From NCBI GenBank assembly GCA_942159475.1, contig OW804102.1, forward strand, positions 35,966,873-36,030,872: 64,000 bases of DNA. The letters are read 5' to 3'. This DNA is from Sthenelais limicola. Taxonomy: Eukaryota; Annelida; Polychaeta; Phyllodocida; Sigalionidae. The notes under the pieces are model-generated. The model saw only the letters and a program-made list of their open reading frames with translations. It made no database searches and had not been told where the DNA came from. This document shows, piece by piece, positions 1 to 64,000 of this stretch (position 1 is the first letter of the stretch; each line of letters begins with the position of its first letter). A program made the position numbers and the translations under genes.

Positions 1-340
1 GTAAACAAATGCCCACGATCGGTAATCCACCCGTGATTCTGGTACTATGGTTATAGAAATACATAACAAAAACACATAATTGAATAGAGCATTACATTCT
101 CTATTGAATGATATAAATTTTATTAATGTACCTCAAGAAATGGCTGCGTTATGAACATTTTAAGTCAACAATATAAGTAGACCTAAAATAATAACTGCAT
201 GATCGCACAGTGCAGGACAGTCAGCGGGGCTATCAGTGGGGCTGTCAGCTGGGCAGCGGGGCTCTCTGAGACTTCTTTAGTATTTTTTCAGTAATATCTG
301 ATGACATATGATCAAATTTTATGCACATATAATAAATATA

Positions 341-437
341 GAATGGAACTCGCCGGCAATAATCGAAAATTTATAGGACTTGATTCATCCGCATAAGCAC
401 TCTGCCTACGGCATCGTGCTTATGGGGGGGGGGGGGG

Positions 438-478
<41 letters not shown>

Positions 479-563
479 TATCAAGCACGATGCCATAGGC
501 ATCGTGCTTATGTGGACGAATCTCGTCCTATAAATTTTTTATTATTGCCGGCTCGTCCCATTC
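341..563. repeat. Foldback palindrome around a G/GA microsatellite
   Basis: The left arm (about 341-424) and right arm (about 482-563) are imperfect reverse complements over roughly 80 bp. Shared blocks include GCATCGTGCTTATG, TCCTATAAATTTT and ATTATTGCCGGC. The spacer is a poly-G run followed by (GA)n. It could be a foldback MITE or a hairpin that accumulated a microsatellite at its tip. No target duplication was identified. Confidence 0.7.
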
Positions 564-631
564 TCTCTATTTGTTGTACTTGGCATTTCCGCATGACTGT
601 TCCTGCCTTTACCTTCAACCTCTCTCCCCCT

Positions 632-635
<4 letters not shown>

Positions 636-700
<65 letters not shown>
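636..700. repeat. (CT)n-(C)n microsatellite
   Basis: A pure CT run to about 666 is followed by an uninterrupted C run of about 34 bases to 700. Reading frames through it are low-complexity artefacts. Confidence 0.95.
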
Positions 701-884
701 ACTTTCTGTGATTCATTAGGTCAGTCAGTTAATTTATAAGATTTCTGATGTGTGACAACTTACTAGCCAGAAATTTGACAAAAGCCGAAAGAAAAAAGGT
801 TAGGTAATGTGTTTTGCTATTCACATTTATTCATTTTAACATTATATGGACCATGCGCCTTTTTTATTGTCATTGAATAAAGTT

Positions 885-3049
885 AGTGCAGTTCAAACTT
901 GTAATTTACTAACTGTATATATAATCATCATAAAAATATTAATAACGCCGTTTTTCATGATTAAGCGGATTAATATGATATTAATTTGGAGGAAGTGAAT
1001 CGTCGTTAGGTATGGTTCAATGAATATACACATTTATCAATAATAAAATAGGTTTTTATTGTTTAATTACGCTTCAAACAGAGAACTACTTTGTTGCCAA
1101 ACAACGCTTGCATATATGGATATGTGTACTACTTTCGGATTCTCGTTTTTCCCGCCTGTGTGATTCCAATCCACATCCGCATCTTCTTGCATCAGCTATA
1201 TATACCTTACCTATAATGTATCAATGATCCTGGTGAAGATAAGAATAAGACCATGACTCAATATTCCATAAGCTGCTCAGATAATATTATTTAAACAGGC
1301 AGACAAATAGAAGATTGAGGCGGGCCCTGACTCTAGGAGATGGGTTTATGCGGACATTCACGGGCCTACCATAGTGGTAGGCTAAGGTTAAGGGACCTAT
1401 GTTTACATCCAACTTTTATGCAAACATTCATAAAAAGGCCTTACCTTTAAGTCCTAATGTACAGGTAACATAATCCATTGTATCCCCCTTTTGGTAAATC
1501 CAGGCACAGAATAAACCTTGACGATTTAAAATGTATTCGAAATACAAGCACAGTGTCAGTGCCAGTGGTAGTGACAAATGATTTAAATAAGGTGAAATCC
1601 ATTTGTTCACAATGATATTAACTCCCGAAAAAGGTTGGCTCCAGTGATCCTCGCCGTCCTGCCAGTGGAGACGTCATTTCCGGTTTGAGCCTTGCATTTC
1701 CGCATGGTCCCGCCAAAAATATGGACACATCATCAGACTGAAAATCGTCCAAGCTTTAATTTGATATAAAGTATGCTTCTGAATTCGTATTATTAGACAT
1801 TCTAGCTATAGCATGACTTTCACCAAAACCTGTCAGTGTCAACAACACCGACCAGGACGCAATATTTTAGGACGTAACATCCCCTAATTCATACAACGTT
1901 AGTAATGCGTCCTTAACAACACTTTTCCCGCTTAGCTCGGTGGGTTGGTGGGAGGGGGATTCTTCAGGTGTGGGTGTGTTGGTGGGGAGGGCAGGTGTTT
2001 GTGGGTTTGTGTGTGTGTGTGTTGGTGGGGGGGGGGGGGGGGGGTATCTAAATCATGCACTCATGCACTTTCCTGTCAGTAATTTTATACATGTATATAT
2101 ACAGTTAGTGCGGTTCAACTTGTAATAATTTACTAACTGTATATATAATCATCATAAAAATATTAATAATCCGTTTTTCATGATTAAGTGGATTAATATG
2201 ATATTAATTAAAAGGGAGTGAATCGTTGTTAGGTATTCTTCAATGCATGGGTACATTTATCAATAATAAAACGAGTTTTATTGCTTAATTACGCTCCAAA
2301 ACATAGAACTACTTTCTTTCTGAAGCACCGCGGCGTATGGATATTGGTACTACTTTCGGATTCTTCATTTTGCCGCCCGATCCTGCCAGATCAAGCTATA
2401 GGCCTAACCATACATTGTATGCATAGCTCTGGCCTATGGGATACCAATCCTCCCATGGAATTTGTATCCATCTACTCAATGCAGGGTTGAAATCAAATTA
2501 AAACTTAATACAATACAGATTTGATCCCAACAGTGCTAGAAACCTCCATAGATATGCACAACACTGTCAACAGTTCCCGAAGTCAAACATTCATTCAAAT
2601 CGTCAATCAAAGATATTTTTCGGATCTTTCTCAGTGAAATCTCTCATTGGACAGGAAATCACCCCAGCTGTAATTTGATATAAAATATGTTCCTGAATTC
2701 GTATTATTAGCCTTTCTGGCCTACCTTTCATCCAAACATTTTTGTCAACAACTATGCCGATCAGGACGCAATATTTTAGGACGTAACGTCCTGTAAATTA
2801 CGCTATGTTAGCAACGCGTCCTTAACAACAATTTTCCCGCGTGGCCCGGTGTGTGTAGGCCTATGCTGGGGGGCTGAAGGGGGAGGGGGTGCTTGAGGTG
2901 TGTGGGTGTGGGGCGGGGGCAGGGGCAGGGGTTTCTAAGGAACACCCAATAATTTCATCAGTGCCTGATTGGTGTACTGATAATCTTATCATGCACTCAT
3001 GGACATTCCTGTCAGTCATTTTATATATACAGTTAGTGCGGTTCAACTT

Positions 3050-3060
<11 letters not shown>
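885..3060. repeat. Tandem duplication, unit about 0.93-1.2 kb
   Basis: The block starting AGTTAGTGC near 885 recurs at about 2104 and, partially, at about 3031. Within it, the segment around 1743-1935 (with CAGGACGCAATATTTTAGGA) recurs around 2665-2850, and 2055-2110 recurs around 2990-3045. The copies have diverged, and poly-G and (GT)n lengths differ. No protein-coding content was recognised. A (TAA)n microsatellite at about 3051-3080 closes the array. Confidence 0.75.
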
Positions 3061-3080
<20 letters not shown>

Positions 3081-3081
<1 letters not shown>

Positions 3082-3670
3082 TTTCAAAGATTATTATAAT
3101 AATCATAAAGTTGGTAGAAATAGAATAGAAATACAGAAATCTTTCGCCAAAAGTCTCGATAATCCAAGATGAAGCTTTTGCAAGTTCGATCTAAACTAGC
3201 TGTAGGTTTCATGACCATACTGAAATGGAGGATGAATGCATTTTTCCCCTAATTTATACTGATTTCATATTTCTACCGACCTTGCCATAATTTTTAGTCT
3301 AGAGTAGTGTATTCTTGTAGGTTTCAGGGAATACCTCAGGGGAAGGTATGTATCGATATTATGAAAACTTAAGCAACTTGTCGGTGCACTTTGGTAATGG
3401 AAGTTATTCTGCATCTGATTAACAATACTAATCAAATTAATTGTACCAATCCATGTTATTTATTTATTATTATTTATAAATTCACCAACCTGTACTCGAG
3501 TGGCCATCAGCTCTGACTAATAAAAAACCTTGGGTTCCTTTCAAGAAATAGTGAACATGTTGATGAGGTTTGCAAAGTTTACAAACAAATTCTGATGTGG
3601 TGCCATACTATATTACCTCCCAATTCCACTACTATCTTATACAGAATTTCTTGTTTATTATATTTTCCAG
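3081..3670. other. Upstream region and 5' intron of the 3.69-kb gene
   Basis: AT-rich and non-coding. It ends in TATTTTCCAG at 3661-3670, a good splice acceptor 18 nt before the ATG of the next gene. The transcript therefore probably has an upstream non-coding exon that I could not place. No TATA box or promoter was assigned. Confidence 0.4.
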
Positions 3671-3688
3671 ATTTAAAACCGGTACAAG

Positions 3689-6022
3689 ATGGATCTCTAT
3701 AGATCCCTTTCTCTGTGCCTCGGCCTCTCGCTGATGCTGCTAGTCTGCACAACAACAGCAAAGAAACCTATCTGCGATGAGGAAGAATATAGTGATAATG
3801 AAGACCCAGCCCAGCTGACAGAACTCAGACAGGAGTGCCCAGATGATGGGACAGAAGTCTCAGAGGGAGAAGATGGCGTATTTAGTCTTGTTGTAGTGTT
3901 ACGTAATGGAACTGATGAAAGAAGAATTAAGCCTGGAAGCTCTGAGGATGATAGTGGCTCCTCCGAAAAATCCAGAAATTCTGGTGAGTCCAAATCAAAT
4001 TCAAAGTCCAAATCAAAATCAGAAAGTATTGATAGTTCCTTTGAAGAGGAAGATGATGGTGATGAAGAGGCAACAACCATAGGAATTGAGACTGAGCTAC
4101 GTCGGAGAAAAAGACAAACCGGGAAGGCACCGGCCAAGGCACCTGCAAAGGCACCTGCAAAGGCACCGGCAAAGGCACCTGCAAAGACACCTGCAAAGAC
4201 ACCTGCAAAGACAAAGGTAACCGGTAAAGCAGCAAAAGCAAAAGTGAAGGGATCATCAACCAGTGAAGATTCTGATAGTAGTAGTAGTAGTGACAGTGAC
4301 AGTGATGATGACAGTGATTCACAAGAGAAGAAAAACAATGTTAAGGGACTGGGGCAAGGACAACAACAGAGAAGTTCCCTTGAAGGAAATGCAAAAGGGA
4401 AAGGGAAAAGCTTTGCAAAAGGCAGATCTGGGGAGGAAAGTCAAGGAATGAAAGGATTCCACAGACACGCTTGCAAATCAAGAGGTCAAATAGAGAAGAT
4501 CAAAAGATTGCACAATGAGAAGAAAGAGAGATTTGGCAAACCAACAACCCTGAAATTCTTTGGTATCGCTTTTGACAGAGATAATGGCCAGGAATTGTAC
4601 ATTGAGTGTGTACCCAGAAGGGAGAAGGTGTGTGGAGTCAATGGAGGTTACCTTATTGACGACGGACTTGATCCAGTCAACTGCACTAACTTTAAAATCA
4701 GATGTGACATTAACTTCAGGGACAGCATCCTTGCCTATGGACTACTTGATATCTATCTCTTGAAGCAACGCGCCACCATACAAGGCAAAGGCCTTATTGT
4801 CAATGATATCAAATGGAATGTTGCTGTAAAAGACTTCGAGTGCATTGATGCTGCTGCTCTCAACATCAATTGTACTTCTATCAAAGTGGTGAGAGCTATT
4901 GTGCTTGCTGATTTGGGCAACAATCGGCCAGAGAATATTGAGGGTGCTGAGGAAGACATGAGGACAGTCTGTTTGGCTGATGACTTGTGTATAACTGGCA
5001 ATGGCGATGAGAAAAGTGGAGCCCATACTTTCTCAAAGAAGGTAACGATTTATTAATATAATTGTGCTTCTAAAAACATTAAATTCAATATTTCCATTTC
5101 TTCTGAGGCACCTGTAAGGCCAAGTAGGCATGTCACTGGTTCATCATCAGGAATGAGTATCATCTATTTTGTTTTAGTATTATCTGTATTTGTGTATTAT
5201 ACTAAAACTTTGGTTTTTCTATTACAATGTTTGAATCAGGGGTGGACCCAGAGGAGTCATTGCCAGAGGGTCTCTGCCCCCAATGCCTCCATTGAATCTA
5301 CCGTTGCCAAAGACACTACAAGTGTGGCTTTTAAGAGTCATTATATATTTATATGGGTGAAGCCACCAGAAAATGCACAATTCGCATTCACCAATACCTT
5401 AAACAAAATTTAACCCAAAAATAAGGTTCAAACACTTGAGTGGCCCGTTTATAAGCCCGGGCTTACAATTTTTTCAACCCCCCTTTAGCTCCGGCTTGCA
5501 ATTGAGATAGGCTTTTAATTGAGAATTCAATTTTAGTGGATTTATTTTTTCATGACCTCAATACCCCCGGCCTGCATTCAAGATAGCTTTTAAACAGGTC
5601 CCTGCTTATAAATGAGCCACTACGGTATACCCAAAATTCATCATTCATCAGCCAAATTAAGTAGAATTTACTCAAATGTGTAGAGCTGCCAACTGTACAA
5701 TTTCTGAGGACTTACTTGACTGACTCCTATCCTTCATTCTCTCTTCCAGTCATTGGTGGACAATTTGGAGAGGCCATTGGCAGACTTCCAGGCCTTGACG
5801 CAGAACACATTCAGGATTGGGTTCCAGCGGGGACGAACCATGCTACTGGACCCCATCACTGTACCCTCAACCAACACCTTAGATATAGAACAACTGGATG
5901 CACCCATTTTCACTGAACCTTACATAGATAGTGCTGCTGGTGGCCTGCACGGGGGCACTGATGTCTTCAGATTGCTCTCAGTATTAGTGCTTTATTTTAT
6001 GGCTAAATTTGTCTTATTTTAA
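3689..6022 (+). CDS. Secreted, low-complexity, probably GPI-anchored protein (2 coding exons)
   Basis: Model: exon 3689-5041 joined to 5750-6022, both in phase 0, giving 541 residues. The intron is AAG|GTAACG to CTCTTCCAG|TC. Residues 1-24 form a signal peptide (hydrophobic LGLSLMLLVC core). An acidic/Ser-Lys-rich segment follows, then a furin-like RRRKRQ at about 138-143. Next are tandem Lys-Ala-Pro-Ala/Lys-Thr-Pro-Ala repeats (about 146-176) and a Ser-Asp tract (about 190-211). From about residue 255 a Cys-containing globular domain begins (HACKS, IECVP, KVCGV, NCTNF, IRCD, FECID, INCTS, TVCLADDLC). The C-terminus has small residues SAAGGLHGG and then a hydrophobic tail ending the protein, as in GPI-anchor signals. 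The family is not recognised. The repeats resemble matrix or biomineral proteins only in composition, so function is unknown. The in-frame splice supports the model strongly. Confidence 0.8.
5366..5707. mobile_element. MITE family 1 copy, split by a second MITE
   Basis: The left end resembles CAGAAAATGYACAATT (about 5370) and the right end is its inverted form (AACTGTACAATTTCTGAG, about 5690). The interior is interrupted at 5438-5631 by another inverted-repeat element. It lies wholly inside the intron of the 3.69-kb gene. Confidence 0.55.
5438..5631. mobile_element. Short TIR element (MITE) nested in MITE family 1
   Basis: The ends are inverted repeats: AGTGGCCCGTTTATAAGC on the left against GCTTATAAATGAGCCACT on the right. 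It is about 194 bp with no coding capacity. A target duplication is not clear. Confidence 0.6.
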
Positions 6023-6475
6023 AAAGGTTTATATGATGAATACAACTTTGATGTTCAAAAACCCTGAAAAGAACTGATGTTATAAGGTAAACTCCAAAAG
6101 TACCAGAGTGTGTGTGTGGGTGGGGGGGGGGGGGAGGTATCTAGCATTTCCATCATATTATTGGCAGGAACTTCTGTGAAATATTTTGTGAAAGAGTCTT
6201 AATATGAAGATTTAAAAGTAATGTCTTAAACTGTATTCATCCATTCAAGTATCATGGCTTTATTTACATTGTCCATTCATATAATAAGTATGTCCATGTA
6301 TATTATAAACAGTACATTAGACAGTACACAGTATAGTAGCCTACATTAGATTATTAATTATTGACTCACCCAATTACTGCTGGCAGTTAAAACTATCTGG
6401 AGAAATGTACCAGAGATATGTAGTTAATCTACCCTTGTATATTACTAACGAGTATTAATGATGTGCACACAAGCC

Positions 6476-6697
6476 GTCAGAAAATGTATAATTCACTTCT
6501 CCAATCCTCTCATAATACCCAGAATTTGAGACAAAAATATGGTTCAAAATAGAGTTTAACACTGAATCAAAACAAAATCACATAATATTGTTTGTACCTA
6601 GTATAATATATCATTATCTGCCTTATTAACCACAATTTAATAAATGTGTATGGCTGCAGTGTGTACATTTTCTGACGATTTGATCCACTTGACATTT
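6476..6697. mobile_element. MITE family 1 copy
   Basis: The left end is CAGAAAATGTATAATTC and the right end is TGTACATTTTCTGACGAT, inverted. The interior matches the copy at 23028-23277. It lies downstream of the 3.69-kb gene. An AATAAA at 6639-6644 could serve that gene as a poly(A) signal, but this is not shown. Confidence 0.65.
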
Positions 6698-7780
6698 AAA
6701 CGGCAACACTAGTTTAAAGGACCTGGCAGCTCAGAAAATTATCTAGCACCAAATCTAAGATAATATTCTTCTTGGTAATTTGTAGTATTCATTAGAATTT
6801 AGAAAATTATTTGATTGGAATAGCACGATCCCAATGTTCCATATTACACACAATAATATTGGAGGATGAATGGTGAATAGAAGAGATGAGCACGCTTTTT
6901 TGTAGTTTATTTTTATACAGAATTCTTTTGTGAATGAATGTTTAAATTTACATTAATATATGTATACAAACATTGTTGAATGACACAGGATCCGCAGAGA
7001 ACAGTATCTTAGATGTAATGTTTTTCCTGAATAAAACACATCTTAAATCTTACTGTACAACTAGAGGCCTGTTTACTTGGATAATACAAATCGGGACACA
7101 TGAAATAATTGGCTTTCGGGGAATTCACCTCTTGACAGAGTACATAATTAAAAACATGGAGAAACTTGCCATTCAAGTATGGGGTACAGAGTTGAAAATA
7201 TGTAGAAATATATGACTCAAATGTAAGTGTATAATTAAGGATAATATTAAAACCTATAACAGCTCAAATATTCTATAAACTGACTTTACAAATCAATAAC
7301 AAAATAATGTTAGAATGCATTGTTAGGATCTATTGATAAACTACACCATAGGTATGATTACGATTTGTTTTATTTGAGGACATTGCAGAAGACTTGCTCA
7401 GCAGAGGAGATCATTCTATTCCTGCATCTGTTATTATCATGAGGAATAACAATTTGATATACACTCTATATATTGCATTGATCATATCCATATAATATAT
7501 ATGGGTAGAGCGATTTCTACGGAAAGAGGAAGAAAAGAAGGGTTTCTTTGTGTCACATGTTCTCGGAATCTGGGGTCTCCCCATCTACTTTGTTGGTCTC
7601 TACAGGTCTGTTGACCCTGTCTGGAGGTCATTATATGTGGTTTGTGAAGGTATCTGGGGTGAAAATGTGATTTTGAAGCCTTTTTTAACTTGGGATCTCA
7701 ACACTCTATTCATAGCCTGGGAAAGCCCCTGTGAGACACTACGTCATTTCCCACAACCTTTCCAGGGGACCTAACTACAT
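6698..7780. other. Intergenic sequence, nothing recognised
   Basis: AT-rich sequence with scattered short frames of no recognisable family. No splice-bounded exon or RNA gene was identified. Confidence 0.5.
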
Positions 7781-7781
7781 G

Positions 7782-8402
7782 CAGAGGAGTGGGAGAGTGA
7801 AGAAGAGGGGGGAGAGAGGGTGGGGGTATTCGAGAGAGGGATGGGATGGAGAGGGTGTAGGAGGGGGAGAGTTAAGAAAAGGGAAGGTGTGGGAATAGGA
7901 GAGGGGGACCGAGGGGGAGGGAAAGAACAGGGGGAAAGAGGCAAGGGAGAGGATGTAGGGGAAGGGAGAGAGGGGCGGGAGAGCATGAGGAAGAAGGGAG
8001 GGAGACGCGGGGGGAATTGTGTTATGTAACATTACGTAACATTGTGTAACCTCATTATATTTATATTAGTTATTAATTATCACCTATTATCTCATTACTT
8101 ATTGGAGATGGAGATGGGTGAGAAAAACAGGTATGAAAGACAGAGAAGAGGGGGAGGGAAAAGAGGGAGAGGGGGAAGTGTGGGGAGAGAGGGTGACCGT
8201 CCAAGAAGAGGGGGAAAGAGACGAGTGAGAGGATGTAGGGGAAGGGAGAGAGGGGAAGGGGAGCATGAGGAAGAGGGGAGGGAGAGGGGGGGTAAAAATC
8301 AGAGATGGGGTTGGGAGAGAAAAACCGGTATGAAAGACAGAGAAGAGGGGGAAGGAAACAAGGGAGAGGGGGAAGTGTGGGGACAGAGGGTGACCATCCA
8401 GA
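7782..8402. repeat. Purine-rich minisatellite tract with internal duplication
   Basis: The + strand is overwhelmingly G/A. Segments recur at a spacing of about 195-280 bp: 7951-8005 resembles 8229-8286, and 8109-8202 resembles 8304-8400 (shared AAGACAGAGAAGAGGGGG). An AT-rich island at 8021-8105 interrupts it. Long frames through it are Arg/Gly/Glu or Pro/Ser low-complexity artefacts. Confidence 0.85.
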
Positions 8403-8420
8403 CGGGTACTTTGCTAGTAT
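8394..8420 (+). mobile_element. Helitron-like 3' terminus
   Basis: CCATCCAGACGGGT can form an imperfect short hairpin. It is followed by ACTTTGCTAG|T, matching the 3' end of the 13.4-17.9 kb Helitron (CACGGGTATTTGCTAG|T). No matching 5' end was found, so only the terminus is claimed. Confidence 0.4.
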
Positions 8421-9117
8421 CATTATATATGTCAATTTCAATTGGGAGCATGCAGCTCATAAAAACTGTTATAAACGCCCTGAATCGCTGCAGTCTATTT
8501 TAAACCATGCCAAGAGGAGGAGGAAATTGACACGTAAACAAAAAATGGATAAGGCAGGAGAAAATGCTATGGATAATGCCAGAAGTATAGTCTGCATATA
8601 TAATTCAAATCAAGATTATTTATTCATACCTGTGGCCTACAAATAGGAGCCATACTTCTGAAATAAATTCCAGGTCTTCCAGTATGTTCCTTTATAACTA
8701 TAGGAAATAATTGAAAGTTCAACATTAATTTTAATTTGTAAAGACCGAAAAAAGCTTTTGGAGTCTACGGTATTCTATTAAAGATCTAGTGCTAAGTGGG
8801 ATTGGAACAAGAGCACAGGTGAACTAGTTCATGATAAATAAACATTAGTTTCTCAACTAGCTAACATACATTTTTAATTTTTTAAACGTTATTGGTCAGT
8901 CCAGACCAAGCAAAGCAAAGCAGTAACATAAGCATTTCTGCCCTGCCTCTCATCAAGGGTGTAATTAAATAGACACTGAAAAGACCAATACATGTTTGGG
9001 AGACATTGCCATAGATTTGAATGTGTAAATGTTGATCTGTAATGCTGGGGAGCGGGGTGAACGACACTTCATGAATTACCTCTATATCGGATATAATAGG
9101 GAGTTGCATAAATGGCT
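8421..9117. other. Intergenic sequence, nothing recognised
   Basis: No gene, RNA or structured repeat recognised. Confidence 0.5.
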
Positions 9118-9700
9118 AATGTAGATTCTCGTGGATCGTGTTGAGTCTAGTTGATCTTGCTAGCTTGTGTAATAATAACTCGAGTAGAGCGTAGGTCCAT
9201 GTTTGGTGAGCTGAATATAGCTTTTATTGGGTCCAATCTCGAAACATGTCAATCAGTCAATATCTTAGGTGCAAAGCTGGACCATAGTCAAATCGCGCAG
9301 TCTAAGTCAGTCTAGTCAGTAAGTCCAGTCCACTCAGTCAAGTCAGAACAGTCTCTCTATGTCTTCATACCATAAGTGTATTTGAGCAGTAGGATAGTTG
9401 TAGTGTAGTCGTTCAGTAGCAGTTGAGAGTGACTTTGACAGAACCTGGGGTCTTTATATATTATTAGAGTTTCATCATCTTAACTGGGTCTTGCAACAAT
9501 GTTCTAGAACATTCTAGCAAGCCCCTGGTACCATTGCATGAGAATTTCTTAGTTAAAGACGAGCTCGTGAGCGACTCATCTCTGATGCAATGTACCCTAA
9601 ATCTATGGAGGGGCCGGTCTGGCGCAATACCCTGACTCATGTCATCCTGAGGGGGCAATTAATGCCTCAGTACCGCGCCCTATTGCGATAACGGATAACA
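9118..9700 (-). mobile_element. Possible solo LTR or promoter-bearing repeat
   Basis: On the minus strand a TATATAAAGACC box near 9460 is followed about 230 nt later by AATAAAAGC (near 9220), as in an LTR. The segment could begin TGTTATCC (near 9697) and end CTACA (near 9118). The ends are not convincingly inverted and no target duplication was found, so this is tentative. Confidence 0.25.
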
Positions 9701-9837
9701 TACTGACTGACTATGGCCAACTACAATTAATACAATCAAATACTTTATTTATGCACCTTAATCCCTTTTAAACAATAAGACAATAAATTAACTCATTAAC
9801 TCAAAGCACACATAAAAACCCTTTAGACATTAACAAA

Positions 9838-9912
9838 TGTCAGATTTGAACTGAATCCATTCCAGCATGCACTGTAATAGACATGTGCAGTGAGATATGC
9901 AAATCCCCTATT
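9838..9912 (+). repeat. Dispersed repeat of about 75 bp, copy 1
   Basis: GTCAGATTTGAACTGAATCC, then a segment with CAGCATGCACTG and AGACATGTGCAGTGAGA. Homologous copies lie at about 37788, 47740 and, inverted, 50128. Confidence 0.7.
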
Positions 9913-12640
9913 CACCTGGAATGTTAGATTTTACAACTTCCTAACCATGTTATAGCTTATTAATGAAGTGTTTTTTTAATTCAAATTTGTTATTCAGGCT
10001 TTGATTAACAGCTGCATCAGGTTCACATAATAATTTCATTTTTAACCCCTGCTCACCTCATGGTGGTATTCCGCTGCTTCCTAAATGCTCGGCCAACCAG
10101 ACTGAGTCTTACCAATATGATACAAAAAGTTGTATTCAAAGATTACAGAATGTGGATTTATACATCACTCTGTTGAGTATTTTTCATGACAACCTGATGT
10201 TGTCTAGTTGTATAATACAAAGTCCACTTTAACATACACAGTCATTGTTATTTTAAATTTAAGATAAATAAAAATATCAAATCATTAATACCCCTAGATG
10301 ATAGCAGGTTGATGAAGATAGAAATACTGGTATATTCTATTACATAAAATTACTGTTCAAGATGTGGGAGGTGAGAGAGGAGGTACTGAGCAAACAGGTT
10401 AATGATTTGGAGAGAATTGTTTCATTTGTGTCTTAAATATCATTCAATCCAGTATGTTTCTCAGTTGTATGAGTTGGTTATTCCTGCTGTAAACTACTTG
10501 GTAATGTAAAGATAATTCATTATTTTCTTTTTTCAGGATAAAAATAGGTAAAACAGGTTCATCATTTAACCTGATTTCTCTTACATCAGGAAGCTCCCCA
10601 CTTCTCTCATTTTAGATATCTTAATAAAACCTACCTTTATTCTCGTTTCAGATTTCATGATTATTGTTTGTGTATGCAAATCATTTACAAGCATTATGGG
10701 GTGGGCATTTAGAGATATTCTGAGGGCTTTATTCTGGATTTGGTTGATCTTAGTTTATATTCATTTATTGCATCGACTCATAACGAAATTTAAAAAATAT
10801 TATAATAATATTATACGCCACAAGTGGAATGATCATATTAAAAAGAAAGAACCCTTCTACCTGTGTTGGTTCAATAATATTCTACCATGATACTCATTTT
10901 TATTTTTGCCTTGAATTACAAACATTGATATTTAACATATAGTTTTGCGTAATTAAATTGTTTTCTATTAGGACTATACATCCAGTATAATAATAATAAT
11001 TTATTTTTTTTAAACATTTTTATTGAACACTATCCTACCATCTTGGCTTCTACAATGCTAAATGACGGTCGCCTAGCGTTAACCTATAGAATTATCGTGG
11101 ACATCTGTAGAAGAGAGATAATTATTAAACTTGCATGTATCTAAATTGTTTACAACTCCGACGAGCTCAGGTCTCGGGGGAAGACCACCGTTAGGTGACC
11201 CAAGGAGCCAACTCTCTCAAATTAAATGTATTAACAACGATGGTCTTGAGCTCATATCTGAATGAAAATGATTTTAAAAAGAAATAAACAAAGGCCACAC
11301 TGTAGTCAATTATAGGCAATATGTTGGCTTTTACAACTTGCACAGCACTTTCTTTTGTTAAATTTCTACGGATTAAACAGAGCTAATAGATCCTATGATG
11401 CACTGATTTAATTAATATGTTATTCGGATCCACAAAATTCATTTTATACAAATATAGACACACACCAAAGGGTCCCCCAGTAAGCATAGACAAACATCTG
11501 TAGTGGCAGTGATGTGTATTAATATGTAACATCACAATAGTAAGTATGTCCGCTGATTATATTTCTACTGTATTTAGTAGCTTTATTGTACAAAGGATTG
11601 AGTGCTACTACTTAGTAAATGTGTACTCAGCTTCGCTTCGGAATTATATTCTGTGCACTACCAGTTCAGAAATGTCAGTCATTAATCTTTACTTTTATTT
11701 TTAATATACGTTCGTTTGATTAAGGTTTTGACTCTGTTTTGAATGCAATGTAGATTAAGATAATTTTAAAGTATTTTAGAAATGGCACCCTGTTTACAAA
11801 GATAACAACTCCATCGTCCACAGCTGTTTTGATAAGACTAATGTTCATACAAGACAAGTTGTGGACCCTTGCCTCTGTTCTGGAGAACCTATATGTCCCT
11901 TAATTTCGCTTAATTAGATCTTAGCCACTCTAATTCTTTGACCAATTGAAAGGGAATGACATCAAAAACTGCATATGTGTGAGTTTAAATGAAAACTGAG
12001 CCCCAGATGTAAAGGTATTAGTGAAATTAATAAAATGACTTGAAAATGAGACAAATGTAAAAAGGCTGTCTGCTCTGGGACTCACTTTTGCAATGTCCAG
12101 TTTTTAGGTCTTACACGGTAACCACCTTGACCATAGGGGACTATAGAGATCATGATCATGCATATAAACACTAGACGAGGCGCGACTGACCCGCCCTCTA
12201 TGAGGGTGGAATCCCACATCAGAAATTCTTCCTGTCGCCCCCTGAATCAGCGTCCTCTCCCCATATATAAACAACCCATCCTTATGGCATAAAATTGGTT
12301 GTTATCCCATGTAAGTTGCGACCTGTAATTCGCCTGAGAGAAACTTCACTTAGTTAGCTACCCTTTTGTCTGGAAAAACTACTGCGTTCATGGTCTACCA
12401 ATGTTGTTTTGAAAACATTCATGCACCCTCTACCTGTGGTCACTCACTCCCACCATGTTTACATAGCTTCAACCATGCATATAGCCACTGCCACCCTTAC
12501 ATAACACCCATGCTCATGTAGGCTATTTATAGGGCGGGAGCCTACTCAGCACATTGGTGATGTGTAGGCTCGGTATTTAACACTAAATCAAGTGGACATT
12601 GTAGGTAGGAGGGGCAGGGAAAGGTGGGGTGGGTGGGACG
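9913..12640. other. Intergenic region; segment 11.87-12.06 kb duplicated elsewhere
   Basis: Mostly unremarkable AT-rich sequence. A 77-codon frame at 10657-10890 follows acceptor-like TCTCGTTTCAG and contains a hydrophobic stretch, but it has no family match and no supported partner exon. The segment 11889-12040 is a diverged copy of 19641-19790 (shared GAAAGGGAAT). Confidence 0.5.
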
Positions 12641-12644
12641 ATCA

Positions 12645-12650
12645 TTTATT
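12645..12650 (-). terminator. Candidate poly(A) signal of the kringle gene
   Basis: AATAAA on the minus strand, about 285 nt after the stop codon of the kringle gene. Position is plausible, but there is no transcript evidence. Confidence 0.35.
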
Positions 12651-12931
12651 TTTAAATATAAAAACAATCTAAAATCGTTCAGATCTGGTGAAATATAACC
12701 AATTTCCTTCTCACAAGTAAGTGTCTTGCTGCGGTAATTTTCTGGACCTACCCATTGATGCATCACATGTTATAGATTTACTTTAATTCTGCACTCTCCT
12801 CATGGTGATTGAGGAGAATGAGGAAGATAAATTATCTATGAAGTTCCTTGTGTAAGCCGCCGGTGCATCTGCAATCTATTTCTATGATATGCAGGAGTGT
12901 CTCGGTTTGCACACTTCTCTTGATACCTTGT

Positions 12932-12960
12932 CTAAGGGGCACACTCGTAGGTGAAGTCAT
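12932..12960 (-). CDS. Kringle gene exon 11 (terminal, stop)
   Basis: Acceptor TTGGTTTCAG precedes phase-1 sequence encoding DFTYECAP, with TAG at 12934-12932. It adds only eight complete codons after kringle 5. The 3' UTR beyond it (12780-12920) is homologous to 19850-20030. Confidence 0.6.
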
Positions 12961-15900
12961 CTGAAACCAAGATAAACAGAAATTAGTGCAACATTTAGCA
13001 TGTATAGGACGAGTCAAAGCATGATAAGCCATGGTCTTGTTTTGCTGGCTTTTTACAATATTTTCTCACAATAATAAGGATAACAGTATTTTCTGGGTTG
13101 ATAGTTTTCTCAGAATTTAAATGATCTCTTACCACAGTATCGCACAGCACAATACTTCCATGCCAGGGTATCTTTGTCTGTATAACACCAGGGGCCACCC
13201 GATTCATCCTGCGGATTCCTGCAGTAGTTCTTTGCAAGAGTGTTGTTCCTCTCAGGGAAGAAGGTTTGATCATATCGAGCCACTTCCTTTAATCAAGATA
13301 AAGTATATCAGAAATGTTAATCAATGATATAGGATAGAAAATAACTCTAAGATTCTACCCATAGCGAACAAATAATCTCTATATTAATAAAATAAGGGTT
13401 TCAAGGCTTAAACTGCTATCTTCTCTGAAACCGCTGGCCAGATCTCCATTATATTTTACATACACATTGCCCAAAATGGTGCCGAGCCATTACACTATGT
13501 TTCATGAACAAATTATAGGCCATAAGCAGGGGCCGTTTATCGTTCAGTTTCGTTGCACCCAACAAGGGACTATAATCTTAAGCATTGAAAATTGTGGTTA
13601 TTTCATTTAAAACCAAATTTTCCTTGTTCCCACCTTCAAAAGTGTGGACAACGATGAAAAAACAGCAAACCAAATCGGATATTTCTTTCCCGAGCATATT
13701 ACATGCAACACCATGGCCTCCCGTCTCTCAGCCAATCAGGGGCCCTACTTTGACCCACGTGACTGTTCTACAATGGCGTGGTCCATGTGCAGTCGGAGAC
13801 GGCCGCAACTTATTTAATTCATGTTTGTGAGAAGGTTGAGGAGAAACATAATAGATTCACAGAGAAATCATGAATAAGATCATGTTAGTTTGCTGGAAAA
13901 TAGGTTGAGTTCGACTGACAGGAGCAGATAGTCACTGAACAACACAATAACATGGTCCAGAAAAGTTTGTTTACATTCTGCTGGGGGGTTTGGTCAAAGA
14001 GTCTTACTGTCTAAGCGTCGCAACAGTCAAAGCGTCCTGTGCCTAGTCAAAGCGCCCTGCCCTATAGTCAACGCATAATAAGAGATCTAGTTTATATGGT
14101 ATAACTATTATTAATTGCGTAAGGCATACATATGGATATAGGCGAGAGATGGCCAAACAACATTTAATGAAAATTAATGAAAGAAATGAAACCGCCACCA
14201 CTTCCAGGGCTGCTGCTGCCCCTCAAGGGGAGGCGGCCGCGAACGGGAGAGGTTGCCAGGGCATTTGAGGGGAGGGACTGCATGGGTGACAAAATTTTCG
14301 CACAGAATTATTGTGTCATATAGGAGGAAGCAACACCAAGAACCATCACTACAGCTGAATTCCTTAGAAGCTTTGCCTACAACAGGCCTACAACCAGCAT
14401 TCGAAATAACAGCTTAATAAGTTACTTTGCCCGCCTGACTAATTTACATGATTTTTCATGACTTCTTAGAGACGAAGTAAAGGGATATTACAATTGTGTA
14501 TTACAATGGCAAGAGTTGTAAATCATTCATATGCACAGTACATTATGATATGATCAGATACTAATCATTTATAAGTAGTATTTAAAAGGGCAGTCAGATA
14601 TTCCCTACAAATATATAAAATCAACAAATGAGATCGTAATAAAATATATTGTTACTTGATACATTGATTTTAACATTGCGTTTCTCTGTAACCCCTATAC
14701 TAGGGTGTCCAGCATGACCAGAATAGATTTTTAAATCCATATTTTGTAATACATGTGGTCGTAATAAAATACATTATTACTGAATATATCAATTACAATC
14801 TAGCGTTTTTTGATACCCTTATACTAGAGTGTCAGAACATAATAAGATAGGCCTCATAGTTAGTCCCTGTATATTTCCATATTTCAAACAATATATTTCC
14901 CTATTCTATACTTCTCAAATTTCCATGTAGTAGGCCCATAATACTTTCCCAGGGCCTGCATTATTTTGTTATTTTAAGACATTTGAAAATCAGTTATGGA
15001 TTAACACCCAGGGATGAGTATTGCATATATTCCCTCGTCATGGCAGTCCTGCCTACGGCCTGCCTAACTAATACTCTTATTAATATGCGATCAATGAATG
15101 CATGATGATATTTGTAGCTATTTGTCATTATAGTAGAGTCCAATATAGGCCTACGGAGTTTTTATGTTGTAAATTCAGGGCTACAAACTCCTTTGGGGGT
15201 CCTAAAATGCCCATCTCCGGCCTCTGGATTTGAACCCTTTAAAAGCTGGAGGGTTTTGGAGGGACTGGAGGGTTTTGAAATATAACCGTAAAGCATTAAT
15301 AATTTCGGAATTTGGGGTTTTATTCCTGCCATACCAATCACTTTGTAAAGACCTTAAAATATGCCTTATTGGTCAAGCAACTAAACTTCAAACAAACCTA
15401 TATTTCGGTAGCCTACTTATGTGATTAAAACGTTCAAAATGTTACATCTAGTTATTTAAAAAAACAGTAACAGTATATCAGATATGTTATTTGGCAGATT
15501 ATTGATGGAAATCCGAATTCCTTATTAATAAAAGATATGTCCATCAGAACGTTTTCATTAAAAAGAAAGATTGTTGTAAATCAGCCCACTGACAGCAATA
15601 TTTTAACTAGGCTATGAACTTGAATAAAAATAAAAATAAACCCTTCTTATTATATTGGTTTGAATGGAATATAGGTGTTTATGTAATAAAAAGTCGTAAA
15701 TAGTTAAAATGAAAAGAAAATTTGGATTCTGGTATCTGGCAGTATGGATATTGTATTACCAAGTATTCTTTTATATTCTCTTGTCATTCTGACTCCAAAC
15801 AGTGTATAAATGCAAATAAATGGCTCTGGCACCCTATGGCCCTTTTGAAAAAAGCTCTATAGGATGAGAAAGGGGGTAATTATGTTTTTTCGGTATTAAT

Positions 15901-18900
15901 ATATAACCAGTGTTAATTAGTCTGTTAGTTCATTTGAAACTCAACTCTAAGTTCTATAAAAAAAAAAGGCACTCATTGAAAGAGCTGACACCATAGTAAG
16001 AGATGATCGACCACTTAACATCAGCAATAAATATTTTTTTAATTGAATTGAATGTCCATAGCAGTATGAGACCATCATATACGAACCATATTGGATATAT
16101 CTCCAATGTAGATAATAGCTGAATATCCAAACTAAGCAGAGCTTGAGCTGCCCAATAACTCCCACTATATGGGAAAAGTCCAATACTATACTAATAGAAC
16201 ATCGGAACTATGGGTATATGTAATTAGATTTTCTAATGCAAATGAAGCATACATTTTTTTTATTTAAAAAAAATTCTATGGCCTTGGACCTTTTTAGGCT
16301 GCCACCAAAAGTGGAGGGGGACATGCCTCCCCCCCCCCCATCCCCCCCCCCCCCCGTAGTGATGCCCTGGCCCTTATGCACATTCCCCAACCCTGGGCCA
16401 CCTCTTGGTACTAAGGGAAATCCCTGGCTGGGTGGTGGCATGTTTTCTCTAACCCCCCCCCCTACCATTCACCCATACCCCTGTGGGGGGTGAGGGGGCA
16501 GTGGAATTTACAAGTGATAATGATATATGATAATAATATAAAAGCTGTTCCAAGTGGGAAATGTGGTTTTCCCTTGAATGTGCCTCATATAATAGTCAAA
16601 CCTGAGAAAAACCCCATTTCTATATTAAATTTCCATGTTCTCGCAATTTTTTCATTAATATATATGTTTTTTTATGAAATTTAAATAGTGTAGAATATCT
16701 CCTACATTAGCAGCTGCTTGTTAAATCATTTCATTTCAAAGATAAAGCACAATACATAACTTGATAATGCATCGTGTCATGATATTGCAGCTTATTTGTA
16801 CTGCAGTACATACAGCTGTCACTATACCTCAGTGACCTGATATAAATTTTCACTAGCCCTAATTTAGTTTGTTTTTCACTTATGATCTTAAGATTTGACA
16901 TGCCAATTGTATGTATCCTTGACCTTATGTGGATAATATTTCACATGATTCCAATACATTTTAACTAGGATGGAAATACTCAAATATTGCAAAAATATAT
17001 TTATTTCATTATTTTCGCATTATTTTTCATTTTTTTTATGGTAAAAAATGTATGTATTTATTTCATATTCAAAACATGTATACTTAAAACTGTCTAGTCA
17101 TAGGATATCACAGAATTCGATTCAAAATAGGTTGAGAACGTTTTGTATGAGTCCCTTAAAAATAATTTGTTTTTAATATTTTCACCTATTTTCCACATAA
17201 TTAACTGTAAATTACGGGGTGATGTCCACAGCTTTCGAGGTGGGAAGTTTGATTTTCGGATTCAGCGGTCTTTTTTACATAGAAATCAGCAAAGTTCACT
17301 TATTCCCCAGTTGGGTGCAACGAAAATCGTTTTCTAGCCACATTTTGAGGCCCCTGCTTACGGCCTATTAGGGTTGGAAAGGGGTTAGATATGGGTTTAC
17401 ATTGAGCACCCCCATCCAGGGCCTCCAGGGCTGCCCGAAAACAAACCTATCAGTGCCCCTACACCAGGTTTCTGGGTCACCCAAAGCATGACGTCATGGA
17501 CGGGCACATCATTGCTTCACTATGGGACGGGAGTTGATATATTTCCCCCCAACATCGTCAGAGTTGAATCTTTGCCTCAGTCTTCAGTGGGAGAGGGAAC
17601 AGGTCAGAAACAAGGACAAGGCCCACCTACACAGAAATTTACCCACCCACTAATTACCTCACAATGAAAGAGGGAATGGGAGAGGGATTGGGACAGGGAC
17701 AGGGACAGGGACAGGCAACACAACAACAGCACAACACTGAACAGTGACCAAAAAAAGCATCTAAACAGGGTTTCATTTGTGGTATGAAGATACTAAGTTA
17801 TAGAGACAACTTGAAAGACAAAGATAGTGGGAGAGGGAACAAGGAGAGATGAGGATGTGGGCCCCACTGTCCCACTAGCAAATCCCGTGCATAGCACGGG
17901 TATTTGCTAGTTTACTTCTTAAACAAATTACGCTTAACTTAACTTACCACTTCAACAAAGCAATAATAATGGTAAATAAATTCCATTGGAAAGGTTTCTT
18001 GCTATGTTGACGGATCTCTCTTTGCTTGCAGACACCAAATGCATTGCCTATTTCTCATGTTTTAGTTCAATAAAAATATATCACATATTAGCTACAGTTT
18101 TTTAGTCTAAGTTATTGTATCACAACTTAGCTTGTTATTAACTGATCCACAGTATGCATGAGTTCTGCAGAGTGACATACATCACAGAGATGCGCAGCCA
18201 TTTGTTAACTTTGTAATTTTGTTTCATGCAAATATTGTTGGGGGAATGATAGCACAAGATAATTTCACCATTCAAGCAGAGGAGTGTAAATGTATGCATC
18301 ATCAATTGTGGTTTGCCACTCCCGATGATTTTCACTCCATGTTTGTCAGATACACCAATTCAGAACAACCACTCGTTGAATTCCATCTAAATGTATGACA
18401 GCCGTATTGGGTTACTCTCAACAGACAGTTTTCTATTTCAACATGTGTTATAAAGAAATAGGCAACTTCCCAATATTCAGAGCTATACCAGCTAGACTCT
18501 TGTCAGTTGAATATAACCATTTATGAGTTTAGTGTAACAGTTTTATAGTTTAATCAATGTTTATAAGCTGAGTAAAAGTTCAAGAGTTAAATATAGCTGA
18601 TTATAAGTTAAATATAGCAGTTTATAACTTGGATATAAAAGATAATAGTTTATAACTTACTTGAATATAACTCGATTATAAACAAGTTATAAATTGCATA
18701 CAATGTTTATACATTTGATAGAACATTCACAAACAAACAAACAAACCTGCCAATGTGCGCAAGTTTCATCAGTTTCAGTTTCAGACAGCGTACCCATGTA
18801 GTCCCAGCCTAGAATTGTCTTCTTGCACGTTTGTTGTGTTATACCATCTGAATATAGAGTTTGGTAATTTGGAAATAGATTTTGGACAAATATATCATAA

Positions 18901-21900
18901 TTCCGTTTAAAGTGGTTTCTACCAATGAAACTGAATTTCACTCCACATCACAAGCCTTTTAATAATTCAACAGGCTTTTTATTGTTGGTTGTCTATTAGC
19001 TTCTGTGATAGTATACTACCATCTTTAGTTGTATGATGTTATATCAGGCTGTTTTTTCATCTCAGCTTTAATAGCAAGATCACATCTATTGTATAGGTTA
19101 AATGATTTTCGCCAGCTCCTGAGTGGGTACACTTTTACCCAGCATTCTGTGATATAAACTTCTGGGTCAAAAGTCAGAGACTTTCACCACTGCACCCCAA
19201 ATCCACAGTTCCCCTGATACATCATGCAATGTACCATAACATGTCTCTGCTGTTAACTGCTATACCAGAGAGAGAGAAAAGAGTAGAGCAGTGTAGTCAC
19301 CACTCATTTAGTTGCAACAAAGCCTGTTAGGTTTAAAATATTGACCAACAACTTTCAATGAAGCAAGGCATAACCTGAACATTTGAAGACCAGATGGTGT
19401 CTTTCTTTGGTCAATCCGGCAGGGGTGAAATATAATATATATGTAAATATAACTGTGACAAAAAGTTATGAATAAATATTTGCATAATAAGAAGTGGATC
19501 CAATGCTGAAGCCACCTATTACTACTGGGGTTCCTCTACTACATCGCAAGGGCTAGCTCTAGATGAGTTGTGGCCCCGTGTGAAAACCATTTTCTCAGAA
19601 AATAAACATAAACTTAGTCCTGCCACCCATGCCCCTGGTCCGGAGAACCTTATACTCCAGAACCCCATTTAACTCACTTTTCTCACTTAACTTGATCTTA
19701 ACCTCTCTAATTATTTCACCAATCGAAAGGGAATAACATCAATAACTAAACTAAAAGATGTGAAGATATTACTGAAATTAAGAAATAAGATGCATATATA
19801 TAAACACTATAACACTATCAATTGATTCATCGCATTTTAGCTTTACTTTAATCTCCCATTCTTTTCATGGTAATTGAGGGGAATGAGGAAAATAAATTAT
19901 CCATAACAACCCCCTGTGTTAGCCGCAGGTGATTCAATGATTCAAATTAATCATAAAAGTATATCTTGCATCTGCAATCTTTTTCTATGATAGGCTAAGA
20001 TGCAGGACTTATTTATGCCCGCTTTTTGGACTCACTATTTGTGAAAAGTGGTTCATTGATCTAAGAAATCTATATAATGGTATCCTTGCAATCAAATCAT
20101 CAAGATTTCATTGCAAGGGATCTCCCACTTGACGAGACGCAACTACTGCTTTTTCCATAAGAAAGTCAACAGGCTAATCTACTCAGCCCCAAGAATGTTG
20201 TACCCGATACATTGGTAAATGCAATAGAGAGAGAAACGCCATTTATTTCCCATTTTTCAACATCACTGTATAGAAATCGGCAATTCTATCCACCATAATC
20301 ACATCTTTCCTCAGAATTGCGCCCATAATCTATTCATCATTAATGCACACAACGATGCTAGAGTCAGGTTTAACCTTCTCATAGGCTGTAGACCCATTCA
20401 TAAATGCGGGGTTATGCTTCTAGTCTACACACTGGCAATCATATACTTGCAAGTGGATCGCTTAATTCTTGTGACACAGTAGAGGGGCGCTATAATGACC
20501 TACCACAGAAAGGTACTTGGCAGAACTCCCAGTAGGTGCCAGTGCGAACTGCTGATACATAACACCAGGGGGCCTGCGCATCAATGGCTCTGCAGTAGTT
20601 GTGTGCCAGAAACAGGCTCATCTCAGGCACGTCTTCGTCAATGTAGTCACGATTAGCTTCTGGAATTGACAAGTGTTTTAAGCATTAAAAAAAAACATAG
20701 GATGGCCAATATCAGTTGCACTGATCAACTTCCCATCAATCTATGGGTGGATTAACACTTACATGTGATCACCTAACGTCAGATCCCTTGCATATTGATA
20801 TAATAATGATACAATGAAGTATTATTGAGAATCAATTGAGACTTCCTCTCAGTAGTACTATTCAGGGCAGACTGACTGTTTAATTTATTCTACATAGATG
20901 TGTGTACATCCTATAGTGGCTAGTGGCTAGTGGCTGATCTGGGAGCTACACCCATTTATCTTTATTTGAGTGACATTATGTTAATGAATCAGATACTGAA
21001 CTAACTGACCTGTTGTATCCCAGCGGTGACAGGCTGTCCCATAGATGCTGGTAGCCTGTGTGCCCATGTATGTCCAGGCACCCTTAGACTTCAGACACTC
21101 AAATGATCTCTGCTCCTCTATTAAAACCAATTAACAGGCTATAGGGGCTTGTTCTATACAAATAGGCCATCAGGTGAGCTTTAGAATATGACCAGCGCCC
21201 CAAAATATGTTAGTGTAGTGGGTTTGGTTATATTACCAATGTATTGCTATTCTATTGCATTGAGGTGCTGTCCGCTGTGGGTTAGTACACCTGAACTACC
21301 CCAGTGGGCAGTATCAATGTACACCTTCACACATCAGAATATGTGTAGGGTCTTTTATCAGCATATTGGTCATAATGTTCTTATAAGTTCACTTTACTGT
21401 TATAACCTTTCTACCCACTCATTTCTTTGTACTATATGTACCTACAGGACGTCAGTCCGAGAGATTACACTAATGTAGTGTCACTGTAAATCTTATCTTT
21501 ATTACTCATTCTGTATACGTTCTCACACCCGTTTTATGTGTGTCAAGAAGACAAGAGAACCCTAACTCATGCTGTTTGAGTTTAGGACAAGTGTGTCCCA
21601 AGAAGTAATAAAGTCCGTGGAAGGTTAAGCCTTGTTGTGTCTTTATTTACGTGCAAGCGGATCGGATCCGAAGATCACTACATTAGTGTCTTACTTTTCA
21701 AAGTTATTTCCTAAATGCCTAGTTGCAGTTATTTCATTGATTAATGTTATTTTTCTATACTTGTTTTCAACCATCAATAAATAAAATTCAAGGTGCAAGG
21801 TGGAAATGGGCAGATTTGGAAACCAGAGATTCTTGAGATCTAAAATCAAGGTTCACCAAATGAATGATATTCTGCCCCTGGGCTATATTAAAAAGAAGCC

Positions 21901-24900
21901 GGGCTATCGGTTAATTCCATATACTTTGCACTGTCCGAATCACTGACCAATCTCTATAAGAAAACTGCAAGGAATTGCATTGGGAACTTTTGGAATATTC
22001 TAATATAGGGTATTAGTAACTGGAATATGCTAACAAAAAGTAGTGCTGATGGCTTAGTCTTTCCTTTTGAGAACCAGCATGATGAAATTATATATTTCGG
22101 AGTAGGAATCATGATCTTTCGGAATTTTCTCATTTTGGGAAGCTAGTATTATTATCGAATTTATCACGAGAAATAGCAAGGTGCAACATATAGGTATTGC
22201 GATCAATATTTATCTCTGTATGCAAAGGTAAAAATACTCGAACCGTGATAAGTGAAATGCTGCTACCTCCTATTGAGTAGTTCCATAGCCAAATCACTTA
22301 CGCTTTGAAGAGTGACAAGGTCCTTGCCTATATGGTTTACTGGCCACCTCGCCACTCCTCTCCACCTACAGAACCAACACAACAGCATCGCAAGGCTAAC
22401 TGCGAAGCTTATCGCAGAGCTTACCGCAACCAGTGGAGACCCCTTTTAATTCAGTGATTTTGAATTTGAATTGTATTGTATTCCACCATATTGCATATCC
22501 TAATTCTTGTCAATTGTTGTTATTTCTCTAAACATGTGAAGCAGGGCCACACTACTATAAATGATTATCCCTAGCTTAATTATATATAGCTTAATAGAGT
22601 ATTCTACATGCTTTCCTACAATTATGGGTGGATCTTTTGTGTATCCTGGGCCCATCAGATCACCCTGCTATTGCGGGAATTGTGTAAAATAAAATATTAT
22701 TTACATTATTTGCGGGTAGATTAAAGAATAATAAGTACCACATATGGAGATGTTGCAGCCTTTCTTGGTGCCTGAAACATAGCAGTAAGGTCCATACAAG
22801 TACAGAGTAGGATTGCGACAGTAGTTGGATGCATCTGCAAGAGTAGCATCAGGGAAGTCAACAGTATCCATGTCAGGTACTGTAGACCAGTAATCACATG
22901 TACTGCCATCTATAGCCAGGTCCTGTGTGCCCATATACTCCCATCCAGGCTGGGTTGCCTTACAGTTAAGTCTCTTAAGTGAATCTGCAAGAGAAGCAAA
23001 CTATGCATCGTGGAGGAGCATGTGGGTCAGATTTTCAGAAAATGTACAATTCAACTTTGCCAATCTTCTCAAATAACCCAAATTTCAGACGAAAATAAAG
23101 TTCAAAATGCAGTTCAACCTAGCCAAACAGATTGCTAGAATCAATGCAATGCCAAATATTCTCGAATTCACCTAGTATAGACCAAACTGTAGCCTAATTT
23201 TACAGAATTTACTAAATATGTACAGCTTGTCCATTTTGTACATTGTATATTTTCTGGAAATCTGACCTATGTAGACCATGTGTATGTGATGTGTTACAGA
23301 AAAAAGAGTCACAATTAGCAAGATTGATATTTTTCAAAGTATTTTATTCACAAGATATATTTGTACGAATGTTGTCATCTTTGGGTTCTCTAATGTTCTA
23401 GGTCGTGTAAATGTATGTACCAAATTTCAAGACCGTGTAATAAATATGTCCATACATTTCTAAGCTCATCCTATAGAGTATATTCAGCTACTTTACTAGT
23501 AATTGATTCGCTTAGAATAAAGATCAAAACATGTATTAGATGTTCTAGTGTGAACCATCTTTAGAATAGGCTTGATCTCATCTTTTCAAATATGATGCTA
23601 TCTCAAAATCCACTTTTTGCAACTTGTGACTCTTTTCTCTGTAACACATCACATATATGTCAACACCAATCATCAACCTAGAAATTACCCATATAGTTGG
23701 AAGAGGAGGCTAAGTCACTGTCATTTGAGGGCGTGGGAAGAGTTTTTTTTATCATGTTACATAATATCATTATGTAATTATGATTAACCACATTATTATA
23801 AATATTCTAAATCATAATTACCATTAATGACTACCTATTATATTGATTTATTGCAAGATCAAAATATGCTAATGAGTGGTCAGGTAGCACAGAAGCTCCA
23901 ATAGAAGGCAACTGTATACACCGATCACCGACAGATCAACATGTGCATGTTAGACCACTTGCCATCCACTACTGAAAGAAAACAATTGATGGCCCATGCA
24001 CAAGGCCCATTCTTTATCAACTTTTTGAAATATGGGACAATCCACTGTAATTGCCCTATTGCCAAGTGTTTACATTATTGAGTAGGGTTTATAACGAACC
24101 TGTTTATAATAGAGCTGGTTTTTCATACACCACATATACCACAAATATTCTCAATATTCATCAAGCATAAGCCAACTTATAGATGTGACAATCTTTTCTG
24201 ATTGTAAACATCTCGTTCACTTCACCGAGTTTACATGACTGACAACTATTTCATTAACCTACAACAAAGGCCTAATTCCTTATACTACTCACGCCAGCAG
24301 GCATGTAGTGTATGGAAAAGGGCATTGTCTCAGGTTAGAACGGACTGGCATCAATTTCCGGCGAATAGTATTCTTATTCCTGTGCACCTTTAAGTAGGGT
24401 CTCCACTGGCTGCAGCAACCTCTGCGGTAAGCCTTGCGATGGTGGTGTGATGGTTCTGTAGGTGGAGAAGAGTGACAAGGTCCTTGCCTATATGGTTTAC
24501 TGGCCACCTCACCACTCCTCTCCACCTACAGAACCAACACAACAGCATCGCAAGGCTAACCGCAAAGCTTATCGCAGAGCTTACCGCAACCAGTGGAGAC
24601 CCCTTTTAATCCCCTTTAATTGGCCAATACGGTTTCATGTAAACTTGTAGACATGAGTGGAAAGTGTGACTTAATGATTTGTTATTGTTGATATGTCATC
24701 ACTGTGTCGGGAAATTACTTATAAAAATACAGTCAGTGACTCAATACCTTGGTTTATAAGGGAATCTAAGTCAGGGTGATTTTGAAAATGAATGATCTTA
24801 GGCTGTGATTCCACTGGCTCGCTCTTTTGGACCGCTCATGGCCCGCCCTTTTTATTTCCCCGAGTGCATAACAAGCGAAGGCAGAGCGAACCCAGAGCGG

Positions 24901-27900
24901 TCGAATAGCATTGGTGAATGCACTTTCTATGCGTTCTTAAAATGTGACGTTGGCCCTTCTTTTTGACACTGCACTAATATCTGACCTGTTTGATTTGAGC
25001 GCAACTACATGCCACTCTTTCTGCCTGTTAAAGTAGCAGACCAAGAGCCCAGTGAGACCGCACCAACGCATTTGCTATTGATTTCAGAAGGAAACAAGTG
25101 GACCAGTAGAATCGCTCTGCGTTTGTCTTGCGCTAAAAATATTAGCGGATGAAAGCGAATGACAAACAAGCTCAGCAAGAGCGAGCCATGAGCACATATA
25201 TACAAGCGATCCAGTGGAAACGCACCTTTAAGCTCCTTAAAAAATGCATGGTGTGTACTGACTGATCATGCCTGTTCCTCCAAATCCTGCTCATGTCAGT
25301 GTGTGCGTCGCCATACTCCCCCAATTATAGCGCGTACCAGTGGGTGTGGGGAGGCCAGGCCAGTGGTGAGGGGGACCAGGAGAGGGTATGCAAGGAGGAG
25401 ACATGCATGGTGTATGCTGACTGACCCCTGCATGTTGCTCACAGACCCACCCCTGGTCAGTGTGTATGTCGCACACCAGTATAGACATGGAGGCCAGTGG
25501 TGAGGGTAGTCTACATTATATGGGTCAGATTTTCAGAAAATGAATTACAATTGACAGATCACCACATTTAGTAAATTCTGCTAAATTAGACTGAAATATC
25601 GATACCACTAGGTGAGTGGTAAAAAGGAGTCAATGAGGAAGATTTGTTATCTGAGGTATATTTGAGTGTCTTTAGATCAATTGAAAAACTCGCCGTCTCA
25701 CTTCTCTGCCACATTGTGACCTTTTCAAATCGGATACATTCAACAAAGAAGTACATTGTACAATGAAGTTCTAATAATATATAAGTCACCACATGAGTCA
25801 TCCAATTAGAATAGGGAGCGTAAGTATGCGTAAGTCGCGCTACTGTATTAGTTTCATGACGTCATGTGGACATGTCCCGCAAAACTCCCATAGGACCAGG
25901 CTTGTAAACATAATTATTCTCTGTACATTCATCATTTTCAGAAATCTGAAGAATTCTGAAGACCAGGTATCTATCAATATGACTAATAGATTGACATATA
26001 TATCGACCATAATTGTTAAGCCTTTAATGTGGCGATGTAAAGAGTGATTATCTATCACCGCAACAGTCTATGGAAATTGTTTACTTCCGGTCCACGCATT
26101 GTTACAACTACATGACTAATTTTCATTAATTTGCTCGCAGCGGCCATGACACTTAGTTGCATCATAAAGTTCTGTAGCCAATGAAATCTCAGAAAGAAAT
26201 AACTGGGTCATCTGTGTGTTCTCCCCAAGGAAGGAATGAGATGTTTTCTATCTCTCGCTTACATATATATAGCAAGTCTGTAAAAAGACCTTCCATTATA
26301 TGTGACACAATACATAATACTAACATACCACAGAGAGGCACAGCACAATGCACCACCATCTGGTTGGCTGAGTAACACCAGGGTCCTGTAGCACGTTCAT
26401 CCGGGTTCCTGCAGTAGTTGCTCACCTGCTCCATGGTCTCTGTAGTGAAGGGGTATTCTAATGCAGGAGAGGAAGACCAGGGGGCACACATCTCCCCACT
26501 CTGGAGGGAGATAGACTGGGTGCCAACATACTCCCACCCCACCTTACTGCTCCGACATGTGGTCTCCTGTAGACAGGCTGTGAAAAATATAAATGTTTGA
26601 TGAAAATGTATATGTTGTATTGTTTAGCCCTAAACTGTTTAGCCCTGTAACTGGATTTTGTTATTCTTAACTAGGATATTACTGGTTCAGCTAAAACAGC
26701 TGCTCTCCCTCATGCACATGAGTGAGATTGAGTGGAGTTAGGAACTCAAGAGATTGAAGTACAATTATAGTTATGGTGTAGCTAAAAACTTCCACAGCTA
26801 ATATTTTTGCAGTTGGGCAATTTAACCCATATAGACCCACCGTCCTACATGTAGGACGGCAGAATATGTTTTTTGAATATTGAAAGAAATCAATAAATCT
26901 TTTTCAAAACAGAATAATATTTCTACCAGTTATGCACATAGACTGCTTTTAGTATTTATAAACTTTTGAGAAGGAAATAATGATGTGTTGCCATGGTAAC
27001 ATCAGTGCATATGAAGGGACCAAAGGCGATTTGTGTTAAGTGTCATTTCTGAAAGTTCACCCCAGGAATTAACAAATTCATACCATTCTTTCGGTGATGA
27101 AAACTTTATGGGACTATAGTTGAGGGTATGATGACTGTTTCTGCCAAAAATTGAGTTCCTAAGTATTATATTCTTGGAGAAAATGGAAGAAATGTGTGGC
27201 CGTCCTACATGTAGGACGCTGGGTCTATATGGGTATAAAACATAATAGCATTGGGTGTGCTTATTAGCCTACAAACTTAGACCAGCAGCCATAAGCTGAA
27301 TTCAAATGGGAACCCGTTCCCACCATATAACAAGCCACATTTGATGTGTCTCATTTATAATTTCATGCATTTTTTTAATCTGAAGAGAAAAGTTCCTGAT
27401 AAACCCACAAACGTTGTCAAAATGGGCTGTTTCTATGGTGACCGGTGATTTTTTTATATTATATTTCAGCAGAAAATAGGTTTCTAGTGTCCCATTTCTA
27501 CACTATTATCAGGAATGTGACCAAACTTGGGGTCATTCATGGTATGTATGACGGCTATATGCAGACTTCAATCCAGTGAGCTTGGCCAAGGTCAAAGTCA
27601 CCAGATATGACCTTCAAATACAAAAAATAGCAAAATTCTGGAATGTGACAACACATTTTCTCTTATAAAACTAGGGTAACAGGGCAAAATGATAATCTTA
27701 TGTATAGAAATAACAACCAACATTAGGGGAAAGACAAATGGCCCATGCCCAGTGTCATTGCAAAGAGTGTTGCCATGGTAACTGCGACTTAGTTTTCAGT
27801 TTATGATGCATTTTGAACAAAATTTCATGTTTGACCTTGAAAAAGGTGACCTTGACCTTGACAAAGGTCAATGGCAGCAATTCTAATGGCAGAGCTCTTA

Positions 27901-30900
27901 CAGCCCTATCACTTGCTTAAATTTCGTAACCCAGGAATACATACTTCCAGAGATACAGGCTAGTATATGAAATTTTTATTTAACCACAATTTAGTATAGA
28001 GTAGAAAGTAAGTCAAGGTTACCATGGCAACACACTGTTGAATGAAACTGGGCATGTCCAATTCTTCTTTCCCTTAATATTGGTTCATATTTCAATACAT
28101 TAGATTATCATGTTTCCCTATTGCCCTATTTTTATTAGAGAAAATCAGGAGAAAATAGCATGTCACATTCCAGAATTTTGCTATTTTTGTATTTCAAGGT
28201 CATATCTAGTGACTTTGACCTTGGTCAAGGTCACTGACTGAGGGTCCTCAAATAGCACTTACATCTAACATCAATATCCCCAAGTTTGGTCACATTCCTG
28301 ATAACTGTGTAGAAATGGTGCACTAAAAACCTATTTTTTTGTAAAATGCCAAAGAAATCACTAGTTACCATAGAAACGGCCTCTTTTGACAATGGGACCA
28401 GGCTTTTCAGCAATTTTGCTCTTCAGATTCAGAAAATTCATGAAAATCTACATGGAAGACTTTAAATTTAGCTCGTTATACAATAGGCAGGAGTGATTCA
28501 TAAATAATGGCATTTTAAGAGTTTGGTCTCTATACATCCTATTGGTTCCCTATGTAAAATACATGATCTAATATCGAAAAAGTTCTCAAAAATGTATACA
28601 TAGTGGATTGACCCACCGTCCTACATGTAGGACGGCTGGTATCTTTGGTCCTATGCTAGGTAGAGGTCTGACATTTCTTGTGTGATGTCAGGTCTATGAG
28701 CCTACATCAGATATTTGATATGAAATTTCTAAGAGCAAAACTCCCATTTTGGGTCTAAGTGGGTTGAAACAGTTTCGTAGAGAAAAGGGTAGCCAAATGG
28801 AGCCACAGATTGATGTTGCAGCAGAAACCTGTTTTTAGTTGCACAACCAACTCAATCCTACATAATTTTATTTTTCCCCACTCAACAGACTACTGATGGA
28901 TTCAAACAAAATTCAGAATCTTTAAAAAAAATCTCCATTACAGTGCACAGCAAACACCACAATATTATAACATTTTAGAACAATGTGGCCCATATTCCAA
29001 ATTTATCATAGTTTTACACCAAAGAATGTCCGAGGCCCTTAACCTTTAGTTTCTTGCTTTGATTTCTTGTGTCATTGTTGGTACAAGTTGGTGGATTCAT
29101 GTTAGATATATATTCCTTTAACATATTTAAGTGTTTAATTGATGGTAAAGTAGGCCCACAATTAACCAAACAGTAATATCAGTCCACCAATCTAGTTCAT
29201 GAAATGGAGATAGATCACATGGGGAAAAGGGTTATTTTAGGAGCAATTCCCTCAGTACAATAATAACCCAATCTCTAGTTCTGGACCTTAAATGGATGTC
29301 AGGAAGGTTCAAACATAAATATATACGTATATAATATAGCGCGCAGTAGAGCTTGGAATGTTGGATTATGAAGTTTAATGTAGGCTACCATTTTCAGACC
29401 AGTGGTGACGTCATACATGACTCATGTGATGAAAAGTATCACAAATGTGAAATTCTTGGGGAAAAAAACTTTAAAAAAAAATGTCTGAAAATATGACCCA
29501 ATGAGGCTTCTGGTTGTGTTATAATAGCCAGTAGTAATTCTAATATTTAATGTACTAGCAGTGGTCCCTGTAGTGTCTATTGTCGCAATCAAAATTAATT
29601 TCAATCAGTTTTGCACAGGTTCTCTTATTGCCACAGACAGTGAAAATATTTAACAGTGGAAAGTATAATCAGGATCATTTTGATGCAAAAATCATATCTG
29701 CCAATAATGACATTCCATGTAAAACAGTTAGAAGTTTGTGCATTGACAAAATATGACTGTGAATAAATGGCATCAGCCATAGCCACTACTAAAGGTGCAT
29801 GATATGGTCAACTTTAGAGGTCTTTAACGTTTTTTTGAGCAGGACAAGATATGCTCTTTTTTTGTCAATGTTTAGTATATGACCTCAAATAAAGGTGCAG
29901 CAAAACTAAACAAATTAGGACAGGTCATTTTTTTTATCCAGTAAAACTTTTCTACTGAAAAGCATTTCCCCATAGACTCCTATAGTTTTTTTTCAAGGGA
30001 GTCTATAAAAAATCTAATGGGGTAATATATCGTTTTTTTATCATTTATTATAGTTTCTGACATAGGAACTGACAAACTATGTTATCATTCATTTTATCAC
30101 TCCTATAATCACTTATATAACCACAAGTGTTGTTGGACTGCACAGACTTCATGTGAAACTACCAAAGGACAAACAAACTCATACTAGTTCTCTTATGACC
30201 TACTCCACACTTGCTAACAGCAAGTAAATGTTTATTTAGGATCTTAAGGGAGGAAAACATGATCAGAGCCGACCAAACTACGCCCACAAAAAACCACCCA
30301 TGGTGCCCAGGAACAACTAAAGTTTTAGTTCTTGCTTTGAACACCATCCTGCATCCCTCACTGACCCATTATTTTAGGACTATGGACTAGGAGAATGCAT
30401 ATTCTCTTCAGATGTTAATGTCAGAATTAAATTCCTGGAGAGATCACACTATTAGGACTGTTGGTTACTATTGACTGTGTCGGCGTTGGGTGGCTTGGCT
30501 ATTGGAGCCTCACTTTGGCCAAGTTCCACCCTCAAGTATAACATGATATCAAAAGGTGGCACCCATGAATCTAGGTTTGGCTCATTTTGGAGATTTCAAT
30601 TGCTGCTATCTGGGGTAAAATACAAGTTAGGGATGTCACAATACAGCAGGTATACTTGCCACAGTGGTTGATCCACAACAGCTAATATTGCCAGAGTGGC
30701 AGAAAACCGGCATGGTACCTCTTGGGGCACAAAATCGCATGAGAATCGGCTTACCCGATGTGCATGATAACATTTCTGACCTAGTTTTTACCTGGAAATT
30801 CTGACCTGATTTTGACCTGGTGCTTTACTGGTGGAAATCGTAAACAGTTGTGAGGGTCAAACTTGATTTTACAATGCTCTATGGACCCGATTTATAAATA

Positions 30901-33900
30901 CACTCCTGATGCTCTCAGAGTTGCACTCAGGACCAGGTTATAAAATCCACTTTTGATGCACTCAACTATGCACTATTTACCAGGTTATATAATGAAGCTC
31001 TGCTGCACTCACTGAAGGCAGTTTCATTGCTCTGTACTTCAGGAGTATTAAGGCTGATATACTTCACAAAACCCAATTCCTCAGTAGAAGAACAAAGTTT
31101 ATATCAAGGTATGTTGCCATCTCTTTGCGTGGCAACACATCAACAATTTCATCATCATTTCCATTCTTTTAGACAGCCGCATTGCCAAGTGAGGGCCCTT
31201 AGAACGTTATTTCAGTTGTTTCAGAGATCTGGGCGGCCCAGTCCACTACACGCAATGAAGTATGCAATGATAGGGGGTGTTTTGAATGAAACGTTTTTTG
31301 ACATCAACCAATTAAATTACACTAATACACTATAGAAGTATATCACTTATAACATTCCTATGTACATGATGTGGAATATCTGTAGTGGTATAAATGCCAC
31401 ACAAGTGTATTAGCGGTACTTTTATTGTAAAAATAATTGTAAATGCACACCAGTGACCAGTGGCGGCACCTGGTGAAAACAGTGCCACTGTCATATTGAA
31501 AAGTGACCCACCCATTTATGCAGAGATATAAAGACATAACTTTTATACCATATTGAGCGTTCAATTGTCAGCAATTACAGAGCTACATGGAACTAATTTA
31601 ACAACATGGAATGTGCTATAGCTCCCGAATATTGTCACGCTACATTTTACACCTATTCACCTGCTACATTTTCGCGCATGGTCCTATAAATACTGTGGCT
31701 GTGACAATACTGTGACAATTGAGTGTAATGGTCAATCACCCTAGGTGTGGTAATAGGCTGGCTTGTTGTTATAATCCTCTATCGGTGTAGAAAGTGAGGG
31801 GAGGATAATTTAAGAAGTAATGTTCACACAGATGTACATTCATGCGTCAACAATTGTAATGAAAGTTGTACTACAGAAATCATAATTAATGTACATTAAT
31901 GCATCTAAATATCATGTACATATCATAGAGATATTGTATTCTTTCTTTACCGAATACAAATATCAAATTGCTAAGAACACTGTAGCTTATTAGATATACT
32001 TCCATCCAAGCTTTACATTTTGGGTGTTGATGTATTCCTTCCTTACCGAATACAAACATCAAACACTAAAAACAAAATACAAGACAAAGTACAATACAGT
32101 GGTGTTGGAGAGAGGCCCATGCCCTTAGGTCTACTTATTTTAGTTTTTATATAATAGTTCTATTTGCTTTCTGAAATGTTTTTTCGAGTGTATAGATTGG
32201 ATTTCTGTTTTTAAAGAGTTCCAAGCTGTTTTAGCTCTATATGAGAAGCGGTTTGGTATAAGGTGGACTTGGGATGTTTTATCATTATTAAATTTTTCCT
32301 TTTCTTTGCATGGCTTCTGGTGGGTAATGTTTGACGATATCAATTTGATTTTGTTTGTGCTAAATAAAAGGCACTTTCAAGGATATGCACCTGTCTCCTT
32401 ATTGTGTTCGACAATATATTCAATTCTGCTGTTTCTTGTACCACATTGACTCTTTTACTTCGGTTAAGAACAGATCTTATTGCTGAATTTAATAGAGAGT
32501 CTATTCGTTTTAAAAGCTCTTTATTTGTAGATGAATAAAATATATCTCCCTGATCTATATTAGGGACGATTAGCATTTTTACTATATCCAATTTTACTCT
32601 TTCGTTATCAGGGATTCACACCTAATGTCATGTCATGACATGTGCATGTTAAACATGGAAGTGATCGGCGATTTTCATTACAGATTTGTCATGCTATTTA
32701 TGTATGAAAGATTCCATTTCCGATGGTATACATACAATATAATACCATATGCAAACCTCAGGTATGACAGGTACTATTATAACAAGGGCATGATTCAACG
32801 ATCAGGGGGTCAATTTTCGATGGTATACATAAAATATGATATGTGTACATCATGTATGACAACATATCATTGCAAGGGAGGGGGGAGCGGGGGGGGGGGG
32901 CAATTTTCGATGGTATAGGTACAATATGATACCATATGCATATGGAAGCATTCTGGAAGTCGTTTAATTTCAGATTAATAATGTGGCAGGAATTATAAAT
33001 GGATGTTTTAAATCCGGAGGAGAATTTGGGAAGTAATATTTGGGTAATATGGAGGTAGCATTACATTGTTTAGTTTCGTGGAGAGGGGTTTCTATTAATG
33101 GGTGGCAGAGACTGAGCTTACAGAGAGTAGAGTGTCAGATATGTGCGACATTAGGTGTGAATGCCATGTAGGTGAGTGAGCAGTGGCAGGTATTATAACC
33201 TGTTGTAGCTTCATTGTAATGTATGATTTTTTGTTAGTTGTGGGCACGGATTTGGTTTGAACTATTATTAGTGATGGAAGTGTTAAGAATGTTAATTTGA
33301 CTTATACAGATGAATATATGAGATTCTCGAATAAATACAATATGTGCCATGGACCCGGCTTTTAATGTGGTGCTGATGCTCTCAACGATGTGCTACTGAC
33401 CAGGTGTAAAATACACCGTTATGATGCACTCAGTGTGGCACTTTTATTGCTATTGCTATGTGAGGGAGAGGGGGGGAGTTAATAAAAGTTATTCCTTCCT
33501 TCCTTCCTTCCTTCCTTCCTTCCTTCATATTCGTTCATAATATTTAGGTAGAGTTTTAATTAATCAGTATTATATTCTTTATATGCCTTTAACAATTTAA
33601 AATGTACATTACAAACAGGTTAGAGATAAGGGGCATCTATCCATAGATGGCAAAACAACTTCTATGCTGGACTCCCTGCCCCGCCAGCAGTTAGTTCCAA
33701 ACCATTTTTATGACCATAATATTTCATGAATTGGCTCATATTAGATCTTTTGATATTTGATATACTATACAAGAGAACATAGCTCAATCAGACTATATCA
33801 ATCCTACCCTTCTTCTGTGGCTTTAAAATCATAAGAATGTATATCTTAATTTGTTGAATTCATCTGCATGTAGATAGTGCATTGATACCCGATTTATATA

Positions 33901-36434
33901 CATATCTTTGATACGCATTTTGTAAGTGCATCTGATGACGCACATTGCACCAGGTGCAAAACCAGATGCAAAACTGCTTCTTTGAGCGGATTGCACTTAT
34001 GTGACTGGTCAGTGGCACTTTTGCATGCACTGGCGGATTTTCCAATGCACATCGGGTAGTGGACAAGTGCTGTTAACTATTATTTACAGTAGCATTAGGA
34101 CTTACAACATATGGATACATTGCAGGCCTCCCATCCACCAATTTCCAGGTCGCACCAGAGTCCTGTTGAGCTCTGGTCTGGGTTTCGGCAATAGTTCTTT
34201 GCATCAGCAGTATTACCCTCAGGAAATCCATGGTGGGGACAATCTCCATACCGCAGAGTCCACAGCTTGCAGGTCTTACCAGTCTTACTGACTGATACAC
34301 TGCCTCTGTATTCTACACCTAGATGAGACTTCCTACAACCTGGATCTGGTGGAGCTGTAATCGTTACAATGGTATCAGTAGTTGTGATTGGTGGAAATAT
34401 AGTTGATAAATTTGGGATTGTAGAATGTGCAGAGACTCAAACAATTATTAAATTTGTGTACTTTTTTTGAAAACAAATAAAAGGTATCCATTTCCATTTT
34501 GTAAGATAATATAATCATCATAGAAAACAGGAAGTATGGGATGTAAAGATACATTCTTCTTATTTTCAACTTAGCAGTATTGATAGTATTTACCACTATG
34601 CACCACATTACTACGTTTGACTTATACTGCAAGAAACTTAAATCAAAATACAATGAGTACATTTAATAATTGATGAAAACTACACCAATCTATATATTTT
34701 AGATATTTGAATGTTTAACTAATATTCCACTGCAATATATTTCCGTATTGCTTATTCTGAGATGTTGATCAGATTGTAGTGAAACTGTTATGTACTCACT
34801 ATTGAGAGAGACTTGGGGACAGGGTAGACCGTCTGACTTTCCCTCTTTCGTCCTCCTTGCAACCCCATACATCCCTGTCCCATTACTCGACCACTCACTC
34901 CACACCAGTCCTGCAACACAATCATCATTTATATCAATTTGAGCATTTGAAACAATATTTATTCAGGAAACAAATCTGTATACAGGTGGCATGCACCATA
35001 TAAACAGCTTGGGCTTATCTGGTCTTCCACCATTTTCTGACTTATATGCTTGCTTAATTTACAGATTCACAATCACCAATGTCACATGAATGCACAAAGG
35101 AGACATTGATGACAAAAAACAGACCTGTGTGGTCCCTTGAAACATAAGGTTATTATGTAATTAGTCAATGAGTGGGCCTTTCATACATGACCTCAAAATT
35201 GTGAGACTTAATCCTGACTAAACAAAATAGACTCCAGGCACCTTACACCCCATTGGGTTTCTTATGGATGACACCCCAGTTGGGCCATATAGTGGGCCAC
35301 AATAAACTTCAAAGAATAGCACACAAGTTTGGGATCAATGCATTCTTTGGCAGATTTTATGTTTGAATCAGTAGCAATCCTTAATACAATATTAGCCAGA
35401 AGAAAACATCACTGCAGAGCCTCTCCAATGTACATCATACTTCTTTTGATCTCTAACAGTTTTGCTTAGTCGTTCAGATAACCTGTTTCCTTCTGCCTAT
35501 ACTACTCGGTGCAACAACATTTTCATGCCCTTTAAACATTTGTTTTAGACTACACTAGTTACTAACGTTTTGCTGGTGACATATGCTGCCGGAACCAACA
35601 GTCCATACCCTGTGAATGTGGTGTGCAGGCCATCCAGGAGGGAAAGGAATCGCTCTGCAACGTAATGAACAAAAAATAAACAAAAGATATTTTAATATTA
35701 TTGTATGTTAGTGTGTGTACACGCAATCATACCTTTTCTAATTGAATTTAAATCCCTATAATCGGTGCAGTGGACAAGGGGCTTAGTCAAACACAAGAGA
35801 ATGTGTCTTAATTTGGTTGAGTGACTTTGAGTCTTCACAGCATTGGGATATCATATGGTTTAGTGGTCAATGTTGATGCATATTTCATATCCAACGAGCT
35901 AGGTTTTAGGTACAGGCTTTATTATTGGCGCACCTTATATGATATTGGTGGAAAACCGGTGATCACTCCGAAAGTGTGGATAGTTATCAGAACAATGACT
36001 CAGTCATTCTTGATCTCATGTGACTGTCAAATTTTTCGAAAAAGTGGATCTTCCTTGAATTATCTAAACTAGTATATGGAGATGCTAATTAAGGCATTAA
36101 AGAGGTTCTTTACAAAATGCTTTTTTTATTTCCCTATAAACTCATTTTTTAATTGTGTTTCTTTAGATATAAGGGATACAATGACTAATGCAACTCCTTC
36201 AATTTGAGAAACATTGAAAGGTCACAAAAACATAGATACCTTTGTCAGATGGAATACTGTATACTGCATGTCATAGATGCTGCATTCCTCCGCCAACTCA
36301 AGTGGCCTACACTCCAGCAGTTTGGGCTGGTCACTCATGGTTCCTGAAGTCTGGCTACAGACCTGAGATGCTGGATGTACTGGGGGTGTATACATGGCTA
36401 ATGTAGCCAGTACACCCATGTATAACCCTCTCAT
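12932..36434 (-). CDS. Secreted five-kringle protein with TSR-like segment, no protease domain (11 exons)
   Basis: Exons in transcript order: 36434-36240, 35654-35567, 34910-34800, 34354-34106, 26577-26329, 22984-22739, 21117-21010, 20659-20504, 18847-18747, 13286-13133 and 12960-12932. Every junction is GT-AG and phase-compatible, giving 1,686 nt or 561 residues. Order: signal peptide, Cys-containing linker, WSEWSS-type thrombospondin-repeat-like segment (about 95-131) and five kringles (about 137-213, 221-296, 304-378, 386-466, 475-551). A short tail ends TYECAP. Each kringle shows the Cys framework with NYCR and, in most, PWCY-like cores. Kringles are disulphide-folded extracellular binding modules. 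Unlike plasminogen or HGF relatives, no serine-protease-like domain follows. The lysine-site DxD before GGPWC is not conserved, so ligand binding is unknown. Missed exons in the long introns are possible, although the chain is in frame without them. Confidence 0.8.
13133..13286 (-). CDS. Kringle gene exon 10 (second half of kringle 5)
   Basis: Phase-0 acceptor GATTAAAG, then residues EVARYDQTFFPERNN, then NYCRNPQDESGGPWCYTDKD and WKYCAVRYC. Donor TGTG|GTAAGA. A clear kringle C-terminal half that joins exon 9 in phase 0. Confidence 0.85.
14628..14845 (+). repeat. Tandem duplication inside the Helitron
   Basis: Two diverged copies, at about 14628-14720 and 14752-14845, share CGTAATAAAATA, TAGCG/TTGCG-TTT and a TATACTAG-G-GTC block. 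Confidence 0.6.
17871..17910 (+). other. Helitron 3' terminal hairpin
   Basis: An outer inverted pair, ACTAGCAAAT against ATTTGCTAG, encloses the CCCGTGC/GCACGGG stem. The outer pairing makes the end unusually palindromic. Strand separation and nicking at Helitron 3' ends are thought to be guided by such hairpins. Confidence 0.65.
17912..18746. other. Kringle gene intron remainder
   Basis: AT-rich intronic sequence, with degenerate repeats of a TATAA-GTT(A)AATATAGC pattern around 18500-18690. No exon recognised. Confidence 0.5.
18747..18847 (-). CDS. Kringle gene exon 9 (first half of kringle 5)
   Basis: Phase-1 acceptor ATATTCAG, residues GITQQTCKKTILGWDYMGT then DETCAHWQ, then donor CAG|GTTTGT in phase 0. 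It matches the first half of a kringle (C-x-GWxYxGT-x-C-x-W). Confidence 0.8.
18848..20503. other. Kringle gene intron 8 with paralogous 3' segment
   Basis: The segment 19641-20030 is a diverged duplicate of sequence at 11.89-12.92 kb, including the 3' UTR just after the terminal exon (shared ATTGCAGATGC on the minus strand). This suggests duplication of a kringle-half exon plus downstream sequence. Confidence 0.6.
20504..20659 (-). CDS. Kringle gene exon 8 (second half of kringle 4)
   Basis: Phase-1 acceptor CAATTCCAG, residues ANRDYIDEDVPEM, then HNYCRAIDAQAPWCYV and YWEFCQVPFC. Donor TGTG|GTAGGT. Kringle C-terminal half. Confidence 0.85.
21010..21117 (-). CDS. Kringle gene exon 7 (first half of kringle 4)
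   Basis: Encodes EQRSFECLKSKGAWTYMGTQ then YGTACHRWDTT, followed by donor CAACAG|GTCAGT in phase 1. Acceptor TTAATAG. Too short to stand out as an open frame, but a clear kringle N-terminal half. Confidence 0.8.
21214..21682 (+). mobile_element. Solo LTR
   Basis: It begins TGTAGTG and ends CACTACA, a 7-bp perfect inverted pair with TG...CA ends. TTAG at 21210-21213 and 21683-21686 is a 4-bp target duplication. AATAAAG lies near 21608 followed by a T-rich stretch, as in R-U5. No internal retroelement sequence remains. It lies about 97 bp upstream of exon 7 of the kringle gene, in antisense orientation to it. Confidence 0.6.
21683..22310. other. Kringle gene intron 6, nothing recognised
   Basis: No further exon or structured repeat identified. 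Confidence 0.5.
22311..22450 (+). repeat. Half copy of foldback element
   Basis: About 140 bp nearly identical to 24466-24608 (GAAGAGTGACAAGG to CAGTGGAGACCCCTTTTAAT). Only the right half of the foldback structure is present. Confidence 0.75.
22739..22984 (-). CDS. Kringle gene exon 6 (kringle 3, single exon)
   Basis: Phase-1 acceptor CTTCTCTTGCAG, residues SLKRLNCKATQPGWEYMGTQ, then ASNYCRNP, YGPYCYV and GCNISIC. Donor TGTG|GTACTT. A whole kringle with six cysteines in one exon. The usual PWC is PYC here. Confidence 0.85.
23028..23277. mobile_element. MITE family 1, best-preserved copy
   Basis: The left end is GGGTCAGATTTTCAGAAAAT then GTACAATT. The right end is the inverse (GTATATTTTCTGGAAATCTG then ACC). 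The ~250-bp interior has no coding capacity. Related copies lie at 5366, 6476, 50848 and 53594, with fragments at 25519, 48512 and 62356. Confidence 0.75.
23283..23655. mobile_element. MITE family 2
   Basis: Terminal inverted repeats of about 28 bp: TATGTGATGTGTTACAGA...GAGTCACAA against TTGTGACTC...CTGTAACACATCACATA. About 373 bp. A diverged relative with extra internal sequence lies at 48555-48940. Confidence 0.7.
23656..24387. other. Kringle gene intron 5, nothing recognised
   Basis: AT-rich intronic DNA. A segment near 23755-23800 resembles other TATGTAAC-rich stretches in the window. Confidence 0.4.
24388..24610. mobile_element. Foldback element
   Basis: Left arm (about 24388-24462) and right arm (about 24518-24608) are imperfect inverted copies (GGTCTCCACTGG...TTCTGTAGGTGGAGA against its complement). 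The loop is about 50 bp. The right part is duplicated at 22311-22450. Confidence 0.65.
24611..26328. other. Kringle gene intron 5, partial repeats
   Basis: A shuffled fragment of MITE family 1 lies at about 25519-25590 (GGGTCAGATTTTCAGAAAAT). Two near-duplicate GCATGGTGTRYRCTGACTGA segments occur near 25246 and 25404. No exon recognised. Confidence 0.5.
26329..26577 (-). CDS. Kringle gene exon 5 (kringle 2, single exon)
   Basis: Acceptor TTTTTCACAG, residues CLQETTCRSSKVGWEYVGTQ, then QVSNYCRNPDERATGPWCYS and VVHCAVPLC. Donor TGTG|GTATGT. An extra Cys precedes the first kringle cysteine. Confidence 0.88.
26826..27233. mobile_element. piggyBac-like MITE with internal palindrome at each end
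   Basis: The 408-bp element starts CCCATATAGACCCA and ends with the exact inverse. Just inside each end sits the palindrome CGTCCTACATGTAGGACG. The TIR is about 35 bp with one mismatch. It is preceded by TTAA (26822-26825) and followed by TATA, a degraded TTAA-type duplication. CCC...GGG ends with TTAA recall piggyBac elements. Confidence 0.55.
27355..28465. repeat. Large inverted repeat, arms about 430 bp
   Basis: 27355-27790 and 28015-28465 are diverged reverse complements. Shared blocks include CAGGAATGTGACCAAACTTG, GACCTTGAAATACAAAAATA-type and GTGTTGCCATGGTAAC. The spacer is about 225 bp. The region is flanked on both sides by copies of the CGTCCTACATGTAGGACG palindrome (27200, 28618), so it may be the body of a larger foldback transposon ending at about 28763. 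Confidence 0.75.
28607..28763. mobile_element. Third piggyBac-like end pair
   Basis: GACCCACCGTCCTACATGTA palindrome at the left, TGGGTCTAAGTGGG at the right, followed by TTGA. The right terminus mirrors the left end at 26826, consistent either with a small deleted copy or with the right end of a ~1.94-kb composite element starting at 26826. Confidence 0.45.
28764..31920. other. Kringle gene intron 4, nothing recognised
   Basis: No kringle-type exon found on the minus strand. A small hairpin with CCCATAGACTCC against GGGAGTCTAT lies near 29970-30010. Otherwise unremarkable. Confidence 0.45.
31930..32600 (-). pseudogene. 5'-truncated LINE fragment (reverse transcriptase C-terminus)
   Basis: Two overlapping minus frames (32591-32340 and 32343-32140) encode a LINE ORF2 tail: NIDQGDIFYSSTNKELLKRI, later IPNRFSYRAKTAWNSL, then a stop. 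They are in different frames, so a frameshift separates them. The 3' UTR carries GTATTCGGTAARGAARGAAT twice (about 31940 and 32033). Everything upstream of the late RT region is missing. It is unlike the intact LINE at 40-46 kb. Confidence 0.65.
33491..33526. repeat. (TTCC)n microsatellite
   Basis: About nine TTCC units. Confidence 0.95.
34106..34354 (-). CDS. Kringle gene exon 4 (kringle 1, single exon)
   Basis: Acceptor ACGATTACAG, residues PPDPGCRKSHLGVEYRGSVS, then KTCKLW, KNYCRNPDQSSTGLWCDLEI and WEACNVSIC. Donor TGTT|GTAAGT. It has a seventh cysteine (YGDCPHHG), and PWC has become LWC. Confidence 0.85.
34800..34910 (-). CDS. Kringle gene exon 3 (TSR-like)
   Basis: Acceptor TGTTGCAG, residues LVWSEWSSNGTGMYGVARRT, then GLPCPQVSLN and donor AATA|GTGAGT. 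Both flanking introns are phase 1. WSEWSS and the spaced Arg residues recall a thrombospondin type-1 repeat, but the CSVTCG cysteines are absent, so it is at best a degenerate or partial repeat. Confidence 0.65.
35567..35654 (-). CDS. Kringle gene exon 2
   Basis: Phase-0 acceptor ACGTTGCAG, residues SDSFPSWMACTPHSQGMDCW then FRQHMSPAK, and donor AAAAC|GTTAGT in phase 1. No family recognised. Included because acceptor, donor, frame and phase fit exons 1 and 3. Confidence 0.55.
36240..36434 (-). CDS. Kringle gene exon 1 (start codon, signal peptide)
   Basis: ATG at 36434. MRGLYMGVLATLAMYTPPVH is a signal-peptide-like start, followed by a segment with four cysteines and donor ACAAAG|GTATCT in phase 0. 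A 20-bp copy of part of the exon (about 36412-36431) recurs at about 36569-36588 upstream. Confidence 0.65.
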
Positions 36435-37204
36435 ATTGGCTGGAGAACTGTATAAATTTAAAACAATATTTAATGAATAACAAAATTATGACAATATATT
36501 ATGTGAGTCTCGGCCTATCAATTACCTGAATTATCTGACAAGATAAGGTAGAAAGTTGAGGAAATTCTCACCCATGTATAACCCTCTCCTAGTAATTGGT
36601 ATGATAAATGATGACAATATAATGTAATATTATAATGCTCAATGATCTATAGTCATCTCTTGGTTATTACCGTCTCTGGCAAGGTTATGTGAGGACAGTA
36701 ACATCCACAACTACCTTTCACATCGGTGCTGGACAACTGCTGTATAATGGATGATGAGCCTAGATGTAATAAGTCTCACACTGCCAATTGTTTTAATTTA
36801 TCTATGTATCTCATCAATATCTTATTATGTGTTTGAAAGGTCAGATGAAGAGATTCCCACCGACTTCTCTCAGACATCCCAGTATCCTAAATAATTCATG
36901 TATAGTGATATTAGTCTATATGTCGAGGTCATGTCAGAAAACCCACAACCCATGAATAAATCACTCATGGAGAAAGTCTCAGCCTATACACATTTTTAAT
37001 TATTTATGTCTGGTTATTGTTTGAACAGATACACGTCCACATAAGCCTTTTCACATAGTATAGCATCTCTTGATCTGTATGAGATATAATGATGGCATGT
37101 TGTACGTCTGTATATCAGTTATATTAATCTTTAATGAGTAACATCACTTAAGCACATGGTGTCAGGCAAATTGGAGCCAGACGATGTTCCACATGGCTAA
37201 GTGC
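36435..37204. other. Region 5' of the kringle gene
   Basis: A TTTATACAG acceptor-like site lies just upstream of the ATG, suggesting a 5' UTR intron. No promoter element confidently assigned. Confidence 0.35.
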
Positions 37205-37205
37205 C

Positions 37206-37604
37206 AGCATGCAAACTCCCACCAAGGTCAACTCCCACCAAGGTAAACTCCCACCTAGGCAAACTCCCACCAAGGCAAACTCCCTCCAAGGTCAACTCCC
37301 ACCATGACAGACTCCCACCAAGGCAAACTCCCACCAAGGTCAACTCCCACCATGACAAACTCCCACCAAGGCAAACTCCCACCAAGGTAAACTCCCACCA
37401 AGGTAACTCCCACCAAGGTAAACGCCCACCAAGGCAAACTCCCACCAAGGTAGACTCCCACCAAGGTAAACTCCCACCAAGGTAACTCCCACCAAGGTAA
37501 ACTCCCACCAAGGTAAACTCCCACCAAGGTAGACTCCCACCAAGGCAAACCCCCACCAAGGTAAACTCCTACCAAGGTAAAGTCCCATCAAGGTAAACTA
37601 TTCT
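37206..37604. repeat. Minisatellite, 16-bp unit (some 15-bp)
   Basis: About 25 tandem copies of AAACTCCCACCAAGGY with point variants. Because 16 is not a multiple of 3 and the unit lacks stops, long frames are open on both strands. These are artefacts. Confidence 0.95.
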
Positions 37605-37619
37605 GAATGGAATATTTAT

Positions 37620-37862
37620 CAATGCTCCAATATCAGTATTCATTTGTTATACATGTTCCCATGACACAAGTCCCCATCTTTCCCATCATACATTTGGCTT
37701 TCATAGATCATTAAGACAAGCTCAGACATCGGTGAAAATATTCTTGCAATTTTCTATGAATATGTTGCCAAATATTTGTGTATGTCAGATTTCAACAGAA
37801 TCCATCCCAGCATGCACTGCAGTAGACATGCACAGTGAGACATGCAAACTCCTATTAGAATG
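37620..37862 (+). repeat. Dispersed repeat, copy 2 (extended)
   Basis: The 75-bp core at 37788-37862 matches 9838-9912. Homology to 47670-47815 extends leftward (TTCTTGCAATTTTC, CCAAATATTTGT). Confidence 0.65.
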
Positions 37863-39740
37863 GGTAAAATGGATAGAATCAAGTGACGTTCTGGACTAGG
37901 TAATGACTTTTAGATGGCTAAATTGTATGTTAAAATTGTGTGTTAAATTTATGTGGCCAATAAAAGTGTTTAGAATACAAAGTGCACCAGAAGCTCCTTC
38001 ATGTCAGTCATAAATCCCAACATAATTCGGCAATACATAGCAATCCCTTGGATTTACCTTTGGTAATAAATAACTGGTCATATAAATTGGACTGCAATGT
38101 CTGAATTTTTAATGTCAGAGTCAAGTTTGCTTAATGACTCATGAATATGAATACAGCAATTTTCAACTTTAATTTAGAAAAGGCCACCTGGAAGATCAGC
38201 AGTGTTGAAGGCTGTGTCCTCTTCTTGTATATTGTGAATAAAAGTTGTATAATAATAGAGACATGCATATAATGCATAATTAAATTGTTCTTCCTATTCC
38301 TGAGGTATTTCCGGTGGGTTGGGTTTGTAAAAGTACCATCATCCTTGGGTACGTTGCATAACAATTATGAATCTACAGCATGTCCTAAATTATTTTTTCT
38401 AAGACGAACAAGTCATTCTGCAGCTCGTAAATTCAACAGCGACATTTGCATTGCATAATAAGGAATTGTGAAATGGATGATTTCTCGTCACTGGAAAAAT
38501 GTTTTGGAACATAAATATATGTTAAATATTACTGTAGAATGTTGTTTCTGTTGTTGCTCGAAACTTATACTGGAATAGACCAGATATTCATGATATATAA
38601 TGTAGAATGAACATTCGAAATACACCTTTGGCCATTGTGTATTATGCAAGGCAGAATAATTATGCAGTGAATATGCTCTTGATTATTTTCTCTGAAAAAG
38701 TATCTATGACCATTTTCTTTCCATGAAATTATTATCATAATAATTATTAACCATGTTTTAATTTTTGCCACCTTACAACCATTCTTAGAATAGAAACTAA
38801 TCGAAAACTTTCCACATTTCACATGTGGATGCCAAGAGATATACGATGTCGTCGAGGATGTCGTCGATTTCGCAGATGCCTATCTACAACATTGTAGAAT
38901 CAATCCACTTTCTAGGAATATCATGTAAAAGTTACACCAGTCATGTATAAGCTATTAGATCGCCATTCCTGTCTGGTTTGCGTGTATTCTGTTTTTATTC
39001 TGTCATGATAAGTTCAATATCCTCATCTTAATCTTTGGTTACTTAAGAAGATAATTGATAAGTAACTAAACCTTTCAATGGCGTTTTCTCATCGTTAATT
39101 ATTGCAAGGATGAACGTAAAAAGCAGTGCAAAAATACTTACATTTTATCCAGTTGGTCATCAAACTCCCAAAAGATAATCCCTATATTGAATTTTATCCA
39201 TTCCAAAATCATGTTAAATGTGTATAATGCATGAAGAAGTGTGGTGGAGTGCTAACATGACAACGAGGCAAGAACTAGTTGAAACAAACTACTCATCATG
39301 TGGTGAGTGAATGGCCAGACTTGATGTAATGTAAAATGCTAAAGGGCATGATCCACTGCGACAATTTATAATCAATTTTTTGTTCACATCACTTATGATG
39401 TGCTGTCCCACTGCAATATGTGCTGTTTCTATCGACAGCCTATTTGTTTAATTAGACATTATCACTGTTCCCCCAACCTAATTACACATGATGAGGTAAA
39501 GTCAAATTTGCATGTTTCAGTTCATAAACGTTTGCTAGGTTTTAACACCTTTTTCATTCATATGGACTGCTTATTTATGTGTCTGTGGAGGCATACAGCA
39601 CCCAGGAATACTGTAATAAGTTTAACTTAAGGCTATATGAAAGTAAAACGTGAGGAAATGTTATTGTAAATTTTAGGGAAGATGACCGTAACATGATTGT
39701 GTAGTACAGAAATCATTCAGTCGCTTTACAGTCATTATTA
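37863..39740. other. Intergenic sequence, nothing recognised
   Basis: AT-rich sequence without recognised genes. A clear target-site duplication for the downstream LINE was not found here. Confidence 0.5.
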
Positions 39741-40109
39741 AGACGTAGCTGTCATGGCGGGTACACGCACTTTCTGAGAGCGGGACGCCCACTGTGATTA
39801 TCAGCCACTAGGAGAGGATATATTCGATCACCATCATCATTATTCGCCACATTGTTTCATTATGTTGGGAAGCATTGAAAGTTGTACAAATCAGGATTTA
39901 ATTTCCACCTAAATAGGAAATACGGACGATTCTATGTGTGTGTATGTGGACTAAGTGACCAGTGCATATGCACTAGGGACTGCTGGCCGAGGGACACCGG
40001 TACAGGGCACTCAGGTAGCTTGTTGTTTACAGTACATGTGTATACTATACGCGCTTATACAGTGCAGTTGGTTTTCGATATTGACTTTGACTATTGCCTA
40101 GGATACATA

Positions 40110-41861
40110 ATGGCAGAAGCTGACGGTGAAAATATAGCTGGGAGAGAGGGAGACATAGACGGTAGATTTACCCCCTTAGAATTAAAAGTCAATCGTCTGC
40201 AGGAAAATACCAACAAGCTCAACACCCGTGTTAAACAGTTAGAGATGGAAATGGCGCATATGCATTGCGTCACATCCAACCTCGAGAATTACTGTCTCGA
40301 TCTTGACAGGGGACAACGTAAAAGGCATATCATCCTGACAGGTCTTAGAGAAACTCCAGATGAATCCAAAAAGAATGCAAATGTCACCCTAACTCGAATG
40401 ATACGGATGTGTGGTCTCATCGACCAAACATTCATGGCAGGCGATCTGGAATTTGCTTCTCGCATAGGGGTTAAAAGCAAGAATAAGAAGGTCCACAGGA
40501 ATATAATACTGAAGTTCAAGGACGAAGACACCCGTAACAGAATCTTCAGGAGCAAAACTAGACTCAAACAAACCGAAGGATTCCAAAAGTGCTACATTAA
40601 CCCCGATCTGCCCGAGAAAACTGCCAAACGACAGGCAGACATGAGACAGGTAATGGCACATGCCAAAACCCTGGTGGGGAAACCAAAAGTATCACTTGCT
40701 AGGGGGAAAATCAAGGTAGGAGATACGGAATATTCCCATGAAGATCTAGACCAACTACCGGAAGGCCTTAAGATAACTCAAATCAAACAGAAAAACATAG
40801 CGGGGGCGATAGGATATCAAGGGGAGCACTCGCTCCTCTCTAACTTTAGCACCTCCTTCTTCAGATATAATGGAGTGGACTTCTGTTCGGCCGAACAGGC
40901 CTATCAATACACCAAGGCAATGAAAACCAAGAACCCATTAATTGCCAAGTCAATTAAAAGATCTACCTGCCCTCGAGCAACTAAGAAATTCGGGGAGCGT
41001 TGCGGAATGCACGAGAAATGGGATAAAGTCAAAAACCAAATTATGAGGAATATTCTCCACGCGAAGTTCCAACAAGACAAGGCCTCAAAAAAAGCTCTCC
41101 TAGGCACAGCCAACAACATCCTGGCAGAATGCACATATGATAGGTGGTGGGGGACTGGTATCCCTCTACACAGTGCTTCACTATGCGATGACCGAACTGC
41201 CTGGCCAGGATCCAATCACCATGGTATTCTCCTCATATCAGTCAGAGAGGAAATCAGAAGGAATGATAACCCTCCCCAAGTAGCTCAAGATCAAGATCTA
41301 GACGTCCTAGACAGCGACGATGACTTGCCAACCCTGGAGGAATCCATCAACCGTGAGGTTAACCGTGAAAGGGAGGCTGCAAGAGAATCAGAAGACGAAG
41401 ATAGAGAAGAACACCAAGAGGAAGGTAATGATCACGAATCTGACCACTCTGAGGCAACTGAATATGAGACCGACTCGGATGATCAATCAACTCACGATGA
41501 TACTGAAGAGATTCAGGAACCAGCACCAAACATTATCAACCCTGAACCACAACAACATGGAGAGGGTAATAATGGCTTGGCTGGACTAGAACAAGAGGAG
41601 GATCGGAACTCAATAGAAGGAACGCCTGACGTAGATACCCAGCATATGCCACCGAGAGCTGAAAGTAAACAGAGACACGTGCGCCAGGATGTAAACAATG
41701 CCCCGCCCACTGACGACAGCCAAAGAGGTCAACCCGTAGGCCTCGGTCCGAGAGTGAGAACACGTGCAGCCAGGGCATCGGACACTCTCAGCGCGGACAG
41801 ACAGACAGCAAGTGCCTCCGGCGAAACAGCACAAGCCACCTCGGACAGACCCGGTTCATGA
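40110..41861 (+). CDS. LINE ORF1: coiled coil, RNA-binding region, NADAR domain, acidic tail
   Basis: 583 residues from the ATG at 40110. The frame is open upstream to 39882 but begins there with a non-ATG codon, so 40110 is preferred. A heptad-rich coiled coil lies at about 25-51. An L1-ORF1p-like RNA-binding region starts with RHIILTGLRETPDE (about 71) and runs to about 225. A NADAR (YbiA-like) domain spans about 233-383: LLSNFSTSFF, SAEQAYQYTKAM, ILHAKFQQD, LLGTANNILAECTYD, WWGTG and a closing ILLISVREEI. A Glu/Asp-rich disordered tail follows. NADAR proteins act on N-glycosidic bonds, including removal of ADP-ribose from guanine in bacterial systems. The characteristic residues appear retained. 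Its role in transposition is inference. The stop overlaps the next start as ATGA. Confidence 0.85.
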   Translation: MAEADGENIAGREGDIDGRFTPLELKVNRLQENTNKLNTRVKQLEMEMAHMHCVTSNLENYCLDLDRGQRKRHIILTGLRETPDESKKNANVTLTRMIRMCGLIDQTFMAGDLEFASRIGVKSKNKKVHRNIILKFKDEDTRNRIFRSKTRLKQTEGFQKCYINPDLPEKTAKRQADMRQVMAHAKTLVGKPKVSLARGKIKVGDTEYSHEDLDQLPEGLKITQIKQKNIAGAIGYQGEHSLLSNFSTSFFRYNGVDFCSAEQAYQYTKAMKTKNPLIAKSIKRSTCPRATKKFGERCGMHEKWDKVKNQIMRNILHAKFQQDKASKKALLGTANNILAECTYDRWWGTGIPLHSASLCDDRTAWPGSNHHGILLISVREEIRRNDNPPQVAQDQDLDVLDSDDDLPTLEESINREVNREREAARESEDEDREEHQEEGNDHESDHSEATEYETDSDDQSTHDDTEEIQEPAPNIINPEPQQHGEGNNGLAGLEQEEDRNSIEGTPDVDTQHMPPRAESKQRHVRQDVNNAPPTDDSQRGQPVGLGPRVRTRAARASDTLSADRQTASASGETAQATSDRPGS

Positions 41862-42601
41862 GTAAATATCTAACTTTATTCTGCATATATATTGCCCAAC
41901 TCCTAGTGCCCTGTTTTACCTCGTCATACGTCTCATTCTCTGTCTGCTCTAAGACCACCAACATGGCAAATTTTGGCAACGACGCGTTGGGAGTGAAATC
42001 GGTCATTTTGGCCGACTCACGTGGCCGCCTGTTAGCTCCCTACCTAGATCACAGCGAGATCAGAATCCAATACTACCCCGGCAAGGGTGTCAGAAACCTG
42101 TTTTGCCTGGGAAGGCCTACTATTGCCCAGTATCAGCCCCAGCTCATCTACATTTTCGGTGGCATTTGCGACCTTACATTTAGACATCCAGTCACAAGGA
42201 GAGTAAGCTTGCGTTTCGGGGATGTTCAGACGACTGAGAACAATTTCATAGACCAAATTGAATGGGTATATGAGGCCTGCCGTGGGGAGTTTCCGGACAG
42301 CTGTCCTATTTTCTGCGGGGTCAATGGAATGAGTCTAAATGCGTATAATGGGGAAGTCCGTTTCAACCCAGATCAGATTGACCTTAATCAAACGGTGACA
42401 AACGTCAACTATTACGTAAAATCCAAGAACTTGGAAACTGGAGTTATCCATCCCACTCTTACGTCGAAGGTCCATAGAAGAAGCCAGGGGGTTACAGAGT
42501 TTAACTACCACTATCTGGTGGATGGCATACATCCTAAATGGCACGTTCTTCAAGACTGGGGAAGACAGTTCGTCAAGAATCATATCGCAAATACATATTA
42601 A
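41858..42601 (+). CDS. LINE SGNH/GDSL-type hydrolase ORF
   Basis: 247 residues. The start ATG at 41858 shares ATGA with the ORF1 stop, favouring termination-reinitiation. A second Met (MANFGNDALG, about residue 36) could be an alternative start; the preceding segment is hydrophobic. SGNH hydrolase blocks are visible: nucleophile block VILADSRGRLL (about 46-56), IYIFGGICDLT (block III-like, about 98-108) and DGIHP near 221-225 for the Asp-His pair. Esterase domains of this fold are known in ORF1 proteins of CR1-type and some other LINEs, where lipid or membrane binding has been proposed. Here it is a free-standing second frame. The Asn of the usual GxND block is replaced, so activity is uncertain. 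Confidence 0.75.
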   Translation: MSKYLTLFCIYIAQLLVPCFTSSYVSFSVCSKTTNMANFGNDALGVKSVILADSRGRLLAPYLDHSEIRIQYYPGKGVRNLFCLGRPTIAQYQPQLIYIFGGICDLTFRHPVTRRVSLRFGDVQTTENNFIDQIEWVYEACRGEFPDSCPIFCGVNGMSLNAYNGEVRFNPDQIDLNQTVTNVNYYVKSKNLETGVIHPTLTSKVHRRSQGVTEFNYHYLVDGIHPKWHVLQDWGRQFVKNHIANTY

Positions 42602-43389
42602 TATGGCAAATGCCACCCTCCCATATTTGTTTACTGGTCCCTGTACTTATACCGATGTTTGTATTTCAGTATGACATGTTATGTTGTGTTTTGTTGATCA
42701 TGTTTATACCGATGTACCTCTATGAGTGGGTAACTAGTACTATTAGTGGAAATACCGAAACCCACTATAATGGGAAATGTATTTGTTTGACCATACATAT
42801 TGCCATGTTGAAACGCAGTCTAGTACCTATATCTATGAATATGTGTGAGGATAGTCTAAAGCGTGTGTTCTCTCATGATAATTGTACTTGCCTGTCCACT
42901 TGTGCCCAGCACAACATAGGCATTGGAGCTGTTACACTAAGTAATAGTATTATCATAATTGTAGTTACTAAGTTGAGATGTAGTTTAATGTCTCTGACCA
43001 TAACTAAATCAATGTACCTGTATCTAACACTAGGTAGGCACCCCCCTCATCTGAATTGGTATTCTAGACCAAGCTACTTATGGCAAATGCCACTCCACTA
43101 CGCAACTCATTATAGGACGTTAGGTAAACAGGAGTTGGCTCTATACGAGCAGGGTATATATAGTCATTGTCTATCAGAGTTGCGTAAAGATTACTCTGTA
43201 CTTACCAGTGGTGCTTTTGTTATGTTATATTGGTATAAGAAGGAGGTGGACTCAACCACTACTCCATTGTTGTGTATTAGCTGTAAGATGAAATACTTAA
43301 ACACATGGCAAATGCCAAATTATCCCGTTGATAACAAGCTGCTGATTGAAGGTTATACCAGAATAACAGGCCTATGTAATAATGGCTAA
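42538..43389 (+). CDS. LINE third ORF, unknown protein
   Basis: A 283-codon ATG frame that overlaps the hydrolase frame by 64 nt and the EN-RT frame by 8 nt (ATGGCTAA), filling the whole gap between them. It has several hydrophobic stretches (ICLLVPVLIPMFVFQYDMLC and onward), scattered cysteines and three WQMP tetrapeptides produced by the TGGCAAATGCCA motif. No family recognised. Such length without a stop in AT-rich sequence argues for selection, but it could be a structured leader for ORF2 rather than a protein. Absence of a named domain keeps confidence low. Confidence 0.45.
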   Translation: MARSSRLGKTVRQESYRKYILIWQMPPSHICLLVPVLIPMFVFQYDMLCCVLLIMFIPMYLYEWVTSTISGNTETHYNGKCICLTIHIAMLKRSLVPISMNMCEDSLKRVFSHDNCTCLSTCAQHNIGIGAVTLSNSIIIIVVTKLRCSLMSLTITKSMYLYLTLGRHPPHLNWYSRPSYLWQMPLHYATHYRTLGKQELALYEQGIYSHCLSELRKDYSVLTSGAFVMLYWYKKEVDSTTTPLLCISCKMKYLNTWQMPNYPVDNKLLIEGYTRITGLCNNG

Positions 43390-46315
43390 GCCTACTACCA
43401 GTACCCTAAGAAAATCTATGTTATTTCTAAGGGAAGCTAAAGGTCGAAAGTTTCTATACCTAAATATAAGATCGATCATAAATAAATGGACACAATTTAA
43501 ATTGGACCTAGAACAAATTAAGTTTGATGTCCTTATGTGTGGTGAAACGTGGTTGCAGCCTAACATACTAGACGCCAATATCAATCTCCCGGGCTATGTA
43601 ATTGAAAGACTAGACAGGAGTAGAGCAGTGGGAGGGGGACTATGTGCGTTTATCAATGAAACACTAGAATACTCAATGGAACCCGAGCTGACCCACCTGA
43701 GTCGGGACTTAGAGTTGCAAACTATACGCATAATTTACCCGGAATCTAAAAATATGTTAATGTTAAGCTTGTACCGTCCACCGGCTGGCAGTATTCCAAA
43801 TTTTATTGCATTAATAAGTGACTATATAGATAAAGCCAGAGAAGCTTATCCGGGCCATGAACTGACGGTTCTTGGCGATGTCAATATAGACACGACCCCC
43901 AGACCACAATATACCAATAACAATAGGCAGGACTTCATTAACTTGAGCAAAGATAAATATCTAAAACTATTAATTGATTTACCTACAAGGGATGGTAATA
44001 AGGACAAACCGTCAATCATTGATCATATCCTCACCGACATTAAGTATGTCAGTGACTCGGGTGTGATCCAATACAACTTAAGTGATCACAATATGATATA
44101 CTTAATCAAAAAAAAGGCTAGAGAGAAATATGTCAAAAGTAACTTTAAAGCAAGATCATACTCCAACCTAAGTCAGGAGGCCATCAATCACGAACTTGGT
44201 GGGATTAGAGACTGGAATACGCTGTACTCCCTGACAAGTGCGGATGAAGCCTGGGACTTTGTACTTAATAAATACGTAATGGTCTCAGACAAACTCTGTC
44301 CGAAGAAAAAATACAAGGCCAAAAAGAATAAACCCCCCTGGTATTCTAATGAACTCCTAAATTTAGCCTATAATAGAGATTATAATTTCAGACGATTTAG
44401 AAAGACACGGCGAGAGGAATTCAGAGTTAGAGCAGTATTCTTTAGGAACCAGGCCAATAATGAAACACGTATGGCCAGGAGTAGATACTTCCAGCAAGAA
44501 TTAGAGCGTTATAAATATGACTACAAAAAATTCTGGAAAATTCTGAATGAATACCTACCTTTCAAGAACAACCAATCCCAGATTAACAAGGTACTAGATC
44601 CAACTACACTATCGATGGCATATGCCGGGGACATACCACCTATTATTAATAAGTACTTCGCTACCATTGGTGCAACAATAGCGTCAGACATGACGGCGCA
44701 AGCTACCAACAACGATCAGGTACAACCTATCCAGGGTAACATAGACATGGCTAATGCCAACTATAAACCGATTGACATGGTATCATTATCAAAAATCCTG
44801 GATGACCTAGTTATATCCAAGTCATCTGGGTGCGACGAAATATCAATGAAAATATACAAGATGCTCTTTAATGGTTCGAAACAACAACTTATATTTTTAT
44901 ATAACCTATCTGTTAATACAGGCACTATGCCAACGAAATGGAAATCGGCAACAGTAATACCTATACCAAAGAAAGGAAACGCAACCCATGTTACTAATTT
45001 AAGACCAATTTCACTAACTCATGTGGCCGGCAAGGTATTGGAGAAACATATTAATAACCAGCTACAAGAATTAATTGAAAATAATGATGTTATATTGCCT
45101 CAGCAGGGAGGTTTTAGAAAGAACTCTTCCACCATTGAAACCATTTATCTACTATTGTATAAACTAGTTAACAACAGAAATGACAAGAAAGATAGCACAT
45201 TGGTCTTCTTCGATTATAAGAAGGCCTTTGATTCGATTGATCACGATTTATTATTAGGCAAACTATCGAAATATAACTTCCCGAACTGGCTTGTCAAGTG
45301 GCTGACTAACTACCTGAGTAAAAGATCTCAAAAGGTTAAGGTGGGGGAACATCAATCAGGGTACCTTCCTATTAGGCATGGAGTACCGCAGGGCTCCATA
45401 CTCGGTCCAATATTATTTAATATATTTGTGAATGACATATGTACAATCCCAATTGAGGGAGATATGCTGCTATTTGCAGATGATATTGTTCTAGTCAATA
45501 GTGCTAACAACCGTAACGAGCTAATTGGCCAATGCCAAAATGACACACAACTAATAGCCGAGTGGAGCCTGCGAAATAAACTCTGTATCAGCCTACCTAA
45601 AACGAAAACGATGTTAATTCCGGAAAGTATTAGACATACTGACCCACCAGTACGGAAAATATCCATAAATAATGTCGATTTGGATTGGGTGGAAACATTC
45701 ACCTACCTAGGTCTGACATTTGATGTGAAACTCAATTTTGATGACATGATTAAGTCGGTTATTAGTAAGGCAAATGCCAGACTAAGTAATCTTTATATAA
45801 ATAGACATGCATTGGATGTTAAAACCAGAACCCTCTTGGTCAAATCAATGGTTCTGAGCTATTTGGACTATGCGAATGCCTGCTATATGAATAGTAGCCA
45901 AACTCTCCTAACGCAACTGCAAGTAGTGCAGAATAAATCACTCAGGTTTGCATTAAAAAAAACAAGAAGGCACAATGTTGATGACCTTCATAGACTCTCT
46001 AACACCATGACCATACGAGAGCGTATATACTTTAATAACTTAAAATTCTTCCACAAGCAATTACACCATTGTAGACTAGATTGGATAGAAAGGAGGAGAC
46101 CAAACAGGGCATATGCCCTCAGGGAGAATTGGAGGTTGAATTTCGAGGTAAACCGACCATATTGTACCTCATACCAAAAGTCGCTTGCCTATACCGGCAT
46201 ACTACAGTGGAATAAATTAGAAGACGGAATTAAGAATATCGAATCCCTGTGCAGTTTCAAGTATAAAGTTAAAAATGGGATATTAGCTAAAACTATTCGC
46301 ATACCTATATTATAG
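43382..46315 (+). CDS. LINE ORF2: APE-type endonuclease and reverse transcriptase
   Basis: 977 residues. Endonuclease motifs: YLNIRSIINKW (about 26-36), CGETWL (about 53-58), SLYRPPAGS, LGDVNIDT, IIDHILTD and LSDHNMIYL (about 234-242). RT motifs: KSATVIPIPKKG, LRPISLT, QQGGFRKNSST, VFFDYKKAFDSIDH (about 609-622), GVPQGSILGPILFN (about 666-679), the catalytic FADD (about 698-701) and YLGLTFD. A conserved C-terminal region follows; no RNase H domain recognised. Target-primed reverse transcription at nicked DNA is the family's known mechanism. The frame is complete. It starts in an 8-nt overlap with the upstream frame, which favours reinitiation. Confidence 0.95.
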   Translation: MAKPTTSTLRKSMLFLREAKGRKFLYLNIRSIINKWTQFKLDLEQIKFDVLMCGETWLQPNILDANINLPGYVIERLDRSRAVGGGLCAFINETLEYSMEPELTHLSRDLELQTIRIIYPESKNMLMLSLYRPPAGSIPNFIALISDYIDKAREAYPGHELTVLGDVNIDTTPRPQYTNNNRQDFINLSKDKYLKLLIDLPTRDGNKDKPSIIDHILTDIKYVSDSGVIQYNLSDHNMIYLIKKKAREKYVKSNFKARSYSNLSQEAINHELGGIRDWNTLYSLTSADEAWDFVLNKYVMVSDKLCPKKKYKAKKNKPPWYSNELLNLAYNRDYNFRRFRKTRREEFRVRAVFFRNQANNETRMARSRYFQQELERYKYDYKKFWKILNEYLPFKNNQSQINKVLDPTTLSMAYAGDIPPIINKYFATIGATIASDMTAQATNNDQVQPIQGNIDMANANYKPIDMVSLSKILDDLVISKSSGCDEISMKIYKMLFNGSKQQLIFLYNLSVNTGTMPTKWKSATVIPIPKKGNATHVTNLRPISLTHVAGKVLEKHINNQLQELIENNDVILPQQGGFRKNSSTIETIYLLLYKLVNNRNDKKDSTLVFFDYKKAFDSIDHDLLLGKLSKYNFPNWLVKWLTNYLSKRSQKVKVGEHQSGYLPIRHGVPQGSILGPILFNIFVNDICTIPIEGDMLLFADDIVLVNSANNRNELIGQCQNDTQLIAEWSLRNKLCISLPKTKTMLIPESIRHTDPPVRKISINNVDLDWVETFTYLGLTFDVKLNFDDMIKSVISKANARLSNLYINRHALDVKTRTLLVKSMVLSYLDYANACYMNSSQTLLTQLQVVQNKSLRFALKKTRRHNVDDLHRLSNTMTIRERIYFNNLKFFHKQLHHCRLDWIERRRPNRAYALRENWRLNFEVNRPYCTSYQKSLAYTGILQWNKLEDGIKNIESLCSFKYKVKNGILAKTIRIPIL

Positions 46316-46565
46316 ACGGTAATTATTATTAGAATCCATTGTTATATGACATATTGCATAAATATTATGCACCCAACATTTCATATATCACAGTATCACC
46401 TACATTTCATCTCATCATTTCTACTCATCTAAACATTCTCTCCATTGATATAGACAATATGATAACAAACAGCTAAATTAAGATAGCTACTATTGTCAAT
46501 TTTGAAAAATGCGAAATTTCAGGATCCAGTGGAATACCGGGATTACCCGAACTGATTAAAAATTA

Positions 46566-46577
46566 TGGCAAATGCCA
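46566..46577 (+). promoter_or_regulatory. 3' UTR copy of TGGC-AAAT-GCCA motif
   Basis: A 4-bp stem, 4-nt loop hairpin candidate 38 nt before the A-tail. The longer TATGGCAAATGCCACC is shared exactly with 42602-42617, just after the hydrolase stop codon. Further copies occur within the element. It could be an RT or RNA-binding-protein recognition element. Confidence 0.45.
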
Positions 46578-46589
46578 CCTATTCTCCTG

Positions 46590-46595
46590 AATAAA
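46590..46595 (+). terminator. Poly(A) signal of the LINE
   Basis: AATAAA eight bases before the 15-A tail. Confidence 0.85.
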
Positions 46596-46618
46596 GATTT
46601 GTCAAAAAAAAAAAAAAA

Positions 46619-47580
46619 TTATGTAATGTTACCTCATCACTATCAGAATTGAAAACTTGTTGTCATGATGACATTATTGATGAATTCCATATGATCTAAT
46701 ATTAGAAAATATTAACATTAACCTGCCTGTATATGAGGCGCATAAGTCCTTACAGTAAAAGACCGATACAACGGTAGCAATAACAACAAAACTGCAGAAT
46801 ATATCATTTTATTGATCATTGCATGTTTATGTATACTGAATGTGTTAGAATTAAGAACTTGGGATTGGGGTTGGCTGAATTGAAGGAGAAATAATATAAA
46901 TGAGATAAGATATGAATATCGACACAACAAAAACTTCAATGAAAACGAACAATGAACTTTGTCGATAAAACATTTTTTAAAAATTTTAATATTTGATAAG
47001 AACACAGGACTGTGAGGAACAGTGAATCCTATAAGAAGAAAGTAAAGACTCGAACTCGAGCCGGGGTGGGGGGGAAAGGGTATTATTAACTTCACATTTC
47101 CCATTTACATTTTGTATATTGTATTGTAATAATGATCCGGATATGTACCATTTGCAATTTAATGATGTTCGTAAAGGTAAAATAATCTAATGAACTAGCT
47201 GGCCGCACCAGGAAGATCTGAAATATCAGAGGCTGCAAGCCAGGTTCTGAGCGATGTAAATGTAAATGTATATTGATGAAATCAGAATAAAAATACAATA
47301 TATATATATTGATGATGATCTCTGATGATCATTTTCATACATATCAGAGCTATATAATTACTGAAAGACAGATATGTAAACAATGTTCCCAATGATAAGG
47401 TAAAGCGGTTTAAAAATAGGCAAAGCGGTTTTCTTGATTGGTGTGGTCACAGTCATTATCACACTCCACAGGTTATAGTATAGATTGAAAATAAATTCGA
47501 TATGAATGTTTCTACCGCTCCAGCTTTCTTTCTCAATATCAGTCTATAATGATTTTTTAAAAATCGCTTCTATACCACTT
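46619..47580. other. Intergenic sequence, nothing recognised
   Basis: Non-coding. The sequence right after the A-tail (ATGTAATGTTACC) resembles stretches at 8021 and 63610 and may be part of a pre-existing repeat into which the LINE inserted. Confidence 0.4.
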
Positions 47581-47669
47581 CTTTGGACAATATAACACTT
47601 CTAAGTCGCTCCAATATTGCATCAATGCTGTAATGTCAAAATACATGTGTTATGTTTTTCAGAGATCAT

Positions 47670-47815
47670 TTTAAAAAGCTGTCATATTGGTGGAAACATT
47701 CTTGCAATTTTCGATAAAAAATGTTCCAAATATTTGTATGTCAGATGTCAACACAATCCATCCCAGGATGCACTATAACAGACATGCGCAGTTGTACATG
47801 CAAATACCCTATTGA
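47670..47815 (+). repeat. Dispersed repeat, copy 3
   Basis: Matches 37730-37862 across the CTTGCAATTTTC, CAAATATTTGT and CATGCACTG/CCCAG-ATGCACT blocks. Confidence 0.65.
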
Positions 47816-48511
47816 TCAATGTGGTCATTAATCCTTATAGTAATTAGATAATATATTGTATTTTCAATTAACTAAGATAACATGTATCTTGTCTAAATGT
47901 TTTACTTTAAGGCGAAATAGCTGTAAAAAAGTAGATTGTGGACTGTTCTAATGTCACAAAATAATTCATCGGAATATAGAGACATGACTGTAGCATACAC
48001 ATAAGATGAACGATGTTCCCCTTCATCATTCATTATGTATGCTGACGCATAAATACACTTGAAAGAGTGATAAATCTACTTGTACATGGATCTTGACAAT
48101 TTTAACATTTTAACAATTAATCAATAAATCCATATTCTATTGATTGGTCCTGGGTATGACCATAAAGTGCCTTTCTGTCTCTTTTCTTGCATCTCTCTCC
48201 CTTCTTCTCTATCTCTATTTCCTGGGTATGATCATAAACTGCCTCCCTCTCAGCTCTCCCGCCCTTGATATAACCATATTAAATGTGTTGATAAGGGCGT
48301 AAAGCAACCAATCTCACTCACTCATATTCTATCGAGGCAATTAGTTCTATTTTGTGAGAAAGCAAAGACACCAGCCAGCATCAACTATCAATTATTTATG
48401 GATTTACCTACTGGAAACTGTAATATTCATGTTGGAGCAACGGTGGGGAACAAGAAAAGATAGACTGTTGTCGTCAACGTTCTGTTTTATTACAGAGTAA
48501 TTTGTAAATGG

Positions 48512-48940
48512 GTGAGGCCGCCAGAAAATGTACAAGTTGCCTCCACCGATCCTCTCATATGTGATATTTTTCAAAGTGATTTCTTCACAGATATATTTGT
48601 TGGAACGTGTTCCTTGTTGGCGTCTCTAGTCCCTGAGGTTGTGTGAATACATGTACTAAGCTTCAAGACGGGTTAACAAATATATCCTTGCATTTTTAAG
48701 ATCAGCCTATGGAGTATATTTAGTTACTAAACTTTACTAGTAGGGAATATTCCACCTGGGAATATTGCAAACTATTTTTTCAAAAGTAAAAATATCAAAC
48801 TGAAAATATAGAATTACGTTTAAGTTGTCTTAATGTTTGCCATCATTGGAATTGGCTTGATCTAATCTTTTCAAATATGATGGTCTCTCAAAATTCACTT
48901 TCTGCGGCTTGTGACTCATTTTCCTGGAACACATAACATA
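48512..48940. mobile_element. MITE family 2 relative next to a family 1 end
   Basis: Begins with a family 1-like end (CCAGAAAATGTACAAG). From about 48555 it aligns with 23310-23655 (TCTTTTCAAATATGATG, GGCTTGTGACTC). Contains extra internal sequence around 48750-48830. Confidence 0.6.
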
Positions 48941-50127
48941 TTTAAGAAAAAAATAAGGTTTTTTCTTTTTTTATTCAAAATATTTATTCAGGATTGGGTG
49001 TGGTCAAATTTACAAATTTATGGAACAACCTACGGCTCACCTTGCGGTGATCTTCCGCCGCCACCTGACGCCCCGCCAACTAGATGAAACATTTTTTGTT
49101 TACCAAAGCCAAGCAATTTTATTGTCCGTTTACACTTGACCATCCTATTAAGACAAGAATCGCAGTACATAATAGGTGGCTCATCATTACATTTGAGCTC
49201 TTTTTATACGATGTGAATCAACAAATAATAGCTAAAGTTCTAAACTTAAAGAGGGTGTGTACACATTCTTCTATAATATACATGCTAAGCTGCTTGGCCT
49301 AGACTTCAAGCAACCAATATTGGGTCTATTCAGAGAATGGTGTCTCATATCGAATGTTTGAAAGGAAATGATCCTTTCTATTGTAAATCTTAAATGTTCT
49401 ATAGGCCATATAAATTCGACCTTGATACCTTCCTGCTTGATACATCTGTCTGTATCATAGGACTGTTGGTAATAATTACTAATTTGTTTTGTTTTGTAAA
49501 TATTTTATTCAGGACTGATAAATATTTTTATACATCGAGTATAAATATTCTCAGAATAGCCTGATTTTTGGATCTACAAATATAACGTTGTATCTAATAA
49601 AGTGTTTACATGTAGCTCAGTTACCAAATTATCAATTATAGTCTATGCGAGTTATACAATAAGTAAAAATTATTACAGACCAATATATTACACCAATATA
49701 GTTCATATATTTAGTATATATTTGGCTTGTAACATTAAAAAACAACCCTCCACCCGTGCTGTGCTCTCACATGCAGACCTTTATTAATTTAAATGTTCTC
49801 AAAGAAACTTTGACTAAAACAAGATGTTTAAATTACGTACGTTACACTAGTCACTTGATGAGAACTAATTCAGGTTGAGCATAGAAAAAACAACTAGTTA
49901 TAGATATGAAGACGAAACAATTGATACAAACAAATTGCAGGTGTATACAATAGATGAATCACCAGTATAGATACAATACACAACTACAGGATAGGCTAGT
50001 TTAAATAAATGCTTCAGATATTTTAAATCCATACAATACCACACCCACTCAGATAGACCTAGTATAAGATTTATCATTTTGAGTTCAATTCAACAGAATT
50101 GACTAAATCTGCAGAGCTGCCAATACG
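48941..50127. other. Intergenic sequence, nothing recognised
   Basis: AT-rich, without gene or structured repeat. Confidence 0.45.
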
Positions 50128-50205
50128 GGATTTGCATGTCTCACTGCGCATGACTGTTACAGTGCATGCTGGGATGGATTGAGTTCAAATCTGACATACA
50201 AATAT
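50128..50205 (-). repeat. Dispersed repeat, copy 4 (inverted)
   Basis: Reverse complement of the 75-bp core: TTTGCATGTCTCACTGCGCA, then GTGCATGCTGGGATGGATT and CAAATCTGACATACAAATAT. Confidence 0.7.
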
Positions 50206-50847
50206 TCAGCATCATGTTTATCAAATATTAGATATTAGTCTAACTACCACCACTCAATCTACCTCCTGCTTTCACCTCATATATACTCCTACATTATACT
50301 AGTGATTCTGTCAGTAGATTTACGATGAACTTTAGTTGTCATGTAACCATTAATTATTAAGCAAGGTTATATGAATTATCAAGCAAAACTTACTCAGGGT
50401 AAAATAAAATATATGTATTAAAGCTATGATAGTATAATATATATAATTCATATAACCTTGTAGACTTGTAGTCTTTGCCTAACGTATAATATTTCCGTGT
50501 GTATGTTACCACCGCGTACCTTTCCATCACTCAGTGTTTATCTTTTCAATTAAATTATACTTACCATACACAGGATCAATGTCCAATGTTGCGTTATAGT
50601 ACACCCAGTTTACCAGTATCTAAATTGTTCTTTGTCATTTTATAATTCCCAAATTTCATAAACGAGCTACAATAATGTTCCCAATCCGCCAAAAACATCT
50701 CATTTGAGAGGTCGTTAATGCCAGTGGGGGACAAATCTCGGAGGAGCTGAGCGGAGATAAAATAATATCAGAGGCAATAACAAAAACAATGGAATGAGAT
50801 GACAGGTTCTGCGTTCTTTGAAAAGAGACACAGAGGAAATCATATAA

Positions 50848-51055
50848 GGGTCAGCTCATCTAAAAATGTACAATCGCCTCAATTAATGCTCTCAAATTTG
50901 ACACAACAATTATGTTTGAAACGCAATTAAACATAATCGAACAGATGTATTGAATCAACGCAATACCAAATACATTGGAATATAGTACCGTATTTATCAG
51001 TGTGCAGCCTAATCTGGCAGAAGTATGTAGAGTTAATTGTACACTTTTAGTCACA
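50848..51055. mobile_element. MITE family 1 copy
   Basis: Diverged ends GGGTCAGCTCATCTAAAAAT and TTGTACACTTTTAG, with an internal CAACGCAATACCAAATA block as in 23150. Confidence 0.6.
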
Positions 51056-52920
51056 TATTAGAGCGGGTTATTAGAGTTTAATTAGCCATGTGCTCCAAAG
51101 TACTTAAACCATTAAACCATGGCCAGTCTAATGATAGCGTAATGCTGCTTCTGAGTTCAAACACTCCTTCATCGTGTGAATAGTGAAACAAACATCCAAC
51201 ACACATTATTCCTCCCCATCCTTCCATACATGGTATACGCAATCGGATAACATGGCCTCCGGCCGGCCCAGAACTTGACTGAGGTATATGGCGGGATATA
51301 TAGATGTGTGGCCTATCTTTGGGCTAACCCTGGAAAAATCAAACTAGGCTTCCATTTGTTGACATACCGCCATGCTTGCAGGCATGCACTGACTAAATTA
51401 CAAAAAAAAACAGTTCCCATATTCGAAAACTTGTAAAATGTTTTAATGTTCATGAAGATCATTCTTTATTTTTGACGTACGTGCAGCTTTGGGGATGGGC
51501 GTGGAGTGGAATTTTTATGATAGCATGGCAGGGCGTGGATTATGACGTGGCGTCACCAAGCGACGATCCGATCCAATATATGCGGTGACGTCTCACCTTC
51601 ACATATTTGCAAATCCCTCTGGCAAACCTCCTGACTTTTTACAAGGAAAAAAAAAAAAATATCTAGGCCTATAAATATATATATTCCGAATATTTGTGTT
51701 CATCAAAATGAATTGCCTTGCAATGCGTTTAGAACATCTATGATATACTGCATGGTATATAGTAGAGGACCTAGAGCGTCTTTTTGATTTTTGAAAATGT
51801 TCAGTATTTACTAGGGTCATTCTAAGCGGCTAAATTAGACCCCTCCCCCTGCTTGCCTAAACAAACCTATGAACATGTTACATAAGCCTATATGGTGGAG
51901 CTTGAGGGAAGGAGTGGCATTGTTGACTACGGTACCGTGGTGAAGATAAAACCCAGGTTGCGGCAGTTGCAGATAGCAAGACATGAGCAGCGAGGCATAA
52001 CCTTACGTCATACAAGAGTGGTAATAATAATCTCCTCTAAGATCCCATCAGTAAATTATCCAATCACAGTCCAGTATGTATTCCTCTCTGTGCCTTGACA
52101 AACCTAGATAGCGCCACCATTGGGTGGTGCGAGAAGCAGTGAGAGGCGCCCGAGAGGTAGGCATAGCCAAGTATGGCATTTAGATGATCAGGAAATCCCC
52201 TCATCTCGCGATATTTCCCGATGCCAGACGAGCAGCAGCTAGGTTGAGGACCGTTCAGCACACTTACCATCTATTAGCGGCCGGTTTGCCTTCCTTGGTA
52301 ATGGCGTACGCGCTAAGTGTCCAATTCTTTTCTAACCCATCTAAAGTAAAATGTTATTTGAAAAGGATTCGGGAGGATCTAGCCTAGGTCAAGTATGTTG
52401 TTGACAACCACGCAGTTATCTTTATTAGTCTATGTAGGCCTACTTAATATGGTCTGATCATACCGGGAGTCCTCATATAGTCATATATGGCCAGCATGAT
52501 CGAGGGGAAGAAACCGGAAGAAACCTATTGTGTCTATAGTCGATTGTGGTGGAAATAAAATATGATCAAAGTATTGATAAATGTGAAGAATAAGCGATTA
52601 AAACCAATACAGAAGCTGGTATTATATGTAAATTTGTATCGGTAGTTAATGTAGTAATGTAATGAGATGGATGTTGTCTAATATATATAATTATATAGAC
52701 AATTAAGGCGGTAAAACATCCAGGAGGTGGACATGCTTGTTTTGTAGGCCTAATGGTTATAAATGTTATTGGCCTTGGTAGTGATAAAAATCTTTTTTAA
52801 AAGTTCAATATCTCAAACCCCTTGCTTTTGAGCACCAGTCCCATAGCCATACATGATGAACACACCATACTGTATGGTTTCGGTTGTGACTAATAGTTTC
52901 GGTTCCTTGTTGAGTTTGTT
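51056..52920. other. Intergenic sequence, nothing firm
   Basis: A GC-rich patch near 51255-51285 and another near 52105-52330 carry short frames without recognised family. No exon supported. Confidence 0.4.
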
Positions 52921-52932
52921 TGTCTACCTCAG

Positions 52933-52984
52933 TAGAGAACACCCAGCTCTAACAGACAGGCCAGACCCTCGAGCCTATCATTAG
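52933..52984 (+). other. Possible 5' UTR exon of the downstream gene
   Basis: GTCTACCTCAG acceptor and TTAG|GTGAGT donor bracket about 52 nt. All three frames contain a stop, so it could only be non-coding. The link to exons at 55 kb is unproven. Confidence 0.2.
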
Positions 52985-53593
52985 GTGAGTCGTTTTATTA
53001 TATCAAATATATTGTTTAACGTTAGTCTCATCCATGTAATGTTTAGTAATATGCTTGTAAAGAATTACTCTGTTCTAAACGTAAATACAGACCATTTACC
53101 AGTGGGGTGTTGTACAAGAAGAATAGACTTGTGAGCGAAACTATATATATATACGACGAGACGACGAAACCACGATTCTCAAATACTGTTCAAAATTAAA
53201 TTGCCGCTGAATCAAATAAAATATTAGTAGATAAAGAGTCTACATGTGATGAGTTGTGGTCTAGATTTTAAACTGTCGTGGAAAATTGGGATAACAAATT
53301 ATTTTTCTAGAATAAGGAGAAAAAAATGTAACAAAATGTATGTTTGACAAAATACCAATTGTTTGGACTTAGAAATAAATATGTTCCAACGTTTAATGTC
53401 AGCTGTAATAACATCGCTGTTCAACGGGTCCAACATTTTAAATACCCGGGGTGCTCTATATAGATGAACAGTTGATTCTAAATAATCATGTTAGTAATAT
53501 GATCAAAACATGTAACTGGAAACTTGGTGACATACAACGTACGGAGACGAAAATACATCAATTCAAAGATCTGTATAATGAGTTTCAAGACGT

Positions 53594-53851
53594 ATGTGGG
53601 TCAGATTTTCAGAAAATGTACAATTGGCAGCTGTACACATTTAGTAAATTCTGCAAAATTAGACTGAAAAACGGTCAAAACTAGGTATTACTATATCTGA
53701 GTATATTTGGTATTGCCTTGATTCAAGCAGTCTATTTGTTTGTGTTAAACCGAATTTTGAACATCATTATTGTCTTAAATTTGTGTTATTTGAAAGGATT
53801 GCTGAAGACAAATTGTACATTTTCTGTAAATCTGACCCATGTACTCCCTAT
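53594..53851. mobile_element. MITE family 1 copy with long TIR
   Basis: Left TATGTGGGTCAGATTTTCAG, right inverse ending TCTGACCCATGTA. The TIR is about 30 bp with few mismatches. Confidence 0.75.
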
Positions 53852-55080
53852 GATAGAGTATGCCAATCCACTCATAGGCACGGCAGGCAAGCTCTTGATA
53901 GATAGCAAGATATATGAGTAGACTTGCACAATTCCTAGAATTTTCTTTGTTTAAAAAACGAACACTATCATGTTATGGTCACTACCATGTTTTGGTCCCC
54001 CCCCCCCCCCCCCCCCTTGACTGAGGAATCCTAAGACAGGAATGGGGAGTCCCAGACCTGCAGTATAGGGCCCTACAAACAACACCAGTCTTAGGGACGA
54101 GGGCTAGCTGATACATGAGAACAATATAGAATAGCAAAACTGTTAATATTAGACAAACGCAGGCAGGCTGCAATGTTAAAACTGGTCACGGGAGAAGACA
54201 GGATTACATTGTTCAGGTAGACAGACTGCATGGTCTCATAATCCAAAGCTCAGGTTGGAAAGACCAAGGCCGGAACGTATTAAAAATAGTTTATACGATA
54301 ATGGTCGGCAGTTATGGAACGAATTTTAATAATGCTATTAAAGCCATGTATTTAAACAATATTCCAGATTAGAAAGTAGCACATATATGCGTTTGTTTGT
54401 TTTTAGTCTGTATTTTATGTTATGATTGTGGTGATGTCAATTGAGACCACTGTGTTTTGATGTAGACAAAATAAACGCTAATTTATATTGACTTGAAAGT
54501 ATGGAGATGTCATTGTTTTTGTGTAAGAACAGTTTATTGTTAGTGTCGGAGATAGTATAGTTCGAAATATTATTGTATTACATAATGTAAGGAGGTTTGT
54601 GAAGTATGTAAAATAGTACTGTAGTGTTTTAATATAAAAGTACTTACTGATCCTGTAAGCTAAGGTAGTAGCGACTGAAAGTTGGAATGGCAACGCATGA
54701 AAATAACTTCAATAGTGAGTTATGCGTATTTATTTATATATTTGTGATTTAAATATCTGGCCAATAAAAATATTCAGCAAAAAAATACGGAAGGAAAGGC
54801 TGCATGGTGACACTGGCTATACAATTAAAGTTATAATTACGGCGTTATGAACCCGATTGCGTAATCTACGAGTACGTTATAGCTTTCCATGCATCTCCCA
54901 AAAAGGCAGAAAGGTAGACTATTAGACCTTCATACCAGTCATAAGATATAAGTACCTTAAACTACATGTAATAGGCCTACCATACACACACATAGATACA
55001 TGTAGACAAGCATATGACCATAGCCTAGGGTAGTAGGATTGTTGTGAGACTAATATTGTTCTATTCTATTGACATTACAG

Positions 55081-55145
55081 TTGTGGACAGCTTGTTTAAA
55101 CTCGCAGGCACTGAGGCAGTGAAGGAGATATTGGCACAAACATGG
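55081..55145 (+). CDS. Sacsin-like gene, exon a (partial gene)
   Basis: TTGACATTACAG acceptor and CATGG|GTGAGT donor. Only one frame is open, encoding VDSLFKLAGTEAVKEILAQT then W (entry phase 1, exit phase 0). It has no clear homology alone. It is assigned to the gene by phase compatibility with the exon at 58343. The start codon lies upstream and was not found. Confidence 0.5.
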
Positions 55146-55209
55146 GTGAGTACTGTAAGCTCAATGTTCACTAAGTCGTTTTTCCAGTCAGCGACATCAA
55201 GACTTTACT

Positions 55210-57800
55210 ATGGAAGACCGGAATGGGTAGTATACTTCTCGGTATTCCGATACCGGGTCAACCTCGGGTCGGGACCGGTACCGGACCGGTACCGGACCGG
55301 GGCTTAAATTACCGGGGCTCCGATGACCGGGGCTCCGATGACCGGAGCTCCGATGACCGGTCAACTAATGTCTAAAATTATGTCCGAATACTTATGCTCA
55401 TTACTCAAAAACTATTTAAGCCTTTTACACAATTTAAATTGTATTAAATACCCCAACATATCTATTCGACTTTCCCAATTTTATATGATTTTTGCGCAAT
55501 TATTTCTACCTCTATTTCCAATCGTTGGTAAAGTAGCTATAAAATACACTCTATAGGATGAGCTATTCGCCGACATAATGTCTAAAATTATGTCCGAATA
55601 CTTCTGCTCATTACTCAAAAACTATTTAAGCTTTTTACACAATTTAAATTGTATTAAATACCCCAACATATCTATTCGACTTTCCCAATTTTATATGATT
55701 TTTGCGCAATTATTTCTACCTCTATTTCCAATCGTTGGTAAAGTAGCTATAAAATACACTCTATAGGATGAGCTATTCGCCGACATAATGTCCAAAATTA
55801 TGTCCGAATACTTCTGCTCATTACTCAAAAACTATTTAAGCTTTTTACACAATTTAAATTGTATTAAATACCCCAACATATCTATTCGACTTTCCCAATT
55901 TTATATGATTTTTGCGCAATTATTTCTACCTCTATTTCCAATCGTTGGTAAAGTAGTTATAAAAATACTCTATACCCACGCAGGCCCGTAACCAGGGGGT
56001 GTCAGGGGTGTTCGAACGAACAGCCCCCCCCCCCTGCCACTCCTGGGTCAGTGGTCCCCCCAATAGCAATTAATTAATATCTAAAAAAACGAAAGAAAAA
56101 AGAAATTCCTTAAAGGCCTATATAGGCCTACTCCAAAATCAATGCAATATCAGATGTTCCCACTCAGTAGATTGTCTTTGAAATGGGGTAGAACAAATGC
56201 ATGTGTATGGGTGTGTGGGGGTTTAACCCCACCCCACCCCCACTTGATGGGGCAATGGTGGATTTGATGGATTGGTGGATTGGTGGATTTGATGGATTGA
56301 TGGATCAATGGTGGATTTGAGATGAACAAAATTACTTTTTAGTGCCTGTAATTAAGGATATTTATACAGAATCAAGCTCTAAATCTACCAATGTCTGTCA
56401 TGATAAAATCCAAAGATTTCTAGACCTAAAGTCTTCAGTCCTTATTACACATATATTTAAATCGGGGGGGGGGGGTCCCTCCCTCCCCTTCCCCACTATC
56501 TCTAGGCCTATCCCTCCTTCCCCCTCTCTCTCTCTCTGTACGTCCCTCTCTCCCCCTCTTCCTCTGTCCCTCCCTCCCTTTAGTCGGGAGAGGGGGGGGG
56601 GGGGAGGAGAAGGAAAATTAATAGATGTATAGGAGTGTTTTTATTCTTTTGTTGGAAAACCTATTATAATCTTTGGAAGGATTTAGACTCTCTCTCTCTC
56701 TCTCTTTCTGAAATTCTCTCAGAGAAACAATGTCACTGGATTGGGTGAACTCTTCCTCCAAGAGAGGGGGAGGACGGAAGTTGTAGCATACTCATTTAAC
56801 TTAATATTTCTTTAATTAATAAATATAATGAGTATAGGTTTCCTCCTGTCTCTCTCATCTTTCCTCTCCCTCTCCTTACTCTTTCCCTCTGCCCTGCCCT
56901 CAATCCTGCTTTTTCTCTCTCTCCCCCTCCCTCTCTCCTTTATTTCGAACATTTTAGAATCAATATTAAATTATTTCTGTTTTCAAATAGATTTCCAGTC
57001 TTAAATTTTGCAATTGTAAGATCCAAAATAATGAAGATATCGTTCCTTTTTTTTTCTCAGGATATACCCAGAGAAAGAGGGGGAGGGGAGAGGGAAAAGA
57101 GAGAAGGAGAATTAAAACCTGCTCTATCCCAAGTGCCGAAGGCACTTGTAATACTGAAATCAGTCTCCGGAACGCTGGGTAGTACCTCCAGACGCCACTT
57201 GGGGTCTACATTGCAACCCATGACGATATTTGTAATTCATATTATGCGATTAATTTATTGTTAATTAACCATTCATATTATTTAATCCGGACTTTAACCA
57301 TGATGTTTATTACATATTTTACTATTTACGTTCAAGTTTGTACTTATTTCATTATTATATTTATTTAGATATTCCTGTTTTGTATTGCAAACATAATGTT
57401 TTCTTGTCTTGAAAATCATTCATATACCTCATGTCGGTTGGGTTCCGATGACCGGGCCCCCGATGACCGGGCCTCCGAGGAAATTTTCTCCCGGTCCGAT
57501 GACCGGGGGGACCCGACCCGATATTGTACCGATATCGGTAAATCTTGACCGGGCCGGTCATCGGAGCACGGGGAAATTTATCTCGGACCGGGAGCTAAGT
57601 TCCCGATGGCAGGCCGGTCCGGTACCGATGTATTAGTAACCCGATTTTTATATTTTTGAGGTGTTGCTATAGTAATTGTATGGGAAAATAAAGTTTCTTA
57701 ATATACCGGGTCTGGTGTTGACCGGGACCGGACCGGGCCGGTACCGGGCAGGTCCGTTATCGGAATACCGAGAATTATAGTACCCATTACGGTCTTCCAT
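55210..57800. mobile_element. Non-autonomous TIR DNA transposon, 8-bp target duplication (hAT-like)
   Basis: Starts ATGGAAGACCG, ends CGGTCTTCCAT. Terminal inverted similarity continues for about 80 bp into ACCGG-rich subterminal repeats (TCTCGGTATTCCGATA). Flanks ACTTTACT (55202-55209) and ACTTTACA (57801-57808) agree at 7 of 8 bases. The interior has three 210-bp tandem repeats, C/G and CT microsatellites, and no transposase. It lies in the intron between exons a and b of the sacsin-like gene. Confidence 0.7.
55362..55970 (+). repeat. Three tandem 210-bp repeats
   Basis: Copies start near 55369, 55579 and 55789 (ATGTCYAAAATTATGTCCGA), nearly identical. The repeated 60-odd-codon frame is a consequence of duplication and 210 being divisible by 3; no evidence it is translated. 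Confidence 0.95.
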
Positions 57801-58342
57801 ACTTTACACTGAGTCGCCGATCATTGGAATCCAATTGTCGCCGACTGAGTTGGGGGAAATCTAACCAATCCTATCGGGTTGATATTACTTACACGATTGA
57901 ATAGTCAGTTACTCCTACCCCTTTACTATCGATATATAGTATTAATGTCTCTCGATCTCCCCCTATCCCCCTATCCCCCTATCCACATCTCATTAACATT
58001 CCATCCCCCATTTTCACCGAAACTGACTATACCTAAATTGTAAGAATTTTTATTGGATATATTTTCATTCAATGATAATCTCATAGAGTCCAAGATCAAA
58101 TGATATATATTACAGAGTACAATCATAATATTTAAGTCGATTAATCAGATTAAGCATCGAACATGATACACAAGAATACATGACTCACACACTTCTTTCT
58201 TGTTAAATTGAATTGTCAAAATTGCAGGGTGTGGTGAAAGATCGGGCTAGTCCGAGCCACATTAATCGCATGGTATATGCCAATCATAAACCTGAATATA
58301 AATCTGTTTGAAAAAAAATAATCTATTAAGTTCTTTCAATAG

Positions 58343-58400
58343 GGAAAATTCGGAATAGGATATGGTGACTGGTGGACAGAGGCCAGAGTAGAGAGTGACA
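58343..58400 (+). CDS. Sacsin-like gene, exon b
   Basis: GTTCTTTCAATAG acceptor, residues GKFGIGYGDWWTEARVESD and donor GACA|GTAATT. Entry phase 0 and exit phase 1, matching exons a and c. Weak on its own; supported by phase agreement. Confidence 0.45.
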
Positions 58401-58894
58401 GTAATTTTGAGCGGAAGTGGGGCCTGCGTCACCTGTGTTTACATTATTGGGGTGCAGTTTCCAATGGACACAGAGGGCCTCCAATTAAAAGCCATCTTAG
58501 AGGCAGAAAAACATCTAATATTGCCACCAAACTTGAGGATATATGAGACACCATGCCCTATGTTCATTTTACTTTATTTTCTTTAATAATTATGGAAAAC
58601 AAATACCAGAACATATTCTCAACTGTTGGATTGATTGGATGTGTTGTCTGTAGGTGCAAGTTGCATGAAGCATGCACCTGCACTGTGTGCGAGTGGGTGT
58701 GTGGAGGCACATACATAAAGCTGTGGTAAGAGCCCCACCCACCCTCAGACAGGCCTCATTCCCTCTATGAAATCAGTGCCAGCTGTCCCTATCTCGATCA
58801 ACCCAAACAGGGTATTCCAAAAGTTGCCTATTGAATGAACCTTTATCTGATTGAAACCTATATAACAATAAAGTATTTTTATGTACGAAAGAAA

Positions 58895-59180
58895 TTAGCA
58901 CCCACCTTCAGACGTTAGGGCTGTGGGCCCCTAACGTCCAAAGGTGGGTGGGCCCTAACGTCCGACGGGGGGTGTATGGAATATTTACATGTAAATATTT
59001 CAGACGATATGGCCCACCATTCCTCAGATGCTAGGGCCCAGCTCGGATGGGCCCTACAACGTATGATAGAGTACTTATATGATAGTTTCATTCAACTCAT
59101 TGTGGGAGTTTCTATCAACTTATTGTGGGTGGGCCCTAACGTCCGAGGTTTAGGGCCTAACGTCTGAGGATGGGAGGGCC
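58895..59180. repeat. GGGCCCTAACGTC repeats with hairpin
   Basis: CACCCACCTT...GACGTTAGGG pairs with CCCCTAACGTC...AAGGTGGGTG (about 58900-58952). Further copies of GGGCCCTAACGTCCGA follow near 58950, 59130 and 59150, plus diverged forms near 59030. Confidence 0.75.
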
Positions 59181-59651
59181 ATACCTCTGAAAATATGTGT
59201 GTTGTTCCGACCAAGATGGGTACAGAGTATCGCTTCTGTATAAGTACAATCGCTTCTTAGCTGAGATTTAATTTTACAAGTTATTAAGGTCACCTAGCGA
59301 ATAAGAAAGTACAGAATAATAAGATAAAACAGAAGAATACAATAAATCAATCAATAGGCAGGTTGCAGCAGAAGATGTACAACATCAGCAAGAACACAAA
59401 ATAAGATACAAGGACAGTAATCATAATAAACAATCATAAACAGTCATACCAAATTTTCATCAGGTTAATGTGCAAGATTGTAGATCCATTTGAAAAATAT
59501 TAATTTTGCGAAGTGTGACACATTTTCTGTGATACATCACTAATATTAAAGGGCTTGACCCTTACTATTAGGGCTAACTGAGTCTTGAAATAATAGTCAA
59601 ATAAGACAGAGGATTGGTAAAATAAGTTAGAAGGTTCTGGTTTCTTTACAG

Positions 59652-59740
59652 ATTCCGAGAGGGGAATGATCCTGCCATCACTCCTTGGCTTCATCAAAGA
59701 AATTCTGAATCAGTATCCTGATGATGGTGCAATACTAAAG
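59652..59740 (+). CDS. Sacsin-like gene, exon c
   Basis: GGTTTCTTTACAG acceptor, ACTAAAG|GTAATA donor; entry phase 1, exit phase 0. Encodes SERGMILPSLLGFIKEILNQ then YPDDGAILK. This closely resembles the start of sacsin-type HSP90-like repeat domains, where a PL...ILxxYPDGxxILKE segment leads into the ATP-binding ELIQNADDA motif. That motif should begin the next exon, which I did not find before the window end. Sacsin-family proteins are large co-chaperones; here only about 60 residues are seen. Confidence 0.6.
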
Positions 59741-60355
59741 GTAATATAAAACAGTGTCCTGATACATGTCAAGGATTCTTATAGTTAATACATCCTTATA
59801 TTCCAAGTAATAAGCTCCTGATTTGCCAAGACACATTGCAGAGAAGTCTTCAGTACGTATTTGTACTGGAATTGATATTTTTGAAAACCTCCCTAAATTG
59901 GCAAATCTTTCCGAAATGTATCCACCATTTATAACCAATATTCGTCAAAACTAAAAAATTCACATGGTTTCAAAGTCCTCAAAAAATAAGAATGCCCATT
60001 TTCTCTCAAAATGTTCAATACTTTAAGGCGCGACATGCATCCCTGCAAAGTCAAATCTGATGCTAGTGAAACGGATTCCACCAAATTCCAATCAGTTTTT
60101 ACCTTAGACTCTGGTCATTTTTGTTTTTATATCAATTATATTTCGCGAGAAAACTTATGGCAATTGATGAATGAAGGGAAAGTTCCCTGCTTCCAACCTC
60201 CCGATTTGATCATCTTTTTTTCCATCAATTTTCTTCAAAATTAAGCGTTTTTCATTTGAAACAATTGACAATCAGCAATGTTGTCTGGGCCGACCATTGT
60301 CCTCAACTTGTTAGTGCAACATTTGGAATGGTTGATCGACTTTTATTTTTTATTG
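59741..60355. other. Intron or intergenic, nothing recognised
   Basis: No exon with an NADDA-type motif was found. Confidence 0.4.
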
Positions 60356-60379
60356 TTAGCTCGTTTGAACGAGCTAACT
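60356..60379. repeat. Short perfect-stem hairpin
   Basis: GTTAGCTCGT-loop-ACGAGCTAAC, ten paired bases with a four-base loop. It may mark the end of a mobile element. Confidence 0.6.
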
Positions 60380-60424
60380 ACTATAATTACTTTGCCCCTC
60401 GGACCTTGTCCCGGCAATTGTGCC

Positions 60425-60665
60425 ACTTGCCGGCCTGCCCTGCCTCCTCCTCCAGCCCTCCTCACCTTCCAATTTACGTGCTCAAATTCCCGATTTCCAG
60501 ACTGGCGCCTCACCCGCTCCTCCTCCTCCTCCTCCTCCCCCTCCTCCTCCCCCCCTCTCCTCTCCTCCTCTCCTCCTCTCCTCCTCCCCCTCTCCTCTCC
60601 TCCTCTCCTCCTCCTCCCCCTCTCCTCCTCTCCTCCTCTCCTCCTCCCACTCCCTCTCGCTCTCA
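60425..60665. repeat. Pyrimidine-rich (CTCCTC)n tract
   Basis: Long CTC/CCT-rich run on the + strand. Long frames through it on both strands are Ser/Pro/Leu or Arg/Gly/Glu artefacts. Confidence 0.85.
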
Positions 60666-60945
60666 GGATGCCCGTGGTGACCTGCGTCATCCCGAGTGGT
60701 GGTGCTTGGGAGAGCCCACCACTGCTACCAACCCAATACATCCCTATGCCTGAGGTTCTTATATAGTCACCTATGGTCATCCAATGAAAAAAACGGTGTC
60801 TTAAACTCGGGTCAAGGCATTAGAATACATACGTCGATTTCACATATAGGAATTGAGAGTCAAAACATTGAAAATATGATCGCTTGAGAGGAGAGACACC
60901 CAGTGGCAGACTCATGAACTAACCAACCGGAAAAGCAAATTTTGA

Positions 60946-60957
60946 TGCGCATGCGCG
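60946..60957. promoter_or_regulatory. NRF1-like palindrome
   Basis: TGCGCATGCGCG fits the YGCGCAYGCGCR consensus of NRF1/P3A2-type activators known across metazoans. Confidence 0.4.
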
Positions 60958-61228
60958 AATCGATTTCTACCGTATATCCCTTGTCAGGCCAGATCATTGA
61001 AATAAACTCTGAATTATGAACGTTTCGAAGATTTTTGAAAATAATTATTGATCGGATAGCTTCTATACATGTTTTACTTAGAGTTTTAAATAATTATTTC
61101 CTTTCGATAATGCGATTTTAAGCGTTTTTAAGGGAATCTCCGTGGTGATGTTTGTTGCCGTTGCCGGCCATAGCATAGCCATAGCGATCCCACTCGTGTC
61201 AACATTTGATGCGTTTTTTAGAACAAAC

Positions 61229-62105
61229 CAATGATTTTACACAATAATCCTGGCATATGAGGTTGAAAACAAGGTTAGATTAGACGTTCAGTCATTTATA
61301 TTCAGTCGATGGTTAATCATTATGGCTTCCGTGTCATATTGTTTTTCTTATTATCGTTGCTTTAAGCGATCGGCCTCACAAGGCCCCTTGTGTACATGAC
61401 CAGAAAATAAAACTGCTTTCTGAGCGCTTTGAATGATTTTAAACAATAATCCTGGCATATGAGGTTGAAAACAAGGTTAGATTAAACGTTCAAGCATTTA
61501 TATTCAGTCGTTTGTTAATCATTACGGCTTTCGTAGTATGCACAAGCATAGGCCGGGGCTCTAATGACTCGGTGGACATAAGGGTCCGCCAGCACGAAGG
61601 TCCATCGTGCCGGCGACAAGGCCCACCACCGCGTGTACAGCGAGAAGCCCCGGCAACACAATCGCCTAACCGTAGGTAGAAACGCGCATGCGCATGGGCC
61701 AAAGCAAACAAACATGGCGTCAGAAGCATGGTTCCGAAGAGTTGGAGGTGGTGAAATCGTGATATTTCCACCGAAAGGAATATCGTCAGATGTTAATATG
61801 TTCATAAACTATTGTTTGGGATAATATTTGAAGTCGACATGACTGATTTACGCAGATTATATGGATATTATTGTGTCAGCGACCAGAAACAAATCGGAAA
61901 CATGGCTGCAGCATGTGCGATCGGTGAAATCGTATAACAAGCCTAACTAATAAAAAGGTTGGTTAGATTTAATTCGACAAGCTTAGCTTAGACGTTCATA
62001 TATTTATATTCAGCCGATGTTTAATCATTACAGGCTTTCTGAGCGCTTTGAATGATTTTACACAATAATCCTGGCATATGAGGTTGAAAACAAGGTTAGA
62101 TTATA
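61229..62105 (+). repeat. Three dispersed or tandem copies of a ~95-bp sequence
   Basis: CAATAATCCTGGCATATGAG followed by GTTGAAAACAAGGTTAGATT occurs at about 61239, 61443 and 62063. A linked ATTTATATTCAGYCG-TTAATCATTA block occurs at about 61297, 61497 and 62008. Confidence 0.85.
61683..61824 (+). promoter_or_regulatory. NRF1-like site and possible first coding exon
   Basis: CGCGCATGCGCA at 61683-61694 lies 20 nt before AACATGGCG. The ATG at 61714 opens 36 codons (MASEAWFRRVGGGEIVIFPP onward) before a stop at 61824. The region is GC-rich relative to its surroundings. It may be the promoter and first exon of a gene running rightward, spliced before the stop (GT sites exist, none convincing). 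No family recognised. Confidence 0.3.
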
Positions 62106-64000
62106 GCATGCTATAAATCAACTACGTAATTCTGTTAGGAACATTAACATGTTAAAAAATGAACAGATATGGTTGGAATCGTTAGAAATCTGCTAATATA
62201 TAGTATCACTCAATATAAACTCTTATGAGCCTCGTTGAATGATATGTCATGTTGATTTGTCTATACATGAACTTAGAATCTGTAATATTGTGTAATTATT
62301 GAAAGGTTCGATTCACATAGGCCTAGGGCTAGGCTATAGCGACGATTCAAAATTATGTGTGGGTCAGATCGTCAGAAAATGTACAATTCAATTCAAAAAT
62401 TTGTTACAATTGCGACTACACCCCAGAGTGTTATATTTCATTTTAGGTAAAAACTGGAAAATATGTTTTACATCCACATTAGATATAGGATTCATTTTGA
62501 CTACAATGACCTGCAAGCTTCATATTACAAAATTATTACTTTCCATTGATTTCATGTTTCTAGACCTAGTCCAAGCTTTGTAATAATGTCTTGAGAATAT
62601 GTGGTAAAACTGCCAGGATCTGTAAAGGGTTTTCTCTATACTTTTTTTTATAGATATTTGTATATTTGACTCAGAAAATGTCCTTTTATTTTTTCACCAT
62701 AGGCATAGGCTATAATGACGAACATGACAGAAATGACTCATTACATTTTTCAAAATTAATTATTTCTGTAATATAACCTTGATATTATTGTTAAAGAACT
62801 AGTCAGTACGATGCAACAGTATCTTAAGATTGTTTGTCTTAAATATCAAGAGTCAAAAATGTTATTCTCTATGAGAAATTTCGTTCATAAGTTTGGTAGA
62901 ATTTGATTATTTTTGGTAGAATTACCAAATTAGTTCTGGTAGAAACAATATAAATAGAAGTAGGTCATCAAAATTATTCACAGATTCCAGATACAGTGTG
63001 TGTGTGTGTGGGGGGGGGATATTTAAAATGGCTTCCATACGATATTGGATCTTATGTGCTGTTTATGAGAATATTATAGTATTTATTTTAATGTTGTCAC
63101 ATTTATATAGCTCAAAGAGGGAAAATAAGTTTTGAAAAGCTGTTTGGTCAGCAAGGAAATATTATTATTCAGGAACTACTTCAAGCATTATCATGAAATT
63201 ATTATTTTAGTATTTTCCATTGATTTCATGATTCTAGACCTAGTCCAAGTGTTGTAATAATATCTTGAGAATATACAGAACTGCCATTTTTCATTTTTAA
63301 CTTGTTTCTGATCAGAGATTTTCTGCAAAAAATATTCCAAATTATTATAATTGTTACTTGTTCCTGACATGTAATTTTAAATGGCCATATCCCTACCTAT
63401 ATTTGGCGAGCTAACATCATCTTTCGTCAGAAGATCATTACTTGTTTAATTAAAGGCCAATACATATTCATATAAATTCATATACTTATAAAGGCGCTAC
63501 GTCCGTCATGGACATTCTCAAGCGTTGCCTGATGCTGTTAAGGATGCGAGACTATAGGCTTGATATATAAATAATAGAGTGTTAATCGATAATTAATATA
63601 AATATAATGAGGTTACACAATGTTACGTAATATTACATAACAAATAGTATATCGAGTATCCTTACTCTCATCACTTATCACTACATATCTGATGTGTCTA
63701 TTGGTCAAGACTTGTTTTATGAAACCTTTGACTGACTTTTATGATTTGACTGTTGACTTTTACAAAACTTTGGAAAATTTCGACTTTTAAGGAACTTTGG
63801 AAACATTCAATTTCAACTTTTACCAAACTTTCGACTTGCATAGAAGTTTGGACTGGAGACTAGACTGCTGAGACAACTTTGGACTGACTTACGTACTAAC
63901 TTTAACAGAACTTTGGATTTTGATTCTTATGTCACTAGGGGCTTCTTATATTATTTATGGAGAACTTTGACAATTTGAGTCCGGTCTCGCATCAACACGC
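62106..64000. other. AT-rich sequence with repeat fragments
   Basis: A family 1 MITE end lies at 62356 (GGGTCAGATCGTCAGAAAAT). GACCTAGTCCAAG blocks repeat at 62563 and 63238. An inverted copy of the 8021-8070 sequence (GGTTACACAATGTTACGTAA) lies near 63611. From 63720 onward a degenerate repeat of an ACTTTGGA/ACTTTTA pattern runs to the end. No gene recognised. Confidence 0.5.

Follow-up and report, generated by a model that had tools for sequence, protein, structure and literature searches.

Known NADAR fusions and their relation to this locus

NADAR domains have already been recorded inside retroelements. A 2025 paper describes YbiA-family NADARs in the ORF1 of several Tx1 LINEs of the oyster Crassostrea gigas, taken from Repbase, together with a single Gypsy lineage of the brown alga Ectocarpus whose Pol carries a NADAR N-terminally; its authors suggest that these domains may process the RNA intermediate (PMC12477816). 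Among the matches listed in the open-licence literature, this was the sole report found of a NADAR in a LINE. A comparable partnership occurs in positive-strand RNA viruses of invertebrates, where the domain is joined to proteins with which an RNA-templated parasite is replicated or packaged. One survey records NADARs from viruses with RNA genomes in crustaceans, insects, nematodes, annelids and bivalves, mostly where macrodomains are absent, and proposes that they reverse host ADP-ribosylation (PMC9503650).

The locus described here lies in a 64,000-nucleotide window of Sthenelais limicola DNA, the whole stretch that was analysed, and carries a full-length YbiA-type NADAR built into the ORF1 protein of a LINE. 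The fusion is not the first of its kind, because the oyster Tx1 elements precede it (PMC12477816). Unlike the Ectocarpus case, in which a retroelement polyprotein of an LTR element bears the domain in Pol, and unlike the RNA viruses, in which the domain sits in the RdRp polyprotein, the annelid case is a LINE in the genome, and ORF1 is where its NADAR lies. For the Jockey superfamily, one study reports shuffling of ORF1 domains and perhaps their transfer as a whole (PMC4120745); the word NADAR has no occurrence in that paper. Tx1 is placed in the L1 superfamily (PMC11203168).

The reverse transcriptase encoded by ORF2 of the annelid element reads GVPQGSILGP, against GTRQGCPLSP in human L1. We take the former motif (VPQGS.LGP) to be of the Jockey-superfamily type, found in CR1, L2 and their relatives, and the latter to be of the L1-superfamily type. 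With this motif of presumed Jockey/CR1 type and its four chained ORFs, the element seems to be other than an oyster Tx1 LINE. The two are alike in carrying a YbiA-family NADAR in a LINE ORF1 protein and differ, going by the published description of the oyster elements, in presumed superfamily. What was known is the fusion in an oyster LINE ORF1; what seems new is its presence in a LINE with an apparently different type of reverse transcriptase.

Architecture of the element

The LINE occupies 39700..46618 on the forward strand, as do all its features given below. Its 3' end is fixed exactly by a poly(A) tail of 15 A (46604..46618, +) downstream of AATAAA, and its 5' coordinate is a working figure, with the real end falling between about 39330 and 40100. 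A target-site candidate of nine exactly matching nucleotides, at 46621 and 39324, was equalled by 162 of 2000 resampled upstream sequences (about 1 in 12), so the position of the 5' end is uncertain. The APE endonuclease and reverse transcriptase in ORF2, together with the 3' poly(A) tail, identify an APE-type non-LTR retrotransposon. ORF2 itself (43382..46315, +; 977 aa) matches the Pfam families RVT_1 at residues 528-780 (E 4.8e-38) and Exo_endo_phos_2 (E 3.2e-7), both above cut-off.

Four ORFs, all open in this copy, run into one another as a chain that begins with ORF1, and we infer that all of them are carried on one RNA. With these open frames and its poly(A) tail, the element is apparently intact. 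For this one copy, a decayed relic was rejected in view of the open frames and the retained catalytic positions discussed below. Neither tblastn (E 0.01) nor blastn (E 0.001) detected further copies or fragments of the LINE in the window. No relatives of the LINE were found in viral contigs, either with the NADAR part or with ORF2, and no RNA family reached its gathering score within the window.

A full-length NADAR domain in ORF1

ORF1 (40110..41861, +; 583 aa; start context ATAATGG) consists of 583 codons without interruption. Residues 239-383 (40824..41258, +) match the Pfam NADAR family PF08719 in hmmscan at E 6.3e-28, scoring 98.5 bits against a cut-off of 35.1 and covering positions 9-163 of a 163-position profile. 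An E-value of this size rules out a chance match. The NCBIfam model TIGR02464 is likewise exceeded (99.7 bits, cut-off 73.7), and membership of the NADAR family anti-phage protein subfamily NF053876 is excluded (38.9 bits, cut-off 240).

Two PDB structures pass an E-value limit of 0.001 in a search by sequence: YbiA of E. coli (2B3W; 6.6e-9) and the NADAR of Phytophthora nicotianae (8BAU; 6.1e-7), the latter solved with ADP-ribose. Both proteins differ from the present one in lying outside retroelements, and they share 25-28% identity with the ORF1 domain. The AlphaFold2 model shows the NADAR fold, with block-mean pLDDT values of 93-98 over residues 241-390, except for the block 351-360 at 82. 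When this model was searched against BFVD, 50 matches were obtained at E up to 0.001; many belong to giant viruses and phages, and proteins of Wenling nido-like virus 1, gill-associated virus and yellow head virus are among them.

The preliminary description had placed an undisrupted NADAR domain in a retrotransposon ORF1, at 40807-41258, on the basis of six peptides, and had suggested an HMM search and a structure prediction as checks. All six peptides occur in the translation in the order it gave, and the open frame, the two profile scores and the predicted fold bear the domain out. It had further set the domain between an L1-ORF1p-like region and an acidic tail, and here the outcome is divided. 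The tail is present at residues 391-583 (41280..41858, +), with a pI of 4.2 and 52 Asp/Glu residues against 17 Lys/Arg. Upstream, AlphaFold2 predicts a coiled coil or long helix at residues 22-66 (40173..40307, +), with block pLDDT of 80-94 over residues 21-60 and 65 over residues 61-70. The basic middle part between helix and NADAR (residues 66-232; 40305..40805, +; pI 10.1) might hold an RRM and a C-terminal domain, and is modelled with low pLDDT. An L1-ORF1p-like RRM did not emerge from the comparisons made: ORF1 has no Pfam match to RRM or Transposase_22, the middle part finds no sequence counterpart in the PDB, even with E allowed up to 10, and no RRM is named among the 245 aligned of 252 Foldseek-ranked chains. 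As for the features of a type II (L1-like) ORF1, then, the long helix is predicted, and the RRM with its C-terminal domain is without a match.

The active site

Residues were mapped by alignment to 8BAU, and conservation was read from two sets of relatives, 10 from phages and 67 from viral contigs, the latter giving 68 rows with the ORF1 NADAR included. The ADP-ribose contacts in 8BAU, and the residues whose mutation abolishes activity, are described in PMC11543638. All three mutation-tested catalytic residues are present in the ORF1 domain (8BAU numbering first): E43 corresponds to E262, K50 to K269 and E125 to E340. Four further residues are retained as well, namely the pyrophosphate contacts K75, as K292, and W89, as W304, together with D130 as D344 and W133 as W347. 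None of the 10 phage or 67 viral-contig relatives departs from the ORF1 domain at E262, K269, W304, E340 or D344. The 68 rows share ten invariant columns, which include all three catalytic positions tested by mutation. A Glu at the E125 position, as opposed to Asp or His, marks the YbiA subfamily (PMC11543638); E340 therefore places the ORF1 domain in that subfamily.

Two substitutions set the pocket apart. Arg79 of 8BAU, which contacts and protects the pyrophosphate of ADP-ribose (PMC11543638), is Glu296 in the ORF1 NADAR. An acidic residue is found here in none of the 67 viral-contig relatives (54 Arg, 8 Lys, 4 Gln and 1 His) and in none of the 10 phage relatives (9 Arg and 1 Lys). An arginine, R297, immediately follows E296. 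The adenine-stacking Tyr84 aligns with His301, and R93, another pyrophosphate contact, aligns with K308, a position at which Lys also occurs in 24 of the 67 and 7 of the 10 relatives. The tested residues of the site are thus complete, yet its substrate binding may differ.

A proposed role in erasing ADP-ribose from guanine

Several studies define what NADARs can remove. Bacterial NADARs and one oomycete NADAR take ADP-ribose off guanine in single-stranded DNA (PMC11543638). For RNA, a comparison of three hydrolase families in one study found guanosine to be freed of ADP-ribose by NADARs alone, and by every NADAR tried; the same enzymes were inactive on ADP-ribose at phosphate ends of RNA (PMC11833690). 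On uracil modified by PARP10, NADAR activity was absent or negligible (PMC13036486). The preliminary description had credited some bacterial NADARs with acting on guanine in DNA, and these reports agree with it and add RNA to the substrates.

Our leading proposal, held tentatively and at somewhat less than an even chance, is that the ORF1 NADAR hydrolyses guanine-linked ADP-ribose on the RNA or cDNA of the element and so keeps the template readable under host attack. The ORF1 protein, which we assume to bind RNA by analogy with other LINEs, would coat the element RNA and thereby place the NADAR beside that RNA and the cDNA made from it. The domain would then cleave the N-glycosidic bond of ADP-ribose on guanine in the element RNA or the nascent cDNA, before or during reverse transcription. 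In this way the reverse transcriptase could still read a template modified by a host guanine ADP-ribosyltransferase resembling CARP-1 of shellfish, or by some other defence that uses NAD. The proposal is supported by the family and fold of the domain, its catalytic residues, the intact state of the element, the activity of its relatives and the occurrence of NADARs in invertebrate RNA viruses. Against it, and in the one copy available, stand Glu296 at the pyrophosphate-contact site and the unmatched Tyr84 (His301). The literature consulted contained no report of guanine ADP-ribosylation of a retrotransposon, and nematode SNA-3, taken up below, is an animal NADAR at work outside any known conflict.

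The idea of an eraser of ADP-ribosylation was already part of the preliminary description, which named a PARP- or DarT-like host defence as its opponent. The eraser itself gains from the full-length NADAR in an open LINE, from the presence of E262, K269 and E340 and from the published activity of the family, and is weakened by the replacement of R79 with E296. The poorer fit is with a PARP as likely attacker, since NADARs leave phosphate-end ADP-ribose untouched and have little or no effect on uracil modified by PARP10. If the domain is an eraser, it would be expected to act on guanine, and the attacker would not be expected to be a mammalian-type PARP. Guanine-N2 ADP-ribosylating activity is documented in six clams, from one of which CARP-1 was cloned (PMC11209040). 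Roles for such enzymes in clams and butterflies have only been proposed, and the roles of animal NADARs are described as unclear (PMC8053099; PMC11125620). A retrotransposon whose ORF1 NADAR retains the catalytic residues suggests element RNA or cDNA as a substrate and enzymes of this sort as the attackers. That the RNP-tethered eraser is specifically a counter-defence against an animal enzyme of the CARP-1 kind is a further step, which we consider somewhat unlikely.

The replicase polyproteins of animal RNA viruses, with their NADARs and macrodomains, offer a parallel to the LINE ORF1 NADAR. If this counter-defence reading holds, invertebrate retrotransposons and RNA viruses would have converged on NADAR, much as vertebrate RNA viruses use macrodomains, and nucleic-acid ADP-ribosylation would count as an anti-transposon defence in animals. 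A fusion present in oyster Tx1 elements, in a LINE that we take to be of Jockey type and in algal LTR elements would have been gained repeatedly or have moved between elements, and either course would speak for selection. The combination of NADAR and LINE also makes the idea of anti-ADP-ribosylation directly testable.

Other readings of the domain

The NADAR may instead serve the RNA metabolism of the element itself, in the processing or translation of its four-ORF RNA or on ADP-ribose-containing RNA, with no host attack involved. An animal precedent exists in nematode SNA-3, a NADAR protein that takes part in spliced-leader trans-splicing and thus in RNA processing with no known conflict (PMC9303266). 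The suggestion of RNA-intermediate processing in the Ectocarpus paper (PMC12477816) and the four chained ORFs of the LINE point the same way. Set against this, the NADARs tested had no action on phosphate-end ADP-ribose of RNA (PMC11833690), RNA end processing was not found reported for the family, and the single RNA for all four ORFs is itself inferred. We regard this reading as unlikely, though it survives best among the alternatives.

An N-glycosidase of another specificity, acting on a small ADP-ribose derivative, cyclic ADP-ribose or intermediates of the riboflavin type, is less probable still. Such a role would suit the name of TIGR02464, riboflavin biosynthesis intermediates N-glycosidase, as well as the presence of Glu296 in place of the usual Arg, and for phage NADARs the main substrates proposed are small derivatives of ADP-ribose (PMC9503650). 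An enzyme for small molecules, however, would have no obvious gain from fusion to an RNP protein.

We give the same low credence to a domain kept as a basic folded part of the RNP, for structure or nucleic-acid binding, without catalysis. Residues 233-390 have a pI of 9.6 with 24 Lys/Arg against 14 Asp/Glu, and one contact residue is reversed in charge, which is consistent with such a role. A pure binding domain, however, need not keep the ten columns that are invariant in 68 rows, including the three tested catalytic positions.

An assembly chimera, or an isolated event in which this copy picked up a NADAR gene from the host or a contaminant, draws on the fact that a single copy was observed, but is highly improbable given the uninterrupted frame with coding sequence on both sides, the third-position GC of 0.47, 0.51 and 0.42 across the three parts of ORF1, an identity of at most 39% to phage, plasmid and viral-contig NADARs among the matches listed, and the oyster LINE fusion already in print (PMC12477816).

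Second ORF, ORFx and a reiterated palindrome

Downstream of ORF1, the second ORF (41858..42601, +) is weakly SGNH/GDSL-hydrolase-like. Its ATG at 41858 overlaps the ORF1 stop (ATGA), and a stronger start context lies at 41963. Lipase_GDSL_2 is matched at E 0.034 from 41963 and at 0.051 from 41858, below the cut-off in both cases, with 15.1 bits against the 32.9 required for an SGNH esterase. A structure model from the single sequence has a mean pLDDT of 31.6, too poor for the fold to be read. By eye, the motifs ADSRG, GGICD and DGIH can be picked out. Their presumed counterparts in SGNH hydrolases are the serine motif, GxxD and DxxH, with Cys here replacing Asn. If translation starts at 41858, the protein has a hydrophobic N-terminus. 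The esterase-carrying ORF1 of LINEs such as ZfL2-1 is a similar case of an enzyme domain added to the first-ORF proteins of a LINE, and may share the SGNH fold with the second ORF here (PMC3905857); it differs in that the SGNH-like part here, weakly assigned at E 0.034, forms a separate second ORF.

The third ORF, ORFx (42538..43389, +; 283 aa), is hydrophobic and overlaps the second ORF at one end and ORF2 at the other, where the start of ORF2 overlaps the ORFx stop as ATGGCTAA. Over the 259 codons between its neighbours, the ORFx frame is free of stops, whereas the other two frames contain 23 and 27. None of 2000 dinucleotide shuffles produced an open frame as long, the longest reaching 144. 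ORFx contains several hydrophobic stretches and has no convincing family match in Pfam.

The palindrome GGCANNTGCC recurs in eight copies along the element (span 40655..46576, +), beginning at 40655, 42605, 43082, 43307, 44617, 45769, 46108 and 46567. All eight copies in the window fall inside the LINE and none elsewhere in the 64 kb. Shuffling the window 100 times gave a mean of 0.66 copies and at most 3, and resampling only the element 1000 times gave a mean of 0.06 and at most 2. The next most frequent palindrome of the same shape in the element has 2 copies. ATGGCAAATGCCA, of which GGCANNTGCC is the core and inside which it mostly lies, is the top direct-repeat family of the element region, with 6 copies. 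The palindrome reads as Met/Lys/Arg-Ala-X-Ala in ORF1 and ORF2 and as Trp-Gln-Met-Pro three times in ORFx, and occurs once in the 3' UTR. Because the same word appears in two frames and in non-coding DNA, the repeat points to a putative nucleic-acid function. Its identity as an NFI site was dropped, since the spacing of such a site differs from that of GGCANNTGCC by one base.

Elsewhere in the window, open frames overlap on both strands at 60175-60819 in a low-complexity stretch rich in Pro, Ser and Arg, and are probably not genes. An open frame of 459 aa at 3677-5056, with no notable Pfam match, opens with a signal-like sequence and contains KAPAKAPAKTPAKT repeats as well as acidic stretches and stretches rich in Ser and Lys. 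Upstream of the LINE, a tandem array at 37213-37599 comprises 24.3 copies of a 16-base unit with the consensus AAACTCCCACCAAGGT.
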